In this document: positions 1-64,000 of the stretch, in pieces
Position numbering within the stretch: position 1 is the first letter of the stretch
How the letters are laid out: the number at the start of each line of letters is the position of its first letter
NCBI GenBank assembly: GCA_002282015.1
Contig: NCIJ01000002.1
Coordinates: forward strand, 124,001-188,000
Direction of reading: 5' to 3'
DNA from: Sulfuricurvum sp. 17-40-25
GTDB lineage: Bacteria > Campylobacterota > Campylobacteria > Campylobacterales > Sulfurimonadaceae
Length of the DNA: 64,000 nt
Notes under the pieces: model-generated
Databases searched by the model: none
The model's input: only the letters and a program-made list of their open reading frames with translations
Told to the model about the DNA's origin: nothing
Position numbers and translations under genes: made by a program

Positions 1-494
1 CTCATTTTAATCAAGCTTTTTCTCATGTCTTCAGGGCTTGAATACGGGAAATCATAGCGCCCAATCGAATCATGAAACAAAAAATCTCCGCTAAACATAA
101 CATCTTCGATTTCGATCATGGAACACCCTGGACAATGTCCTGGAAAATGGTGAAATTTCACCTCAATACCATCAAAATTAAAGGTCTGATCTCCGATCAC
201 TTCCACATCAGGGTAGGAAGGTGGTAGATCAGGCATCCATTCACTGCTTTGGAGCAAAAAAACATCTCCTTTCGGGGTATACAAGGGGATTTTTAATTTT
301 GTTTGGAGTTCGTCATTACTCCATACGTGGTCAAAGTGGCCATGTGTATTGAGGATAGCAATCGGATTGCTTACATTGTCAAGCACCCATTGGGTGGCTC
401 CAACACCCGGATCGATAATAAAATCTTTTCCGTCGATTTTAGCAATATAGCAGTTGGTCTGATAAGGGCCCATAGGCTGTCGCAGTATTTCCAT
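1..494 (-). CDS. MBL-fold metallo-hydrolase, 3' end outside window
   Basis: This gene begins at an ATG at 494 and reads leftward past base 1, so only the first 164 or so residues are present. The translated N-terminus opens MEILRQPMGPYQTNCYI, and near residue 50 it carries the zinc-binding signature THGHFDH of the metallo-beta-lactamase superfamily. A second metal region, FPGHCPGCSMI, follows, and then FSGDFLFHDSIGR, which supplies the bridging Asp. Short single-domain proteins of this kind are usually annotated as glyoxalase II-like or general MBL-fold hydrolases. The exact substrate cannot be told from sequence. It is divergent from the DUF455 gene, with only 44 bases between the two start codons, so the promoters must overlap. 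Confidence 0.9.
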   Translation of the reverse strand, partial: MEILRQPMGPYQTNCYIAKIDGKDFIIDPGVGATQWVLDNVSNPIAILNTHGHFDHVWSNDELQTKLKIPLYTPKGDVFLLQSSEWMPDLPPSYPDVEVIGDQTFNFDGIEVKFHHFPGHCPGCSMIEIEDVMFSGDFLFHDSIGRYDFPYSSPEDMRKSLIKM

Positions 495-538
495 GATTAT
501 TTGCTCTTTTTTTAGTCAAATTCTATCATAATACCTTT

Positions 539-1351
539 ATGGAACTCTATAGCACACTTGAATATATATTGACACTGCAAAAACCTACTGAAAAAGTAAC
601 AGCATTTCAAACATTTTATGGCCGTTATTTGTCAGGTGATGTGAGTAGAAAAATCACTACAGATCCAGTAATCTTTGAAGCACCTTCCTATGCAGGATAT
701 CTAAACTATTGTGATCAAAAAGAAGCCCCCAAGCGCTCGAAACTAGGAGCGGCACGCGGACAGATTTTGTTACTGCACTCTATTGCTCACATCGAATACA
801 GCGCGATTGATCTAGCATTGGATGCTGCGTATCGTTTTAGGGGTTTAGGGGATGAATATATCCATGACTGGCTCAAGGTTGCCGATGATGAAGTGCGTCA
901 TTTTGTGATGATTGATGCACTGCTGCATGAGATGGGAAGCTTTTACGGTGAACATATGATTCACGATGCCTTGTTTGTAGCTTCTAAGCAGACACAGACA
1001 CTTTTGGAGCGTATGGCAGTGGTTCCCCGTTATCTCGAAGCAAACGGATTGGATGCAACCCCCTTGATATTAGAAAAACTCGCATTTTTACGTAAAGACC
1101 CGATGGTTACTAAGATCATAGAGGCATTACAAATAATATTAGATGAAGAAGTGGATCATGTACGCAGGGGTGATCGGTGGTTTCACTATGCGTGTGAGCG
1201 TGAAAATGTATCTCCCGATGTGTTTTTTGACATCATTGAACGCCATTATCCACAAAGTTTTCCGCGTAAAACGGCAGTGAACTGTGATGCCCGTAAATCT
1301 GCTGGTTTTGAGTGCCATGAGTTAAAAAAAATATCATTGGTAAATTGTTAA
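539..1351 (+). CDS. DUF455 family ferritin-like protein
   Basis: The 270-residue protein matches the DUF455 pattern: a helical, ferritin-like fold with paired carboxylate and histidine motifs. HIEYSA near residue 84, DDEVRHF near residue 117 and DEEVDHV near residue 201 would provide ligands for a di-iron or di-metal centre. The function of the family is not established; some members lie near tRNA-modifying or redox genes. No signal peptide is seen, so it should be cytoplasmic. There is no Shine-Dalgarno sequence before the ATG. Instead a CATAAT-like -10 element lies at 527-532, placing a transcription start almost on the ATG. The metal-binding role is inferred from the motifs. Confidence 0.8.
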   Translation: MELYSTLEYILTLQKPTEKVTAFQTFYGRYLSGDVSRKITTDPVIFEAPSYAGYLNYCDQKEAPKRSKLGAARGQILLLHSIAHIEYSAIDLALDAAYRFRGLGDEYIHDWLKVADDEVRHFVMIDALLHEMGSFYGEHMIHDALFVASKQTQTLLERMAVVPRYLEANGLDATPLILEKLAFLRKDPMVTKIIEALQIILDEEVDHVRRGDRWFHYACERENVSPDVFFDIIERHYPQSFPRKTAVNCDARKSAGFECHELKKISLVNC

Positions 1352-1366
1352 CCCGTCAACCTAATC

Positions 1367-2398
1367 TTATATAATCCATCCCCCATCTCTATAGACTACT
1401 TCATCTCCGAGTGTAAATGAGTGTGTATCCGCAAAAACATCGACGTGATATCGGCCATCTCTACGTTTAAAACCGGGTTTGCCATAGATTCCATGTTTGG
1501 CCCCTAAGGAGAGATGAACGCCGCACATGCGCTCATACGTACCGGTATCGGCAACCGTTCGTGTTTTGGTAAAAGCTCTATTTAGACCAAACCCCAGTTC
1601 ACGTACCCAGACTACCCCGCCTTCATCTCTGCGTATGTTAAACAGTATTTGATCAAACTCGGGAGTCGAATTTTCACACTCTACAACTTGCCCTTCTACT
1701 ATTGTTAGTGTAATCGGCGTTTTTGGATGATTAAGTTTATACGTGACATCCCCAAAACTAAAAATTTTCACCCGTCCATTTACAGCACTTAAGTCTTGTG
1801 ATTCGGTGAAAACTTCACCCAGAGGGAACTGACCACCTACATTATTCATTTGTGAATAATCGCCAATATTGAGCTTAGCGGATTCAAACGGTGATCCGTA
1901 TACCAGTAACTCACCGCCTGTGTCCAATACCCCTGAATGTGCGGTATCGATTTTATTTTTGAGAGCATGGCCAACACCGTGATAATAGTCAAAGTCATAG
2001 GCAAGAGAATCAATATAGTAGGGTGCTTCATCATCAGACATACGACTGAGATGCGGATGCTCAATGACTTTTATTTTTCGCTTGAACAGCTCGATACGCA
2101 TTCGAAAGTCATTGAGACGAAAACTTGTCGATTGTACTAATGCCACAAAATCAGAGGGTTGTAATGAATTGAGTATCTCTAATATTTCTTCTGGAGTTTT
2201 TGCAGTAAAGTCTATAAAAACAGCATCTGGCAAGCAGCGCATATATCCTTGGGACAGTATGGTCGATAAGAGACAATGGGTGTCATATACTATAACTGCA
2301 CGTTGTTGGGGTGTATGATGGAATACTTCATTCAATAATCCATTTAAATATTCACCGGCTCGTGAAATTAATACTTCAAGATTATTGTTTTCGTTCAT
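1367..2398 (-). CDS. Putative M29-like aminopeptidase family protein
   Basis: This is a 343-residue soluble protein with no signal peptide or membrane segment. The C-terminal third (CGVHLSLGAKHGIYGKPG, then YHVDVFADTHSF) resembles the metal-binding end of M29 aminopeptidases (PepS/AmpS), where a His in an H-x-x-LG context and an H-x-D pair bind cobalt or zinc. The N-terminal half has no feature I recognise. Catalytic glutamates could be supplied by the middle region (VWVRELGFGLN), but I cannot align this with certainty. It faces the DUF455 gene tail to tail with 15 bases between stops. The family call is moderate; conserved hypothetical is the safe fallback. Confidence 0.6.
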   Translation of the reverse strand: MNENNNLEVLISRAGEYLNGLLNEVFHHTPQQRAVIVYDTHCLLSTILSQGYMRCLPDAVFIDFTAKTPEEILEILNSLQPSDFVALVQSTSFRLNDFRMRIELFKRKIKVIEHPHLSRMSDDEAPYYIDSLAYDFDYYHGVGHALKNKIDTAHSGVLDTGGELLVYGSPFESAKLNIGDYSQMNNVGGQFPLGEVFTESQDLSAVNGRVKIFSFGDVTYKLNHPKTPITLTIVEGQVVECENSTPEFDQILFNIRRDEGGVVWVRELGFGLNRAFTKTRTVADTGTYERMCGVHLSLGAKHGIYGKPGFKRRDGRYHVDVFADTHSFTLGDEVVYRDGGWII

Positions 2399-2537
2399 TT
2401 TTCCCTCTCACACCATCTTCTACTGGAATTATAGCTAAGCGTCATTGAGGATACTAATTTATTACCTATCGATACATTGACTAAATAAACAAAAAGTGTG
2501 CAACAATTAGTATTGTTAAACTTTAAAAGGATTATTA

Positions 2538-2876
2538 ATGGAAATGATGTTTGGATTTGTAGTGTTCTTTTATGCCATGATAGTAGGTGTTTTTATCCTT
2601 TGGTTATGGGCTCTTATTGATATTTTGATCTCTAAGTTTCAAGATAATCTAATGCAAATTGTTTGGCTTCTTGTGGTGTTCTTTTTACCTTTTATTGGGG
2701 TGATACTGTATTTGTTGATGGGAAGATCTATGAAGCTATCCCGTGATCATTATTCGAACAATGCGAATCAAAAATACGAGCAATTATCGAAGATCAAAGA
2801 ATTATTAGATAATGGAGCCATCTCCCAAGAAGAGTTTGAAGCTGAGAAAGAAAAAATTTTAAACCGCGACGACTAA
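2538..2876 (+). CDS. Small membrane protein, PLDc_N-like with SHOCT tail
   Basis: This is a 112-residue protein with two hydrophobic segments (about residues 5-30 and 37-62) resembling the PLD-nuclease N-terminal region. It ends in a SHOCT module, QLSKIKELLDNGAISQEEF followed by EKEKIL. SHOCT motifs are short oligomerisation or targeting elements found at the ends of many unrelated small bacterial proteins. A good ribosome site (AAAAGG) precedes the ATG. A 6-bp inverted repeat, AACAAT/ATTGTT at 2502-2517, lies just upstream and could be an operator or a short hairpin. The function is unknown; the protein is expected in the inner membrane. Confidence 0.85.
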   Translation: MEMMFGFVVFFYAMIVGVFILWLWALIDILISKFQDNLMQIVWLLVVFFLPFIGVILYLLMGRSMKLSRDHYSNNANQKYEQLSKIKELLDNGAISQEEFEAEKEKILNRDD

Positions 2877-2888
2877 TCAATAGGAAGG

Positions 2889-3803
2889 TTAGTACTTCTT
2901 ATTGGTATTGACAAGCAGGTCTTTTGGTTTGAGGTTGTCTATCAAGTAGGAGAGGTTTTTGAGAGACATGAGGCGTACCGCTTCTCCCTTTTCTTTTTTC
3001 AGCTCGCTAGAAAATCCGCTTTTTGAAAAGATGACGAACACATTGACATCGATTTGTGCTTGCTCACATTTCTCTTTGAGCTTTGTAAGTTCGCTTTTAT
3101 TGGCTTTTGCCTTGGAATACTTGGATGCTCCTGCGATAACTTTACCCGATTTTGTTCGGGCCAAAATATCAATATCGGTCTTTTTATCCCAATACGAGCC
3201 GATTTTTACCACGGGATCATTGGGAAAATCGAGTTTGACTAACTCCATGACCAATTGGTCGTAGATCAGATCATTAAACTCATACTGCAGGTGTCCCCAA
3301 CGCTCTTTTACTTCTGTATAGTCACCTTCTTTTATCCCCTTATAATACGGCGATATAGAGGAGAACCAAAATCGCATGAAGGGGAGGGTGAAATGCAGTT
3401 TATCAGAAACCACTTCATTTTCATCCACAGGCTGATCTTGGGATATATCACGGATCAATATTCCATTATCGATGAGAAATTTGATAGAAGCTTTACCATC
3501 TTCACGAACAGCGTCCGCTCGCTTGAATGCAGAAAACTCACGTCGATCACCAACGGCAAGCGCACTTAAAAGTGCATGATGCGTCTGATTGCTCTGTGTT
3601 ATCTTGGCTATATCGCCATGTATGTAGCGGTAGTTTTTCAAGATTTTTTCTTCGATGAGCTCATCTAAAGGCTTGCTCATATCGACAGTCCAACCCATAC
3701 CGCCAAATACAGCGAAATATTGAACAGCTTCTTCAAAATCAGTCGCATTGTTTTGAAAACAAAAAGAGCGAAATTGTTCTAAGAGGGTTGGAAATTTTGC
3801 CAT
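2889..3803 (-). CDS. DUF234 domain protein lacking its usual ATPase half
   Basis: This is a 304-residue cytoplasmic protein. Its layout matches the C-terminal part of archaeal-type P-loop ATPases that end in DUF234: a winged-helix-like region (about residues 60-150), then a nuclease-like fold (about 195-290). No Walker A motif or other nucleotide site is present, and the ATG at 3803 is preceded by stops, so the ATPase half is absent rather than missed. In the nuclease-like part, Asp210/Asp212 are followed by GASK at 225-228, where the PD-(D/E)xK pattern would have a Glu. It is therefore probably catalytically weak or dead. Such stand-alone copies occur in Campylobacterota; the role is unknown. 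Confidence 0.75.
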   Translation of the reverse strand: MAKFPTLLEQFRSFCFQNNATDFEEAVQYFAVFGGMGWTVDMSKPLDELIEEKILKNYRYIHGDIAKITQSNQTHHALLSALAVGDRREFSAFKRADAVREDGKASIKFLIDNGILIRDISQDQPVDENEVVSDKLHFTLPFMRFWFSSISPYYKGIKEGDYTEVKERWGHLQYEFNDLIYDQLVMELVKLDFPNDPVVKIGSYWDKKTDIDILARTKSGKVIAGASKYSKAKANKSELTKLKEKCEQAQIDVNVFVIFSKSGFSSELKKEKGEAVRLMSLKNLSYLIDNLKPKDLLVNTNKKY

Positions 3804-3850
3804 GAATAAAAAGCCTTGAGTGATTTTTGTAATTATAACCTAATCGGGCA

Positions 3851-5344
3851 CTAATGCCCTCCCATTACCTTTTCAATTTCTGCAGGTTTATCATGAATTC
3901 CAAATCGGTCGATTATGGTTTGAGTCGCTCTATTTTTTCCGACAACCTCAACATCTTTTCCCATTTTACGTAATTTTATTACGGCTTTATCCAGTGCATA
4001 TACGGCAGATATATCCCAAAAATGTGCACGGCCGACATCTATGATGATATTTTTGACATTTTCTTTGTAGTCAAATGTGTCTGCAAAACGATCTGCTGAA
4101 TTGAAAAATATTTGTCCGATAAACTTATAAACACGTGTACTGCTGGTCTCTTCATATGATTTTTCACAATACATAAAATGGCTAATCTTATTGGCAAAAA
4201 ATAATGATGCTAGCAAGACCCCAGTAAAGACTCCCAGTGCTAGATTATGGGTCCATACCACGACGATGACAGTGGTAAGCATGACTATATTTGTTGAAAG
4301 TGGCAAGGTCTTTAACCCTGGTATAGATTCCCAGTTGAATGTACTGATAGATACCATTATCATAACAGCAACCAATGCAGCCATAGGTATAATGGAGATC
4401 ATATCACTTAAAAATACGACCATTATCAGCAGCAGTACTCCGGCAATCATTGTCGAGAGACGGCCTCTACCACCTGATTTTACATTGATGACCGATTGTC
4501 CGATCATCGCACATCCTGCCATTCCACCAATACAGCCTGAGGCGATATTAGCGATTCCTTGACCTTTACACTCACGGTTTTTATCACTGTCGGTATCGGT
4601 CATGTCATCGACGATCGTAGCTGTCATGAGTGATTCTAGCAATCCAACTGCTGCGAGCGCAGCTGCATATGGAAAGATGATGGTGAGTGTCTCAAGGTTC
4701 AATGGTACTTCAGGCCACAAGAATATAGGGAGAGTATCGGGCAGGGCACCCATATCGCCAACCGTACGGACATCTATTCCGTAGAGAAAGGTAATACCAG
4801 TCAATACAACAATAGTTACCAACGGTGATGGGATCAGTGAACCTAGTTTTGGGATATACGGAAACAAATAGATGATACCAAGCCCAGCTGCCGTGAGTGC
4901 ATACACATGCCATGTGACATTCACAAGCTCAGGCAGTTGTGCCATGAAAATCAAAATAGCCAACGCGTTCACAAATCCGATAACAACCGTACGGGAAACA
5001 AAACTCATAAGAGAACCTAGTTTCAAATACCCGGCAACAATCTGTAAAACCCCTGTCAATATCGTAGTAGCCAGTAGATACTGCAATCCGTAATCTTTTA
5101 CCAATGTCACCATCAACAGTGCCATAGAGCCCGTTGCCGCAGAAATCATACCCGCACGTCCACCGACAATAGCGATGACTACAGCGATACAAAATGATGC
5201 ATACAATCCGACTTTTGGATCAACTCCAGCAATGATTGAAAAAGCAATAGCCTCAGGAATCAATGCCAATGCGACAACGATTCCAGAGAGTATGTCTCCT
5301 CGTATGTTTCCAAACCATTCTTGCTTCGTAGACATTAGTAACAT
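3851..5344 (-). CDS. SulP family inorganic anion transporter
   Basis: This is a 497-residue polytopic inner-membrane protein with a SulP/SLC26 transport domain (about residues 10-380) and a C-terminal STAS domain (about 395-490). The N-terminus carries the family pattern [16 protein letters not shown]. The segment [24 protein letters not shown] is the conserved SulP substrate-site region. SulP proteins move sulfate, bicarbonate or other anions, often by Na+ or H+ symport. No carbonic anhydrase or sulfate reduction gene is adjacent, so the substrate is open. The start at 5344 is chosen because AAGGAT sits six bases upstream. An alternative start four codons inside (MSTKQEW) is possible. Confidence 0.93.
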
Positions 5345-5515
5345 CTAGATCCTTTTAAATATAGAAATTTATCTGTTATTGAACTGGAATAATAGTCTAA
5401 AGCGGCTTTGAACGATGTGAAACTATTTTAAATAGAATATATATTATGTTAATCAATATGAAAATATCATATATTTAGCTATACTTATTTGCTATATGAT
5501 ACAAGGTGATCTAAT

Positions 5516-6064
5516 ATGTCTCAAAACCCTTACCTAGCCATCGCACGAAATAGTATCCGAAGTCATTTTGATGGCTCTGTAATAGATAAAGCATCGATTC
5601 TACAGCTGTACCCACAGATGAATATTCCTAAAGCAACATTTGTGACATTGACACTGCATGGACAATTACGTGGGTGTATCGGTTCACTTATCGCACATCG
5701 ATCCTTTATTGATGATTTAATTTCAAACTCATTATCAGCAGCATTTCAAGATCCCCGTTTTACGCCACTTACTATTGATGAATTCAATAAAATAAAGATA
5801 GAAGTATCTCTTTTAACTGAGCCAAAATTAGTAAATTATACCGATACAGTCGATCTTAAATCAAAAATTCATGTTTATGAAGACGGGGTAATTATTCGAC
5901 TTGGAAATCATCAGGCAACTTTTTTACCTCAAGTGTGGGAAGAATTGAGTAATTTTGAAAGCTTTTTTACTCATCTTGGAATTAAAGCAGGGATTGGGAA
6001 TGACCCACTGGCACATCATCCGGAAGTCTATACCTATCAAGTAGAAAAAATTAAGGAAGATTAG
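5516..6064 (+). CDS. AMMECR1 domain protein (AmmeMemoRadiSam system protein A)
   Basis: This is a 182-residue protein consisting of a single AMMECR1 domain. The family hallmark LRGCIGS is at residues 51-57, with a conserved Cys, and AAFQDPRFTPLTIDE follows. In many bacteria AMMECR1, Memo and a radical SAM enzyme are encoded together and form the AmmeMemoRadiSam set, whose chemistry is still unsettled. Here no Memo or radical SAM gene is visible in the window, so this copy stands alone locally. It is divergent from the SulP gene. The 171-base gap between them contains ATATGA/TCATAT dyads (5456-5472) and a TATACT box near 5480. Confidence 0.88.
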   Translation: MSQNPYLAIARNSIRSHFDGSVIDKASILQLYPQMNIPKATFVTLTLHGQLRGCIGSLIAHRSFIDDLISNSLSAAFQDPRFTPLTIDEFNKIKIEVSLLTEPKLVNYTDTVDLKSKIHVYEDGVIIRLGNHQATFLPQVWEELSNFESFFTHLGIKAGIGNDPLAHHPEVYTYQVEKIKED

Positions 6065-6114
6065 TACATCAATACACCAATTTCCAGATTAATCCATTGC
6101 AAAAGCATTTAAGT

Positions 6115-6120
6115 TATAAT
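6115..6120 (+). promoter_or_regulatory. TATAAT -10 box of a probably leaderless mRNA
   Basis: A perfect TATAAT lies at 6115-6120, and the next plausible ATG is at 6127. With the usual seven-base spacing, transcription would begin on the A of that ATG. No Shine-Dalgarno sequence exists between box and ATG. Confidence 0.5.
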
Positions 6121-6126
6121 TTCGTC

Positions 6127-6336
6127 ATGGAATCAACTAAAGAACAACTCATAAATGATATACAAAACCTTCTAAACCGTTATGAGGGATTATCCCCTAC
6201 TACTATCAACCCTGCACTTCTAGAATTTATGGATCGCCCGACACTTTTACAGATTATTTCATCCATATTAAAGCAGCAAGAAAATACGAATAAAGACAAC
6301 CTTGAGTGGCTTGAGCAGTTTAAACAATATCAATAA
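6127..6336 (+). CDS. Small conserved-looking helical protein, 69 aa
   Basis: I do not recognise this 69-residue protein. It is predicted to be mostly helical and acidic, opening MESTKEQLINDIQNLLNRYE and ending in a short charged tail. A longer reading from 6097 is possible, but its first ten codons overlap the TATAAT box, so the ATG at 6127 is preferred. Its codon usage resembles its neighbours and it lies between AMMECR1 and a response regulator on the same strand. Its own promoter appears to give a leaderless transcript. It is small enough that a spurious frame cannot be ruled out. Confidence 0.6.
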   Translation: MESTKEQLINDIQNLLNRYEGLSPTTINPALLEFMDRPTLLQIISSILKQQENTNKDNLEWLEQFKQYQ

Positions 6337-6451
6337 CTGTTTATTATCCTGTTGATAAGATAGTTTTAAAGGGTAGTTTTTATTCTTTAAGTTGTTAATA
6401 ATGGTTTTGTTATATAATTTCACTATATTACACAACTGGGAGAAATGTCTT

Positions 6452-7000
6452 ATGTCAAATATTGATTTAATTCAGTTAACTGAACAAACGAAGAAACTTA
6501 CTGCCATGATCGTAGAAGACGAGGTTGTTGCTAATGACCTTCTAAGCTCTACTTTTAAAAACTTTTTTGCTGATGTAACATCGGCTTATAACGGAGCTGA
6601 AGCATTACGTATGTATGAAAAACTCAATCCTGATATCGTATTTGTTGATATCGTGATGCCAGAAATCGATGGAATTGAACTTGCACGTCGTATTCGTTCT
6701 ATCAATCCGTCACAAATTATTATCGTTATTTCTGCGAGTAATGATATTCAAAAGATCTCTGAATCGATTGAAGTTGGTGTAAATAGCTTTATTCAAAAAC
6801 CTATTGATACGAAAAAAATCCTTGAAATGCTTCAAAACATTACTGCAATGATTGCTAAGCGTAAAAAGATTGAAACAAAAACCTTTTCTATCTCTCTCCC
6901 ACTTGATGTCTATGAGTTGGTTGATGATAACGCAAAAGCTGAGAGTATCTCAAAAAATGCAGTTATTATCCGCGCACTACGTTCATTTTATAACGACTAA
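6452..7000 (+). CDS. Response regulator with ribbon-helix-helix output domain
   Basis: This is a 182-residue two-domain regulator. The receiver domain (about residues 17-132) has the acidic pair Glu22/Asp23, phospho-acceptor Asp66 in FVDIVMPE, Ser94 at the switch position and Lys116 in the IQKP loop, so it should accept phosphate. The C-terminus (about 142-180), SISLPLDVYELVDDNAK followed by SISKNAVIIRAL, reads as a MetJ/Arc-type ribbon-helix-helix DNA-binding unit. This is an uncommon output for response regulators. No histidine kinase lies nearby. The start at 6452 follows GGGAGAA; the frame extends 20 codons further but without a ribosome site. A TATAAT box sits at 6413-6418. Confidence 0.88.
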   Translation: MSNIDLIQLTEQTKKLTAMIVEDEVVANDLLSSTFKNFFADVTSAYNGAEALRMYEKLNPDIVFVDIVMPEIDGIELARRIRSINPSQIIIVISASNDIQKISESIEVGVNSFIQKPIDTKKILEMLQNITAMIAKRKKIETKTFSISLPLDVYELVDDNAKAESISKNAVIIRALRSFYND

Positions 7001-7024
7001 TTCTATTTCCCTCTTTTTTCTTCT

Positions 7025-7062
7025 AAAATCTGTAATTTTTCTACAGATTTTAGTTTTATTTT
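7025..7062 (+). terminator. Rho-independent terminator after the response regulator
   Basis: A ten-base inverted repeat, AAAATCTGTA (7025-7034) and TACAGATTTT (7042-7051), encloses a seven-base loop and is followed by a T-rich stretch. It lies 24 bases after the stop codon of the response regulator and just before the tRNA-Glu promoter. Confidence 0.75.
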
Positions 7063-7075
7063 AGTTATCGTTCAC

Positions 7076-7081
7076 TATAAT
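7076..7081 (+). promoter_or_regulatory. TATAAT box of the tRNA-Glu gene
   Basis: A perfect TATAAT lies 48 bases before the mature 5' end of the tRNA and downstream of the preceding terminator, so the tRNA has its own promoter and a short 5' leader. Confidence 0.6.
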
Positions 7082-7129
7082 TTCGACTCAGGAATTGATC
7101 CTTCCTTTAAACCGCGTTCACTTTAATGT

Positions 7130-7204
7130 GGCTCCATCATCTAACGGTTAGGATCCCAGGTTTTCATCCTGGTCACAGGGGTTCAAATCCCCTTGGAGTC
7201 ACCA
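7130..7204 (+). tRNA. tRNA-Glu (UUC)
   Basis: The gene folds as a standard cloverleaf. The acceptor stem GGCTCCA pairs with TGGAGTC. The anticodon stem CCAGG/CCTGG encloses TTTTCAT, giving anticodon TTC. The T arm has GGGGTTCAAATCCCC. The discriminator A and CCA end are encoded in the DNA. It is a single isolated tRNA, not part of an rRNA operon or tRNA cluster. Confidence 0.97.
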
Positions 7205-7292
7205 TTACACTTTCCCTACACAGTATACTTTCAACCACTTTAAGTTTTATATATTTTATTTTATATACCTCTTCATAACAAGAATACACGGT

Positions 7293-7694
7293 CTAGCTCT
7301 CTTCTCTAATTCTAAAATTTGCAAATGCGCCTTCTACACTCATGGCATTTTGGTAATGTGTTTTGGTGTACTTAACCGTTTTATATTTTAAATTACACAT
7401 AGCAATGCGAAAATACGATCCCATAAAGGGTTCTACAATACAAATTATATGCCCATCTACTTCGCGTGTCGCATGTATGATCCCTTGCAAGTTATGAAAA
7501 AAATATTTGGGGTAACTAAGCGGTGTGATCTCGACAACTTCAGCATATTTTTTCTTATCAAGCGTACTGGCGATGGTTATAGCATCATCAAAAGTATCAA
7601 ATTGCACACACCATTCATCAAAGACTTTATTAAAGTTATTTAAATCTTCATCTAAAAATCCACCTGCTGGGGATTGTAACGCATAGATACTCAC
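7293..7694 (-). CDS. Hypothetical protein, 133 aa
   Basis: I do not recognise this protein. It is a soluble chain of 133 residues with alternating strands and no signal peptide, membrane segment or catalytic motif. The sequence has a balanced composition and ends in a basic/acidic tail (FANFRIREES). It is divergent from the next gene, and the 144 bases between them hold four TTCTAA/TTAGAA hexamers. That promoter arrangement and a normal codon pattern argue that it is a real gene. It could be a small regulatory or binding protein, but that is a guess. Confidence 0.7.
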   Translation of the reverse strand: MSIYALQSPAGGFLDEDLNNFNKVFDEWCVQFDTFDDAITIASTLDKKKYAEVVEITPLSYPKYFFHNLQGIIHATREVDGHIICIVEPFMGSYFRIAMCNLKYKTVKYTKTHYQNAMSVEGAFANFRIREES

Positions 7695-7705
7695 TGTATA
7701 AGCCT

Positions 7706-7772
7706 TTCTAAACCTATTTTCTTTTTAGAATATTACCATGTTAAGTATACTGGTTTCTAAGAATTGTTCTAA
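7706..7772. promoter_or_regulatory. Four TTCTAA/TTAGAA hexamers between divergent genes
   Basis: Hexamers lie at 7706-7711, 7725-7730 (inverted), 7755-7760 and 7767-7772. The last two are 12 bases apart, near one helical turn. The cluster sits between two divergent hypothetical genes, where an operator would be expected. AT-rich background makes chance occurrence possible. Confidence 0.3.
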
Positions 7773-7838
7773 AATCAAAGTCCAATAAATTAACACATAT
7801 TATTTGAATATAATAACGCAATCATAAAGGATTATACC

Positions 7839-8207
7839 ATGTCATTTACACCCCAAGAACGTCTTGTTATTAAAGAATCAAGTGAGCTTTATGCGCAAGA
7901 GGTTACCCGTATTAACGAGTTAATAGAAAATGAGAGTGATGATAATCGATGCGATAAGCTTTATTTACTTCGTGCGATTGCTACTATTGAACATACTCAA
8001 CGTGTTGGACTCTTAAATAATGAAGATATGAGCGATACACATCTTGAAGCACTTATGCAAGAAGTAAACCGCTCTTTCCCCACGAAAGACGACGCAGAAT
8101 TGTTCGATGACATCGCCATTTTAGAAGATGATGTCAAAGCTCGCTTTTTTAGCAATCCGGTAAAAGAAAAAGAAACTCTTTTAGCGGCATTGGGTATTGC
8201 GCTCTAA
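7839..8207 (+). CDS. Hypothetical acidic helical protein, 122 aa
   Basis: This is an acidic, all-helical looking protein of 122 residues with no cysteine pair motif, signal peptide or membrane segment. It begins MSFTPQERLVIKESSELYAQ and contains several Asp/Glu-rich stretches (DDAELFDDIAILEDD). I recognise no domain. The ribosome site AAAGGAT lies nine bases before the ATG. It is divergent from the 133-residue gene and convergent with the alcohol dehydrogenase, whose stop is 20 bases away. A lineage-restricted cytoplasmic protein is the most that can be said. Confidence 0.7.
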   Translation: MSFTPQERLVIKESSELYAQEVTRINELIENESDDNRCDKLYLLRAIATIEHTQRVGLLNNEDMSDTHLEALMQEVNRSFPTKDDAELFDDIAILEDDVKARFFSNPVKEKETLLAALGIAL

Positions 8208-8227
8208 AAGTACTACAATCGAAAACA

Positions 8228-9373
8228 TCAAGCATTTTTCAATATATCTTCAATACTTTTAACCGTATACACATTTTCCATACCCCATAATTTTCCAAGG
8301 GTATTTGCATTTTGTGCAATATCCGGTATTGCTTCACGTGGGATATTACCTTTGATCAATGACACCGGTGCTCCTATAGAATCAAACCACTGTTGCAATG
8401 CTGTGATTCCCTCATCGGCTGTCTCTTTTCCAAATACTTCTTTCGCAAAACGCTCAAACTGTAAAAGGTTTTTATCTTTATACCATTTCATCCACGCTGG
8501 GATGACAATAGCAAGCCCTGCCCCATGAGCAATGTTAAACAAAGCAGAAAGCGCATGCTCAATCATATGGTTAGGAAAGTTTCCACCGCCTGTTCCTGAA
8601 CTGGTCAAACCGTTTAGTGCCTGTGAGGACACCCATGCGAATTCTGCACGTGCATCATAGTTTGTAGGATCTTTCATGAGTATCTCAGTGGTTTCAATAA
8701 CGCTCTTAATAATCGATTCTACCAATCGCGATTGAAAATGTGGATGATCAGTAGCCGTAAAATACACTTCAATCGAATGAGCAATAATATCAACCGCTGA
8801 ATAGGCTAAATAGTCTTTGGTTACACTCATCATCAGCTCTGGATTGACGATCGATATCTTTGGATTTAAGAGAACTGATCCAATGGAGTACTTTTGCTGT
8901 GTTACTTCATTAGTAATAACCGAGTTCCCATTCATTTCACTAGCAGCTGCTGCAAGAGTGACAATTGTATAGACTGGCAAAGCTTTTTCGACTACAGCTT
9001 TGTTGATAAAGAAATCCCAAACATCTGTTTCAACAACAGCACCTGCTGCTATGGCCTTACATGAATCAATGACCGAACCCCCACCAACACCTAAAACAGC
9101 ATCAATCGAATTGGATTTAGTAAGTGTAATAGCATCATAAACCGCTGATAATAGAGGATTACTGACAATACCGCCAAACTCAACGTATTCAATACCCGCT
9201 TTTTTCAACGATGCAATCACACGTTGATACAATCCATTTTTTTTGATCGATCCTGTCCCATAGACCAATAATACTCGCTTTATACCATCGTGTGCAAGCA
9301 GTTCACCGATCGTATTTTCTTTATCACGTCCAAACTCTATACGAGTTGGATTGTAGTAGCTAAAATCATTCAT
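8228..9373 (-). CDS. Iron-containing alcohol dehydrogenase
   Basis: This 381-residue enzyme belongs to the group III iron-dependent alcohol dehydrogenases, close in length and pattern to butanol dehydrogenase and YqhD. The NAD(P)-binding half carries GVGGGSVIDSCKAIAAG near residue 95. The metal-binding half holds an Asp and His pair in YSAVDIIAHSIEVYF, then histidines in NHMIEHALSALFNIAHGAG. Such enzymes reduce aldehydes or oxidise short alcohols, commonly with NADPH. No pathway partner lies next to it; the upstream gene on the same strand is the MtfA-like peptidase, 129 bases away. The likely role is aldehyde detoxification, by inference. Confidence 0.93.
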   Translation of the reverse strand: MNDFSYYNPTRIEFGRDKENTIGELLAHDGIKRVLLVYGTGSIKKNGLYQRVIASLKKAGIEYVEFGGIVSNPLLSAVYDAITLTKSNSIDAVLGVGGGSVIDSCKAIAAGAVVETDVWDFFINKAVVEKALPVYTIVTLAAAASEMNGNSVITNEVTQQKYSIGSVLLNPKISIVNPELMMSVTKDYLAYSAVDIIAHSIEVYFTATDHPHFQSRLVESIIKSVIETTEILMKDPTNYDARAEFAWVSSQALNGLTSSGTGGGNFPNHMIEHALSALFNIAHGAGLAIVIPAWMKWYKDKNLLQFERFAKEVFGKETADEGITALQQWFDSIGAPVSLIKGNIPREAIPDIAQNANTLGKLWGMENVYTVKSIEDILKNA

Positions 9374-9502
9374 AAATTATCCTTGAGCTTTTCATTGTAA
9401 TAGGATTGTATAGGGCTTGGACTTCGCGATGGCTGAAGTTACAGATTTGTAAAAAGTTGTTTTATATGCGTTAAAGATTTCTAATAAATTCTAAATAATG
9501 GA

Positions 9503-10339
9503 TCAACCAAATAACATCTCGGTATCAATTTGATAAAAACCTTCGAGCTCATGATAAAGTTCTGGAAAGTGTCTTTTGAGAGAAGCTGGAGACTCAAAAA
9601 AACGCTCTGTGGCCACAGCAAAAAACTCTGCCTCATTCGTAGCTGCATACGAACCAAGTAGTTTGTATTTCCCCCACTCTCTATCTTTTAGGGCAATAGT
9701 ATTGAGTGCATTGAATTCTTTATGCATAACGTGAACCCATCCATCATATCTTGAGTTCTCTATTGGCGGTACGCCATCTATCTCTCCATCCATAAAATCG
9801 ATCTCATGGGCAAATTCATGGATAATAACGTTATTGTGACGCATATGGTAAGACTCACGTTTAGCTTCATGCCAAGTGATTACTACGGTATCATTTGCTG
9901 ACTGCCCTTGGATCATATACTGTTCTTTGGCATAAATGCCTCCATGTGACCTTACTTCTTTTACTATAACAGAGTGGGGATAGATAATAATAGTCTTAAG
10001 ATTCTCATAACAGTTCTCTGTCCCTTTATGAATCAGTAACAAGCATGCATAAAAGGCAATGAGCACTTTCATCTCATTCGTAACAGTCAAACCAATCCCC
10101 ATAAACTCTTTAGTATGAATAAAGTAGATAATAGAACGTTGAAGATTTAATTTATCAGCTACATCTAATCTGTGGTAATGCGGCGTTCTTGATACTATGG
10201 CTTCATATTCAGCTGTAAAAGGAAGTGCTCTTATTTTCTTTAGAACTCTTTTCACTCGATATTCATTCATAAATAAAAGTGCAAAAATTGAGCCACCTAA
10301 TCCAGCAAAAAGAAGAAGAAGTGCTAGATGATAATCCAT
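9503..10339 (-). CDS. MtfA-like M90 family zinc metallopeptidase
   Basis: This is a 278-residue protein with an N-terminal membrane anchor (about residues 5-24) and a peptidase domain. The zinc motif HEFAHEID has His174, Glu175 and His178, and TNEAEFFAV near residue 236 supplies the third, glutamate ligand, as in MtfA. The phrase MDGEIDGVP just after the zinc motif is also typical. E. coli MtfA is a cytosolic peptidase that binds the repressor Mlc, but no Mlc gene is seen here, so the target is unknown. The membrane anchor is found in many non-enteric members. It is followed on the same strand by the alcohol dehydrogenase. Confidence 0.9.
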   Translation of the reverse strand: MDYHLALLLLFAGLGGSIFALLFMNEYRVKRVLKKIRALPFTAEYEAIVSRTPHYHRLDVADKLNLQRSIIYFIHTKEFMGIGLTVTNEMKVLIAFYACLLLIHKGTENCYENLKTIIIYPHSVIVKEVRSHGGIYAKEQYMIQGQSANDTVVITWHEAKRESYHMRHNNVIIHEFAHEIDFMDGEIDGVPPIENSRYDGWVHVMHKEFNALNTIALKDREWGKYKLLGSYAATNEAEFFAVATERFFESPASLKRHFPELYHELEGFYQIDTEMLFG

Positions 10340-10418
10340 TATTCTTTCATACTTACATGCATGTATACCTCCAAGTTTGGCAGTAGAAATTCTTAGTTAA
10401 ACTTTACTTATTTGTCAA

Positions 10419-10973
10419 CTAAGAAACTATATCGTCAATACTATCCGTAAATAGAGTGTTAAGAAAAGGTTCTACATCTTTAGAAGTGTACGATGGTTTT
10501 ATCCACATGCCTTGTTTTTGAGTAAATGTGAGGACATTTACTGTACCAGCTTTTGTTAGTGTGACCTCTACTACTATTTTTCCATGAAGATTTTCATTCA
10601 ATTTATCGGTATCATTATAAATCAGTTGGATATCTTTAATTTTTACGTCTATTTTTGTATTCGCGTCTGCAGGATTATTGACTAAATTAAACTTAGCAGC
10701 TTTCAATACCTTGCTAAGTCCATCTCTGTATCTACCTGCAAAATCTACATGACTGTAAAACTTTGTGTCTACCTTATCATTTACTAGAACATAGCCTATG
10801 GATGTCTTATCTTCTCTTATGTCCGTAACGGATAAAAAAGAAATGTTATTGCTGTCATTTATCGTCTTACTTATGTAGTTTAATTTATAGGCTGAAAGCT
10901 CTATTGCTTCATTATTATAGGAGCATCCTGTACTCAAAAAAACTATTGCCACCAAACTATAAATTTTTTTCAT
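10419..10973 (-). CDS. Putative lipoprotein, YajG-like
   Basis: This is a 184-residue protein with a lipoprotein signal: MKKIYSLVAIVFLSTGC, with Cys17 as the lipidation site. Past the lipobox it resembles YajG-type lipoproteins in layout: an early FLSVTDIRED strand-turn element, then alternating strands and a charged central region. The frame extends 17 codons further upstream to 11024, but the ATG at 10973 is chosen because AGGAAAG precedes it and it starts the signal peptide. It is expected in the outer membrane. The function is unknown and the YajG comparison is tentative. Confidence 0.8.
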   Translation of the reverse strand: MKKIYSLVAIVFLSTGCSYNNEAIELSAYKLNYISKTINDSNNISFLSVTDIREDKTSIGYVLVNDKVDTKFYSHVDFAGRYRDGLSKVLKAAKFNLVNNPADANTKIDVKIKDIQLIYNDTDKLNENLHGKIVVEVTLTKAGTVNVLTFTQKQGMWIKPSYTSKDVEPFLNTLFTDSIDDIVS

Positions 10974-11163
10974 TTTATCTTTCCTATCGTATATAAAATT
11001 ACACAAAAATGTAATGACCCACATTTCATTGATAGATTATATCTATGGTTGTAAAAAAACTGTATTAACTCAATATCATAGTAAAAACCTCTTGGCATAA
11101 GACACCATGTGAAGTGTTCCTATGGTAAGATTTACCTACTAAGCTAAAAAATATATAAACATC

Positions 11164-11757
11164 ATGGGAAAATATCTATTGGATAAAACAACGAATGATT
11201 CGAACAAATTACTAGTACTCAATAAGCCTAAGGGTTACGTGGTCACACGATCTGACGAACTTGGGCGAAAAACAGTTTATGATCTTTTACCGGATTGGGT
11301 TTTTAATGATGGATGGATGCCAATTGGACGCCTTGATTTAGAGTCAAAAGGGCTTTTGCTATTCACAACCAACGGTAAAATTGGCGACGCCTTGACCAAA
11401 CCTGGTAATTGTCTCAAAGTATACGAGATATGGGTCAGAGGCCACGTAACCGACGAACATATCGCTGAAGCGAAGAAAGGAGTTGAAAGCCCACAAGGTC
11501 TACTCAAAGCACTTGAAGTCGAAAAAATAAGTAAAGGCGGTGCGAAAACAAAACTCAAGGTTGTAATTGATGAGGGAAAAAATCGACATATCCGCCGCCT
11601 TTTTGGGGCGCTAAAAGACCCAAAATTTGGGACACCATTAAAGGTCTTAAACTTGACCAGAATCAGTATTGGGAGTTTTAAGCTGGACATTGAAGGCGGA
11701 CAGTGGCGTTACCTTACATTGGAAGAAGAGAGAATGCTAATTAAGAATATTGTTTAA
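11164..11757 (+). CDS. RluE/RsuA-type pseudouridine synthase
   Basis: This 197-residue protein is a single RsuA/RluB/E/F-family catalytic domain without the N-terminal S4 domain, as in RluE. The opening LLVLNKPKGYVVTRSD is the family's first motif. The catalytic motif GRLDLESKGLLLFTTNG contains the invariant Asp58. The late motif KNRHIRRLFGAL is also present. These enzymes convert uridine to pseudouridine in rRNA. The target nucleotide cannot be told from the sequence alone. It stands alone, ending just before tRNA-Leu on the opposite strand. No clear Shine-Dalgarno precedes the ATG. Confidence 0.92.
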   Translation: MGKYLLDKTTNDSNKLLVLNKPKGYVVTRSDELGRKTVYDLLPDWVFNDGWMPIGRLDLESKGLLLFTTNGKIGDALTKPGNCLKVYEIWVRGHVTDEHIAEAKKGVESPQGLLKALEVEKISKGGAKTKLKVVIDEGKNRHIRRLFGALKDPKFGTPLKVLNLTRISIGSFKLDIEGGQWRYLTLEEERMLIKNIV

Positions 11758-11760
11758 AGG

Positions 11761-11844
11761 TGGTACCAGTGGGCGGACTCGAACCGCCACGACTTGCGCC
11801 ACCGGATTTTGAATCCGGCGTGTCTACCATTTCACCACACTGGC
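11761..11844 (-). tRNA. tRNA-Leu (CAA)
   Basis: Read on the minus strand, the acceptor stem GCCAGTG pairs with CACTGGT (one G-U pair). The anticodon stem CCGGA/TCCGG encloses TTCAAAA, giving anticodon CAA. A long variable arm and a length of 84 bases are class II leucine features. The T arm has GGCGGTTCGAGTCCGCC and CCA is encoded. No integrase or direct repeat lies beside it, so there is no sign of use as an attachment site. Confidence 0.97.
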
Positions 11845-11941
11845 ATGTGTTTGAAGAGGTGGAATTATAGGTGTGTTTTGCTTAAACTATTGTAAAAGGT
11901 GAATGTATTAATCAAGATGGTAATTTTGTCGATAGTATAGA

Positions 11942-11958
11942 TGGAACTTTATTTGCTT
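11942..11958 (+). promoter_or_regulatory. Sigma-54 promoter of flgL
   Basis: TGGAACTTTATTTGCTT matches the sigma-54 (RpoN) pattern, with GG at 11943-11944 and GC at 11955-11956 separated by exactly ten bases. A start about 12 bases after the GC falls near 11968, leaving a leader of about 23 bases with an AAGGAT ribosome site before the flgL GTG at 11991. Sigma-54 control of middle-class flagellar genes is established in Campylobacterota. Confidence 0.75.
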
Positions 11959-11990
11959 AAGTATAAATTAATGACATAGAAGGATTTGAC

Positions 11991-14351
11991 GTGAGAGTTA
12001 CAGCAGCTTCATTTTATAATAATATTTATGGTGAAAACAACAAGCTAAACCGTCAATTATTTGATGTTAACAAGCAAATATCCTCGGGACTCAAGATCCA
12101 GTATTCTCATGAAAATCCGGGCATTTTTATTGATACATTGCGATTAGATAATGAGATAGCAACTTTGAATCAAACGAAGAGCAGTGCGCAAAATGCCTAT
12201 AAACTGTCTACTCAAACTGATACTGCTGTCGGTGAAATAGTTAAAACCCTCGAGTCAATGAAAGTCAAGATGATTAATGCGGCTAATGACAGCCAATCAG
12301 ATGCTAGTCTGCAGGCAATCGCAAAAGAGCTCAGAGGGATACAAAATCATCTTAAATCACTCGCTAATACGTCCATAAATGGTCAATATATATTTTCAGG
12401 TACATCTACAGGCACAAAACCAATTGATGCCAGTGGCAATTATCAAGGTAATGACAAAGATATCTATGCATTTTTGGGTTCAGGCATACAACAAAAGTAT
12501 AATATTACCGGGGCTCAATTGTTTTTGGGTCAGGAAAGTAACGTACAAAGAACGATTACTTCCAATGTAGGTCAACTAAGCGTAAAAGACCTCTATCCTG
12601 ACATCATGCAAGATCCTAGTATTCCTCGAAGTCTTGGAAAAGAGGTCTACATATCAGGGGCGAACACAATGCGCGACTTGATGGGTGACAACGATACCAG
12701 TCCAACCAATGATACTGCCAAGACAGCATTTTTTTATTTGCAAGGAACCCGTTCTGATGGAACATCTTTTAAGTCTAAGATTGCGATGAATATGACTGAT
12801 ACGGTTGATGATTTAATGAATAAAATCGCACTTGCTTATGACATTAATCAACTTAACCCCTCTGCTAACAATGTCCGTGTCACTATGAATCCACATGGTC
12901 AGATTGAAATCATTGATAGTCAAAGAGGTTCTAGCAAACTGGATTTTCATATGGTAGGTGCTATTGACTTTGATCCTGCAGGGGGAGACACGGCTGATGT
13001 TACCGACATTGATTCGTTGAAGATTGGGACAACAGATTTTCTAACAGCGGCTATTACTGCTCCAGGACTATTTCTCAAAGAGTTTATTAAAAGTGGGAAT
13101 AATTATGCAACAGGTAATGCAATTGCTGGTGGGGGTTTACCAGCTGGCGGAGTGGTTATTAATGGTCAAGATATTGGTGCTGTAGCTGTATTAGCAGGTG
13201 ATAGTGATTATGCTTTATTGGACGCTATAAATGCAAAATCAAAATTTACCGGTGTTATTGCTACGCATGATTTGGCTGGTCAAATTGTTTTAAACTCTAA
13301 TACGGGACAAGATATTGTTGTCAGCGGAACTGATAATGGTGTGATTTCTGGGCTTTCTAACAACACTTACAATCTTGGATCGTTACAGTATGACAGAATA
13401 TTGTTTAAATCAGATGGCCCAAAGCTCGTGTCTAATGTCGCTCAAATTGTAAAGTCGGATAATAGTTATGCTACGCAATCTACTCTATTGACCGCTGTTG
13501 GGTCTGGAGTCAGTTTGAATGGTTCTGTCATAAAATTGCAGGGTAATGATGTCAATGGAAAAGCATTTGACTTAGAGATTAATTTGTTAACTGCGGGCAG
13601 TACGGTTACCATTAATAATGCCCAAGGTGTCGCTGCAGGCACTTTCAATTTAGAGGATGCATCCGGTAATGCAACAGCGGCTGATAGTGTTACATACAGA
13701 CAGCTTATGGATGTTTTAAATATGGCAACAACGAATAAGCTTCCCGTTGCATTGTCTTCATTGACTTATACACAAGCCATTAATGATGCCAATGCTTTAG
13801 GATCTGTAAATATTGACCAAACAGGTCACATAGCCTTTTTTGATAAATTTAGACCAACAACTTCTGCGTCAATAGCGATGTATGACAACACTTCAAATAT
13901 GTATACTGCTGCAGCCAATGTCGTTTCAACCGGGAGTGCAATGATATTTAATGCCAATAATGCACTGACAATCGGTGATCCTAATAATGATTTTTTTACT
14001 CAAATAGAGAACATGATTAAATCTGTTGAACAGGGTAAAAAACGACCAAATGGAATTGATTCATTGGATCCGAGAAATATTGGTGTACAAAATTCTATTC
14101 ATATGCTTGACTTATTGACTGAACATGTTTCTCGTAAGCAAACAGAAGCAGGTTCGTATTCACAAGTCTTAGATTTAACAGTCAGCCGTTCAGACTTGTT
14201 AATTGTTAATACAAAGACACTGCGTTCTGATGTTATCGATACCGATATTGCAGAAGCGACATTAAAAATGCAGCAGCTCAGTCTCAACTATCAAGCACTG
14301 CTTTCTAATATCTCAAAAGTGTCTAAACTTTCTTTGGTAAATTATTTATAG
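11991..14351 (+). CDS. flgL: Flagellar hook-associated protein FlgL
   Basis: This 786-residue protein is much longer than enteric FlgL (about 317) but similar in size to other Campylobacterota FlgL. It forms the junction between hook and filament. The N-terminus (about residues 1-140) has the coiled-coil D0/D1 pattern, including LNRQLFDVNKQISSGLKI and NGQYIFSGT. The C-terminus (about 690-786) has SDVIDTDIAEATLKMQQLSL. Between them lies a long surface insert with three similar units near residues 272-305, 406-432 and 570-615, the second of which is an IN-type motif. It has a GTG start with AAGGAT upstream. A sigma-54 promoter precedes it and it is transcribed alone. Confidence 0.92.
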   Translation: MRVTAASFYNNIYGENNKLNRQLFDVNKQISSGLKIQYSHENPGIFIDTLRLDNEIATLNQTKSSAQNAYKLSTQTDTAVGEIVKTLESMKVKMINAANDSQSDASLQAIAKELRGIQNHLKSLANTSINGQYIFSGTSTGTKPIDASGNYQGNDKDIYAFLGSGIQQKYNITGAQLFLGQESNVQRTITSNVGQLSVKDLYPDIMQDPSIPRSLGKEVYISGANTMRDLMGDNDTSPTNDTAKTAFFYLQGTRSDGTSFKSKIAMNMTDTVDDLMNKIALAYDINQLNPSANNVRVTMNPHGQIEIIDSQRGSSKLDFHMVGAIDFDPAGGDTADVTDIDSLKIGTTDFLTAAITAPGLFLKEFIKSGNNYATGNAIAGGGLPAGGVVINGQDIGAVAVLAGDSDYALLDAINAKSKFTGVIATHDLAGQIVLNSNTGQDIVVSGTDNGVISGLSNNTYNLGSLQYDRILFKSDGPKLVSNVAQIVKSDNSYATQSTLLTAVGSGVSLNGSVIKLQGNDVNGKAFDLEINLLTAGSTVTINNAQGVAAGTFNLEDASGNATAADSVTYRQLMDVLNMATTNKLPVALSSLTYTQAINDANALGSVNIDQTGHIAFFDKFRPTTSASIAMYDNTSNMYTAAANVVSTGSAMIFNANNALTIGDPNNDFFTQIENMIKSVEQGKKRPNGIDSLDPRNIGVQNSIHMLDLLTEHVSRKQTEAGSYSQVLDLTVSRSDLLIVNTKTLRSDVIDTDIAEATLKMQQLSLNYQALLSNISKVSKLSLVNYL

Positions 14352-14362
14352 CATACTGCAAT

Positions 14363-14379
14363 AAAAGGGACCCTTTTTT
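14363..14379 (+). terminator. Terminator-like A/T stem after flgL
   Basis: AAAAGG (14363-14368) and CCTTTT (14372-14377) enclose a three-base loop and are followed by T-rich sequence, 12 bases after the flgL stop. The ftsK promoter (TGC-TATAAT, 14387-14395) begins immediately downstream. Confidence 0.5.
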
Positions 14380-14386
14380 CCTTTTT

Positions 14387-14395
14387 TGCTATAAT
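14387..14395 (+). promoter_or_regulatory. Extended -10 promoter of ftsK
   Basis: TGC followed by TATAAT forms an extended -10 element. The predicted transcription start is near 14402, which gives a leader of about 28 bases to the proposed ATT start codon at 14430, with AAGGA at 14419-14423. Confidence 0.55.
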
Positions 14396-14429
14396 CGGAT
14401 TTACTTTTGTATTATATTAAGGATTCCCC

Positions 14430-16655
14430 ATTTTACGTGATGTACTTTTTATTGGCAGTTTTGGAATACTTTTTTATTTAGGACTTGCTACAATTATTGG
14501 CGATGCGGGTATTATCGGTGCTTTTGGTGCTGGTTTTGCAAGTGGAAATGTTTATCTGTTTGGTTATGTGGCCTATACCTATCTTTTGCTTTTAATGGTT
14601 CCACTATTTTATTTTTATAAAGGGCACAGTGATAAAAAAAGACAATTAGAGATCGGTGGTGTATTTGCACTTCTTTTGTTTTCACTTACATTTTTTCAAG
14701 CAATGGTTGTTACTGGAGAATATAGAGGTGCCTTTGGGGGATATATAACTGATGCTGTTGGTATTTATATTGGTAGTTTTGGCCTATGGATTGTTTGGTT
14801 TATGCTTATCGTAGTTTCAATGATCATTATTTTAGAGCAAACCCTCTCAGAACTGGCCTATCCTTTTAAGGAATTCATGGATAAACCATTATCTAAACCT
14901 AAAAATGTGATTCCAGTCACCCCTGATGAAGAGGATAGTGAAACAGTCTATAATAATTTCAATATTACACCTACACCTGAAATATCTAGCAGCAGTATTT
15001 CACTTCAAACAAGTGAAGATACGTATGAATCAACAGATGAAAATCCATTATATGAGTCAATAGATATATCAAAAGAACCTAAAATAGTTGAGCCTGAAAT
15101 TATTCAACCATTAGTAAAAGAATCTACAATACTATCAATGGCAAAAAAAGTAAAAGAAAATAAACAACATGCTCTTGTTGTTGAAGAACTCGAAGAAAAC
15201 AAACTCTTATTGGACCAAATTGATCGCGGTGTCAGTGAAAAGCCAAAAAACTTCAAACTTCCATCAACCGAATTTTTACAACATCCACCAAAAAAACAAA
15301 ATGTAGTAGATGAAAATGAATTGGACGATAAAATTCGTGACTTGATTGAAAAGTTAGCCCACTTTAACATTGATGGTGATGTGGTTCGTACCTATGCAGG
15401 TCCTGTTGTTTCTACCTTTGAATTCAAGCCAGCTGCTAATATTAAGGTTTCTAAGATTTTAGGTCTTCAAGATGATTTAGCAATGGCATTACGTGCACAA
15501 ACGATTCGTATACAAGCCCCTATTCCAGGAAAAGACGTTGTGGGTATTGAGATTCCTAATAAAACTGTTGAGACAATCTATTTACGTGATATCTTTGAGA
15601 GTAAGCTTTTTCAAGAAGCTTCTTCACCGCTTACACTTGTCCTAGGTAAAGACATTGTTGGTAAACCTTTTATAACTGACCTCAAAAAACTTCCTCATCT
15701 ATTGATCGCTGGTACCACGGGTAGTGGTAAAAGTGTTGGTATCAATGCGATGATCTTAAGTTTGTTGTATAAAAACTCACCGGATCAATTACGATTACTG
15801 ATGATTGATCCTAAGATGCTCGAGTTTTCAGTTTACAATGATATCCCTCATCTTTTGACACCGGTAATTACTAAACCAAAAGAAGCCATTGCAGCACTTA
15901 ATAATATGGTTTATGAGATGGAGCGTCGATATCAGCTAATGAGCGAAACACGCACTAAAAATATTGAAAACTTTAATGAAAAAATGAAAATAGAAGGTGG
16001 CGAGGCACTTCCTTATATTGTGGTTATTATCGATGAGTTGGCAGATTTGATGATGACAAGTGGTAAAGATGTTGAATACTCTATTGCTCGTTTGGCTCAA
16101 ATGGCACGTGCCAGTGGTATCCATCTCATAGTAGCAACCCAACGCCCCAGCGTAGATGTCGTGACAGGACTAATTAAAGCCAACTTGCCTTCTCGTATCA
16201 GCTACAAAGTAGGACAAAAAATTGACAGTAAAATAATCCTTGATGGAATGGGAGCTGAATCATTGCTAGGACGTGGGGATATGCTATTTACCCCTCCTGG
16301 TATGAGCGGATTAGTGCGTCTCCATGCACCATGGAGCAGTGAATCCGAAATCGAAAAGATTGTTGATTTCATCAAAGCACAACGTGCCCCTGACTATGAT
16401 CGTCGCTTCTTAAGAAATAAAGATGAGATCATTCGTGACGGTGGTGCAGAACGTGGATCTGAAAAGCCTCTTGATGAGCTATACGATGAAGCAATGAACA
16501 TTATTCTTACTGAGCAGAAAACATCTATTAGTTATTTACAACGTCGGCTTCAAATTGGTTATAACCGTTCAGCTAGCCTTATTGAACAATTAGAACAAAA
16601 TGGTATTTTATCCTCGCCAAATGCTAAAGGCAATCGTGAGATAATAAGTGAATAG
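14430..16655 (+). CDS. ftsK: DNA translocase FtsK, apparent ATT start
   Basis: FtsK pumps chromosome DNA at the division septum and activates terminal recombination. The reading frame opens after a stop at 14418 and has no ATG, GTG or TTG until a GTG at 14568, yet the codons between encode a clear first membrane helix (LRDVLFIGSFGILFYLGLA). AAGGA at 14419-14423 sits six bases before an ATT at 14430, the best start; the protein is then 741 residues. It has about four N-terminal membrane segments, a charged linker, a RecA-like motor with Walker A (AGTTGSGKSVG) near residue 427, and a C-terminal winged-helix gamma domain (ISYLQRRLQIGYNRSASLI). An annotation starting at 14568 would lose 46 residues. 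Confidence 0.9.
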   Translation: MLRDVLFIGSFGILFYLGLATIIGDAGIIGAFGAGFASGNVYLFGYVAYTYLLLLMVPLFYFYKGHSDKKRQLEIGGVFALLLFSLTFFQAMVVTGEYRGAFGGYITDAVGIYIGSFGLWIVWFMLIVVSMIIILEQTLSELAYPFKEFMDKPLSKPKNVIPVTPDEEDSETVYNNFNITPTPEISSSSISLQTSEDTYESTDENPLYESIDISKEPKIVEPEIIQPLVKESTILSMAKKVKENKQHALVVEELEENKLLLDQIDRGVSEKPKNFKLPSTEFLQHPPKKQNVVDENELDDKIRDLIEKLAHFNIDGDVVRTYAGPVVSTFEFKPAANIKVSKILGLQDDLAMALRAQTIRIQAPIPGKDVVGIEIPNKTVETIYLRDIFESKLFQEASSPLTLVLGKDIVGKPFITDLKKLPHLLIAGTTGSGKSVGINAMILSLLYKNSPDQLRLLMIDPKMLEFSVYNDIPHLLTPVITKPKEAIAALNNMVYEMERRYQLMSETRTKNIENFNEKMKIEGGEALPYIVVIIDELADLMMTSGKDVEYSIARLAQMARASGIHLIVATQRPSVDVVTGLIKANLPSRISYKVGQKIDSKIILDGMGAESLLGRGDMLFTPPGMSGLVRLHAPWSSESEIEKIVDFIKAQRAPDYDRRFLRNKDEIIRDGGAERGSEKPLDELYDEAMNIILTEQKTSISYLQRRLQIGYNRSASLIEQLEQNGILSSPNAKGNREIISE

Positions 16656-16666
16656 CAATATGTTTC

Positions 16667-16712
16667 AATAATACACACTTAATGCAAAAATAGTGTATTA
16701 TTGTGTATCATT
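16667..16712 (+). promoter_or_regulatory. Three GTGTATTATT-type decamers upstream of acnB
   Basis: AATAATACAC (16667-16676, inverted copy), GTGTATTATT (16693-16702) and GTGTATCATT (16703-16712) repeat one decamer, the last two head to tail. They lie about 48 to 93 bases before the predicted acnB transcription start. The position suits an activator or repressor site. The inverted pair could also form a hairpin after ftsK, but no T-run follows it. Confidence 0.4.
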
Positions 16713-16747
16713 TAGTAACACTATTAAAAATTCTCTTTCAAGTCTGC

Positions 16748-16753
16748 TATAAT
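16748..16753 (+). promoter_or_regulatory. TATAAT box of acnB
   Basis: TATAAT preceded by TGC gives an extended -10 element, with a predicted start near 16760 and a leader of about 22 bases carrying AGGAG before the acnB ATG. Confidence 0.6.
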
Positions 16754-16781
16754 CACTTCATTAAAATTAGCAGGAGTTCCA

Positions 16782-19391
16782 ATGGCTTTTATGGACGAAT
16801 ACACAGCACACGTAGCAGAGCGCACAGCGCAAGGAATCCCTCCATTCCCACTAACTAAAGAACAAGTTGAGAGTTTGGTTGAGTTGATCGTTGCTGAAAA
16901 AAGCAAAAACACGACACTAATTGACATGCTTTCACAGCGTGTTAACCCAGGTGTAGACGATGGTGCACATGTTAAAGCAGCCTTTTTACATCAAGTAGTT
17001 CAAGGTCAAGTTAAAGCATTTTTGTCAGACAATGCAGATATTAACAGCGATGATCATAAAAAAGCCGCTATCAAGATTCTTGGTAAAATGGTTGGTGGTT
17101 ACAATGTTAAACCTCTAATTGATGCACTTAGTATTGATTCATTAGCTCAATATGCTGCTACTGAACTTAAACATACACTACTCGTTTACGATGCATTTAA
17201 TGATATCGTTGAACTTTCAAAAACCAATAAATTTGCTAAAGAAGTTCTACAATCATGGGCTGATGCAGAGTGGTTTACTTCTAGAAAACCTCTTGATGAT
17301 AAATTCAGTGTTGTTGTCTTTAAATTTCCAGGTGAAACAAATACTGATGACTTATCACCTGCTAGTGCAGCATTTACACGTTCTGATATCCCTCTTCATG
17401 CAACGACTATGCTTGCTGCAAAAATGCCAGAAGGTCTTGCTAAAATTGCTGAGCTTAAAAAGATGGGTAAACAAATCGCCTATGTTGGTGATGTGGTAGG
17501 GACAGGTTCAAGCCGTAAATCTGCAGTTAACTCGCTTCAATGGCAAATGGGTAATGATATTAATGGTATCCCTAACAAGCGCAATGGCGGTGTTGTTATC
17601 GGTACTATTATTGCTCCTATTTTCTTCGCCACATGTGAAGACTCTGGCGCACTTCCAATCGAAGCAGATGTTAGCCAAATGGAGACAGGTGATGTATTGG
17701 ATATCGATACAAAAGCGGGTACTATAAGTAAAAATGGTACTCAAATCGCTAAATTTTCACTTCGTCCTAATACTATCGAAGATGAAGTTCGTGCAGGTGG
17801 ACGTATTCCATTGATCATCGGCCGTGGATTAACGAACAAAGCACGCGCTGCTCTTAATATGCCAGCTGAAACTGTTTTTGCAAAACCTATCCAACCTGCT
17901 GATACAGGTAAAGGGTATACTCTTGCACAAAAAATGGTAGGTAAATCATGTGGTCTTGATGGTGTACGTCCTGGTATGTACTGTGAACCACATACCGTTA
18001 CTGTAGGAAGCCAAGATACAACGGGAGCGATGACACGTGATGAAATCAAAGAACTTTCAGCGCTTGGTTTCTCTGCTGATTTCGTACTGCAAACGTTTTG
18101 TCATACCGCAGCGTATCCAAAACCATCGGACGTAAAACTTCACGCTACACTTCCTGAATTCTTCAGCTCACGTAGCGGTGTTGCTCTTCGTCCTGCTGAT
18201 GGTATTATCCACAGCTGGTTGAATCGTATGGTTTTACCTGATACTGTAGGAACAGGTGCTGATAGCCATACTCGTTTCCCTATCGGAATCAGTTTTCCTG
18301 CGGGATCTGGTCTAGTTGCATTTGCAGGTGTTACTGGTGCGATGCCTCTTGAAATGCCAGAATCTGTTTTGGTGCGTTTCAAAGGTGAAATGCAACCAGG
18401 TATCACGTTACGTGACTTAGTTAATGCAATCCCGTATTTTGCTATTAAGCAAGGGTTATTGACTGTTGAGAAAAAAGGGAAGATCAATGTATTCAATGGT
18501 CGCGTTCTAGAGATCGAAGGTCTTCCAAATTTGAAAGTTGAACAATCATTTGAGCTAACGGATGCATCTGCGGAGCGTTCAGCAGCAGCATGTAGTGTTC
18601 GTCTTAACAAAGAGCCAGTTATTGAATACCTAAAATCAAATGTAACATTGATCGAAGCAATGATCGCTGATGGCTATAATGATGCTCGTACACTACGTCG
18701 TCGTGCTGATAAAATGAATGAGTGGTTGGCTAATCCAACACTTATGGAGCCAGATGCAGATGCAGAATATGCTGCAATCATTGAAATCGATCTTAACGAA
18801 ATCAAAGAACCAATCTTAGCATGTCCAAATGACCCAGATAACGTTAAGTTGCTCAGTGAAGTTGCTGGTGCAAAAATCGATGAAGTATTCTTGGGAAGCT
18901 GTATGACAAATATTGGTCACTACCGTGCAGCTGGTGAAGTTATGCGCGGTGAAGGTAAGATTGCAGTTGAAAAATTCTGGGTAGTTCCACCAACACGTAT
19001 GGATGAGCAACAGCTTATCAACGAAGGTTATTATGATGTTTATAATGCCATTGAAGCAAGTACAGAAGTTCCTGGATGTTCATTGTGTATGGGTAACCAA
19101 GCAAGTTCACGTGAAGGTTCAACTGTATTCTCTACGTCAACTCGTAACTTTGACAACCGTCTTGGTAAAGGGACTCAGGTTTATCTTGGTTCTGCTGAGC
19201 TTGCAGCAGTATGTTCAAAACTTGGACGTATTCCTACAGTTGAAGAATACATGAGTATTGTTCCTAAAAAACTTGCAGGTAAAGCAGATGTTGTTTACAA
19301 ATATCTCAACTTTAATGAAATCACGAACTACAAACTACAGACACGTGATATCGCTGAAGAAAAATATGGCGTAACCATCAAAGCAGTCTAA
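16782..19391 (+). CDS. acnB: Aconitate hydratase B
   Basis: This 869-residue enzyme interconverts citrate and isocitrate in the TCA cycle, forward or reductive. The order is that of AcnB: an N-terminal HEAT-like helical domain (about 1-160), the swivel domain 4 (about 165-380), then the three catalytic domains. The 4Fe-4S ligands are visible as Cys707 in GSCMTN and Cys766/Cys769 in [23 protein letters not shown] is a further aconitase hallmark. AcnB is the usual aconitase in Campylobacterota. The gene has its own promoter and an upstream set of decamer repeats that may be regulatory. Its length matches E. coli AcnB (865). Confidence 0.97.
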
Positions 19392-19406
19392 AACCTCTCT
19401 CTTTCT

Positions 19407-19425
19407 ACACCCTCTCTTGGGGTGT
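19407..19425 (+). terminator. Short GC hairpin after acnB
   Basis: ACACCC (19407-19412) and GGGTGT (19420-19425) form a six-base stem with a seven-base loop, 15 bases after the acnB stop. It lacks a T-run and directly abuts the TATAAT box (19428-19433) of the next gene, so termination would be partial at best. Confidence 0.35.
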
Positions 19426-19460
19426 GCTATAATTGCACATCTATATACCAAAGCGACACA

Positions 19461-20813
19461 ATGTCCTCTTTTAAATCTATATCCTTACATGTACCGCTAC
19501 AGACAGCTCTAGAGCGTTTAAACTTCACGTCTATGACACCTATTCAACATGAATCATTACCAGTCATCCTAAATGGAAAAGACATTATTGCACAAGCATC
19601 AACCGGCAGTGGAAAAACATTGGCTTTTGCTTTGGGAATTTTACAAAATGTGAATCCACGTTTTTTTGCTGCGCAATCACTCGTTTTATGCCCAACACGC
19701 GAACTGGCAGAACAAGTTGCCACTGTTATACGCTCTTGTGCGTCTGAGATAGGTAATATAAAACTACTCACACTCTGTGGCGGTGTTCCGATGAAAGCAC
19801 AGAGACATTCGCTCACACATGGTGCCCATATCATTGTTGGTACACCTGGGCGTGTTCTAAAACTCTTGAGTATGAATGATTTAGATTTAAAATCATGCAA
19901 AATAGCCGTACTAGACGAAGCGGACCAAATGGTGGATATGGGCTTTATTGATGATATTGAAGCTATTTTCGCTTATTTACCTACACCGAAGCAAACATTG
20001 CTCTTTTCAGCAACCTATCCAGATTCTATTAGAGAGCTTTCTTCTAAACTCACCCAAGATGCTACATTTATCAAATCAATAAATACAGAGTCTAAGCCAT
20101 CTATTACTGAGATAGGGTACCGTGTAACGGATAAATCAACTGCTTTAAATACTTTAGTACATCATCACGACATAACCAATGCAATCATTTTTTGCAATAC
20201 AAAAGTGGCTGCATCCGAACTGTGTGAAACTCTAAAATATTCAGGTATTCATGCATTAGCATTACATGGAGATATGGAACAATTTGATCGTAACGAGACA
20301 ATCATACAATTTAGAAATGGAAGTGCCCCCTTTTTAGTTGCAACCGATGTAGCAGGCCGTGGTATTGATATACAAGGTTTAGATGCGATCATAAACTATG
20401 ATGTCCCCCAACAACTTGACCGTTATATCCATAGAATAGGACGTACAGGACGTGCAGGGATGGATGGTCTTGCCATTACGCTTGTCAATCCCCATCAAAC
20501 AGAAGCTTTTTATGGTCTTGATCGAGGTGTTGAGCTAACAGAACTACCACCACTCAAAAATCATCAGGATGTAACCACAAAAATGCGATCTATATGTATC
20601 GATGCAGGGAAAAAAGAAAAACTTCGTGCTGGGGATATTGTTGGCGCTTTGATACATGAGTGTAAACTAACCAAAGACGATATTGGGAAGATTGATCAGC
20701 TTGATCACCTAAGCTATGTTGCCCTTCCCCGCGAGCTTAGCGAAAAGTGCTATAACACCCTTAGTAAATCAAATATCAAAGGTAAACGCCATCGAATGTG
20801 GCTTTTGGGATAA
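19461..20813 (+). CDS. dbpA: DEAD-box RNA helicase DbpA
   Basis: This is a 450-residue ATP-dependent RNA helicase. Core motifs are in order: TPIQ, ASTGSGKT (Walker A), PTRELAEQ, DEAD in VLDEADQMVD, SAT, then HRIGRTGRAG in the second RecA domain. The C-terminal 75 residues (KEKLRAGDIVGALIHE, LPRELSEKCYNTL) form the DbpA RNA-binding domain, which in E. coli recognises 23S rRNA helix 92 during large-subunit assembly. The frame extends to 19422, but that stretch overlaps the TATAAT box at 19428-19433, so the ATG at 19461 is the start. It is convergent with pgi, ten bases away. Confidence 0.93.
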   Translation: MSSFKSISLHVPLQTALERLNFTSMTPIQHESLPVILNGKDIIAQASTGSGKTLAFALGILQNVNPRFFAAQSLVLCPTRELAEQVATVIRSCASEIGNIKLLTLCGGVPMKAQRHSLTHGAHIIVGTPGRVLKLLSMNDLDLKSCKIAVLDEADQMVDMGFIDDIEAIFAYLPTPKQTLLFSATYPDSIRELSSKLTQDATFIKSINTESKPSITEIGYRVTDKSTALNTLVHHHDITNAIIFCNTKVAASELCETLKYSGIHALALHGDMEQFDRNETIIQFRNGSAPFLVATDVAGRGIDIQGLDAIINYDVPQQLDRYIHRIGRTGRAGMDGLAITLVNPHQTEAFYGLDRGVELTELPPLKNHQDVTTKMRSICIDAGKKEKLRAGDIVGALIHECKLTKDDIGKIDQLDHLSYVALPRELSEKCYNTLSKSNIKGKRHRMWLLG

Positions 20814-20823
20814 GGCTATAGTG

Positions 20824-22059
20824 CTACTTATTTAAAAAATAGCTTTCTAATATTTTCTTTCCATGTTCAACACCCGGTTGATCATAGGTGTTTATCTCAA
20901 ACAGTGTGCCTGCAGCCGATGTCAATAGTTCATAATACATGATCATCTTACCAACCGATGATTCATCGATACATTCCCATGTAATTTCATCAACACTAAC
21001 ACCACTTTGTAAAACACTTTGCATCGTTGCTTGGCACTGAGCATTTATGAGTGTATTAAAAGACTCGCCGTTAACAAAATCTGATTTTTCTAAAAATGGA
21101 AGTGAAAGTTCTGGAATCTTAAGCTCATAACGAGAATGTTCTATATGCATAAACGTAACCGTTTTATTCAAAGGTCCCTCGATAATAAGTTGTAAAAACG
21201 AGTGTTGATCCACTGAACCTATTAAAGATATTGGGGTTAATCCTACACGTTCACCGCGAATATTACGTTTACCTAATGATTCTCCCCATATTTGAACAAC
21301 CCATTTTCCAAACTCTTCAAAAGTATCGGAATAGGAAAATAACACATTAACGGGTGAGACTTTCGCATTGGTAACATAATAGGCTGCTTTTTGAAGAAGA
21401 TGCTCCTCTTTTCGAGCCCAAAAATCATCAGCAAAATTTTTGGCTCCATCAAGAACGCCTTCAACATTAAATCCTGCCAAAACCAAGGGAATCACGCCAA
21501 CTGCACTGAGTACTGAAAATCGTCCCCCGACAGTAGAAGGAATGACAAAACGCTTTAACCTGTAATGATCTGCAAACTGGCTCAAAACTGAGCCCTCATC
21601 ACTGACCACAACGATTTGTTCAGAGTTCATTAAATCAATATCAAATTTAGCAATCAGGTATTTAAAAATAGAAAGTGTTTCAACGGTTCCACCTGATTTT
21701 GATATCACTACAAATAATGTTTTAGCAAAGGTAATACGAGATGATTCATACTCAATACTAATAGGATCCGAGTTTTCAAAATACACAATTTTTTTAGCAT
21801 GAGGAGTTGAAGGTCTCAATAGTCGGTCAATGGCTTTGATCCCCAAAGAAGATCCGCCGATACCTACTACTGCAATAGTATCAAAATATACCGTCTTATG
21901 TAAAAGAGAGCTTTTAACCTCACTGCACAAGCTTAAAGATGAAGATGGAAGATCGTAATAACCTACCGTTTCACGCTCATACTTGAGTGCTTCATACGCT
22001 TTTTCAAGCGTGAAAGGGTCGAGGTTTTTCGTCTCATAATACCCTTTAAAGGTAGGCAT
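20824..22059 (-). CDS. pgi: Glucose-6-phosphate isomerase
   Basis: This enzyme of 411 residues interconverts glucose 6-phosphate and fructose 6-phosphate. It is shorter than the 550-residue enteric enzyme but within the compact bacterial class. Motifs seen: VGIGGSSLGIKAID, SKSGGTVETLSIF, GGRFSVLSAVGVIPL and the late catalytic Lys region (EHGKKILESYFLNK). The frame can be read six codons further upstream from a TTG inside gap, but the ATG at 22059 is one base past the gap stop (TAATATG) and has GGGA before it. It forms a two-gene glycolysis/gluconeogenesis operon with gap. Confidence 0.93.
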   Translation of the reverse strand: MPTFKGYYETKNLDPFTLEKAYEALKYERETVGYYDLPSSSLSLCSEVKSSLLHKTVYFDTIAVVGIGGSSLGIKAIDRLLRPSTPHAKKIVYFENSDPISIEYESSRITFAKTLFVVISKSGGTVETLSIFKYLIAKFDIDLMNSEQIVVVSDEGSVLSQFADHYRLKRFVIPSTVGGRFSVLSAVGVIPLVLAGFNVEGVLDGAKNFADDFWARKEEHLLQKAAYYVTNAKVSPVNVLFSYSDTFEEFGKWVVQIWGESLGKRNIRGERVGLTPISLIGSVDQHSFLQLIIEGPLNKTVTFMHIEHSRYELKIPELSLPFLEKSDFVNGESFNTLINAQCQATMQSVLQSGVSVDEITWECIDESSVGKMIMYYELLTSAAGTLFEINTYDQPGVEHGKKILESYFLNK

Positions 22060-22060
22060 A

Positions 22061-23056
22061 TTAGTAGTTCCCGACAAGTACCGTCATATCTACAAGACGA
22101 CTGCTGTATCCCCATTCATTGTCATACCATGCTAAGACTTTGACCGTATTACCATTAACAACACTTGTCATATCAGGAATATAGGTCGCGCTATAGGTAG
22201 ATCCAATAAAATCACACGAAACGCGCATCTGATTGTCTACTTCAATAAGACCTTTGAATGCACCCTTACTAGCTTCTTCAAATGCAGTATAAATCTCTTC
22301 TTTTGTCACACTTCTGGATAAATTTGCGGTTAAGTCTACTACAGAAACATCCGGAGTAGGAACACGCATAGCGTACCCATTAAGTTTCCCTTGTAAATGA
22401 GGCATAACCTTGCCAATCGCTTTTGCAGCACCCGTTGATGTCGGTATCATGTTCAATGCTGCTGCACGAGCACGACGAGGGTCTTTTGCATGTTTAACAT
22501 CCAAAATATTTTGGTCATTTGTATAGGAATGAATCGTTGTCATTAGAGCATTTTCAATTCCAAATGCTGTATCAAGTACTTTACAAATAGGGCCTAAACA
22601 GTTCGTGGTACAGCTAGCATTTGAAATAATTGCTTCGCCCTTATACTCACTGGAGTTAACACCAATAACATACATTGGGGTATCGTCTTTTGCAGGTGCT
22701 GATATTACTACTTTTTGAACACCATTTTTAAGATGTTTTTGACAACTTACAGAGTCTAGAAACACTCCTGTACATTCAATGACAACTTGTGCACCGGCAC
22801 TTCCAAAGTCAACTTTCTGTGCATCACGTTCACTAAACATACGGACATTCTTACCGGCAATTGAGATTGTATTAGCATCAATTACTTTTGCATCAACTCC
22901 ACGATGGACACTGTCAAACTTCAATAAATATTCAAGCATTTCTGGTTTTGATGTTGTGTTCAATGCTACTAACTCTATATCATCACGTTGGGCAATAATT
23001 TTTGCTACAATAATTCCGATTCGACCAGTTCCGTTGATTGCTACTTTAAGTGCCAT
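22061..23056 (-). CDS. gap: Type I glyceraldehyde-3-phosphate dehydrogenase
   Basis: This 331-residue NAD(P)-dependent dehydrogenase catalyses the phosphorylating oxidation of glyceraldehyde 3-phosphate, or the reverse in gluconeogenesis. The Rossmann motif is INGTGRIG at residues 8-15. The catalytic Cys149 is in SNASCTTNCLGP. Other family stretches are present (AAKAIGKVMPHLQGKLNG, WYDNEWGYSSRLVDM). The ATG at 23056 is preceded by a GGAGA site. It is the first gene of an operon with pgi; the next gene upstream on the strand is separated by a hairpin. Pentose or glucose input is not required; a gluconeogenic role is likely in an autotroph, but that is inferred. Confidence 0.96.
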   Translation of the reverse strand: MALKVAINGTGRIGIIVAKIIAQRDDIELVALNTTSKPEMLEYLLKFDSVHRGVDAKVIDANTISIAGKNVRMFSERDAQKVDFGSAGAQVVIECTGVFLDSVSCQKHLKNGVQKVVISAPAKDDTPMYVIGVNSSEYKGEAIISNASCTTNCLGPICKVLDTAFGIENALMTTIHSYTNDQNILDVKHAKDPRRARAAALNMIPTSTGAAKAIGKVMPHLQGKLNGYAMRVPTPDVSVVDLTANLSRSVTKEEIYTAFEEASKGAFKGLIEVDNQMRVSCDFIGSTYSATYIPDMTSVVNGNTVKVLAWYDNEWGYSSRLVDMTVLVGNY

Positions 23057-23134
23057 GAAGTCTCCTGAAAAAATTTCAATAAATATAGATTATTTTAACA
23101 AAAAATGGCTAAAAGTGGAGTAATAAAAGAGGAC

Positions 23135-23153
23135 TGCCTCATTAAATGAGGCA
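23135..23153 (-). terminator. Hairpin between the glycine-zipper gene and gap
   Basis: TGCCTCATT and AATGAGGCA form a nine-base inverted repeat (effective loop about five bases), followed on the minus strand by a T-rich stretch (TCTTTTATT). It lies eight bases after the stop of the glycine-zipper gene and separates it from gap. Confidence 0.6.
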
Positions 23154-23160
23154 AAAAGAT

Positions 23161-23679
23161 TTAATAACTATACGTAACGGTCACAGGAATTTGCTTAAGA
23201 GGCTGATCACTTTCAATACGGATCTCTTGACCTTTTAATTTAGCAATATTACTATACCCGCTAATAACTTTACGTGTTTTGGTAGTATAAACAGTCTGGC
23301 ATTTACGAACGATACGGTATGAGTCACCCTGTGGCGTATTGTATTTACTCCCAATGTTTTGTCCGGCTAAAACACCAAGGACTGCACCACCTACGGTAGC
23401 AGCCGTTTTACCTCTACCGCCACCTACATTACTACCAAGAACACCACCAAGCGCTCCTCCGGCAACTGCTCCGATAACATCTGCATGTTGCGTTCCACTA
23501 CTAACGTCTTCTCTCACATCTTGACACTGTTCAGATGGAATTTCTTCATTAAGCGTAGCATATGATGGAACTGAACGGGTGACCTTGATATATTCCGTTG
23601 TAGAAAAACTTTCTGCACTTACTACCGTGCTTCCAAGAACCAATGCTGCAAGAAAATTAGAAAGATGATTGTTTAACAT
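23161..23679 (-). CDS. Glycine-zipper 2TM domain envelope protein
   Basis: This is a 172-residue exported protein. The N-terminus (MLNNHLSNFLAALVLGSTVVSA) is a probable signal peptide. The centre has a glycine zipper, VAGGALGGVLGSNVGGG and VGGAVLGVLAGQNIG (about residues 72-110), a pattern found in membrane-associated envelope proteins such as those of the SlyB/RcnB-like group. The C-terminal part forms a small strand-rich domain (RIVRKCQTVYTTKTRK). The function is unknown; such proteins are usually placed in the outer membrane or periplasm. It appears to be transcribed alone, bounded by a hairpin and a promoter region. Confidence 0.85.
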   Translation of the reverse strand: MLNNHLSNFLAALVLGSTVVSAESFSTTEYIKVTRSVPSYATLNEEIPSEQCQDVREDVSSGTQHADVIGAVAGGALGGVLGSNVGGGRGKTAATVGGAVLGVLAGQNIGSKYNTPQGDSYRIVRKCQTVYTTKTRKVISGYSNIAKLKGQEIRIESDQPLKQIPVTVTYSY

Positions 23680-23741
23680 AAGGTGAATCCTTGTATTTAT
23701 AGATGTGGTATTATAGAGTAGAATAGTGAATAAATTGTCAA

Positions 23742-24359
23742 TTATTTTGAATACAATAAGCTATTTATTTTTCCATATAAATCTAATATTTCACCTTTTT
23801 TTTCAAAAAAACTATTTTTATTCGCAATAAGATGGGTTGTAGACTCCATTATAGTCTCAACCACTTCCAATCCATTTTGCTTCATCGTAGCACCGGTATC
23901 AACTACATCTACAATCATATCGGCAAGTCCTACAAGTGGTGCTAGTTCAATAGAACCATATAGCTTGATAATATCCGCTGCAACTGCTCGATCTGCAAAA
24001 TAGCGTTTGGTTATATTGACCATTTTCGTGGCAACTTTTATCTCTGATTTTGTAAAATCAGGACGTTCCCCTGCTCTCATCCCAATGGCAACACGGCATT
24101 TACCTTTTTGCAAATCAAGAAGACGTATAACATCTAAACCTTGCTCTTCTAGCGTATCAAGCCCAACAACACCTATGTCAGCTGCTTGATGATACACATA
24201 GGTTGCTACATCTTGATTACGTACAAGTAAAAATTTAAAATTATCGGTTTCTAAAATTAACTTACGATCATCAAATTTAAACGAGCTTCCAAAGATAGAT
24301 TCAAAAATTTCCAAGGTATCTTCGGCAATTCGTCCCTTTGGCAGTGCAACACTCAGCAT
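23742..24359 (-). CDS. hisG: ATP phosphoribosyltransferase, short form
   Basis: This 205-residue enzyme performs the first step of histidine synthesis, joining ATP and PRPP. The length places it in the short HisG class, which lacks the C-terminal regulatory domain and needs HisZ as a partner. It opens with SVALPKGRIAEDTLEIFE and has the PRPP-binding loop VDTGATMKQNGLEVVE near residue 155. No hisZ is visible in the window. It overlaps coaX by seven bases at its start, making it the last gene of a five-gene run; feedback control by histidine would act through HisZ. It has the family's expected length. Confidence 0.94.
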   Translation of the reverse strand: MLSVALPKGRIAEDTLEIFESIFGSSFKFDDRKLILETDNFKFLLVRNQDVATYVYHQAADIGVVGLDTLEEQGLDVIRLLDLQKGKCRVAIGMRAGERPDFTKSEIKVATKMVNITKRYFADRAVAADIIKLYGSIELAPLVGLADMIVDVVDTGATMKQNGLEVVETIMESTTHLIANKNSFFEKKGEILDLYGKINSLLYSK

Positions 24360-24970
24360 AATTGTCCTTTTTCGATGAGCTTAATCATCCCTTTAAAAAC
24401 CAGAAGATCATCTACAATTGCATCACACAGTAACTGTGACAACACTACTGAATCTCCTCCTGTTACGTATACAGGCTTTCCTAAACTGTTGATTTTATCG
24501 ATCAAAGGTGCGAGAAAGCCTACCGTAATTGCGTCAGGGGTATTTTTCGCCATTATAGTCAAATCAACCTCAAAGTTAAATGACTCTGACAGTGCAGGCG
24601 ACAATTTAGCATACGCTTCTTGAGCACTCTTTAGTCCTAATGCAATAAAACCACCCTTATAGTGACCATCATGCATGACATCAACTGTAATAGCACTACC
24701 TGCATCTACAATCACACCTTCAGATATGGCTTCACATACCATTACCCTATCAATTCCCATGGTAGGATAGTACTTGTTCCAATCAACAAGGTTGGCAATA
24801 TCACACCAATTATCATATGCCTTTAAAACAGAAGATAATTTGCTATTGACAGATATATAATAAATTTGTTCTGTATGTTCACTTGGATTAAAATCCATAA
24901 TACGCTGTTTTGAACGTATGCCATTTATATACCAATCAAGCGTGCTATTTCCAATATCACATAATATCAT
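24353..24970 (-). CDS. coaX: Type III pantothenate kinase
   Basis: This 205-residue CoaX-type enzyme phosphorylates pantothenate in coenzyme A synthesis. It opens MILCDIGNSTLDWY, the phosphate-binding motif with Asp5. GIDRVMVCEAI, VDAGSAITVDVM and VYVTGGDS match the ASKHA-fold motifs in order. Type III enzymes are insensitive to CoA and need a monovalent cation. The frame extends nine codons further, but the ATG at 24970 overlaps the recombinase stop as ATGA, with GGA upstream, so it is preferred. At the other end it overlaps hisG by seven bases. Confidence 0.92.
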   Translation of the reverse strand: MILCDIGNSTLDWYINGIRSKQRIMDFNPSEHTEQIYYISVNSKLSSVLKAYDNWCDIANLVDWNKYYPTMGIDRVMVCEAISEGVIVDAGSAITVDVMHDGHYKGGFIALGLKSAQEAYAKLSPALSESFNFEVDLTIMAKNTPDAITVGFLAPLIDKINSLGKPVYVTGGDSVVLSQLLCDAIVDDLLVFKGMIKLIEKGQLC

Positions 24971-25794
24971 GTAGTTTCCTTCGACATAGGATGGCAACTT
25001 ATGACAGTATCATGTAGATTATGTTTCTGTACATGTGTATATATTTGAGTTGTTAATAATGAGGCATGTCCTAATAGCTCTTGAACAACCCTCAAATCCG
25101 CACCTCCGAGGATTAAGCCTGTAGCATACGAATGTCGTAATGAATGGGGAGAGGTTCCCAAATATTTTTGACAAATTTTAAACGCAGATATTCGGCTTAA
25201 TGATTGTCCACGATAATTGACCCAAAGTGCTTTATGGCCAAATGGCATAGCTTCTTGATACCGTCTAAGAACATCCAGAGATTCTTGAGCGATAGGGATA
25301 TACCGTTCTTTATCTCCTTTTCCATGTCGTACGCGTAGCCATTGACCTTGTATATCTTCTTCTTTTACCTCTAAACACTCGCTTATTCGAGTACCAGTTG
25401 CATATAAAAAAAGGATCAATGCATAGTCCCGCATACCAATCCAATTAGAGGTATCAATGGAGTTTAGGGATGACATAATGGATTCATAGGGTACATATTT
25501 TGGCAGTGATTTAGGAAGTTTAGAAAGCGGAAATTTGGAAAGTGTTGAGTCATATTGATGTCGATGACAAAAATCCAAAAATGAGTTAAGTGCTGAGAGT
25601 TTTCGGTTAAGAGTTCTTTTATTATTAATGGGTGAAAGTGTTGTAAAAATTGATACGGAATCCAAGTCGATTAACGATTTATGTGTTATTAATTCAATTT
25701 CACGCAAATCACTACGATAAGCGCTTACCGTTTTAGGACTTAACGATCGTATGATCGTAATATATTCCAAAAAGGCTTCAAGCTCTTTGGACAT
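24967..25794 (-). CDS. Tyrosine-type site-specific recombinase (Xer-like)
   Basis: This is a 275-residue recombinase with an N-terminal SAM-like DNA-binding domain (about 1-85) and a catalytic domain. All active-site residues are present: Arg136 in TGTRISE, Lys159 in HGKGDK, His217/Arg220 in HSLRHSYAT, His243 in LGHAS and nucleophile Tyr252. It looks like XerC/XerD rather than a phage integrase and is flanked only by housekeeping genes. Campylobacterota normally use a single longer XerH (about 350 residues) at difH, so whether this one resolves chromosome dimers is uncertain. It overlaps coaX by four bases and touches the lipoprotein gene. Confidence 0.9.
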   Translation of the reverse strand: MSKELEAFLEYITIIRSLSPKTVSAYRSDLREIELITHKSLIDLDSVSIFTTLSPINNKRTLNRKLSALNSFLDFCHRHQYDSTLSKFPLSKLPKSLPKYVPYESIMSSLNSIDTSNWIGMRDYALILFLYATGTRISECLEVKEEDIQGQWLRVRHGKGDKERYIPIAQESLDVLRRYQEAMPFGHKALWVNYRGQSLSRISAFKICQKYLGTSPHSLRHSYATGLILGGADLRVVQELLGHASLLTTQIYTHVQKHNLHDTVISCHPMSKETT

Positions 25795-26789
25795 TATTTA
25801 ATCGAAATATACCGATCATCAAAGTAGAAGCGGTCATCACCCACAAATACCTGATCATGATCCATATCAACATCATACACATCATACGAGATAAGGTTCT
25901 TAGTCAATGCGATCATATATCCCTCTTGTTCAAGTACATACACACGATCATTTTGAACACTGATTCCTACAAAATGGGCAAATGGGAACTTTTGTTTTCC
26001 CTTATATTGTAAGGTCGGACTTAATGCAATGACTTCACCTTGCTTAGTCGTCAACCAAATACCATCTTTGGTATAAGCAATGTTACGGATTTCATATTTT
26101 TCACGCTGTTCTTTATCCGATAATGCTAATATCCCATTGCCTGTAGAAGCGATCATATTGTTGTCAATAACATTAAGATAAGTAATATTGTTAAAGTACT
26201 CTTCAGAGCCAACAATAATTGAACGAAGTACTTGTTTATTCGCAATGTTCACAATAACTATTTTCCCATCAAGCCCCAAGAATAAGGCTAAATCTTTTAA
26301 AAAGTATGGATTAGCAATTCGTGCATCAACTGCTATTGGGGCACTAGCACTCTCTTTAAAAACTATCTTTTTAGCTGATAAAGAATATAGCGCCATCTCA
26401 TTATTGCTAAACAGTATCGCTACCGTATCGTCTTGAATACTTGCAGCGGCAACGGTTCTATTTACATCCAAGATAACGTGCTGACCGATCCCCTCCTCTG
26501 GAAGAAGCTCAAGATTATTATCATTATTTTGCGTAATGATCCAACCACCGCTAAGGTTTAAGAAACGATTCTCCTTCGAAATTTTAAGAGATTTTTCACC
26601 CTCTTTAGTCAATATATTTCCATTTTCAAGTACAGCAGCTGTTTGTGAAACGTGTTTAATAGATGCACTCAAACGTCCTGCATTTTTCCATTCACCTTTT
26701 ACGTTCTCAGGTTTATAGACTTCTTTATGAGAACATCCAACTAAAAGTAATGCACTGCAAATAGACAATCCTAGGAAAATATGTTTCAT
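25794..26789 (-). CDS. Beta-propeller-like lipoprotein, BamB-like candidate
   Basis: This is a 331-residue lipoprotein with lipobox LLVGC at Cys19. The mature chain is strand-rich and consists of repeating units of about 40 residues (for example NGNILTKEGEKSL, NNEMALYSLSAKKIV, DGKIVIVNIANKQVL, KQGEVIALSPTLQYK), as in a PQQ-type beta-propeller. The neighbour, overlapping by four bases, is a YfgM-like protein. In E. coli, yfgM lies directly before bamB, whose product is a propeller lipoprotein of the outer-membrane assembly complex. The similarity is in order and architecture rather than obvious sequence identity, so BamB is a candidate role only. Confidence 0.8.
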   Translation of the reverse strand: MKHIFLGLSICSALLLVGCSHKEVYKPENVKGEWKNAGRLSASIKHVSQTAAVLENGNILTKEGEKSLKISKENRFLNLSGGWIITQNNDNNLELLPEEGIGQHVILDVNRTVAAASIQDDTVAILFSNNEMALYSLSAKKIVFKESASAPIAVDARIANPYFLKDLALFLGLDGKIVIVNIANKQVLRSIIVGSEEYFNNITYLNVIDNNMIASTGNGILALSDKEQREKYEIRNIAYTKDGIWLTTKQGEVIALSPTLQYKGKQKFPFAHFVGISVQNDRVYVLEQEGYMIALTKNLISYDVYDVDMDHDQVFVGDDRFYFDDRYISIK

Positions 26790-27385
26790 TCTTTAACTCC
26801 AAAATGACTCAATGTTTGCGCGGTAGTATAAAGTGCAGAATCTTCTTTTATCAATGCTAATTTATCATGGGCAGCTACGATATCCCCTTTTTGAATCAAG
26901 TCAACAGCAATTTGAATAAGTGCCATATCCTCATAAATAGCACCCTGCTTTTTTGTATACTTCTCTAATGCTTTTTGATCGTTCATAAGAACAGCTGTTT
27001 CGTACGTCGCTATATCTGCGACTTCAGGTGACTTTGCTTGGACAAGTGTCTGCAATGCTTTTAGATCACTTGATTGAATCGCTTTGGATAAGCTATACAA
27101 CTCATACAACGCAGTATTTTCTTTTTCAAGATTTCCAAGCGCTTCTTTGTTATCTGGATTTAACAATAAAGCATTCAGTGCAATATTTGAATTCTCAATT
27201 TTAGCTTGATCGTAAGCCTGATAAGCAATAGCTCCACCTGCTACTAACAATAAAGAGATCACTGATGCGATCAAAGGCTTTTGGTATTTTTTGACAAAAC
27301 GCTCTACCCGTATTGTGCTTTCAAAAATTTTTTCTTCTGCGCTAAGCTCATCTTTTAATGTTTGTATATTTTCTTTAATGCTCAT
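26786..27385 (-). CDS. YfgM-like membrane-anchored tetratricopeptide protein
   Basis: This is a 199-residue protein with one membrane segment (LIASVISLLLVAGGAIAYQA) at about residues 38-57, preceded by a charged cytoplasmic N-terminus and followed by a periplasmic helical-repeat domain of TPR type. This matches the layout of YfgM, a periplasmic chaperone partner of SecYEG and PpiD in E. coli. The frame extends to 27454, but the ATG at 27385 follows AGGAAA and is preferred. It starts a five-gene run (this gene, propeller lipoprotein, recombinase, coaX, hisG). It is divergent from gatC, with 116 bases between. Confidence 0.82.
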   Translation of the reverse strand: MSIKENIQTLKDELSAEEKIFESTIRVERFVKKYQKPLIASVISLLLVAGGAIAYQAYDQAKIENSNIALNALLLNPDNKEALGNLEKENTALYELYSLSKAIQSSDLKALQTLVQAKSPEVADIATYETAVLMNDQKALEKYTKKQGAIYEDMALIQIAVDLIQKGDIVAAHDKLALIKEDSALYTTAQTLSHFGVKE

Positions 27386-27501
27386 ATAGTTTCCTGTTGG
27401 TTGTGTTAAAGATACAATAATAACCCAGAGATTGTTAAAGTTTAGTAAACCCATATTTTCGCTACAATTAAGTTATTAGATTTCAGACCAAAGGTCCAAC
27501 G

Positions 27502-27792
27502 GTGAAAATTGACGAAAATTTATTACAACGATTAGAAAAACTCTCGTATCTTCAGATACCCGAAGATCAAAGAGGTGAGATGATTGCACAGCTTAGTGAA
27601 ATCGTATCCTTTGTTGACAACCTATCTGAACTCAGCACTGAGGGTGTTAACCCAACATTTACGATGAATGACTCTTCAACCTATTTACGTGAGGATAAAG
27701 GTAATGTTAATCATTCTATAAATGATGATATATTATCAAATGCACCAAATTCAAAGGACCATTTTTTCATTGTTCCCAAGATTATTGAGTAA
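27502..27792 (+). CDS. gatC: Asp/Glu-tRNA amidotransferase subunit C
   Basis: This is a 96-residue GatC subunit, which clamps GatA and GatB in the amidotransferase that makes Gln-tRNA and Asn-tRNA from misacylated precursors. Typical features are the helical N-terminus with LSYLQIPEDQRGEMIAQL, FVDNLSELSTEGVNPT and a late RED motif in STYLREDKGN. It starts at GTG with AAAGG nearby. The gatA and gatB genes are not in this window. It is the first of three genes (gatC, arsC-like, pilT) that are nearly contiguous, with a four-base overlap between the last two. Confidence 0.93.
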   Translation: MKIDENLLQRLEKLSYLQIPEDQRGEMIAQLSEIVSFVDNLSELSTEGVNPTFTMNDSSTYLREDKGNVNHSINDDILSNAPNSKDHFFIVPKIIE

Positions 27793-27797
27793 TTGCC

Positions 27798-28142
27798 ATG
27801 GTTACGGTGTATGGTATTAAAAACTGCGACTCTGTCAAAAAAGCACTTAAATTTTTAAATGACAATACTATCACTTATCATTTTGTAGACTTCAAAACCT
27901 CCCCGGTTAATAGTCAAAAAATTGAGCAGTGGAGTCAAAAATCCGATCTGGCTGTTTTGTTTAATACAAGAGGTACAACCTATAGAACCTTAGGTTTAAA
28001 ATCACTTGATTTAAATGATTCGCTTAAAATTGATTGGATGTCCAAAGAAAACCTACTTATTAAACGTCCCGTGATAGAATACAACTCAACCGTAATCGTA
28101 GGGTTCGATTTATCTAAATACGAAGGAATCTTTCACCCATGA
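27798..28142 (+). CDS. ArsC/Spx-family thioredoxin-fold protein (YffB-like)
   Basis: This is a 114-residue thioredoxin-fold protein of the ArsC/Spx/YffB group. The N-terminus VTVYGIKNCDSVKKAL has one cysteine in a C-x-x-x-K setting, without the CxxC pair of Spx. NTRGTTYRTLGL and LLIKRPVIEY (the RP turn) follow the family order. True arsenate reductases need additional residues, so YffB-like is the safer name; YffB function is not settled. It sits five bases after gatC and overlaps pilT by four, suggesting co-translation rather than an arsenic operon. No ars regulator or transporter is nearby. Confidence 0.85.
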   Translation: MVTVYGIKNCDSVKKALKFLNDNTITYHFVDFKTSPVNSQKIEQWSQKSDLAVLFNTRGTTYRTLGLKSLDLNDSLKIDWMSKENLLIKRPVIEYNSTVIVGFDLSKYEGIFHP

Positions 28143-29209
28143 GCCAAGCACTCGATATCCATAAACTATTAAAAAGTGTTGTTGCCTATAAAGCCTCTGA
28201 CTTGCACCTTGTAAGCCGTTCAGAACCACAAATTCGTATTGATGGACGTTTGGTAGCATTGAACCTCCCTGTTCTTGATGGGAAACAAATTGAGGAAATG
28301 GCCTATTCTCTTTTGACTGAAAAACAAAAGAAGGTCTTTGAAGAAAATAATGAACTTGACTTTTCAATCGTCATTCCTGATGTTGGCCGATTTCGTGCAA
28401 ACTATTATAAGACCATGGATGAAATTGCCTGTGCGTTTCGTATTATCCCAGTCATCATCCCCTCACTTGATGAGCTGAATGCTAAAAAGATCTTCAAAGA
28501 GTTAATCAAAAGGGAAAAAGGGCTTATTCTCGTAACAGGACCAACCGGTAGCGGTAAGTCCACAACACTCGCAGCCATGCTCAATGAAATCAATCTCAAT
28601 GAAGCACGTCATATTATTACCGTTGAAGACCCAGTCGAGTTTGTTCACACCAATAAAAAATCACTCTTTTCACAAAGAAATGTCGGAAGCGACACCGAAA
28701 GTTTTTCGGCTGCACTCAAATACGCTTTACGTCAAGATCCAGACGTTATTTTGATTGGGGAGATGCGTGATCGTGAAACCATTACGGCTGCATTGACTGC
28801 GGCAGAAACAGGACACCTGGTATTTGGTACCTTGCACACCAACTCTGCACCTAGTACCATCAACCGTATTATCGACGTTTTTAATGGCGATGAACAACCC
28901 CAAGTACGTGCACAACTCTCAACATCGCTGGTTGCAGTTATCTCTCAAGCACTACTTCCAAAAATTGGTGGTGGGCGTCTCGCTGCACAAGAAATCATGA
29001 TTACCAATCCTGCAATTGCCAATTTAATACGCGAAGACAAAGTTCATCAAGTATACTCGCAAATGCAACTCAATCAACAAGCAACAGGGATGACCACTCA
29101 AACTCAAGAACTTGTCGAATTTTTACGTAAAAAATTAATTAGTAAAGACACCGCAATACAATATTCAAACAAACCAGATGAGTTGTTACGCGTTATAGAA
29201 TCAATGTAG
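28139..29209 (+). CDS. pilT: Type IV pilus retraction ATPase PilT
   Basis: This is a 356-residue hexameric ATPase that powers pilus retraction and twitching motility. The N-terminus is PAS-like with AYKASDLHLVSRSEP. Walker A is VTGPTGSGKSTTL near residue 133. The Asp box covers RQDPDVILIGEMRDRET, and the His box follows as TGHLVFGTLHTNSA. The C-terminus has AAQEIMITNPAIANLIRE, the PilT form of the AIRNLIRE motif. No other pilus genes lie in the window. The start overlaps the previous stop as ATGA. Confidence 0.95.
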   Translation: MSQALDIHKLLKSVVAYKASDLHLVSRSEPQIRIDGRLVALNLPVLDGKQIEEMAYSLLTEKQKKVFEENNELDFSIVIPDVGRFRANYYKTMDEIACAFRIIPVIIPSLDELNAKKIFKELIKREKGLILVTGPTGSGKSTTLAAMLNEINLNEARHIITVEDPVEFVHTNKKSLFSQRNVGSDTESFSAALKYALRQDPDVILIGEMRDRETITAALTAAETGHLVFGTLHTNSAPSTINRIIDVFNGDEQPQVRAQLSTSLVAVISQALLPKIGGGRLAAQEIMITNPAIANLIREDKVHQVYSQMQLNQQATGMTTQTQELVEFLRKKLISKDTAIQYSNKPDELLRVIESM

Positions 29210-29211
29210 TT

Positions 29212-29229
29212 TTCCCCAGGCATGGGGAA
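29212..29229. terminator. Hairpin between convergent pilT and DAHP synthase genes
   Basis: TTCCCCA (29212-29218) and TGGGGAA (29223-29229) enclose GGCA. The stem sits between two convergent stops, where a shared terminator is expected, but no T-run follows on either strand. Confidence 0.4.
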
Positions 29230-29252
29230 GTAGTTAGAGACAGAAGACTATA

Positions 29253-30602
29253 TTATGGGTGTGCTTCTCTAAGTGTATCGGCAATTAAGAATGCCAATTC
29301 CAGCGATTGGTCCGCATTTAATCTTGGATCACAATGTGTGTGATAACGGCTTTGTAAGTTTTCTTCAGTAATCTCAAATGATCCACCCAGACATTCTGTT
29401 ACGTTTTTACCTGTCATTTCTAAATGAACGCCACCTGCATAGGTTCCCTCAGATTTATGGACCTGGAAAAATTGTTTCATCTCTTTGAGAACTGCATCTA
29501 CAGGACGTGTTTTGTATCCGCCTCCGCTGGTAATCGTATTACCATGCATCGGATCACAACTCCAAAGCACTTTCTTGCCTTCGCGTTCAATCGCTTGTAT
29601 TAACTTAGGCATCCCCTCGCCTACTTTATCAGCACCCATACGTACAATGATATTTAAACGTCCCGCTTCATTATTGGGATTTAGAACATCACACAAACGA
29701 ATCAAATCCTCTGTGTCCATAGATGGACCGGCTTTAATTCCAATAGGGTTATTGATACCGCGCATAAATTCAACATGTGCACCATCAAGTTGGCGTGTAC
29801 GATCACCTATCCATAGCATATGCGAAGACACATCATACCATTCACCTGTCAATGAGTCTTGACGCGTAAATGCTTCTTCATATGGTAATAAAAGTGCCTC
29901 ATGTGAGGTGTAAAAATCTGTCTCACGTAAAGTACGATAAGTATCTGATGTGATTCCACATGCTGCCATAAATCGCAGTGAGTTGTCGATTTGTTGAGAA
30001 AGTTCATCGTATTTTTTAGTTAATTCATTTTGCCCAACAAATCCAAGATTCCATGCATGAACTTGGTGTAAATCAGCCAATCCACCGGAGGCAAATGCAC
30101 GTAATAAATTTAAAGTTGCAGCAGATTGGTTATAGGCTTGTACCATTCGTTGAGGATCTGGAACACGTGAAGATTCTGTAAAATCAACACCATTGATAAT
30201 ATCACCACGATAACTCGGAAGTGTGACACCATTGACTGTTTCATTGTCGGAAGAACGTGGCTTAGCAAACTGCCCACCCAGTCGTCCAACTTTGACAACC
30301 GGAACCCCTCCTGCAAACGTCATAACAACGGCCATTTGCATCATAACTTTGAAAGTATCACGAATGTTGTGGGCATGAAATTCTGAAAAACTCTCAGCAC
30401 AATCCCCACCTTGTAATAAAAAAGCTTTACCATTACATACATCAGCGAGGCTTTTTTTCAAATTACGAGCCTCTCCAGCAAATACAAGGGGCGGATAGTT
30501 TTTTAAAAGAGATTCTACCTCTTCAAGATGTTTTTTATTTGGATAAACTGGTTGCTGCTTTATAGGCATATCTCTCCAGCTTGAACGACTCCAATTACCC
30601 AT
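29253..30602 (-). CDS. Class II 3-deoxy-7-phosphoheptulonate synthase (DAHP synthase)
   Basis: This 449-residue enzyme condenses phosphoenolpyruvate and erythrose 4-phosphate, the first step of the shikimate pathway. Its length and motifs are of the type II (plant/mycobacterial-like) family: [49 protein letters not shown] and CDPMHGNT. Metal ligands should include Cys in GGDCAES, His in DPMHGN and Glu near the C-terminus. The ATG at 30602 with AAGGAGAG eight bases upstream is preferred over 30629. Feedback regulation cannot be judged from the sequence. It supplies chorismate for the trpE and aroE functions encoded further along. Confidence 0.95.
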
Positions 30603-30797
30603 ATTATGCTCTCCTTGTAATTCAATCAAAAGTTTATTTTATATATATTAAGAGTTGAATTCTATCTTATTATCCTAAAAATGGACTGATTTACCCATAT
30701 GAAAGCTCTATTTATGTTTTAAAAAGTATAATTGCATTATTATAATTTTCAACATAGTCAGTATAAATTTTGCATTCAAACACATTCAAGAGAGCCC

Positions 30798-31724
30798 ATG
30801 GAATCAACACAAATCCACCCTTTTCTTTCACTTTTTTGCAAAGAGCTCTCATGCCATTTAGAGTCTGTAAGCGCTCGACAAAAAGTCATAAGCCCTGGTG
30901 AATTTGCTGAACTAGTGTCCAGCGCAACCATAGAAATCCTTGATTCTTATCTAGATGGTTCACTCGATTTACAAGAGTATCACAACTCTGTACGTGAGGG
31001 ATATAAAGAGCTAGCATTAAAAAGTATAGGAACATTTGCTCAGAGTAATAAGACCATAGAAAGTATAAGTGATGAACAATCTAATCTTATGGATTGTGAT
31101 GATACGCAACACTTTATTGATTTTTCTCTCATTTCTGAAAAAATGTGTGATTTACAATCGCATCTCAGTAGTGAAGTTAGTCGTGCTAATCAAATGATTC
31201 AAGAACTCAATACTCAAGTACATGAACTGGAACTCACCACAACTCTGGACCCACTTACGAAAGCGTTCAATAGACATGCATTGCAAAAACACTTTACAGA
31301 GCTATTATCAAAAGATCGTTTTTCACATGAGATGTTTATCCTAATGATCGATATTGACAATTTCAAGCTGATTAATGATAAATATGGTCATATAGCAGGA
31401 GATAAAGTACTTATTTTTGCATCGAAACTACTAAAAAAAGCACTAAGAGACGGTGATAGACTCTACCGTTTTGGTGGGGAAGAGTTTGTTATTCTTCTTA
31501 ATAGAACGGATTTAGAAGGAGCGACTCTTGTTGGCACACGTTTATTGAACTTAAGCCGTCAGAATAAGCCTCTGTATCAAAATGAACAAATCAGTGTTAC
31601 CTTAAGTATTGGATTAACACCAATACGTGATGATGATACACTTGATACGCTAATACATCGTTCTGATGTTGCACTGTATCGTGCTAAAAAATCCGGTAAA
31701 GACCGTTTAGAAATGGAGATATAA
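30798..31724 (+). CDS. Diguanylate cyclase with GGEEF domain and I-site
   Basis: This is a 308-residue protein. The N-terminal half (about 1-125) is helical without a membrane segment, and a coiled-coil link precedes a GGDEF domain. The active-site loop reads GGEEF near residue 226, and RDGD five residues upstream is an RxxD inhibitory site, so it probably makes cyclic di-GMP and is product-inhibited. The start is taken at the ATG at 30798 after GAGAG, although the frame extends to 30732. The first gene before cvpA, fur and lysS, it likely begins that transcript; whether it links c-di-GMP to iron control is unknown. The N-terminal sensor is unidentified. Confidence 0.9.
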   Translation: MESTQIHPFLSLFCKELSCHLESVSARQKVISPGEFAELVSSATIEILDSYLDGSLDLQEYHNSVREGYKELALKSIGTFAQSNKTIESISDEQSNLMDCDDTQHFIDFSLISEKMCDLQSHLSSEVSRANQMIQELNTQVHELELTTTLDPLTKAFNRHALQKHFTELLSKDRFSHEMFILMIDIDNFKLINDKYGHIAGDKVLIFASKLLKKALRDGDRLYRFGGEEFVILLNRTDLEGATLVGTRLLNLSRQNKPLYQNEQISVTLSIGLTPIRDDDTLDTLIHRSDVALYRAKKSGKDRLEMEI

Positions 31725-31729
31725 AATAG

Positions 31730-32290
31730 ATGAATTATTTTGACGTTGCTGTTGGCAGTATTGTTTTATTATTAGGACTTAAAGGGTTGATGAACGGCTT
31801 TTCAAAAGAGCTATTTGGTCTTATAGGCATTGTTGGAGGTCTTTTTGTTGCTTCACATATTGGAGGACCTATTGGTAAGTTTTTAAATGAATCTTTGTTG
31901 CATTTTGAAACTCCCTCAGCAGTCAATCTAGTCGGATTTGTATTCACAGTAGGAATATTTTGGTTGTTGATGGTTGCTCTAGGAGCAGGATTTAAACGTC
32001 TTAGTACGCTTAGTGGTCTTGGTATCGTTGATCAAATACTAGGTTTTATTGTTGGTGCTAGTAAATTTTTCTTTATCATGTCGGTAATTGTTTATGCGTT
32101 ATTTAGTGTTACCGCAATTCGTGAAAACTTTGGTGACAGAATGAAAGAGAGTATTTTCTTTGAACCAATGGTTGCAACGGGGGATTTTATACTCCATATT
32201 GAAACCGGTGAAGTACTGAATATGATGAATGATACTAATCAAAGTGATTCTAATTCAACCGATGACAAAGAACAAGTCAAGGAAAAGTAA
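31730..32290 (+). CDS. CvpA family membrane protein
   Basis: This is a 186-residue inner-membrane protein with about four helices (near residues 5-22, 25-45, 64-85, 100-123) and a hydrophilic acidic C-terminal tail. The opening FDVAVGSIVLLLGLKGLMNGF is the CvpA family signature. CvpA supports colicin V export in E. coli, and homologues are linked to envelope integrity and bile resistance. The role in this lineage is unknown. It sits five bases after the diguanylate cyclase and three bases before fur, so the genes are probably co-transcribed. Confidence 0.9.
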   Translation: MNYFDVAVGSIVLLLGLKGLMNGFSKELFGLIGIVGGLFVASHIGGPIGKFLNESLLHFETPSAVNLVGFVFTVGIFWLLMVALGAGFKRLSTLSGLGIVDQILGFIVGASKFFFIMSVIVYALFSVTAIRENFGDRMKESIFFEPMVATGDFILHIETGEVLNMMNDTNQSDSNSTDDKEQVKEK

Positions 32291-32293
32291 CCC

Positions 32294-32776
32294 ATGAGTG
32301 CTCATACTGATTTTACAGAACGAACGGTTGAATACAATAAGCTTCTCAGTGACTTTAAACAACTGCTTAGAGATAATGGATTGAAATTCACAATACAACG
32401 TGAAGTGATACTTGAGATGCTCTACAGTTCAGATGAACATCTAACTCCTGAGTCTCTCCATCATCTGATACAAGAAAAACACCCTGATCTAAATACAGGT
32501 ATTGCAACCGTATACAGAACATTGTCATTGCTCGAAGATTCGGACATGGTTACTTCCCTTTCTTTTGGCGCACAGGGTAAAAAATACGAATTAGGGGCAA
32601 AAGACCATCATGATCACATTATTTGTACCAAATGCGGTGCAATAAGTGAGTTTGTCGATGATGAGATAGAAAGTAGACAAAAAAAGATCGCAGAAGAGTT
32701 AGGGTTTATAATTCAAGAACATTCCATGCAGATATATGGCATCTGCCAACCATGCCAAACAAAAATGAAAAAATAA
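32294..32776 (+). CDS. fur: Ferric uptake regulator Fur
   Basis: This is a 160-residue iron-responsive repressor. The winged-helix half contains LKFTIQREVILEML and GIATVYRTLSLLEDSDM (the recognition helix). The dimerisation half has the metal motif KDHHDHIICTKCGAISEF with a CxxC pair, and a second CxxC (YGICQPCQTKM) at the C-terminus for structural zinc. An N-terminal extension of about 15 residues is like other Campylobacterota Fur. The gene order fur-lysS-glyA matches C. jejuni as I recall it. No Fur box could be assigned with confidence in the immediate upstream region. Confidence 0.96.
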   Translation: MSAHTDFTERTVEYNKLLSDFKQLLRDNGLKFTIQREVILEMLYSSDEHLTPESLHHLIQEKHPDLNTGIATVYRTLSLLEDSDMVTSLSFGAQGKKYELGAKDHHDHIICTKCGAISEFVDDEIESRQKKIAEELGFIIQEHSMQIYGICQPCQTKMKK

Positions 32777-32787
32777 AGGGCACTTAA

Positions 32788-34305
32788 GTGACTTTCGACA
32801 ATCAATACATTCAGCAACGTATTCAAAAAGCCAATCAATTACGTGATATGGGCATTGATCCTTATGCAAATAATTCAAATCGCAACACAACCATAGAGAA
32901 ATACCATAACGTAAATTCTGATCTTGCACAAAAAGACGAAAAACGTGATGAAAATCGACATTACACTGTTGCTGGAAGAATCAAACTTTTTCGTATTATG
33001 GGAAAAGCAAGTTTCGTAAAAATTGAAGATGAAAGTGGAATGTTGCAAATTTACGTTGCACGAGACAATCTTCCTGAAGATTTTTACAATGATGTTTTTA
33101 AAAAGCTAATTGAAGTTGGGGATATCATCGAAGTAACTGGATATCCTTTTGTTACACAGCAAGGTGAACTTTCTTTGCATGTTCATGAGTTAACCCTTTT
33201 AACCAAAGCTATTTCACCATTACCTGAGAAGTTTCACGGTCTCCAAGACAAAGAGATGAGATACCGTCAACGTTACCTTGATCTTATTATGAATTCAGAA
33301 GTGCGTAAAACATTTCATATTCGCAGTAAAGTAGTAAGCCTGACTCGTCGTTTTTTTGAAGACAAAGGCTTTTTAGAAGTAGAAACACCGATGATGCACC
33401 CAATCGCAGGTGGGGCAAATGCAAAACCGTTTATGACACACCATAATGCTCTTGGAGTGGATCGCTTTTTACGTATTGCACCTGAACTCTATCTCAAACG
33501 GTTGATCGTTGGCGGATTTGAAGCTGTTTTTGAAATCAATAGAAACTTTCGTAACGAAGGGATGGATGCTACGCATAATCCTGAATTTACATCTATCGAA
33601 TTTTATTGGGCATTTAAAACCTATAAAGATTTGATTACATTGACCAAAGAATATTTTGATTATCTTTTTGATCATCTTAACCTACCGAAACGTCTTCCGT
33701 ACGGTGAATTTGAGATTGACTTTGATCAATTCACTGAAATTGAACTCATCAAAAGTTTGAGTGAAATTGGTGGTGTCCCTGAACATGTTGTTAATGACAA
33801 GCAAGCAATATTGGATTATCTAAAGTCGCATAATCTTGAAGTCAAACCTGCTATGAACCTGGGACAGCTTCAGGGAGAATTGTTTGATGAATTCGTTGAA
33901 GCAAAGTTAATCAATCCAACGTTTATCACCCACTATCCCGTAGAGATTTCGCCATTGGCACGTCGTAATGATGCACGTCCAGAGTTGACGGACCGTTTTG
34001 AGCTCTTTATCGCAGGACGTGAAATTGCAAATGCATTCAGTGAACTTAATGATCCGATAGATCAACTCGAACGTTTTGAGGGACAAATGGCAGCAAAAAC
34101 AAGCGGTGACGATGAAGCACACGATATGGACGAAGACTTTGTTACTGCATTATCATACGGTATGGCACCAACTGCCGGCCAAGGTATTGGTATTGACCGT
34201 CTGGTTATGATGCTTACGAATCAACATTCTATTCGGGACGTATTGCTGTTCCCTGCAATGAAACCGATACAACACAACCACTTAAACAACGGAGAAGAAG
34301 AATGA
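32788..34305 (+). CDS. lysS: Lysyl-tRNA synthetase (class II)
   Basis: This is a 505-residue class II synthetase that charges tRNA-Lys. The N-terminal OB-fold anticodon-binding domain contains [20 protein letters not shown]. The catalytic core follows, with motif 1 at [20 protein letters not shown], motif 2 at [20 protein letters not shown] and motif 3 near [11 protein letters not shown]. It starts at GTG with AAAGG upstream and overlaps glyA by four bases (ATGA). The length is normal. It is the third gene of the fur operon. Confidence 0.97.
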
Positions 34306-35549
34306 GTTTTTTAAAAGAGTATGACAATGAAATCTACACATTGTGTGAACAAGAATTAGAGCGCGAAACCGATCACCTAGAGATGATCGCTTCTGAGAAC
34401 TTTACGCTTCCTGCAGTCATGGAAGCTATGGGTAGTGTATTTACCAATAAATATGCTGAAGGTTATCCTGCAAAACGTTATTATGGCGGATGCGAATATG
34501 CTGATGGTGTTGAGCAATTAGCGATTGATCGCGCGTGTAAGTTATTTGGATGTGATTTTGCAAACGTACAACCGCACTCTGGTTCATCGGCAAATGGTGC
34601 TGTTTATGCAGCACTTTTACAAGCTGGCGACAAATTGCTTGGTATGGATTTGAGCCATGGCGGTCATTTGACACACGGTTCAAAAGTAAGTTTTTCAGGT
34701 AAAAACTATCACAGTTTTTCATACGGTGTTGAGCTTGATGGACGTATCAATTATGATCGTGTATTGGATATTGCTAAAATTGTTCAACCAAAAATTATCG
34801 TATGTGGCGCATCTGCCTATGCACGTGAAATTGATTTTGCAAAATTCCGTGAAATCGCTGATGCTGTTGGTGCTATATTATTTGCTGATATTGCTCACAT
34901 TGCAGGGCTTGTTGTTGCAGGTGAGCACCCTAGCCCATTCCCACATGCACACGTTGTAACATCTACAACTCACAAAACCCTTGCAGGTCCTCGTGGTGGA
35001 ATTATTCTTACCAATGATGAAGATATCGCTAAAAAAATAAATTCAGCAATTTTTCCAGCACTTCAAGGTGGACCATTGGTTCACGTAATCGCTGCTAAAG
35101 CCGTTGGGTTTAAATTTAACCTTTCTAATGAATGGAAAGTCTATGCTAAACAAGTCAAAGCGAATGCGAAAGTATTAGCAGAAGTACTCATCAAACGTGG
35201 GTATGATATTGTCAGCGGTGGAACAGACAATCACCTAATCCTTGTATCATTTCTGAATAAACCATTTAGTGGTAAAGAAGCAGATGCTGCATTAGGACGT
35301 GCGGGAATTACCGTAAATAAAAATACGGTACCAGGCGAAACACGCTCTCCTTTTGTCACCAGTGGGGTACGTATAGGAAGCCCTGCTCTAACATCACGCG
35401 GTATGAAAGAAAAAGAATTTGAACTGATTGCCAATAAAATCGCTGATGTATTGGATGATATCGAAAATCTAGAAAAACAAGCTGCCATTAAAGAAGAGTT
35501 AAAAGCCCTTGCCCGTGGATTTATCATTTACAAACAACCAACTTATTGA
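34302..35549 (+). CDS. glyA: Serine hydroxymethyltransferase
   Basis: This is a 415-residue PLP enzyme that converts serine and tetrahydrofolate into glycine and methylene-tetrahydrofolate. The lysine that binds PLP is in [16 protein letters not shown] near residue 225. [16 protein letters not shown] and [11 protein letters not shown] are also typical. The N-terminus [20 protein letters not shown] is close to other epsilonproteobacterial GlyA. It overlaps lysS by four bases, as in the conserved fur-lysS-glyA block, and is followed by the DUF1882 gene 47 bases later. No riboswitch is seen upstream. Confidence 0.97.
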
Positions 35550-35596
35550 TACAATAGCTTTAGAATAATCTAAAGCTAACAAGGAATGGAATTAAT

Positions 35597-36139
35597 ATGA
35601 CTTCTATGGACATAAAACTCATTAAAATTGTTTCAGATCATTATTGGTTGAAACATGATGAAATGGTCAGTAAAATAGAGTACAAAGGTCGAACTTTTTT
35701 TAATAAATATGAGCGTATCAATAAAATATTAAGTCAAACACTGATTGATCAACACCTAAAAAAACAAATAACGGTTGCTCATTCTCTTATTAACCAGCAT
35801 AATAAAGTTGAAAATATTGTCATCGACTATAATGGTAATGATCCACAGCGTTTTTATCATAAGGCACAATTATTGCTACGTGAAGAAGGGTACATCAATT
35901 TTACCGCTTATGAGACGAAAACACCTGGCCATTTGCATCTGTATATTCACAAAGGTCATACAACGTTTCAAGAAGCAATACAATTGGGGAAAACAATTTC
36001 AATGAAATTGGCTGCAAAACAGCCTAAACAATGGCGAATGTTCCCAACGGATGAATTACCGCTGGAATACAATATCCTTAACTTGCCCTATGAAGTATAT
36101 GCTAAAGAACGCGGTGCTTCTTGGTCAAAACATATGTAA
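35597..36139 (+). CDS. DUF1882 domain protein
   Basis: This 180-residue protein belongs to DUF1882, a family confined to Campylobacterota as far as I know. It is soluble, basic and has no signal peptide. The N-terminal part ([19 protein letters not shown], then KYERINKIL) is the conserved DUF1882 region. The C-terminal part carries [20 protein letters not shown]. No function is known. The position between glyA and a SPOR gene matches the gene following glyA in C. jejuni, so the association is old. An AAGGA lies upstream with somewhat long spacing. Confidence 0.88.
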
Positions 36140-36157
36140 CGCTAACAGGAGCAAAAT

Positions 36158-37012
36158 ATGGAAGAAAAAAACGAACTTAACGATATTATTTTAAATAAAA
36201 GCGGTTCCAATACCGGCAGTAAAAAGCTTTTATTGGCGATTGCAACATTTACATTAATTTTGATTATTGTATTGGTTATTATGAATTCACTTAAACATGA
36301 TGACGTTCAAAAATCACCACAAGCAATTTTGCCACCCGAGCCAACTGCACCAACTGAAATAATTAATGATCCACTATTTGAGCCCGTTGAAGTTATTCAA
36401 GAAGGTAATGAAAATGCGAATGCAACAACCGATCTAAATCAAGTTGCTCAAAAAATTAAAGAAGAGTCATTACAAAGTCCATCAGTAACTCAAAAAGCAG
36501 TGATAGAACCTATCGTGGTAAGTACCCCTGCGCCTAAAGTAAATGTACAACCTACTGCAGTAACAACCAAAGTAGCTCCAGCGACAAAAATACAAAAAAC
36601 AAGTGTTGCACCAACCGTCAATGAGAAAAAAGTTACTGGAACAGCTGTTATAAAGCAAAATAAACCTGTATCCACAAAAACAGTAGAAACTAAAAAAACT
36701 ATTCAAGCAGCTAGTATAAAACCAACCGCTCAAGATCCTGTAACACCTAAATCAGCTGAAGTAAAAAATGAAACTAGTCCGTCTCAAACTGGGCAAACTA
36801 CCTATTACATCCAAGTCGGATCATTTACCAATGAACCGAGTAAAGCATTATTTGATCGTCTCAATGCAACTGGAATGAAATACACAACTCAAAAAAATGG
36901 TACCGTGACCAAAATCCTTGTAGGACCATTCCAAGGTGAAAAATCCGTACAAGATGCAATGGGTAACATTCGACAAAATGTTGAGGCAAAAGCTTTTAAA
37001 ATAAAGGGATAA
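36158..37012 (+). CDS. SPOR domain membrane protein
   Basis: This is a 284-residue protein with one N-terminal membrane helix (about residues 23-43, LLLAIATFTLILIIVLVIMN), a long low-complexity periplasmic linker rich in Pro, Thr, Ala and Lys, and a C-terminal SPOR domain (about 210-284, TYYIQVGSFTNEPSKALFD). SPOR domains bind denuded septal peptidoglycan, so it is probably a division-site protein like FtsN or DamX. AGGAG precedes the ATG. It sits between DUF1882 and trpE; the order up to aroE otherwise matches C. jejuni. Confidence 0.92.
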   Translation: MEEKNELNDIILNKSGSNTGSKKLLLAIATFTLILIIVLVIMNSLKHDDVQKSPQAILPPEPTAPTEIINDPLFEPVEVIQEGNENANATTDLNQVAQKIKEESLQSPSVTQKAVIEPIVVSTPAPKVNVQPTAVTTKVAPATKIQKTSVAPTVNEKKVTGTAVIKQNKPVSTKTVETKKTIQAASIKPTAQDPVTPKSAEVKNETSPSQTGQTTYYIQVGSFTNEPSKALFDRLNATGMKYTTQKNGTVTKILVGPFQGEKSVQDAMGNIRQNVEAKAFKIKG

Positions 37013-37013
37013 C

Positions 37014-38426
37014 GTGATCTACTCACACCGTTTTACGCTCGATCAATTCGCTCCTATTAGTATCTACGAAAAGCTCAAAGAGCTTTTCCCCAATGAAATC
37101 TCTTTTCTTTTTGAAAGTGCCGGAAACAGTAATGGTAACTATACTATTATAGCTCTTGGGGCTAGAGAACGCCTGAGTTATTCTAATGGGATTGCTAATT
37201 ATACAGATGCTAGCGGAACCAAATGTGTCCTACCAGAATCCCCTTTTGAGTTTTTAAAACGCTATTATCGTTCATGTGACAGTGAGTATTTTCGTACTCA
37301 AACCAAAAAGCTTAACATAGGCTATGTTGATGGATTTATAGGCTATATCGGATACGATATGGCAAAAGTTTTTGAGCCAACACTGGCTTCTTCTATGAGC
37401 AATTTAGAAGACCAAACCAATACCCCTGACATGGATTTGATTCTTCCAAAACTTGTGGTCGTTGTGTCTCATAAGCTCTCTACAATTACGTTAGTATCGA
37501 CTTTAACAACATTTCATAATCAATTCAACGACATTGAAGCCAACTTCAAATCTACTTACCACTATACACCCTTGATCCCACTTCAAAATGACCAAGGTGG
37601 CGATTTTATTTACAGTAAAGATCGATTTTTCAATATGGTAGATAAATCAAAAGAGATGATCCGTAGCGGTGATGTCTTTCAAATTTTAATGACCAATCGC
37701 TATATTCGTAATGTCATTGTTGACCCTTTTAGTTTTTATCGTGTATTGCGGATCAAGAATCCTTCTCCGTATATGTATCTAATGGAATACGGTGAATTTT
37801 GTATCGTAGGTAGCTCCCCTGAAGTAATGGTTAAGCTCGACGACGGTGATATCTTACTACGACCGATTGCCGGTACTCGAAAGCGCGGTGTGGATAAACA
37901 ACGAGATTTAGAACTCGAAGAAGAGCTTCTTGCTGATCCAAAAGAGTTGGCAGAGCATTTAATGCTCATCGATTTGGGACGTAATGATGTAGGGCGTGTT
38001 GCTAAAACAGGAACTGTCCGTGTTGAAGAGATGATGCATGTGGAACGATATTCACATGTTATGCACATTGTCTCGGATGTTCATGCGCAACTGCGTGAGG
38101 ACAAAGACATGTTTGACCTTCTTGCTGCAACCTTTACCGCTGGGACCATGACAGGTGCACCAAAGATCCGCGCAATGGAACTTATAGCTCAATATGAGGG
38201 TGTTAAGCGTGGTTTCTACAGTGGAACCATCGGTTATTTTGGATTTGATGGCAATATGGATACCGCAATCACAATACGTACCGCTCTCATTAAGCCGGAT
38301 AAAATCATTCTTCAAGCGGGTGCTGGTATTGTTGCAGACTCTGTGCATGAATTGGAATACCAAGAAGTAACGAATAAGCTCGAAGCGCTTACCAGTACGC
38401 TTAATGACCTTGTCAATCCTCTGTAA
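37014..38426 (+). CDS. trpE: Anthranilate synthase component I
   Basis: This 470-residue chorismate-binding enzyme makes anthranilate for tryptophan synthesis together with TrpG. FLFESAGNSNGNYTII near residue 37 resembles the LLES feedback element, favouring TrpE over PabB. The C-terminal half carries GSSPEVMVKL, RPIAGTRKRG, DLGRNDVGRVA, FTAGTMTGAPKIRAMELI and GYFGFDGNMDTAITIRT. It starts at GTG, one base after the SPOR stop, and its stop abuts the aroE ATG directly (TAAATG). No trpG or other trp genes lie here, so this gene is separated from the rest of the pathway. Regulation by attenuation is not visible. Confidence 0.93.
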   Translation: MIYSHRFTLDQFAPISIYEKLKELFPNEISFLFESAGNSNGNYTIIALGARERLSYSNGIANYTDASGTKCVLPESPFEFLKRYYRSCDSEYFRTQTKKLNIGYVDGFIGYIGYDMAKVFEPTLASSMSNLEDQTNTPDMDLILPKLVVVVSHKLSTITLVSTLTTFHNQFNDIEANFKSTYHYTPLIPLQNDQGGDFIYSKDRFFNMVDKSKEMIRSGDVFQILMTNRYIRNVIVDPFSFYRVLRIKNPSPYMYLMEYGEFCIVGSSPEVMVKLDDGDILLRPIAGTRKRGVDKQRDLELEEELLADPKELAEHLMLIDLGRNDVGRVAKTGTVRVEEMMHVERYSHVMHIVSDVHAQLREDKDMFDLLAATFTAGTMTGAPKIRAMELIAQYEGVKRGFYSGTIGYFGFDGNMDTAITIRTALIKPDKIILQAGAGIVADSVHELEYQEVTNKLEALTSTLNDLVNPL

Positions 38427-39218
38427 ATGAAGCTTTTTTCCATATTTGGCGATCCAGTGAGTCATTCACGTTCGCCGCTAATGCATAATCATGTTTTCAA
38501 AACACTTTCACTGAATGCGTGTTACACACGTACACAACTGCTTGATGGATCAAAATTACGTGAAACCTTTTTTGCAAAAGCTCTAAGTGGTGCCAATATC
38601 ACCGTACCTCATAAAGAAGCCGCATTTAAAGCATGTGATGAAATACGAGGGATTGCACAAGCCATTGGCGCAGTCAACACGATCATCAACGAAAATGGCC
38701 GACTCATTGGCTATAACACCGATGCAGATGGATTTTTAAGTGCTATACAATCATTTGGCCCACTTCAACATGCTTTGATACTAGGAGCAGGTGGAACGGC
38801 AAAAGCATTGGCAACCGTATTACGAAACAATGACATTGTTCCTGTCATATTGAATCGATCTCCTAATCGCTTGGACTATTTTCAATCTAATGGCTATGAA
38901 GCATACAGCTGGGAAACCTTTACGCTAAATTCTTATGATCTTATCATCAACACCACATCAGCAGGGCTTAGTGATGATAACCTCCCTATTGATGGTGTAT
39001 TACTAGCTCAACTACTATCACGTTCGCGGTGTGCTATTGATGTCATATATGGTAAAGAGACCCCTTTCTTACGTGAGGTTAAAAATGCTGCTCTTCCCTA
39101 CAAAGATGGATCGGATATGTTACTCGAACAAGGGGTACTTGCCAATCATCTTTTTATGAATAGAACAGTACCTACCGATACTATCCGACCGATCATGCAA
39201 GAAAGCTTTTTATATTAG
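38427..39218 (+). CDS. aroE: Shikimate dehydrogenase
   Basis: This 263-residue NADP-dependent enzyme reduces 3-dehydroshikimate to shikimate. FGDPVSHSRSPLMHN is the substrate-binding opening, and NITVPHKEAAF with the catalytic Lys (K65-like) follows. The nucleotide-binding loop is LGAGGTAKAL near residue 119, followed by NRSPNR, which typifies NADP specificity. NTTSAGL and a late EQG motif (MLLEQGVLANHLF) complete the family pattern. It directly follows trpE, so a shared transcript for aromatic synthesis is likely. The same gene closes the conserved fur-lysS-glyA neighbourhood in C. jejuni. Confidence 0.95.
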   Translation: MKLFSIFGDPVSHSRSPLMHNHVFKTLSLNACYTRTQLLDGSKLRETFFAKALSGANITVPHKEAAFKACDEIRGIAQAIGAVNTIINENGRLIGYNTDADGFLSAIQSFGPLQHALILGAGGTAKALATVLRNNDIVPVILNRSPNRLDYFQSNGYEAYSWETFTLNSYDLIINTTSAGLSDDNLPIDGVLLAQLLSRSRCAIDVIYGKETPFLREVKNAALPYKDGSDMLLEQGVLANHLFMNRTVPTDTIRPIMQESFLY

Positions 39219-39250
39219 AAACCAAATACGCGCTATAATTGCATATCTTA

Positions 39251-39802
39251 ATGCAAAGGCCATATGTGTGCCACTTTCATAAACTCTCTGACGATGAAAA
39301 AATCCTTCTACGCGATCAACTTCTCGCCTATGCCGCTTTGATCGGTGGAAAAAATTCATTACTCAAACTCCTTGAGACGATTCGAAATACTTCTCCACAT
39401 CCCCTGATCTCTAAAACAGCCCTGTTTCGTTTTCCAAAAGGGCTTATCAAGTGGAGTAAAAACGTTCATCGTGACAATCTCTCTTTATTGAGTATGCGTA
39501 TGAATGCACGAACCAAAGAAAACCCTAATCTTATGGTCTCAAAAGAAGACAAATCGTATAAAAACGTTGCCAATATGCTTCGTTCTTTAGGACCGTTGAC
39601 CTTTACCGTTGCGATGAATAAAGAAGAAGATGGTACAGGGTTTACATTCAAGGCATTTGATATCATAGATAGTGATACCACCGTCATGGATTCTATGTTT
39701 GAATTGTTCTTCTTCTGTTCGGTCAGTATCACTAAAAAGATTCTTAATTTTAATCCTTCTTCTACTGAAGATACAGATAGTGAAGATGATGAAGTTCTTT
39801 AA
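39251..39802 (+). CDS. Hypothetical protein overlapping modA, 183 aa
   Basis: I do not recognise this protein. It is soluble, mostly helical at the N-terminus, with a basic middle and a strikingly acidic tail (SSTEDTDSEDDEVL). There is no signal peptide or catalytic motif. The ATG at 39251 is chosen over a TTG at 39239 because a TATAAT box occupies 39234-39239, giving a leader of only about five bases. Its 3' end overlaps modA by 17 bases, suggesting translational coupling with the molybdate operon, but a link to molybdenum is inference. Aromatic residues and conserved-looking blocks argue against a random frame. Confidence 0.75.
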   Translation: MQRPYVCHFHKLSDDEKILLRDQLLAYAALIGGKNSLLKLLETIRNTSPHPLISKTALFRFPKGLIKWSKNVHRDNLSLLSMRMNARTKENPNLMVSKEDKSYKNVANMLRSLGPLTFTVAMNKEEDGTGFTFKAFDIIDSDTTVMDSMFELFFFCSVSITKKILNFNPSSTEDTDSEDDEVL

Positions 39803-40544
39803 ACTTTTATTCTTGCTTGTAATTACAAGTAGTGGAGTATTCGCTCAAAGTATTACCGTTGCCGCTGCCTCCAATCTTAAATACGCCATGGATAATATCG
39901 CATTAGAGTTCACCAAAGAGACCGGTATTATCGTTAAACCGATTTTTGGTGCATCCGGTAAACTCACACAACAAATACTCAGCGGTGCACCCTATGACCT
40001 ATTTTTATCCGCTGATAATGAGTTCCCTATAAAACTGACACAAGCTGGTTTTACGCTCACCAATCCAAAAGTATATGCATACGGTACTTTGGTATTATGG
40101 AGCGCAAATCAAACGCCACTAAACGGCGGAATACACAAGTTGTGTAATAACAAAAACATGACACTTGCCATTGCAAATCCGAAAACTGCCCCCTATGGGA
40201 TTGAAGCGATGAATGCCCTGCGCTATTACAACGGTACTAGTAATTGTAATGCCAAAATCGTTACCTCAGAATCCATATCACAAGTAGGCAGTTATGTGAC
40301 AACCCAAGCTGTTGATGTGGGTTTTATCGCCAAATCCATTGTCCTATCTGATGAGATGAGTAAAATTGGACAATGGATCGATATCGATCCAAAAGCCTAT
40401 AAGCCCATTGATCAAGCAATGGTCATCCTCAAAAACACTTCACGTGAAAATCAAACGGCTGCAAAACGTTTTTTTGATTTTATGAGCTCACCCATTGCAC
40501 GCTCTATTTTAAAAAGAAACGGCTACCTTTTACCAAGACCATGA
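39786..40544 (+). CDS. modA: Molybdate-binding periplasmic protein ModA
   Basis: This is a 252-residue periplasmic binding protein for molybdate (and tungstate). The signal peptide is MMKFFKLLFLLVITSSGVFAQ. The mature protein has TVAAASNLKYAMDNIA, GASGKLTQQI, GAPYDLFLSADNEFP, ANPKTAPYG and late YVTTQAVDVGFIA, which match the ModA order of oxyanion-binding segments. ATG codons at 39786 and 39789 are both possible. It overlaps the hypothetical gene by 17 bases and the Mop protein by four. It delivers substrate to ModB/ModC for cofactor synthesis in molybdoenzymes such as nitrate reductase, none of which is in this window. Confidence 0.93.
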   Translation: MMKFFKLLFLLVITSSGVFAQSITVAAASNLKYAMDNIALEFTKETGIIVKPIFGASGKLTQQILSGAPYDLFLSADNEFPIKLTQAGFTLTNPKVYAYGTLVLWSANQTPLNGGIHKLCNNKNMTLAIANPKTAPYGIEAMNALRYYNGTSNCNAKIVTSESISQVGSYVTTQAVDVGFIAKSIVLSDEMSKIGQWIDIDPKAYKPIDQAMVILKNTSRENQTAAKRFFDFMSSPIARSILKRNGYLLPRP

Positions 40545-40939
40545 ATACCCTCAATGCTTGTGTAACCTCAATGGATCTTTCAACCCATTTATGTGCATTA
40601 CGTACTATGGTTGGAAACGATACTTTTGAACTTATCCTCGTCGAAAATCCTTCATTGGTTCAAGGTGACAGTGTAACGCTCGTATTCAAAGAAACCGAAG
40701 TTATTTTACTCAGACCCCCCATCTCAATTAGTTCAGCAAATGTACAACATGCCACTATTAAAAGCATTGAGAGTGGTATTGTTCTGACTTCTGTTACTTT
40801 GACTTATCATGAGACAATGATAGTTTCACTGATTACTACAAGCGCATTTAAGCGCTTGGAACTAAGTGTCGGAGATTCTGTTATCTGGATGGTTCAACCC
40901 AGTGAAATATCTCTGCTAAGGAGTAGTGATGGAGTCTGA
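40541..40939 (+). CDS. Tandem Mop/TOBE-domain molybdate-binding protein
   Basis: This is a 132-residue cytoplasmic protein made of two consecutive Mop-like (TOBE) units of about 65 residues each, beginning near residues 5 and 68 (NACVTSMDLSTHLCALRT, then HATIKSIESGIVLTSVTLTY). Mop domains bind molybdate in the cytosol and serve in storage or sensing. The gene lies between modA and modB with ATGA overlap at the start and an 11-base overlap with modB at the end, so it is an integral operon member. There is no DNA-binding domain, so it is not ModE. A storage or delivery role is the likely interpretation. Confidence 0.85.
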   Translation: MNTLNACVTSMDLSTHLCALRTMVGNDTFELILVENPSLVQGDSVTLVFKETEVILLRPPISISSANVQHATIKSIESGIVLTSVTLTYHETMIVSLITTSAFKRLELSVGDSVIWMVQPSEISLLRSSDGV

Positions 40940-41603
40940 ATTTTTAGCAACGATGGTACTGACGTTTAAACTCGCATCCGTAACGACACTGATACTCTTA
41001 GTTATTGCAGTCCCATTGGCATGGTTCTTAGCATTCAGTAGTCTTCGATTCAAAAGTATCCTTGAGACCATTGTCTCTATGCCTCTCGTGCTCCCTCCAT
41101 CGGTTTTGGGATTTTATCTGCTACTTGCCTTTAGTCCCGTTTCGGGAATCGGAAGTTTTTTAATGGATCATGGAATACGGTTGGCGTTTAGTTTTGAGGG
41201 TCTTGTGATAGGTTCAGTGATCTTTAGCTTACCCTTTATGGTTCACCCGATACAAGCAGCACTATCGCAAGTCCCCCGCTCTATCATAGAAGCTTCATAT
41301 ACATTGGGTAAATCACCGTTTGTGACTGCTTTACGTGTCGTTCTACCCTCAATAAGACACGGGCTAATTTCAGGTATAGTCTTAGCATTCGCTCATACTG
41401 TGGGTGAGTTTGGTGTTATTCTCATGATTGGTGGGAATATCCCTGGAGAAACTCGTGTAGCTTCCATCGCAATCTACGATGAAGTAGAATCGCTTAACTA
41501 TGCCATGGCACACCAATACGCACTGACGCTCTTTGTGATCACCTTTGCTATTTTATTATTGGTGTATAGCCTCAATAAAAAATCACTTTCGAGCTTACGA
41601 TGA
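40929..41603 (+). CDS. modB: Molybdate ABC transporter permease ModB
   Basis: This is a 224-residue inner-membrane permease with about five helices. The EAA loop, which docks ModC, is EASYTLGKSPFVTALRVVLPSIRHG near residues 120-144; FGVILMIGGNIPGETRVASIAIYDEVE follows and is highly typical of ModB. The ATG at 40929 is preferred over the GTG at 40926 because AAGGAG (40918-40923) lies five bases upstream. It overlaps the Mop gene by 11 bases and modC by four. Confidence 0.95.
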   Translation: MESEFLATMVLTFKLASVTTLILLVIAVPLAWFLAFSSLRFKSILETIVSMPLVLPPSVLGFYLLLAFSPVSGIGSFLMDHGIRLAFSFEGLVIGSVIFSLPFMVHPIQAALSQVPRSIIEASYTLGKSPFVTALRVVLPSIRHGLISGIVLAFAHTVGEFGVILMIGGNIPGETRVASIAIYDEVESLNYAMAHQYALTLFVITFAILLLVYSLNKKSLSSLR

Positions 41604-42475
41604 TATTTATTAATATTAAAAAGAAACTTCATGCCGCAGAAGGGAATATCGAAGCTAATTTTGAGCTTGAAATAGACGATGGAGAATTTTTAACCCTTTT
41701 TGGACCATCGGGTGCTGGAAAAACGACTCTATTGCGAATGATTGCGGGACTTGAAAAACCCGATAGCGGCATCATCCGTGTTGATGATGAAATATGGTTT
41801 GACAGTACTAAAAAGATCAATCTTTCCCCTCAAAAACGAAGTATCGGCTTTGTATTTCAAGACTATGCCCTCTTCCCAACCATGAGTATTAATGAAAATC
41901 TACGCTTTGCTGCATCGGATAAAACAGAACAATCTTTCATTGATGAGCTTCTTGACATAACAGAGCTTACCAATTTAGCACACCGTCTTCCAGATACCCT
42001 CTCCGGAGGGCAAAAACAGCGTGTTGCCCTGGTTCGTGCATTAGTACGTCATCCAAAGATACTGCTTCTCGATGAGCCTTTATCCGCACTGGACTCTACC
42101 ATGCGCACAAAGCTTCAAGATGAACTGGCTTTGATTCATGCACGTCTTGGTGTCACCACATTGCTAGTAAGTCATGATATAGCAGAAACGGTAAAACTTT
42201 CAAACCGTATGGCTCAAATCGAATCGGGGAAGATAGTGCATATTGCCAAACCGCTTGAGTTTTTTAGTTCAAATACTCTCAGTGGAAAACTAAATCTTAT
42301 CGGTGATGTATTGTCCATACAATATGATGCTCCCATTTACGTCGTGACACTCTTAGTCGGTCAATCAGTAGTCAAAACAGTGGTTGGAAAACAAGAGGCT
42401 CAGTTACTACACGTTGGTGAAAAAGCAATCATCTCTTCAAAAGCATTCAACCCGATCCTCATGCCGCTCAAATAA
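41600..42475 (+). CDS. modC: Molybdate ABC transporter ATP-binding protein ModC
   Basis: This is a 291-residue ATPase with Walker A GPSGAGKTT at residues 35-43, Q-loop VFQDYALFP, signature LSGGQKQRVALVRAL and Walker B ILLLDEPLSALD. A C-terminal TOBE region (about 225-291) is present but shorter than E. coli ModC, with only one clear unit; the separate tandem-Mop protein of the operon may substitute. ATGA overlap with modB indicates coupled translation. No T-rich terminator is visible within 100 bases after the stop. Confidence 0.94.
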   Translation: MIFINIKKKLHAAEGNIEANFELEIDDGEFLTLFGPSGAGKTTLLRMIAGLEKPDSGIIRVDDEIWFDSTKKINLSPQKRSIGFVFQDYALFPTMSINENLRFAASDKTEQSFIDELLDITELTNLAHRLPDTLSGGQKQRVALVRALVRHPKILLLDEPLSALDSTMRTKLQDELALIHARLGVTTLLVSHDIAETVKLSNRMAQIESGKIVHIAKPLEFFSSNTLSGKLNLIGDVLSIQYDAPIYVVTLLVGQSVVKTVVGKQEAQLLHVGEKAIISSKAFNPILMPLK

Positions 42476-42579
42476 GTTATTTGAAAATATTATAGTAATT
42501 CATTTTTATTACCCTCTTATTATCCATTTAATGTGATTATACAGTTCTCTAATTGTACCTTTTGGACAAAGGAGATACT

Positions 42580-43461
42580 ATGAAAAAAGTTGTCACTCTT
42601 TACACAGAGCATAAAAACAGTATCCAGTTTTATCTGCGTCACACACTTGAAAATTTCACAACAATATCTTTAGAAGCCAAGGATCTTCAGCGTTTTTTTG
42701 ATACGGAAAAAGCAGCGGAAATTATCTATGCAATCAGTCGTAACTTTATACAAATCACACCTGATTATGGACGTCACTATTGCAATAATAACCGTGTAGG
42801 AAAAAATAAGATTTACTATTTTAAAGGATTAATCTTTGATATTGAACCTATTTATATTACCAATCCCTATTTACATGCCATTACAGGAATGCCATCTATC
42901 ACTGTAATTAAACAGGAAAAAGATCATTTTATTGTTGTAGATTTTGATATGCTTAAACTTCTTGCAGAACTGAGATTAATCGAGTATAACAGTCACTTTG
43001 ATAAGGTTAATAAGGTTGTAATGGGTGGAGGAAGTGCCCTCTTGGGATTAGTCGCTGTATTTTTAATCTTATATGGAGGCTATATTTTTGGAAAGGTTTT
43101 ATTACAGCCATTCAATAACGATGTAATACTTCATGAAGTATTTACCTCTGTTATATCGATAACTATTGGTTTAGCTATCTATGATTTGTCTAAAACCATG
43201 ATAGAAAATGAGGTTCTCTTTAAAAGTCTTGATTCAGGAAATGAACTGCAAAGCAAAATTTTGAGTAAGTTTTTAACCTCAATAATCATAGCATTGTCCA
43301 TAGAATCATTGATGGCTGTATTTAAAATCGTACTTGATGACTACAGTAAAATAATCAATGCTTTTTATCTGATTGTAGGAGTCACTCTCTTGATAATCGG
43401 AACAGGAGTTTATAACTATTTCAGCCGACCGCAACGAAAAAGTGACAATCGGTCGAGTTAA
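42580..43461 (+). CDS. Membrane protein with PDC-like sensor domain
   Basis: This is a 293-residue protein with two parts. The first 145 residues look like the C-terminal half of a PDC/Cache sensor (YYFKGLIFDIEPIYITNP, ITGMPSITVIK, LLAELRLIEYN), with no signal peptide or membrane helix before it. Then come four membrane helices (about 150-178, 190-212, 226-250, 258-280) and a basic tail. Basic C-terminus and four helices place both ends in the cytosol, which would make the PDC-like domain cytosolic, unusual for this fold. The ATG at 42580 follows AAGGAG. No signalling output domain is attached. The function is unknown. Confidence 0.8.
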   Translation: MKKVVTLYTEHKNSIQFYLRHTLENFTTISLEAKDLQRFFDTEKAAEIIYAISRNFIQITPDYGRHYCNNNRVGKNKIYYFKGLIFDIEPIYITNPYLHAITGMPSITVIKQEKDHFIVVDFDMLKLLAELRLIEYNSHFDKVNKVVMGGGSALLGLVAVFLILYGGYIFGKVLLQPFNNDVILHEVFTSVISITIGLAIYDLSKTMIENEVLFKSLDSGNELQSKILSKFLTSIIIALSIESLMAVFKIVLDDYSKIINAFYLIVGVTLLIIGTGVYNYFSRPQRKSDNRSS

Positions 43462-44793
43462 TTATTTTTTCTTGCCCCATTTTTTAGGGGCAGCTTTTTT
43501 CTCTAAAACCGGTTCTTCACGAATCGCTCTTGGTCCGCGTTTTCCTGTAAACTTTGGTTGAACAGGCTCTTTTTTTCGTTTATTACCAAAGGCTCCGGCT
43601 GTTTTGCCCTTTTTCTCGCCCTCTTTACTCATACTCTTGCCATGCGTTTTTCTACCTTCTAAGGCAACCGGAGGTACAAAGCCATCTACTGTAATCCATT
43701 CAGGTTTTTTACCAAGCATCGTTTCAATTTTTTTCCACGAGATATGCTCTTTTGACGAAAGTAAAGTAATAGCGACACCCTCTTTTCCAGCACGTCCTGT
43801 TCGTCCAATACGGTGAATATAATCGCTACTAACGTGTGGAATATCATAGTTTATCACCACACCCAAATCATCGATATCCAAGCCACGTGCCGCGATATCA
43901 GTTGCCACCAAGATTTTAATAGCACCTGATCTAAAGTCTTTAAGTGCTTTGTCGCGTGCACCGTGTTTTTTATCCCCGTGTATGGTTGCACATTCCAATC
44001 CACTTTCACGTAAGTAGGTGGTGACTTCATCAGCGGCCACTTTTGTCCGTGTAAAAACGAGAACTTGCGGATAATTGTTTGAACCGATCAAGTAGGCTAA
44101 AAGTTCACTTTTTTGTTCGATTTCCACGGGATGCACAATTTGACGAATTGTTGCATCCGCAGGAGACAGATTATCAATCTCAACCAAGAGAGGCTTATTC
44201 AATATTTTTTCACTCAATCGCTTAACCGAAGGTGTCATCGTTGCTGAAAACAAGATCGTTTGGCGCTTTATTGGTAATAAATCAATAATCTGTTCAACTT
44301 CCCTGATAAAACCCATATCTAAAATCGTATCTGCCTCATCCAAAACCAAAAACTGGATTTTAGACAGAGGGATAAACCCCTGCTTATTAAGCTCAATAAG
44401 ACGGCCAGGTGTTGCGACGATGATATCTACGCCTTTGTCCAATGAGGTAGTTTGCTTGGACATATTCATCCCACCAGCGATGTTTAAAATCCTCATATCC
44501 ATTTCCATAGCATATGAACGCATAGCTTGAGTGATCTGTGCAGAGAGTTCACGAGTAGGAACAATTACTAATGCGCGTACACGTGCTAGTTCTCCAGGTG
44601 AACTTTTAGAGATCATTTGCAAAATCGGCAATGTGTATGCTGCTGTCTTACCCGTTCCTGTTTGAGCAGCACCCATAATGTCTCTGCCACGTAAAATAAG
44701 GGGGATTGCTTTTACTTGAATTGGTGTTGGAGAAGTATGCTCCAAAGCTTCCAGATTTGTACGAAGCTGTTGGTTTAGTTGTGTAAATGGCAT
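43462..44793 (-). CDS. DEAD-box RNA helicase, RhlE-like
   Basis: This is a 443-residue RNA helicase. Motifs: Q-motif TPIQVKAIPLIL, Walker A AQTGTGKTAA, PTRELSAQI, VLDEADTILDMGF, SAT, then VATDIAARGLDID and HRIGRTGRAG. The C-terminus (about 370-443) is a long Lys/Arg-rich tail typical of RhlE-group helicases, with no DbpA domain. It is likely involved in RNA turnover or ribosome assembly, possibly in the cold. The start at 44793 (MPFTQLNQ) follows AGAGAA; an upstream ATG six codons earlier is weaker. It is convergent with the PDC-like gene, with no space between stops. Confidence 0.93.
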   Translation of the reverse strand: MPFTQLNQQLRTNLEALEHTSPTPIQVKAIPLILRGRDIMGAAQTGTGKTAAYTLPILQMISKSSPGELARVRALVIVPTRELSAQITQAMRSYAMEMDMRILNIAGGMNMSKQTTSLDKGVDIIVATPGRLIELNKQGFIPLSKIQFLVLDEADTILDMGFIREVEQIIDLLPIKRQTILFSATMTPSVKRLSEKILNKPLLVEIDNLSPADATIRQIVHPVEIEQKSELLAYLIGSNNYPQVLVFTRTKVAADEVTTYLRESGLECATIHGDKKHGARDKALKDFRSGAIKILVATDIAARGLDIDDLGVVINYDIPHVSSDYIHRIGRTGRAGKEGVAITLLSSKEHISWKKIETMLGKKPEWITVDGFVPPVALEGRKTHGKSMSKEGEKKGKTAGAFGNKRKKEPVQPKFTGKRGPRAIREEPVLEKKAAPKKWGKKK

Positions 44794-44899
44794 ATTATTC
44801 TCTTTTCTCATTAATTAGTATTCATTTTAGCATTTTTATGCTTATATTGGCTCATTTTTTGCTAGGATGGTAGCACTTAAACTATCTAGAGGAAAAACG

Positions 44900-46180
44900 T
44901 TGAAGGTATTAGCTCTATTAGCAGCAACAGTCACACTATCATGGGGTGCCATGGTCAGTGGAATTATCTATGATAAGGGAAGTTTAAAGCCAATACAAAA
45001 TGCCATTGTCATCACAAATGGAGAAGAATATCGTACAGATATCAACGGTAGTTTTACCGTACCTAGTGATGCCATTATTGGTGTTCGTGCTATAGGATAT
45101 GAGCGAAAGTTTTATAAGACCGGTGGAAGAATGTATTTGAATCGCTTAGTGCCTAAAGCGCTATATATGTCGAGCTTTGGTGCAACAAGTAAAAAATTAA
45201 TGGATAATGCAAAACAGCTTATCAATACAACACAAATCAATGCACTCGTTATTGATATTAAGATGGATCGTGGTCAAATAGCCTTTAAAACAACAAATCC
45301 AACTGCGAATAAAATCGGTGCACAAGAAGTGATCTTATTTAAAGACATCAAAAAGTTTGTTGCAGATATGCACAAAGAAAATATTTATCTAATTGCCCGG
45401 ATCGTTTCATTCAAAGACACACCATTTGTTACTGCCTACCCACAATACGGTATTAGGAAAAGTGATGGTACCCTCTTTACAGACAAAGAAGGTTTATATT
45501 GGATTGATGCATCTTATATCCAACCTCGCGATTATATTATCAGTATTGCAGAAGATGCCGCAAAAGCTGGATTTGATGAAGTTCAGTTTGACTACGTACG
45601 TTTTCCTGATCGAAAAGGGATTGAGTTTTCCGTTGAAAATACACAGGCCAATCGCGTCAAAGCAATCTCAGGATTCTTGGAAACTGCACGTAAACGCTTA
45701 ACCCAATATAATGTTTTTCTCTCCGCAGATATTTTTGGATACGTCAGCTGGCATGATGCCGATATCGAGATCGGTCAACGTGTTGATGCACTGGCACCCT
45801 ATGTTGATTACCTTTGTCCCATGCTTTATCCAAGCGGCTTTAATGCAGGAATTCCAGGATATCCAAATCCTGTTGAAGCAAATTATGAAATCGTTAAACA
45901 CTCTTTGGATAAAGCACTAACAAAGTCTGGCAACTCACCAATGAACTATCGTCCTTGGTTACAAGCGTTCAAAGATTATGCATTTGATAGACGCGTCTAC
46001 GGAGACCAAGAAATTCGTGATCAAATTCGAGCCAGTGAAGACTTCGGTAGCTGTGGATGGATATTATGGAATCCGCGAAATGTCTATACTGCTGCTGGAT
46101 TGATAACTTTGGATGGGAATGTATCTGCGAAATCCCATAAACCTGTTCATAAACCTACCCTAAAAAAAACGAGGGTATAA
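44900..46180 (+). CDS. Putative DUF4015 glycoside hydrolase, exported
   Basis: This is a 426-residue exported protein. After a signal peptide (LKVLALLAATVTLSWG) there is a small carboxypeptidase regulatory-like beta domain (MVSGIIYDKGSLKPIQNAI, about 17-90), then a TIM-barrel of the DUF4015 family, with conserved acidic spots in VIDIKMDRG, FDEVQFDYVRFPD, FLSADIFGY and CPMLYPSGF. Members are annotated as putative glycosyl hydrolases; the substrate is not established. The start is set at TTG 44900 because AGAGG lies eight bases upstream; the ATG at 44867 would add 11 residues but lies in a possible -10 region. The next gene is a peptidoglycan-type NlpC/P60 hydrolase. Confidence 0.82.
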   Translation: MKVLALLAATVTLSWGAMVSGIIYDKGSLKPIQNAIVITNGEEYRTDINGSFTVPSDAIIGVRAIGYERKFYKTGGRMYLNRLVPKALYMSSFGATSKKLMDNAKQLINTTQINALVIDIKMDRGQIAFKTTNPTANKIGAQEVILFKDIKKFVADMHKENIYLIARIVSFKDTPFVTAYPQYGIRKSDGTLFTDKEGLYWIDASYIQPRDYIISIAEDAAKAGFDEVQFDYVRFPDRKGIEFSVENTQANRVKAISGFLETARKRLTQYNVFLSADIFGYVSWHDADIEIGQRVDALAPYVDYLCPMLYPSGFNAGIPGYPNPVEANYEIVKHSLDKALTKSGNSPMNYRPWLQAFKDYAFDRRVYGDQEIRDQIRASEDFGSCGWILWNPRNVYTAAGLITLDGNVSAKSHKPVHKPTLKKTRV

Positions 46181-46189
46181 AACCCTTGT
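46169..46189 (+). terminator. Stem-loop spanning the DUF4015 stop codon
   Basis: ACGAGGGT (46169-46176) pairs with ACCCTTGT (46182-46189), with one G-U pair, around a five-base loop that contains the stop codon. A modest A/T stretch follows. The TACAAT box of the next gene is ten bases downstream. Confidence 0.45.
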
Positions 46190-46254
46190 GAAAATTTGCT
46201 ACAATAGGGACTTGAAAAGAATTATCTGAAGTGAATATTGACAATGGGAGAAGA

Positions 46255-46956
46255 ATGAATTTTAAACTTTTTTTATTTTACATCTTAGTAATACATGTCA
46301 ATACTCTCTTCGCTGAGTCTAAACGCCAAGAACCTTCCGTATTTTTAAAATATGAACAGACATTAACTGAGGTACAAGACTCAAATACAAAGAGAACATA
46401 TACATTTACAAATAACAAAATCATTGAAAAAGCAGACAATAGTGATAACACACTCACATACCTCAAAGCTAATCCCTTGTCGTCATCTTCTCCTAGAGAT
46501 GACAAAAGTGAACTCAATACACAAGACAAATTATCAAAAAAAATAAAATCATTAAAAGAAAAAATAATTGCTAAAGCAAAAATGTTTTTAGGTACACCCT
46601 ATCATTTTGGAAGTAAAAGCTTAGAGCAAACAGACTGTTCAGGTTTTATACAGCAGGTCTATAGTGATCTTGGAATTGTATTGCCAAGAACTACTGTCTC
46701 ACAGGCACAAAGAGGAGTGAATGTTGATTTTGACAATCTAGAAGTAGGCGATCTACTATTTTTTTGTACCTATAAAAATGGACCTTCACATGTAGGGATC
46801 TATACTGGAAACGATAAGATGATTCATGCATCCTCAGGTGCAAAACGTGTTAAATATGACAACATTAACAAACTCTACTATAAAAAAAGATTTCTATTCG
46901 CAAAAAGACTGGCATTAAAAAAATATATCAATACGGGAATGACTCCTGTTCTATAA
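46255..46956 (+). CDS. NlpC/P60 family cell-wall hydrolase
   Basis: This is a 233-residue exported protein with a signal peptide (MNFKLFLFYILVIHVNTLFA), a low-complexity spacer and a C-terminal NlpC/P60 domain (about 105-230). The catalytic triad is visible as Cys128 in TDCSGF, His179 in PSHVGIY and His191 in MIHASS. Such enzymes cut the D-glutamyl-diaminopimelate bond in peptidoglycan stems. The start at 46255 follows GGGAGAAG; an ATG eight codons earlier is less likely. It follows the DUF4015 gene on the same strand but appears to have its own TACAAT promoter near 46200. Confidence 0.9.
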   Translation: MNFKLFLFYILVIHVNTLFAESKRQEPSVFLKYEQTLTEVQDSNTKRTYTFTNNKIIEKADNSDNTLTYLKANPLSSSSPRDDKSELNTQDKLSKKIKSLKEKIIAKAKMFLGTPYHFGSKSLEQTDCSGFIQQVYSDLGIVLPRTTVSQAQRGVNVDFDNLEVGDLLFFCTYKNGPSHVGIYTGNDKMIHASSGAKRVKYDNINKLYYKKRFLFAKRLALKKYINTGMTPVL

Positions 46957-46978
46957 ATACATTAGTTATAACTCCAAA

Positions 46979-47002
46979 TCTCCTGATTTATCTATCAGGA
47001 GA
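46979..47002 (+). terminator. Nine-base stem-loop after the NlpC/P60 gene
   Basis: TCTCCTGAT (46979-46987) and ATCAGGAGA (46994-47002) enclose TTATCT. It lies 22 bases after the NlpC/P60 stop and just before the TATAAT box (47015-47020) of the next gene. No T-run directly follows, so efficiency is uncertain. Confidence 0.5.
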
Positions 47003-47043
47003 AATAAAGTACAATATAATAATTTTTTAACAGAGGTTTCTCC

Positions 47044-47421
47044 ATGAATTCTGAAAAAGTCATTTCAGGTTTTTTTATTATATTGGCACTGACAATCAAT
47101 TTTGGTTTTTTTTACGGTTCAATTGACGATATAAACCACCACAGTGTCTATGAATTATTCGCCGCAATTGTTATTAATCTTATCGCCACTATCATGAAGC
47201 TTGGCGATAAGACGCAAACTGGTTCCGTCTTACTTGCAACAAGCTTTGTTGCTGATCTTCAGCTAATCGCTGCAGCTATCGTATGGGGTGTTATCAATAT
47301 GACAAGTGTCATGACACCTGAGCTATTTACAACAGTCGTATCATTATCGGGTGGTGCTTTGATTGCCAATATCATTTCCGTCACACTATTTGTTGGCGAA
47401 ACACTATTGCTCAAACGCTAA
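47044..47421 (+). CDS. Small four-helix membrane protein (DUF6394-like)
   Basis: This is a 125-residue, very hydrophobic protein with about four membrane helices (near 7-25, 35-52, 62-85, 96-118) and almost no soluble part. I associate it with the DUF6394 family of Campylobacterota, but with limited certainty. It precedes the K+ channel gene by 13 bases on the same strand, so the two are probably co-transcribed and may form a complex. No transport motif is recognised. A TATAAT box lies at 47015-47020. Confidence 0.8.
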   Translation: MNSEKVISGFFIILALTINFGFFYGSIDDINHHSVYELFAAIVINLIATIMKLGDKTQTGSVLLATSFVADLQLIAAAIVWGVINMTSVMTPELFTTVVSLSGGALIANIISVTLFVGETLLLKR

Positions 47422-47434
47422 TCTTAGATAGTAT

Positions 47435-49096
47435 ATGCACAACGAATCGTCTATCTGGCTTTTTTTACGAAAAATGAGGGCCCCCCTCATCGTTCTAAAC
47501 CTTGCACACGCAATCCCAGTCTTTTTACTTACATTGGTACCCGGTATTGATGCAAATGGGAACTCCGTTCATCTCTCTATTTTTGATGCAATGTACATTG
47601 TCGGTTACACAGCAACAACGATTGGGTTTGGTGAGATACCGTATGCTTTTAGTTATCCCCAACGTATTATTATATTATTTACAATTTATACAGCTGTTCC
47701 GGCATGGTTTTATGCTCTAGGTACCTTGGTTAGACTGTTTCAGGACAAAGTCTATATTGATGCCATAAAAATGAACTCTTTTCGACGTAAAGTTCGCCAC
47801 CTTAACCAAGACTTTATCATCATTTGCGGTTATACTGATTCGGCAAAGCTTCTTATTGACAAGCTCACTGAGGACAATCTGTATCGCTTAATCGTAATAG
47901 ATAAAAACAGTGACAAAATCGAAGCTTTACAAAGTGAGCTGTATATGCCATCTATTGCTGCTATTGCTGCAGATGCATCGATGACCGATGTCCTAAAATC
48001 ATCGGGTATACAATCTTCTAGCTGTAAGTTTTTGGTCACCTTATTTGATGATGATCAATTGAATCTGAAAATTGCTGTACGTGCTCGTATACTTAATGAA
48101 GAAATTAAGATCATTGCCCGATCCGGCATAAAGCATGGAGGAGAGAATCTTACTAATATCGGTGTAGATCACGTCATCGATATATTCTCCATAATTGCAC
48201 GACGTATTGATTTTGCACTCAAATCACCGTATCTTTTTAACCTTCTCAATTGGATACAAGGGGGGAATCTGCATGTCAGTAAAACGGATATTTTACCGAC
48301 TGGTAAATACATTGTTTGCAGCCGTGGTCGTTTTGGGAATACGGTACAAAATACATTAGATAGAAATAATATCGAATACACTTATCTTGATATTAACAAA
48401 CAGCTACATGAAAAAGTTTCTTCAGATCAAGATTTCTTTTTTCAAGCCGGTATATTAGAAGCCTCATGCATAATAGCGGGAACCAATGATGATGCTATCA
48501 ATCTATCTATTGTTGCTACGGCTAGAGCCATCAACCCCAATATTTTTGTTATCGTACGAGAAAACGAGCTCGAAGAACGCAGCCTTTTTTCACATTTACG
48601 CGTTGATAAGATCTTTATTTTGGATCAAATCGCTGCATTGGATGGGTACAACTATATTGATCGTCCAATGACATTGAAATTTATTGATGGTATCTCAAAC
48701 TTTAATAAGGAACAATGGGCTGAAACCCTTTTACGTATTACCAATAGAATTAACAAACGTCCAAAACTTTTGCAGATGACAATAGACTATCACCATATGT
48801 ACGCACTGGCACATTGTATTGAATCCTGTCCTGTCACTATTGGAAATATTTTGAATAACCCGTATAAAGATGGTCATGATCTCAAACTACTCATATTAGG
48901 AATTCAACGTGCTAATGGAGATTTTATCCTCTTACCGGATGATAATACGCATTTTGCACTCAACGATCGTGTATTATTAGCCACGACTGCTGCCAGTTAC
49001 AAAAAATTCGAAACCATCATCAACCATTACTATGAACTTTATTATGTCATTAATGGAGTGGAAGCGCGACGTTTTAAAATACCCTGGTTTAATTAA
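47435..49096 (+). CDS. Two-helix potassium channel with two RCK domains
   Basis: This is a 553-residue channel with two membrane helices (about 16-36 and 74-98) and a pore loop between them. The selectivity filter reads TTIGFGE at 61-67, a GFG variant rather than the common TVGYGD. Two RCK/TrkA-N-type regulatory domains follow, starting at DFIIICGYTDSAKLLIDKL (about 117) and KYIVCSRGRFGNTVQN (about 288), and a TrkA-C-like region at the end. The first nucleotide loop departs from GxGxxG. It likely moves potassium under ligand control, but ion selectivity is unproven. It follows a small membrane protein and overlaps recR tail to tail by four bases. Confidence 0.87.
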   Translation: MHNESSIWLFLRKMRAPLIVLNLAHAIPVFLLTLVPGIDANGNSVHLSIFDAMYIVGYTATTIGFGEIPYAFSYPQRIIILFTIYTAVPAWFYALGTLVRLFQDKVYIDAIKMNSFRRKVRHLNQDFIIICGYTDSAKLLIDKLTEDNLYRLIVIDKNSDKIEALQSELYMPSIAAIAADASMTDVLKSSGIQSSSCKFLVTLFDDDQLNLKIAVRARILNEEIKIIARSGIKHGGENLTNIGVDHVIDIFSIIARRIDFALKSPYLFNLLNWIQGGNLHVSKTDILPTGKYIVCSRGRFGNTVQNTLDRNNIEYTYLDINKQLHEKVSSDQDFFFQAGILEASCIIAGTNDDAINLSIVATARAINPNIFVIVRENELEERSLFSHLRVDKIFILDQIAALDGYNYIDRPMTLKFIDGISNFNKEQWAETLLRITNRINKRPKLLQMTIDYHHMYALAHCIESCPVTIGNILNNPYKDGHDLKLLILGIQRANGDFILLPDDNTHFALNDRVLLATTAASYKKFETIINHYYELYYVINGVEARRFKIPWFN

Positions 49097-49662
49097 GTAT
49101 CAACCCGATCTTCCATCGCTTTCGTCAGTGATAGGATGTCCACATTTTCCAGACTCACCCCGGTTGGTACACCTTGCGCAATTCGTGTAAATCGCACATC
49201 ACATCCGCTTAGCTTATCCTCTATGTACAGCATAACACCATGATTGGCAATAGAAGGGGTCAGCGCGAAAACAACTTCTTTGATACCGCTGTTGACGACA
49301 TCACGCAAATGCGATGGATCAAGTTGTTCCAAAGACTCCAAAACAAAATAACGACCATCAAAAAGTCCGTTTTCTTCAAACGTTAAAATATCTTTTGCAT
49401 TTTCAACAATACACAAAATCTCATGGTTACGCTGTTCATCACTGCAAATAAAACAAAGTTCGTCTTCACTGATCCCACCGCAGGAGCGGCATTTTTTGAG
49501 ACTAGTGATAGCATTTTCAATAGCGTGCGCCAATTTTAAGCCGCCAAAACTGTCATTCATGACCATATGGTATGCCAACCGTGTTGCTGACTTCTGCCCT
49601 ATAGTGGGGAGTTGCTGCAGTGCATCCACAAGGCGGTTAAATTTTTCGAGTGAGCGTTTCAT
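49093..49662 (-). CDS. recR: Recombination mediator RecR
   Basis: This 189-residue protein acts with RecO (and RecF) to load RecA on gapped DNA. The helix-hairpin-helix region is in LVDALQQLPTIGQKSATRLAYH at the N-terminus. A zinc finger follows with CRSCGGISEDELCFIC (four Cys). The Toprim domain contains ILCIVENAKDILTFEE. The length is slightly under that of E. coli RecR (201). It sits between two plus-strand genes and is probably transcribed alone. Its 3' end overlaps the channel gene by four bases. Confidence 0.96.
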   Translation of the reverse strand: MKRSLEKFNRLVDALQQLPTIGQKSATRLAYHMVMNDSFGGLKLAHAIENAITSLKKCRSCGGISEDELCFICSDEQRNHEILCIVENAKDILTFEENGLFDGRYFVLESLEQLDPSHLRDVVNSGIKEVVFALTPSIANHGVMLYIEDKLSGCDVRFTRIAQGVPTGVSLENVDILSLTKAMEDRVDT

Positions 49663-49781
49663 GGGGATATTGTATCTAAAAGATTTTCATTATTAGTTTA
49701 GTCTTTAAGACTCAATTATTGTAACACTGTGTTTGATATGCTATAATTCCGAAAATTTTTAACCTATTTATGGAGCTACAC

Positions 49782-50900
49782 ATGGACGAATTAAGTTACT
49801 ATGAAATTCTCGAAGTTACAAAAAGTGCTAATGGCGATGAAATTAAAAAAGCTTACCGAAAAATGGCAAAGCTGCATCACCCTGACCGTAATCCTGACAA
49901 TCCAGATGCAGAACACAAATTCAAACTCTGTAATGAAGCGTACCAGGTCCTAAGCGATGACCAACAACGCTCAATCTATGATCGATATGGCAAAGAGGGA
50001 CTACAACAAGGCGGCGGTGCTTCTCGTGGCCGTGGTGGCTTTGATGATTTAGGCAGTATCTTCGAAGAGATGTTTAATGGATTTGGTGGAGGCGGACGTC
50101 GTCAATCACGAGAGCCCACAGATAAATTCCCACTCGATATGGGTGTAGAAATGAAAATAAGCTTCAAAGAAGCGGTTTTTGGATGCGAAAAAGAAGTAAC
50201 TTTTAACAGTAAAAAATCATGCAAAACCTGTAAAGGAACCGGTGCCAAAGACGGTAAAGTAACTTCATGTAATCAATGTGGAGGAAAAGGACAAGTTTAT
50301 GTCCGACAGGGCTTTATGACCTTTTCACAAACATGTCCTGCTTGTCATGGCGAGGGAACGATGGCTACGGCTAAATGTTCTGACTGTAAAGGTAAAAGCT
50401 ACACAGAGTCTAAAGAGAGTGTTACCGTCAAAGTACCCGCCGGTATCGATACAGGTAACCGTCTAAGAGTATCAGGACGGGGTAATACGGGTAAAAGCGG
50501 TGTAGCAGGTGATTTATATGTTACTTTTGAAGTCGAAGAAGACAGCCACTTTATCCGTAACGGCAATGACATCTATTTGCAAGTCCCTGTCTTTTTTACC
50601 CAAGCTGTCTTGGGAGAAAATATTACGATCCCTTCACTCACAGGGGACCTGCTATTAGAGCTTGAACGAGGAACCAAAGACAAACAGCAATACCGTTTTA
50701 GAAATGAAGGGGTAGCCGATGTTCATGGTCATGGAAAAGGGGATTTGATCGCTCAGGTTACCCTTACCTACCCTACAAAACTCACCAGTGAGCAAGAAGA
50801 CCTGTTGCAAAAACTGCAAGCGAGCTTCGGGATAGAGTCAAAGCCTCATGAGAGTCTATTTGAATCAACATTTGATAAAGTCAAAGGGTGGTTCAAGTAA
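49782..50900 (+). CDS. dnaJ: Chaperone protein DnaJ
   Basis: This is a 372-residue type I Hsp40. The J-domain (about 4-70) has HPD at 33-35. The Gly-rich linker reaches about residue 115. Four CxxCxGxG repeats form the zinc domain ([32 protein letters not shown]), the last ending KS instead of GxG. Two C-terminal substrate-binding domains follow. The start is ATG 49782 after GGAG; the frame's earlier ATG at 49770 is less likely. A TATAAT box lies near 49740. It partners with DnaK and GrpE, which are not in this window. It overlaps the hemerythrin gene by eight bases at the 3' end. Confidence 0.95.
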
Positions 50901-51342
50901 CCGCTTCACCCTTTGAACCTTCCGTTTCCATTTTACGCGCCAGATAATCGGCTGTTGGTGCATCTACCGAATTGACATGCAGTACAATCCACTCAGGTGT
51001 TTTGTACACAAAATTTATAATTTTTTTAATATCTCCGAACTTTTTCCATTGTCTGACTGCGGATTCAAGATCCAATAAAAACATATCATGAGCTGTTTTA
51101 TGCATATCATACGATGGAAAATCATACTCATGCATCAATCGCTCTTCGTTTGCAAAATGCTTTTGTACATGATCTATATATTCATCAAGCTTTTTTTCCA
51201 GTTCACTCAATTCTACTGTTTTTCGATCAACACCAAATGCAAGCTTCTCGATTTGATTTAGAATCTTTATCTCATTTTCGTGTGTCTCCTGCATCTGCTC
51301 AACACTCATCTCTTCAACTTGTTCAACGTAAATCAATGCCAT
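50893..51342 (-). CDS. Bacteriohemerythrin
   Basis: This is a 149-residue single-domain hemerythrin. All seven di-iron ligands can be placed: His21, His62 and Glu66 (HFANEERLM), His81 and His85 (HKTAH), His122 and Asp127 (HVNSVD). It should bind oxygen reversibly and may deliver, buffer or sense it in the cytoplasm. The N-terminal [20 protein letters not shown] stretch is usual for the bacterial family. AAAAGGAGC precedes the ATG. Its promoter contains an exact FNR/CRP-family site centred 41.5 bases before the predicted start, so control by oxygen is likely. It overlaps dnaJ tail to tail by eight bases. Confidence 0.93.
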
Positions 51343-51380
51343 AAAAGCTCCTTTTTTATCTAACAGTTCTTAACCAACGA

Positions 51381-51422
51381 AGTATAATTTGTTTATTGTA
51401 TCAATTTATTGATCTAAATCAA
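51381..51422 (-). promoter_or_regulatory. FNR/CRP-type promoter of hemerythrin
   Basis: On the minus strand TTGATTTAGATCAA (51422-51409) is an exact match to the FNR half-site pattern TTGAT-N4-ATCAA. A -10 box TATACT lies at 51386-51381, implying a start near 51374. The box centre then falls at -41.5, the class II activator position. A ribosome site and the ATG at 51342 follow. Which FNR/CRP family protein binds cannot be told. Confidence 0.7.
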
Positions 51423-51434
51423 TTATTGTGTCTG

Positions 51435-51456
51435 TTCCCAGAGAGGAAACTGGGAA
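51435..51456 (-). terminator. Hairpin between ccsBA and the hemerythrin promoter
   Basis: TTCCCAG and CTGGGAA form a seven-base stem with an eight-base loop, 31 bases after the ccsBA stop on the minus strand. The following sequence is A/T-rich but lacks a clean T-run. Confidence 0.4.
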
Positions 51457-51487
51457 GAAAGAGTGTTGAAGGTTTTATCGAGCAGAA

Positions 51488-54400
51488 TTACTTCGTAGAG
51501 CGTTTTGGATACGCCATAGCGATTACAATCGCGATCACAGCATACGTCCATGGAACGAAATCAGGAATCGGAACCGGATCGCCCTTGGCATACGAGTGCA
51601 TTCCGGCAAGGTAATAGTTTACTCCAAAGTACGTCATCAGTACCGACGTAAATGCTAAGAGAGAGATCACGCTGAAATTATAATCATTGTATACACCCTT
51701 GATCATACGTAGGTGGATCACAACAGCATAGACCAAAATGGTTACCAGTGCCCATGTCTCTTTTGGATCCCATCCCCAGTAACGTCCCCAGCTCTCATTG
51801 GCCCATACACCACCCAAGAAGTTACCTACGGTCAAAAGGATCAAACCTATCATCAAACTCATCTCGTTGATACCATTGAGTTCTTTGATCGCGAAATTAA
51901 GACGTTTTTCATTATTAGTATTTTTGAGAACAAAAAGAATAAGCGTAATCATCCCTAATAACGCCCCAAGACCCAAAAAGCCATAACTGGCCGTAATCAT
52001 AGATACATGAATACTCAACCAATAAGACTGTAATACAGGAACAAGATTAGTAACCTGGGGATCAAGCCAGTTTAGATGTGCCACAAACAAAATAATACCG
52101 GACATAATACCTGTAGCCGCAAGAGTAATCGCAGATTTACGTGAGAAAATAAATCCTGCTAATACAGTAGCCCAAGCGATATAAACCATAGACTCATATC
52201 CGTTTGACCATGGTGCGTGTCCAGAAATGTACCAACGCATGATCAACCCTGTCGTATGAGCAATGAAAAAGAGGACCAACAGACCGAAACTGATTTTACT
52301 GACCGTTTCCAATTTAAACGTAGGTTTTAATATTTTCAAAAATGAAAGAAGCAGCAGAGAAAAACCTAGTAAAAAATACAAAGGCCATAGTTGCTCAAAA
52401 ATATTCCACTTGTTGTAGGCATGTTCTACGTTTAGTTTGGTCTCACTAGGATACACACTTGCACCTGCAAAATGCTGGTACTTATCAATCAAGGTAAGTG
52501 CTTTGTCCGCATCAGACCAATCACCGCTTTTGAGTGCGCCATCAACAGCACCAAAATACCCCATAGCCATCAAACGAACCATTTGACCATCTTTTGGATC
52601 TAATGTCTGCAGTGCTTCGATTGTTGCATACCATTTGTTGTTTTGATCATTTGGTTTTGGCCATATTTGGATTAATGCACCGGTGTATACCATAAATGCG
52701 ACATTGACACGTTCATCTATTTGCAATAGTGCTTTATCAAACTTATCCCGTTTTCCCGGAGCTTTACGTGTAGCCTCATCAACAAGAGATGCTAATTTAT
52801 AACCCGAAATTTGATCTGGCACTTCAAAAAACTGCGAGAAAGCGGCCATTTTTGCATCTTCATCAAGACCAATACGTTTATTGATCTCTTTATCCCCGGT
52901 TTTGATTATGGCAATCTCACGCCATGCATCAGGTCGAAGCATCATTCCCATAACTACTTGATTAGCATTTAACCCTAAGAATGACGTACTACGGTTGAGT
53001 TTTGACAAAATTTCATGAGAAAGCGTATCAAGAGGTTTCATACGTCCAGCGGAATCTTGCACAACCAAATGGCCGAATTTATCCGCATGTACTGCATCAA
53101 AACTCTTGGCTGTTTTAATAACCGGATTTTCACTGTCTACCGCATGCAGCCCTGTAGTATTAAACGCTAGAATCATAATAGCCAAAGACGCGGCTAATTT
53201 TTTTGCATTCAAAGATTTTAGTTTCTCACTAAGTCCCCTGAATCGACCGTTCTTCACAATCAACACACCAAATAATCCAATCGCCAATAATAAATATCCG
53301 ATATACGTCACCAAAGTACCCGGATCACGATTCACCGATAAAACCGTGCCCATCTCATCTTGATCAAACGATGACTGGAAGAAACGGTACTGTTTATAGT
53401 CAAGAATATGATTCATGTAAATACGGTAAGGCATTTTGACTCCATTTGCTTGATCGATAAGGGTAACTTCACTCGCATAGGATGCAGGAGACATAGAACC
53501 AGGATAACGCTCAAGCTGAAAATCATTAAGCTGTATCGAAAATGGCAATGAACGCTCAATAGAGCCATAGGCCACATCAACAGTAATATTTCCTAATGTA
53601 GCCGTTTTAGCTTCTCCCATATCGCCCGGTGTCCCTAAAACAATTACAGTATCTTTTTTATCGGCACTGGAAAGCTCAAGCGTTAATGCATCAGCACCTT
53701 TCATCATAGGCCCTTTTGCAGGCTTTGAAACAAGTTTCATAATGCCTTGAGGTATGAATGAACGTAGTACAAATCCGCCTAGTGGTGTTTGGAACAAGGT
53801 TCGTACTGCTAGTTCACTCTTTCCAGACTCCAGTGAACCTGTTTGTTGCGTGTTCATACTAAGCGTATTGAGTTTCATGTCATGATTCATCATGACTTTA
53901 TCTCCTTCAATACTTAGGGAAATAACTGGCTTTTCAAAGGTTTGGCCTGATTCAAAATCAAGTACAACATCATCTGCTTCAAAAGAATCACCTTTTTTTA
54001 AAATGACCTGTTCTCCTGCGCCTCCTGATGTTACCATCATGTTGAGAATCGCATCACCTTTTGGGTCAGCAACTGCTTCAAAACTTGCATCTCCCATATA
54101 TCCATCTAGTTTAACCTTGACTTCTTTTCCCTGAAATTCCAAAGTACGCTCAAATGTATTTGATAAACGTTTTGAAAGAAACAATGGCTCTTGAAACGTG
54201 TAAGATTTTCCTTCATCATGTACATTAAAAGTCACATAAGGCTCATTACTGACAATAACATTGTTGCTCTCACCCTCACGAATGTGCATGACACCCTCAT
54301 AACCAAAATAACGGGTTACTCCAGCACCAATCAATATAATCAAAAATGAAACGTGAAAGGTAAATACTAATATTTTTTCTTTTCGTGCCATTTTGAATTT

Positions 54401-54598
54401 AAGAATATTAAGCAATAAATTAAGTGCAAGAAATCCTAATAGTATTTCAAACCATCGGGCATTGTATATATCTGCTTTTGCAGTCATCGTGCCATAGTCA
54501 TTTTCTACAAATGTGGCATAGCCAACGGTAATGGCAAACACAAGCATGAGGGCCACCATGGTCTTCATGGAACTTAAAATAGCGTGAATTTTATTCAT
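51488..54598 (-). CDS. Fused CcsBA cytochrome c maturation protein
   Basis: This is a 1036-residue fusion of ResB/CcsB and ResC/CcsA for system II cytochrome c assembly. It exports heme and ligates it to apocytochromes outside the inner membrane. The N-terminal ResB part has early helices (FAITVGYATFVENDYGTM) and a large periplasmic domain (about 90-440). A central periplasmic stretch contains DSAGRMKPLDTLSHEIL. The C-terminal ResC part has a series of helices with the heme-handling WWD motif GRYWGWDPKETWALVTIL near residue 960. Conserved histidines occur in HTTGLIMRWYISGHAPW and later helices. Single-chain CcsBA is characteristic of Campylobacterota. It is the last gene of the minus-strand block. 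Confidence 0.95.
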   Translation of the reverse strand: MNKIHAILSSMKTMVALMLVFAITVGYATFVENDYGTMTAKADIYNARWFEILLGFLALNLLLNILKFKMARKEKILVFTFHVSFLIILIGAGVTRYFGYEGVMHIREGESNNVIVSNEPYVTFNVHDEGKSYTFQEPLFLSKRLSNTFERTLEFQGKEVKVKLDGYMGDASFEAVADPKGDAILNMMVTSGGAGEQVILKKGDSFEADDVVLDFESGQTFEKPVISLSIEGDKVMMNHDMKLNTLSMNTQQTGSLESGKSELAVRTLFQTPLGGFVLRSFIPQGIMKLVSKPAKGPMMKGADALTLELSSADKKDTVIVLGTPGDMGEAKTATLGNITVDVAYGSIERSLPFSIQLNDFQLERYPGSMSPASYASEVTLIDQANGVKMPYRIYMNHILDYKQYRFFQSSFDQDEMGTVLSVNRDPGTLVTYIGYLLLAIGLFGVLIVKNGRFRGLSEKLKSLNAKKLAASLAIMILAFNTTGLHAVDSENPVIKTAKSFDAVHADKFGHLVVQDSAGRMKPLDTLSHEILSKLNRSTSFLGLNANQVVMGMMLRPDAWREIAIIKTGDKEINKRIGLDEDAKMAAFSQFFEVPDQISGYKLASLVDEATRKAPGKRDKFDKALLQIDERVNVAFMVYTGALIQIWPKPNDQNNKWYATIEALQTLDPKDGQMVRLMAMGYFGAVDGALKSGDWSDADKALTLIDKYQHFAGASVYPSETKLNVEHAYNKWNIFEQLWPLYFLLGFSLLLLSFLKILKPTFKLETVSKISFGLLVLFFIAHTTGLIMRWYISGHAPWSNGYESMVYIAWATVLAGFIFSRKSAITLAATGIMSGIILFVAHLNWLDPQVTNLVPVLQSYWLSIHVSMITASYGFLGLGALLGMITLILFVLKNTNNEKRLNFAIKELNGINEMSLMIGLILLTVGNFLGGVWANESWGRYWGWDPKETWALVTILVYAVVIHLRMIKGVYNDYNFSVISLLAFTSVLMTYFGVNYYLAGMHSYAKGDPVPIPDFVPWTYAVIAIVIAMAYPKRSTK

Positions 54599-54677
54599 AT
54601 GGAACCTATCTTGATAATATAGTCGAAAGTATAGTGCGTATACGGTAAATATATGTTAATTCACTGTTAATGAATCA

Positions 54678-56030
54678 TTACACACCCTCTAAAATCATTG
54701 CCTCTGAGAGACGCTTAAACGCTGCTATATTCGCACCATCTACAAAGTTTCTCTCTTTACCATATTCTTTTGCAGTCAGGGCTATGCGTTTATAGATCTG
54801 ACACATGATTTCATTCAGCTTTGCATCGACTTTTTCATAACTCCATTTTTCCATTGAAGCATTCTGACTCATCTCAAACTCACTGACAGCGACACCTCCA
54901 GCATTGGACGCTTTACCAGGAGCAAATAAAACCCCCATACGTTGAAAAAGTTCAATCGCATTTGGCTGTGTTGGCATATTTGCCCCTTCGATGACAGCCT
55001 TACAACCGTTATTAATCAATGTTTGTGCATCCAATAATGTCAACTCATTTTGTGTTGCGCACGGGAATGCTGCAAAACACGGGATATTCCAAACATAGTG
55101 TCCACCAGATGGATAATCTGATTTTGCAATGTATTGTGACCCTGGTACCTGAGACGCATAGTTTTCCAAAGATAAGCGACGTCCCTCATCTTTTAAAATT
55201 CGCAGCAGTGTTAGATTAATTCCAACAGGATCATAGATCGTCCCCTCACTGTCACTGCACGTTACTACTTTTGCACCAATATGCTGGAGTTTCTCAATCG
55301 TATGCAAAGCAACATTGCCAGCACCGCTCACAGTACATATTTTACCTACAAACTCTTCTTCCAATTCTTCTTTGAGCATTTCTTGCGCAAAATAGACAAC
55401 ACCATATCCCGTAGCTTCTGGACGTAGAAGAGAACCACCAAAGGTATAAGGCTTTCCACTTAGAACACCATCGTAATTACGGGTAATACGCTTGTATTCA
55501 CCATACAAAAATCCGATTTCTCTTGTTCCAACACCAATGTCTCCAGCAGGTACATCAATACGTGCGCCAATGTAAAGATGCAGTTCTCTCATAAATGCAC
55601 GGCAAAAGTTCATGATCTCAAAATCACTTTTACCTTTGGGATCAAAATCACTCCCCCCTTTGGCACCACCGATAGGTAAACCTGTCAAAGAATTCTTAAA
55701 GATCTGTTCAAATGCCAAAAACTTCAATACCCCTTCAGTCACACTTGGATGAAATCGTAAACCGCCTTTATAAGGGCCAAGGGCATTATTGTATTGAATG
55801 CGATACCCATTATTTACATGAACATGATTATTATCATCTACCCACTGAACTTTAAACTGTATGATACGATCTGGAGTAACTATACGCTCCAAAATTGCAT
55901 ATTTATCAAAACGGTCATCATTTTCTATTACGGGAGACAATGAATTCATTACTTCACTCACCGCTTGTATAAACGTACCGTCAATTGAACAATTTGACTT
56001 TTCTAGATTATCTATTATTTTTTTAATCAT
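54678..56030 (-). CDS. gdhA: NADP-specific glutamate dehydrogenase
   Basis: This 450-residue hexameric enzyme makes glutamate from 2-oxoglutarate and ammonium. The substrate site is GGLRFHPSVTEGVLKFLAFE, with the catalytic Lys in GLPIGGAKGGSDFDPKG near residue 125. PAGDIGVGTREIGFLYG and the Rossmann motif TVSGAGNVALHTIEKL complete the pattern. The length is that of the bacterial NADP enzyme. AAAGGA precedes the ATG. It lies 24 bases after polA on the same strand and could be co-transcribed. With or without GS-GOGAT it provides ammonium assimilation. Confidence 0.96.
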   Translation of the reverse strand: MIKKIIDNLEKSNCSIDGTFIQAVSEVMNSLSPVIENDDRFDKYAILERIVTPDRIIQFKVQWVDDNNHVHVNNGYRIQYNNALGPYKGGLRFHPSVTEGVLKFLAFEQIFKNSLTGLPIGGAKGGSDFDPKGKSDFEIMNFCRAFMRELHLYIGARIDVPAGDIGVGTREIGFLYGEYKRITRNYDGVLSGKPYTFGGSLLRPEATGYGVVYFAQEMLKEELEEEFVGKICTVSGAGNVALHTIEKLQHIGAKVVTCSDSEGTIYDPVGINLTLLRILKDEGRRLSLENYASQVPGSQYIAKSDYPSGGHYVWNIPCFAAFPCATQNELTLLDAQTLINNGCKAVIEGANMPTQPNAIELFQRMGVLFAPGKASNAGGVAVSEFEMSQNASMEKWSYEKVDAKLNEIMCQIYKRIALTAKEYGKERNFVDGANIAAFKRLSEAMILEGV

Positions 56031-56054
56031 CCCAATCCTTTTTCTAAGAAAAAA

Positions 56055-58775
56055 CTATTTTAGTTCACCCCAATGATTCCCAATATTAAACGACGTTTTG
56101 AGGGGAATACGAAGCTTCATAATAGACTCCATAACATCCACAAATCGTTTTCCTAGTTCAGACGCAACGTCTTCATCTACTTCAAAAATAAGTTCATCGT
56201 GTATTTGCAATAGCATTCGTGCACGCAGACCCTCAGTACGAATCATTGTATCAATGGCATTCATCGAAAGCTTAATAAGATCACTTGCAGAGCCTTGAAA
56301 AACAGTATTAACGGCTTCACGCTCATACGCGGCTTTAAGCATCGGTGTCGCACTTCCAAAATCAAAATAGCGTCTTCGATGCAAAAGTGTCTCAACATAT
56401 CCTACGCTTTTTGCCTGTTCTACGACACTCGAAAAATACCCTTTAACACTCGGGAATGTTTCAAAATAACGCTCTATTATTTCTTTTGCTTCTTTGGTCG
56501 TTATACCTAAGGTATCCGAAAGTTTTTTAGCACCCATTCCGTATAGCAGTCCGAAGTTCACGGTTTTAGCAATATTACGTTTTGCACTTGCTTGTTCTTC
56601 CCCAAATAAGGATATGGCGGTTTGCATATGAATATCACGATCGTCATTAAAAGCATTCACTAAAACGTTGTCTTGACTAAAATGGGCCAATAAACGTAGT
56701 TCGATTTGTGAGTAATCGATGCCGATGAGTTTTTTACCCTTAGGTGCCACAAAAGCTTCACGGATACGCATTCCCAATGCCGTTTTTACAGGAATATTTT
56801 GCAAATTTGGATTTTTGGAGCTCAAACGCCCCGTTGCGGTTCCTGTCTGAACAAACGAGGTATAGATACGAGAGTTTGCATCGCTTTTTGCCAAGGCCAT
56901 GAGCGGTTCTATGTAGGTAGAAAAGAGTTTATGATATTCTCGGTATTGCAATAACATAGCAACGACTGGATGCTCGTGTTTTAACCCTTCCAAAACGGAT
57001 TCATCCGTACTGTAGCCTGTTTTTGTCTTCTTCCCATGTGGCAGTGCCAATGTTTCGAACAATATGGTTCCCAATTGCTTGGGTGAGTTGAGATTAAAAA
57101 CCGTACCGCACGCGCTATGAATATTTTCTGTAAGAGATGCCAGTTCTTGAGCTACTTCTAATTTGAAAAGCTCCAAAGCATTCACATCTACTGCAATCCC
57201 TTCTTTTTCCATCCCCAGCAATGTATTGCTAAAGGGAAACTCCACTTCATAGGCTTCCCTTAATGCTTGTGCACCACCCTTGAGTTCCAACTGTTTGCTC
57301 AATACCTCATACAGTCTCATCGTGATATAGGCATCTTCCCCAGCATACTTGCACGCATCTTCAATCGCTACAGAAGCAAAACTGTCCCCTTTTTTGACCG
57401 TATCTTTAAAATGTATCATTTCATGACCAAATAAGGACTGGCTCAAACTGTCCATCGAAAGAGATCGTCCTGAATCACCAAGCCATGCTAAGACCATGGT
57501 ATCGGCATGTATCGCTAATCTGTCAACTTCTAAATATCGTGTCACAAAATGAAGATCAAATTTAATATTATGGCCTATGACCTTACGTTTAAAAATCTCC
57601 GCTATTGCTTTTTTGCCCGCATCAACACTGACTTGATCCCCAACGCCCAAATACGAATGAGAAATGGGAACATAATATCCCGTTTGACCATCCGTACTAA
57701 AACTAAACCCGACCAAAGAGTCATTATGATAATCCAAACCTGTTGTTTCGGTATCAAATGCGATCAATGCATCCACTGGAATCGTTGCTATATGACGTGC
57801 TAGTTCCTCATCCGTATTGAGCAGAAGCGTACACCCTTCTTTAGTCTCACATGCCTTCTGCACGGTATCATTTTTAAGAACTGCAGGTTGTTCTTGGGTA
57901 TCATCAAGTAGTGCTTTTGCCTTCAAAGAGCGTAATACTGCATTCATCTCATAGTGGACAAGATCATCATACAAGGGGAGAAAAGGATTCTCAAAATGCA
58001 TCTCATATTCACTAAAATCCAATGCTTCAAATACATCCGGCTTAAGTGTAACAAGCTTTCTGGAACGAAACGCATCCTCACGATAGGTTTCTAATAATCC
58101 ACGAATACGAGGTGGCATCACTTCATCAAGACGCTCATACATCACATCCAAACTTCCAAACTGAACCAACAGTTTTTCTGCCGTAACCTTGCCAATCCCT
58201 TTTACACCAGGGACATTGTCCGCGGTATCTCCAATGAGAGATTGATAGTCGATAAATTGACTGGGAGTTACCCCGTATTTTTCGGTACAGTGCTTCTCAT
58301 TGAGCACTTTTTTATTGATGGCATCTACAAGAACCACTAAATCATCTTCAATAAGCTGGTACAAATCTTTATCATGAGAGACGATACGCACTGTATGCCC
58401 TTGCTGTCTTGCATGATGGACCACTGATGCAATCATGTCATCTGCTTCATATCCACTGAGCATCAGCGACTTATAACCCATTTTTTCAATCCACTCAATG
58501 GCTATGGGTAATTGTTTGACTAAATCTTCGGGTGCAGGTGAACGGTTTGCTTTGTAATTTGGATCAATGTCGGATCTAAAACTTGGTCCCTTTGCATCCA
58601 ACGCAAAAATCAGATAATCGCTACTGTGATCTTTATGAAGTGAGGCTATAAAGTTCATAAATCCGGTCAAAAGACCGGTTGGGAAACCTTGTTTATTGGT
58701 TAGGGGAGGAAGAGCATAAAAAGAACGGAAAAAAAATCCAAAAGTATCTATAATAGTTATTGTTTTTGTGGCCAT
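56055..58775 (-). CDS. polA: DNA polymerase I
   Basis: This 906-residue protein has all three Pol I domains. The 5' nuclease (about 1-270) contains SGYEADDMIA and DKDLYQLIEDD, and the helix-hairpin-helix GVKGIGKVTAEKLL. The 3' exonuclease (about 300-480) looks active, with AFDTETTGLD (Asp and Glu), GHNIKFDLHF and YAGEDAYITMRLY. The polymerase (about 500-906) shows motif A DYSQIELRLLAHFS, motif B KRNIAKTVNFGLLYG and motif C QIHDELIFEV. It fills gaps in repair and removes RNA primers. It follows the HDOD gene and precedes gdhA. Length is normal. Confidence 0.97.
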   Translation of the reverse strand: MATKTITIIDTFGFFFRSFYALPPLTNKQGFPTGLLTGFMNFIASLHKDHSSDYLIFALDAKGPSFRSDIDPNYKANRSPAPEDLVKQLPIAIEWIEKMGYKSLMLSGYEADDMIASVVHHARQQGHTVRIVSHDKDLYQLIEDDLVVLVDAINKKVLNEKHCTEKYGVTPSQFIDYQSLIGDTADNVPGVKGIGKVTAEKLLVQFGSLDVMYERLDEVMPPRIRGLLETYREDAFRSRKLVTLKPDVFEALDFSEYEMHFENPFLPLYDDLVHYEMNAVLRSLKAKALLDDTQEQPAVLKNDTVQKACETKEGCTLLLNTDEELARHIATIPVDALIAFDTETTGLDYHNDSLVGFSFSTDGQTGYYVPISHSYLGVGDQVSVDAGKKAIAEIFKRKVIGHNIKFDLHFVTRYLEVDRLAIHADTMVLAWLGDSGRSLSMDSLSQSLFGHEMIHFKDTVKKGDSFASVAIEDACKYAGEDAYITMRLYEVLSKQLELKGGAQALREAYEVEFPFSNTLLGMEKEGIAVDVNALELFKLEVAQELASLTENIHSACGTVFNLNSPKQLGTILFETLALPHGKKTKTGYSTDESVLEGLKHEHPVVAMLLQYREYHKLFSTYIEPLMALAKSDANSRIYTSFVQTGTATGRLSSKNPNLQNIPVKTALGMRIREAFVAPKGKKLIGIDYSQIELRLLAHFSQDNVLVNAFNDDRDIHMQTAISLFGEEQASAKRNIAKTVNFGLLYGMGAKKLSDTLGITTKEAKEIIERYFETFPSVKGYFSSVVEQAKSVGYVETLLHRRRYFDFGSATPMLKAAYEREAVNTVFQGSASDLIKLSMNAIDTMIRTEGLRARMLLQIHDELIFEVDEDVASELGKRFVDVMESIMKLRIPLKTSFNIGNHWGELK

Positions 58776-58786
58776 CTTTACTAAAA

Positions 58787-59602
58787 CTATGCCGCTTTTA
58801 TTTCAACAATAGCATCAATCGCTTTTTGTAATTTAACAACATCAAACCCTGCTTCTTCTGCTTTTTTAAGTCCTTGAACAATCGAGCGCTCAGATAACGG
58901 ATCATTGATAGGGATAATGGTTTTGATGATATTAAGTGCTGCCGCGAACTCTTTAACTTCATCAGGCGCTTTATGCGGTGTATCTGAAAAGGATATCATT
59001 TTTACAAATTCATGATCAAAATTCCAGTGAGAAAATATGGCAGCCGTTACTTCTGCCGTTGATGCTTCTACATAGCTACGTTCAACACTTGAAATATCCA
59101 CTGCGACATCAATATCAGATTTAAAATTCGTTACTAGCTCTTCTTGGATAATATCGCTTGCAATAACGATCTTTCCTGTCTCTTGTAAAAAAGAGGCTAA
59201 AAAAAGTTTATCTGCTTTAGTTTTATCTATTTGACTAAACCACTTATGAGACAAAACAGCCTGTAATGATGAAATCTCCGCAAAGCGCTCTGAGCTGATC
59301 CCATAGGGTTCCATATCAACATTCAAAAGCTTACGTACCGAATTACCCAAACCAATAGATCGTGTCATACTCATACCAAATAGTGAAACAGCCTGTGCGA
59401 CATTATTGATCTCACGACGTAAACTGTACAACGGTGAATTTGCCGCTTTTAGTAAATTAGCAACAATCATAGGATCGCCTTCAATAGTCTTCACCAAATC
59501 ACCAATAGAAGATTCAGGATCATTACAAACCCTTTGCATCTCTATGACTGTCTTAGGTAATGGCGGTAACGATTTAATGCTGTCAATCATTGAACTTTTC
59601 AT
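58787..59602 (-). CDS. HDOD domain protein
   Basis: This 271-residue protein is a single HDOD domain (about 10-210), a helical HD-related domain that usually lacks catalytic metal residues and serves in signalling. It opens SLPPLPKTVIEMQRVCNDPE and carries KAANSPLYSLRREINNVAQAVSLFGMS, both typical. No output domain is attached. HDOD proteins are tied to motility, c-di-GMP or DNA-damage responses in several bacteria; here it sits between uvrA and polA, which may only reflect operon history. AAGGA lies before the ATG. Confidence 0.92.
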   Translation of the reverse strand: MKSSMIDSIKSLPPLPKTVIEMQRVCNDPESSIGDLVKTIEGDPMIVANLLKAANSPLYSLRREINNVAQAVSLFGMSMTRSIGLGNSVRKLLNVDMEPYGISSERFAEISSLQAVLSHKWFSQIDKTKADKLFLASFLQETGKIVIASDIIQEELVTNFKSDIDVAVDISSVERSYVEASTAEVTAAIFSHWNFDHEFVKMISFSDTPHKAPDEVKEFAAALNIIKTIIPINDPLSERSIVQGLKKAEEAGFDVVKLQKAIDAIVEIKAA

Positions 59603-59635
59603 TCATGGTCCTTATAGTATAAGCTACTGCGTTTA

Positions 59636-62452
59636 TTATATCTTATTTAATTCAAGAGCTAAATATTTTCCGGTAAAACTTCCAGTTTTTTCCCAATCAT
59701 TTGCTATGCTTTCCGGATTTCCCTGGGCAACCAGAAGTCCACCGCCTGATCCACCCTCAGGTCCTAAATCAATAATATAATCGGCATTCTTAATCATATC
59801 AAGGTTATGCTCAATTACTAAAACTGAATTTCCAAGTTCGACAAAATTATGGAGTACTCTCGTTAAACGGTTTACATCATCAAAATGCAGCCCAGTAGTA
59901 GGTTCATCAAGAATATAAAGTGTCTTTCCCGTGTCTTTTTTACTGAGTTCTTTCGCCAATTTGATACGTTGCGCTTCACCACCAGAGAGAGTTACTGCGT
60001 TTTGTCCCAAGGTTATGTAATCCAAGCCCACATCACTAAGTGTCTGCAATATCACTTTCATTTTAGGGATAGGGGAAAAAAACAGTAACGCCTCACCGAC
60101 ACTCATGTTCAATACATCGGAAATCGTTTTCCCTTTATATTCTACTTGCAAGGTTTGTAAGTTGTAACGACTTCCATGACACGCATCACATTTGACCATA
60201 ATATCAGGAAGAAAGTGCATCTCGATTTTGATTTCACCCTCCCCCTGACACTTCTCACATCGGCCGCCTTTAACATTAAAACTAAAGCGCGATGCTGTAT
60301 AGCCTCTGATCTGTGCCTCTTTAGTTTTGGTAAACAAATTACGGATTTCATCCATAACCCCAGTATACGTCGCAGGATTTGAGCGCGGTGTACGTCCGAT
60401 AGGGCTTTGATCTAGGTAAATAACTTTATCAAGCTTATCAAGTCCTGTGATCTCAACACCTTCGACACGATTAACTTTACGTGCACGGTTTAAAATCTCT
60501 CTTGCCACCGGTAAAAGTGTTTGTAAAATTAATGAGCTTTTACCACTTCCACTGACCCCAGTAACACATACAAAGTTGTGCAGAGGAATCGCAACACTCA
60601 AATCAACGATATTATTTAAAGAGACATTGTTAATATGCATCCACTCTTCTTGAGGTCGTCGATGAAAATATTTGATCTGCTTACGTCCTGAGAGATAATC
60701 CGCAGTCAAGGTATCGCTTTTTTTCATCTCCTCAAGTGTTCCTGCGAACACAACATTACCGCCAAACTTACCGGCACCAGGCCCTATATCAACGATGTAG
60801 TCGGCGGCTTCTATCGTCTCTTTGTCATGTTCAACCACAATAACCGTATTGCCTTTTTCCTGAAGAGAACGCAGGGTCCGGATAAGTTTTAAAGTATCAC
60901 GCTCATGCAATCCAATACTAGGTTCATCAAGGACATACATAACACCCGTCAAACCGCTTCCGATTTGTGATGCGATACGTATTCGCTGTGCTTCTCCACC
61001 ACTGATACTACGAGCATCACGGCTCAAAGAAAGATAGCCAAGCCCCACATCAAACAGAAAAAAGAGACGTTCACGTATCTCATTAAGTATTGATGCTGCG
61101 ATCATTGTATTTTGCTCACTTAGATGATCAAATGTCTTAGGATCAACAAACCATGCATACGTATCTTTTAATGGCATAGTGATCACATCACCAATCCCCT
61201 TATTTGCAACTTTTACCGCCAATGATTCACGTTTAAGGCGGTTAGAGTCACAAATATTACACGGCTTTTCACTCATATAATCCGCGAGATCTTTTTCATC
61301 TTTAAAAATATCATATGCAATACGTACAATCCCAGGCCAGGTTCTATTAATAGGGTGTGATTGCCAACTAAAGGATACATCGTCTACTGTACCGTGTAGT
61401 ATGGCCTTTTTTTGATGTTCCTCTAGCGAATAAAACGGCACCGAAACGTCGATACCAATCGTGGCACAAAAGGCTTTTAGAAACGTAAAGTAATATCCCT
61501 TGTTGAAGCCATAAACTATCTTGATAGCCCCTTTTTCAACCGACAATTCAGAGTCAATGATCTTCTCATAATCCAACGAATAGCGAATTCCCAATCCATC
61601 ACATTCACTGCACGCACCCTTGGGTGAGTTAAATGAAAATGAGAGTGGTTCTAACGGGTCAAAACTCACTTTACAATCAAAACATGCACTGTGTTCACTG
61701 TAGTGTATGAGCTTATCGTGAAGACCGACTTCATCATGGTTTTGGATTTCAATTTCTACTTCACCAAAACTTTCTTTGAGCGCTTTTTCAACATCTTGTC
61801 CCAAACGATCATGGTTTTCATCCTTAACTACCAGACGGTCAATAACCACTTTAATCGTATGTTTTTTAGTTTTAGAAAGCTCTATTTCTTCATCTAAACG
61901 AACCATAACACCGTCTATTTGAGCTCTCACGTATCCTTTATGTCGCAAAGATTCAAAAATATCCGCAAAGCTCCCTTTTTTCTCTCTGACAAGAGGAGAC
62001 ATGATTACAATTTTAGAATCAACAGGCAGCTTTAACACTTGATCAATAATATCTTGTGCCGACATTTTAGTAATTTGCTTGCCGCATAAATGACAATGTT
62101 GAACACCGATTCGAGCGTACAATAAACGTAAATAATCATAAATTTCAGTAATGGTCCCTACAGTTGAACGTGGGTTCTTAGACGTTGTCTTCTGATCTAT
62201 TGCAATAGCAGGCGTAAGCCCTTCTATCTTATCTACATCTGGTTTACCGACACGATCTAAAAATTGACGTGCATACGATGAAAGAGATTCGATATACCGA
62301 CGCTGTCCCTCTGCATACAGAGTGTCAAAGGCCAATGTAGATTTTCCACTACCACTAATCCCAGTAAAGATAATAAGTGAGTTTTTGGGAATTTCTAGCG
62401 ATATATTTTTTAAATTATGCTCACGTGCACCAATAATTTTAATCATGTCCAT
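59636..62452 (-). CDS. uvrA: Excinuclease ABC subunit A
   Basis: This 938-residue ATPase finds bulky DNA lesions for nucleotide excision repair together with UvrB. Two ABC modules are seen: Walker A TGISGSGKS at about 30-38 and TGVSGSGKSS further on, with signatures SISGGEAQRIRIA and TLSGGEAQRIKLA. Zinc fingers occur as CFDCKVSF plus CSECDGLG, and CEKCQGEGE plus CDACHGSR. The Walker B regions read VLDEPSIGLH and ILDEPTTGLHFDD. The start MDMIKIIGA is normal. It lies between the TSUP gene and HDOD, with only five bases to the former. Confidence 0.97.
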   Translation of the reverse strand: MDMIKIIGAREHNLKNISLEIPKNSLIIFTGISGSGKSTLAFDTLYAEGQRRYIESLSSYARQFLDRVGKPDVDKIEGLTPAIAIDQKTTSKNPRSTVGTITEIYDYLRLLYARIGVQHCHLCGKQITKMSAQDIIDQVLKLPVDSKIVIMSPLVREKKGSFADIFESLRHKGYVRAQIDGVMVRLDEEIELSKTKKHTIKVVIDRLVVKDENHDRLGQDVEKALKESFGEVEIEIQNHDEVGLHDKLIHYSEHSACFDCKVSFDPLEPLSFSFNSPKGACSECDGLGIRYSLDYEKIIDSELSVEKGAIKIVYGFNKGYYFTFLKAFCATIGIDVSVPFYSLEEHQKKAILHGTVDDVSFSWQSHPINRTWPGIVRIAYDIFKDEKDLADYMSEKPCNICDSNRLKRESLAVKVANKGIGDVITMPLKDTYAWFVDPKTFDHLSEQNTMIAASILNEIRERLFFLFDVGLGYLSLSRDARSISGGEAQRIRIASQIGSGLTGVMYVLDEPSIGLHERDTLKLIRTLRSLQEKGNTVIVVEHDKETIEAADYIVDIGPGAGKFGGNVVFAGTLEEMKKSDTLTADYLSGRKQIKYFHRRPQEEWMHINNVSLNNIVDLSVAIPLHNFVCVTGVSGSGKSSLILQTLLPVAREILNRARKVNRVEGVEITGLDKLDKVIYLDQSPIGRTPRSNPATYTGVMDEIRNLFTKTKEAQIRGYTASRFSFNVKGGRCEKCQGEGEIKIEMHFLPDIMVKCDACHGSRYNLQTLQVEYKGKTISDVLNMSVGEALLFFSPIPKMKVILQTLSDVGLDYITLGQNAVTLSGGEAQRIKLAKELSKKDTGKTLYILDEPTTGLHFDDVNRLTRVLHNFVELGNSVLVIEHNLDMIKNADYIIDLGPEGGSGGGLLVAQGNPESIANDWEKTGSFTGKYLALELNKI

Positions 62453-62457
62453 ACTGT

Positions 62458-63198
62458 TTATCCTAAAATGATTTTGTACGCCGTAAGGGCGAAAATAATA
62501 CTATAAAAGGCTATAAGTACCTGTTTATAATGCTTAATATGTATTTTTTCCAGTAAATAAATGCCTATCCCGATACCAAATAAGGATGAAATAGCCATAA
62601 CAAGCCCTGCTTGCCAATGTAACATACCTAAAAATCCCAGGGTGACAAACGACGACGTAGAGGTAAATAGCACAAAAAATAAACCAATAGCTGACGCTTT
62701 TTTGAGTTCAAAACCCATAAATGTCACTAATATAGGTGTCATCAAAATTGCACCTCCAACCCCTAACATTCCTGAAAACAAGCCAATAAAACTTCCTATG
62801 ACGACATAAAGAGGTCTATTGATTATTTCAGGTCGCGTAGGCTGTGGAGATGACATTACAAACCGTATAAGCGTAAAGACAACAATAGCTAAAAAAGACC
62901 ATTCAAGCAATACTTCATCTAAAACTTTTACCAGCATTGCACCAAACATTGCTCCGACTAAACCGCCAAAACCAAAATATTTGATGTCACTGATGCTATA
63001 AGTCTTTTTCTTTTTATGCAGTAAAGCTGCCATAAAAGAGCCAAATACCATCTGCATTACCGATAAAACAATTGCTTCTTTGATCCCAAATCCTAGCATC
63101 ATTAGTAGAGGTACACTTACTGTCCCTCCTCCAATTCCAAAAAAACCGGATAAAGTCCCAACTGCCACACCCAAAACAATTAGTTCGATTGTCATCAT
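62458..63198 (-). CDS. TSUP (TauE/SafE) family transporter
   Basis: This 246-residue inner-membrane protein has about eight hydrophobic segments in two homologous halves. The signature GVAVGTLSGFFGIGGGTVSVPLL opens the first half, and IGLFSGMLGVGGAILMTPIL the second. TSUP proteins move organosulfonates, sulfite or related anions; the substrate here is unknown, although sulfur compounds suit a sulfur-oxidising relative. The gene starts the minus-strand block with uvrA. Either of two adjacent ATG codons (63198, 63195) could be used. It is divergent from the cheX-like gene. Confidence 0.9.
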   Translation of the reverse strand: MMTIELIVLGVAVGTLSGFFGIGGGTVSVPLLMMLGFGIKEAIVLSVMQMVFGSFMAALLHKKKKTYSISDIKYFGFGGLVGAMFGAMLVKVLDEVLLEWSFLAIVVFTLIRFVMSSPQPTRPEIINRPLYVVIGSFIGLFSGMLGVGGAILMTPILVTFMGFELKKASAIGLFFVLFTSTSSFVTLGFLGMLHWQAGLVMAISSLFGIGIGIYLLEKIHIKHYKQVLIAFYSIIFALTAYKIILG

Positions 63199-63316
63199 AT
63201 TACGCTTTATGTTCGATTATACATCGCGATTATACTTTAGTTTACCCCTATTCTTTCCTTGCAAATTTACGCTATAATTAAAAAACTTACTCAAATATAA
63301 CTTTATAGGGTTGCCA

Positions 63317-63739
63317 ATGTTACCAATAATTCTGCAAGCTGCTGAAAATTTTTGCATTCACCAAATCGGTTTACCACATACTACTGTTGATACAAATGAA
63401 AAAAAGAGAACACTTATTGCTTATTTAGACATAGAAACCAAAGATGGTGAAAAACATCGTGCCTATTTAGGATGTGACAAGCTATTAATACAGCATATTG
63501 CAGAGATCTACCTAGGTGAAGAAAGCTCAGATGAGGAGACTCTAATGGACATGTTACTTGAGACCACTAATATGATCATCGGGAGTGCAAAAGTTATCTC
63601 TGAAACGTCAGAGGTTAATGCATTTACCATTTCAACACCACATTTTCTAAAAGAAGATTCTTTCACTATACCTTATGACGCGATTCATACAATCAAAATT
63701 GCTGAGGGTGAAATGATGATTGCGATAAAGGCTTTATAA
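63317..63739 (+). CDS. CheX-like CheY-phosphatase family protein
   Basis: This 140-residue protein resembles CheX/CheC phosphatases, which dephosphorylate CheY. The key pair Glu82 and Asn85 is seen in LLETTNMIIGSAK, the ExxN motif followed by the family's glycine. The rest is a strand-helix domain without membrane segments. It is two bases before fliN, so it likely works at the flagellar switch. The ATG at 63317 follows TAGGG, preferred over a TTG at 63311. Whether it is catalytic or only a switch component cannot be decided here. A TATAAT box lies near 63272. Confidence 0.82.
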   Translation: MLPIILQAAENFCIHQIGLPHTTVDTNEKKRTLIAYLDIETKDGEKHRAYLGCDKLLIQHIAEIYLGEESSDEETLMDMLLETTNMIIGSAKVISETSEVNAFTISTPHFLKEDSFTIPYDAIHTIKIAEGEMMIAIKAL

Positions 63740-63741
63740 TT

Positions 63742-64000
63742 ATGGATGAAGAATTAGCCACTTCTACAGAGCCAGGGTTTGATCCACTCAAAGAACTTGC
63801 ATGGATGGATTATGAGGGATTACTTGACATGGAGGTTGAGTTCGTTTCGGATCTTGGGCAGACAACCCTCTCTTTGGGCGAAATACTCAAGCTGGAAAAA
63901 GGATCTGTAATAGATCTTGGAAAACCGGCCGGTGAAAGTGTCGAATCCTACGTCAATCAACGAATTATTGGAAAAGGTGAAGTAATGGTTTATGAAAAAA
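63742..64000 (+). CDS. fliN: Flagellar switch protein FliN, 3' end outside window
   Basis: The first 86 codons are present and run off the right edge. The start MDEELATSTEP is followed by LLDMEVEFVSDLGQTTLSLGEIL and KGSVIDLGKPAGE, the SpoA-type C-terminal switch domain that sits in the C-ring of the flagellar motor. The complete FliN should end soon after the window edge. It begins two bases after the cheX-like stop. It fits with flgL to show that this organism is flagellated. Confidence 0.9.
   Translation, partial: MDEELATSTEPGFDPLKELAWMDYEGLLDMEVEFVSDLGQTTLSLGEILKLEKGSVIDLGKPAGESVESYVNQRIIGKGEVMVYEK

Follow-up and report, generated by a model that had tools for sequence, protein, structure and literature searches.

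Predicted Crp/Fnr-family class II operator at the hemerythrin promoter of Sulfuricurvum sp. 17-40-25 and its candidate nitrate- or nitric-oxide-linked regulator

Background

Which regulator, and which signal, switches on the hemerythrin gene of Sulfuricurvum sp. 17-40-25? The control of respiratory genes in the Campylobacterota is poorly known. Members of the group are reported to have no orthologues of FNR (reviewed in PMC6682613), ArcA and NarP, and our search of the open-access literature turned up no paper naming a regulator for a hemerythrin of this group. The initial annotation of a 64,000-nucleotide stretch of this genome (the window; contig NCIJ01000002.1, positions 124,001 to 188,000) placed an FNR-type box upstream of the gene and suggested that low oxygen, acting through an FNR-like protein, or a related signal turns it on. 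It also held that most hemerythrin genes lack a defined regulator. This is fair as a general statement, but there are two precedents: Anr, an activator of the FNR family, drives the single-domain hemerythrin gene mhr at low oxygen in Pseudomonas aeruginosa (PMC12403760), and predicted HcpR regulons include hemerythrin-like genes (PMC1274295).

Results and discussion

The bacteriohemerythrin gene (50893..51342, minus strand) encodes a protein of 149 amino acids that passes the cut-offs of TIGR02481 and of the Pfam Hemerythrin family and misses that of the narrower family NF033749 (55.7 of 84). All canonical diiron ligands, five His, one Glu and one Asp, are kept (H21, H62, E66, H81, H85, H122 and D127), and the gene has its best named relatives in Sulfuricurvum MAGs. 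An AGGAG ribosome-binding site, read from the sequence, lies 5' of the ATG at approximately 51350..51354 (minus strand). Upstream, on the same strand, is a ccsBA-type cytochrome c biogenesis gene (51488..54598). The genome has two other hemerythrin genes: the first (C34:19-420) starts 18 bases from a contig end, so its promoter is unreadable, and the second (C34:2155-2562) has no class II site.

The spacer between ccsBA and hemerythrin holds a perfect TTGAT-N4-ATCAA palindrome at 51409..51422, which reads TTGATTTAGATCAA on the minus strand and TTGATCTAAATCAA on the plus strand and lies 73.5 nt upstream of the hemerythrin ATG. A predicted -10 hexamer, TATACT (51381..51386, minus strand), follows 22 nt from the box. 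Taking the last base of this hexamer as -7 puts the predicted transcription start at 51374 on the minus strand and the centre of the box at -41.5. Thus both the mismatch-free box and its spacing, as initially described, are confirmed. A promoter scan also returned a promoter-like antisense match on the plus strand.

Exact copies of the box are in themselves not rare. The window has a second one, at 48045 and within a coding frame, and the genome (2.3 Mb) has 26 in all, mostly in coding frames and only three of them clearly intergenic. The bare box count was therefore dropped as evidence, and a correctly spaced -10 was required as well. With a -10 at 21-23 nt, the combination occurs once in the window against 0.07 expected from shuffles, and when the 145-bp spacer itself was shuffled only a fraction of 0.0001 (1 in 10,000) held box and -10 on the coding strand. 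Chance was estimated by shuffling; a reversed-pattern control was set aside as unsuitable, because the TAG-rich reversed words are rarer. Besides the operator, the looser pattern TTGAY-N4-RTCAA has two boxes in the window, at 33716-33729 and, the exact copy already named, at 48045-48058, both chance-like and within coding frames of a lysyl-tRNA synthetase-like and a TrkA-type channel gene.

Comparison between species gives the class II assignment its weight. Among 18 close orthologues, 11 keep the box (at least 9 of 10 positions) together with the -10 at 22 nt, seven of them perfectly; after shuffling of the same 18, a mean of 0.1 and a maximum of 3 passed. The orthologue in G031 reads TTGATTTGGATCAA-22-TATACT, while the remainder of its spacer is different. 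Another visible case (L220) has TATAAC as its -10. The same promoter precedes hemerythrin genes of Sulfurimonas, Sulfurovum and related MAGs despite unrelated upstream genes, and 20 of 33 distant Campylobacterota loci pass (shuffle mean 0.15, maximum 1). In two relatives, G010 (L021) and G023 (L020), hemerythrin begins about 20 bp after ccsBA and the box is absent. The class II CRP/FNR geometry claimed at the outset is strongly backed by this comparison, and the prediction that the site is a Crp/Fnr-family class II operator is strongly supported.

At ten of the examined loci a Crp/Fnr gene with the recognition helix PETxSR or PEGLSR is divergent from hemerythrin. At L079, L083 and L084 these divergent regulators have PEGLSR for PETxSR and the boxes are altered (TTAACCATAATCAA, TTAACCTTAATCAA); helix and operator have possibly changed together there. 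Box quality is associated with the presence of any Crp/Fnr gene (p = 0.011), a value that depends on four genomes without Crp/Fnr matches, partly MAGs or single-cell assemblies; some apparent absences may be gaps, because several of the assemblies are drafts. In G352 and G354, which belong to other genera, the box is kept where only other branches of the Crp/Fnr family were found. That the same operator is kept in genera whose Crp/Fnr proteins are of other branches suggests that the trans factor changed and the cis site stayed.

The genome was also scanned with TTGAY-N4-RTCAA-N21-23-TANNNT. All nine matches are intergenic and upstream of a gene: moaA, a Rieske protein gene, napA, a PAS sensor, a CheY-like response regulator, an NnrS-like gene, a cytochrome c gene, a porin gene and hemerythrin, where all names except hemerythrin were assigned by reading the translations. 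The set is dominated by genes of nitrate respiration and genes linked to nitric oxide (nap, moaA and the NnrS-like gene).

Searches of the genome found two Crp/Fnr proteins, which we call R1 and R2, and no FNR among them. R1 (C34:60974-61600) is directly upstream of a ferritin-like gene, and no box was seen in the short gap between the two. R2 (C30:23676-24329; L048 7674-8330, minus strand) is encoded beside napA and divergent from the PAS sensor gene. Both match DNR structures only distantly, and the FNR-type N-terminal cysteine cluster is absent from both. R1 has a single cysteine (95) and R2 has five (C14, C86, C91, C106 and C138); in 20 R2 orthologues C86, C91 and C138 are invariant and C14 is present in 16. 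Judged from these sequences, the cysteine arrangement of R2 is unlike that of FNR and could be the mark of a redox or metal sensor.

Several observations connect R2 with the box-plus-promoter set. A TTGA-N6-TCAA box stands at -41.5 of nap, with R2 encoded next to it, an arrangement of the Nss type. The R2 genes themselves have the same architecture in their own promoters in 14 of 20 cases, and the 14-mer of the R2 promoter in G004 is identical to that of the window. G031, in which R1 and R2 as queries recovered R2 alone, retains the sites of hemerythrin, nap, moaA, NnrS and the porin gene; in G010, where no Crp/Fnr protein was found, the pattern has zero matches. Across 41 Sulfuricurvum genomes the median number of sites per Mb is 6.3 with an R2 orthologue and 2.4 without (Mann-Whitney p = 1e-5), although these genomes are related, so that this and the other p-values overstate independence. 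The data establish the site, its spacing, its conservation and a shared regulon pattern, as well as co-variation with Crp/Fnr genes.

The pattern in G031, the core TTAG that the hemerythrin box shares with R2-linked sites and the nap-linked gene set make R2 the best candidate. We consider it somewhat probable that the class II operator activates hemerythrin's own promoter as part of the R2 regulon, and that the gene is co-expressed with the nitrate and nitric oxide set. According to this proposal R2, which is Nss/DNR-like by gene position and box geometry, would bind 51409-51422 and act as an activator and not as a repressor. The signal, judging from kinship and gene content, would probably be nitrate or nitric oxide together with low oxygen, and hemerythrin would be made along with nap, moaA, the NnrS-like protein and the porin. 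The protein would then probably bind residual O2 or NO, protecting oxygen-labile enzymes during anaerobic respiration. Against R2, however, its recognition helix (PATLSR) carries Ala in place of the Glu of FNR and DNR, G023 has R2 and yet its hemerythrin gene lacks the box, and the trans factor is not constant, as G352 and G354 illustrate.

The alanine in the R2 helix makes R1 a serious rival, since the helix of R1 (PETLSR) is FNR-like (Glu-x-x-Ser-Arg), as expected for a protein that recognizes TTGAT. Sister proteins of R1 are encoded divergently from boxed hemerythrin genes in G325 and G189. Furthermore, a cytochrome c site, TTGAT-N4-ATCAA with a -10 (L145, L167), is common to the R1-bearing genomes G000 and G029, the second of which yielded no R2 orthologue, and the cytochrome c gene may be an R1 target. 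On the other side, R1 was not found in G031, where the hemerythrin site and promoter are perfect, and the TTAG core of the box matches the R2-linked sites. That R1 and not R2 is the activator of hemerythrin is therefore a possibility we take seriously but consider unlikely.

Much less probable is a true oxygen-sensing [4Fe-4S] FNR that switches hemerythrin on at low oxygen, although the operator matches the FNR consensus exactly, with its centre at -41.5. Anr is a [4Fe-4S] FNR orthologue. As such it lends this explanation a parallel, for it regulates the Pseudomonas hemerythrin (PMC12403760). The missing N-terminal cluster in R1 and R2 and the reported lack of an FNR orthologue in Campylobacterota (PMC6682613) argue against it; the invariant cysteines of R2 are differently placed, though a redox or Fe-S role is possible for them. 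For the same want of FNR-type cysteines, and given a gene set dominated by nitrate and nitric oxide functions, the initial choice of FNR itself, with low oxygen as the on-signal, is not supported, and its alternative wording, "a related signal", fits better. Most likely this FNR-type switch is under a regulator linked to nitrate or nitric oxide.

Repression is very improbable. A Crp/Fnr protein could act as a repressor by covering an overlapping pair, a -35-like TTGATT and the -10-like TACAAT at 51400-51395, 8 nt past the box; the promoter scan scored TTGATT-16-TACAAT inside the box region with 9/12 matches. The orthologue in G031, however, loses TACAAT and keeps TATACT at 22 nt, and the -41.5 geometry recurs at other sites. 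Least probable of all is that the palindrome arose by chance in an AT-rich spacer and that the gene is constitutive or read through from ccsBA: exact boxes are indeed common and the two relatives in which hemerythrin abuts ccsBA have none, but box and spacing are kept in unrelated contexts far above the shuffles, which refutes chance as a general account.

The preferred R2 proposal has close parallels. Within the Campylobacterota, Nss regulators are NssA/B/C of Wolinella succinogenes and NssR of Campylobacter jejuni, and Nitrosophilus labii has nap/nor-linked Crp/Fnr regulators, encoded beside nap. Nss-type boxes of the form TTGA-N6-TCAA serve in both Wolinella and Nitrosophilus, and in Nitrosophilus they start 48-49 nt upstream of the transcription start site (PMC11539149); the hemerythrin site shares this box geometry and R2 is likewise encoded beside nap, a likeness of gene position and box. 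NssR of C. jejuni differs, with a TTAAC-N4-GTTAA box and Gln181 (PMC1274295). In the literature found on the Nss regulators of Wolinella and Campylobacter or on those of Nitrosophilus, hemerythrin is not named as a target. DNR (TTGAT-N4-ATCAA) and HcpR (TTGAC-N4-GTCAA) have nitrogen-oxide genes as targets (PMC1274295). These systems and the one described here, from different phyla, are alike in the box and in the nitrogen-oxide genes and, as far as the predicted HcpR regulons go, in hemerythrin-like genes. The parallel with Anr and mhr goes less far, as R1 and R2 lack the N-terminal cysteines of Anr.

Conclusion

With Anr-mhr and the predicted HcpR regulons as precedents, the hemerythrin promoter described here joins a known kind of regulon. 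A broader picture can be offered only tentatively: the single-domain hemerythrins of Campylobacterota could have in common an ancient class II promoter of the Crp/Fnr type, the regulator of which was swapped between branches (a divergent local protein, an R1-like protein or the nap-linked R2), with hemerythrin a standing part of the control of nitrogen-oxide respiration and R2, through C86, C91 and C138, an unusual redox or nitric oxide sensor. With an operator that is conserved and predictable, and with R1 and R2 as named candidate regulators, the question can be tested directly. The results point to a role of hemerythrin in the anaerobic respiration of nitrogen oxides and not solely in aerobic oxygen storage.
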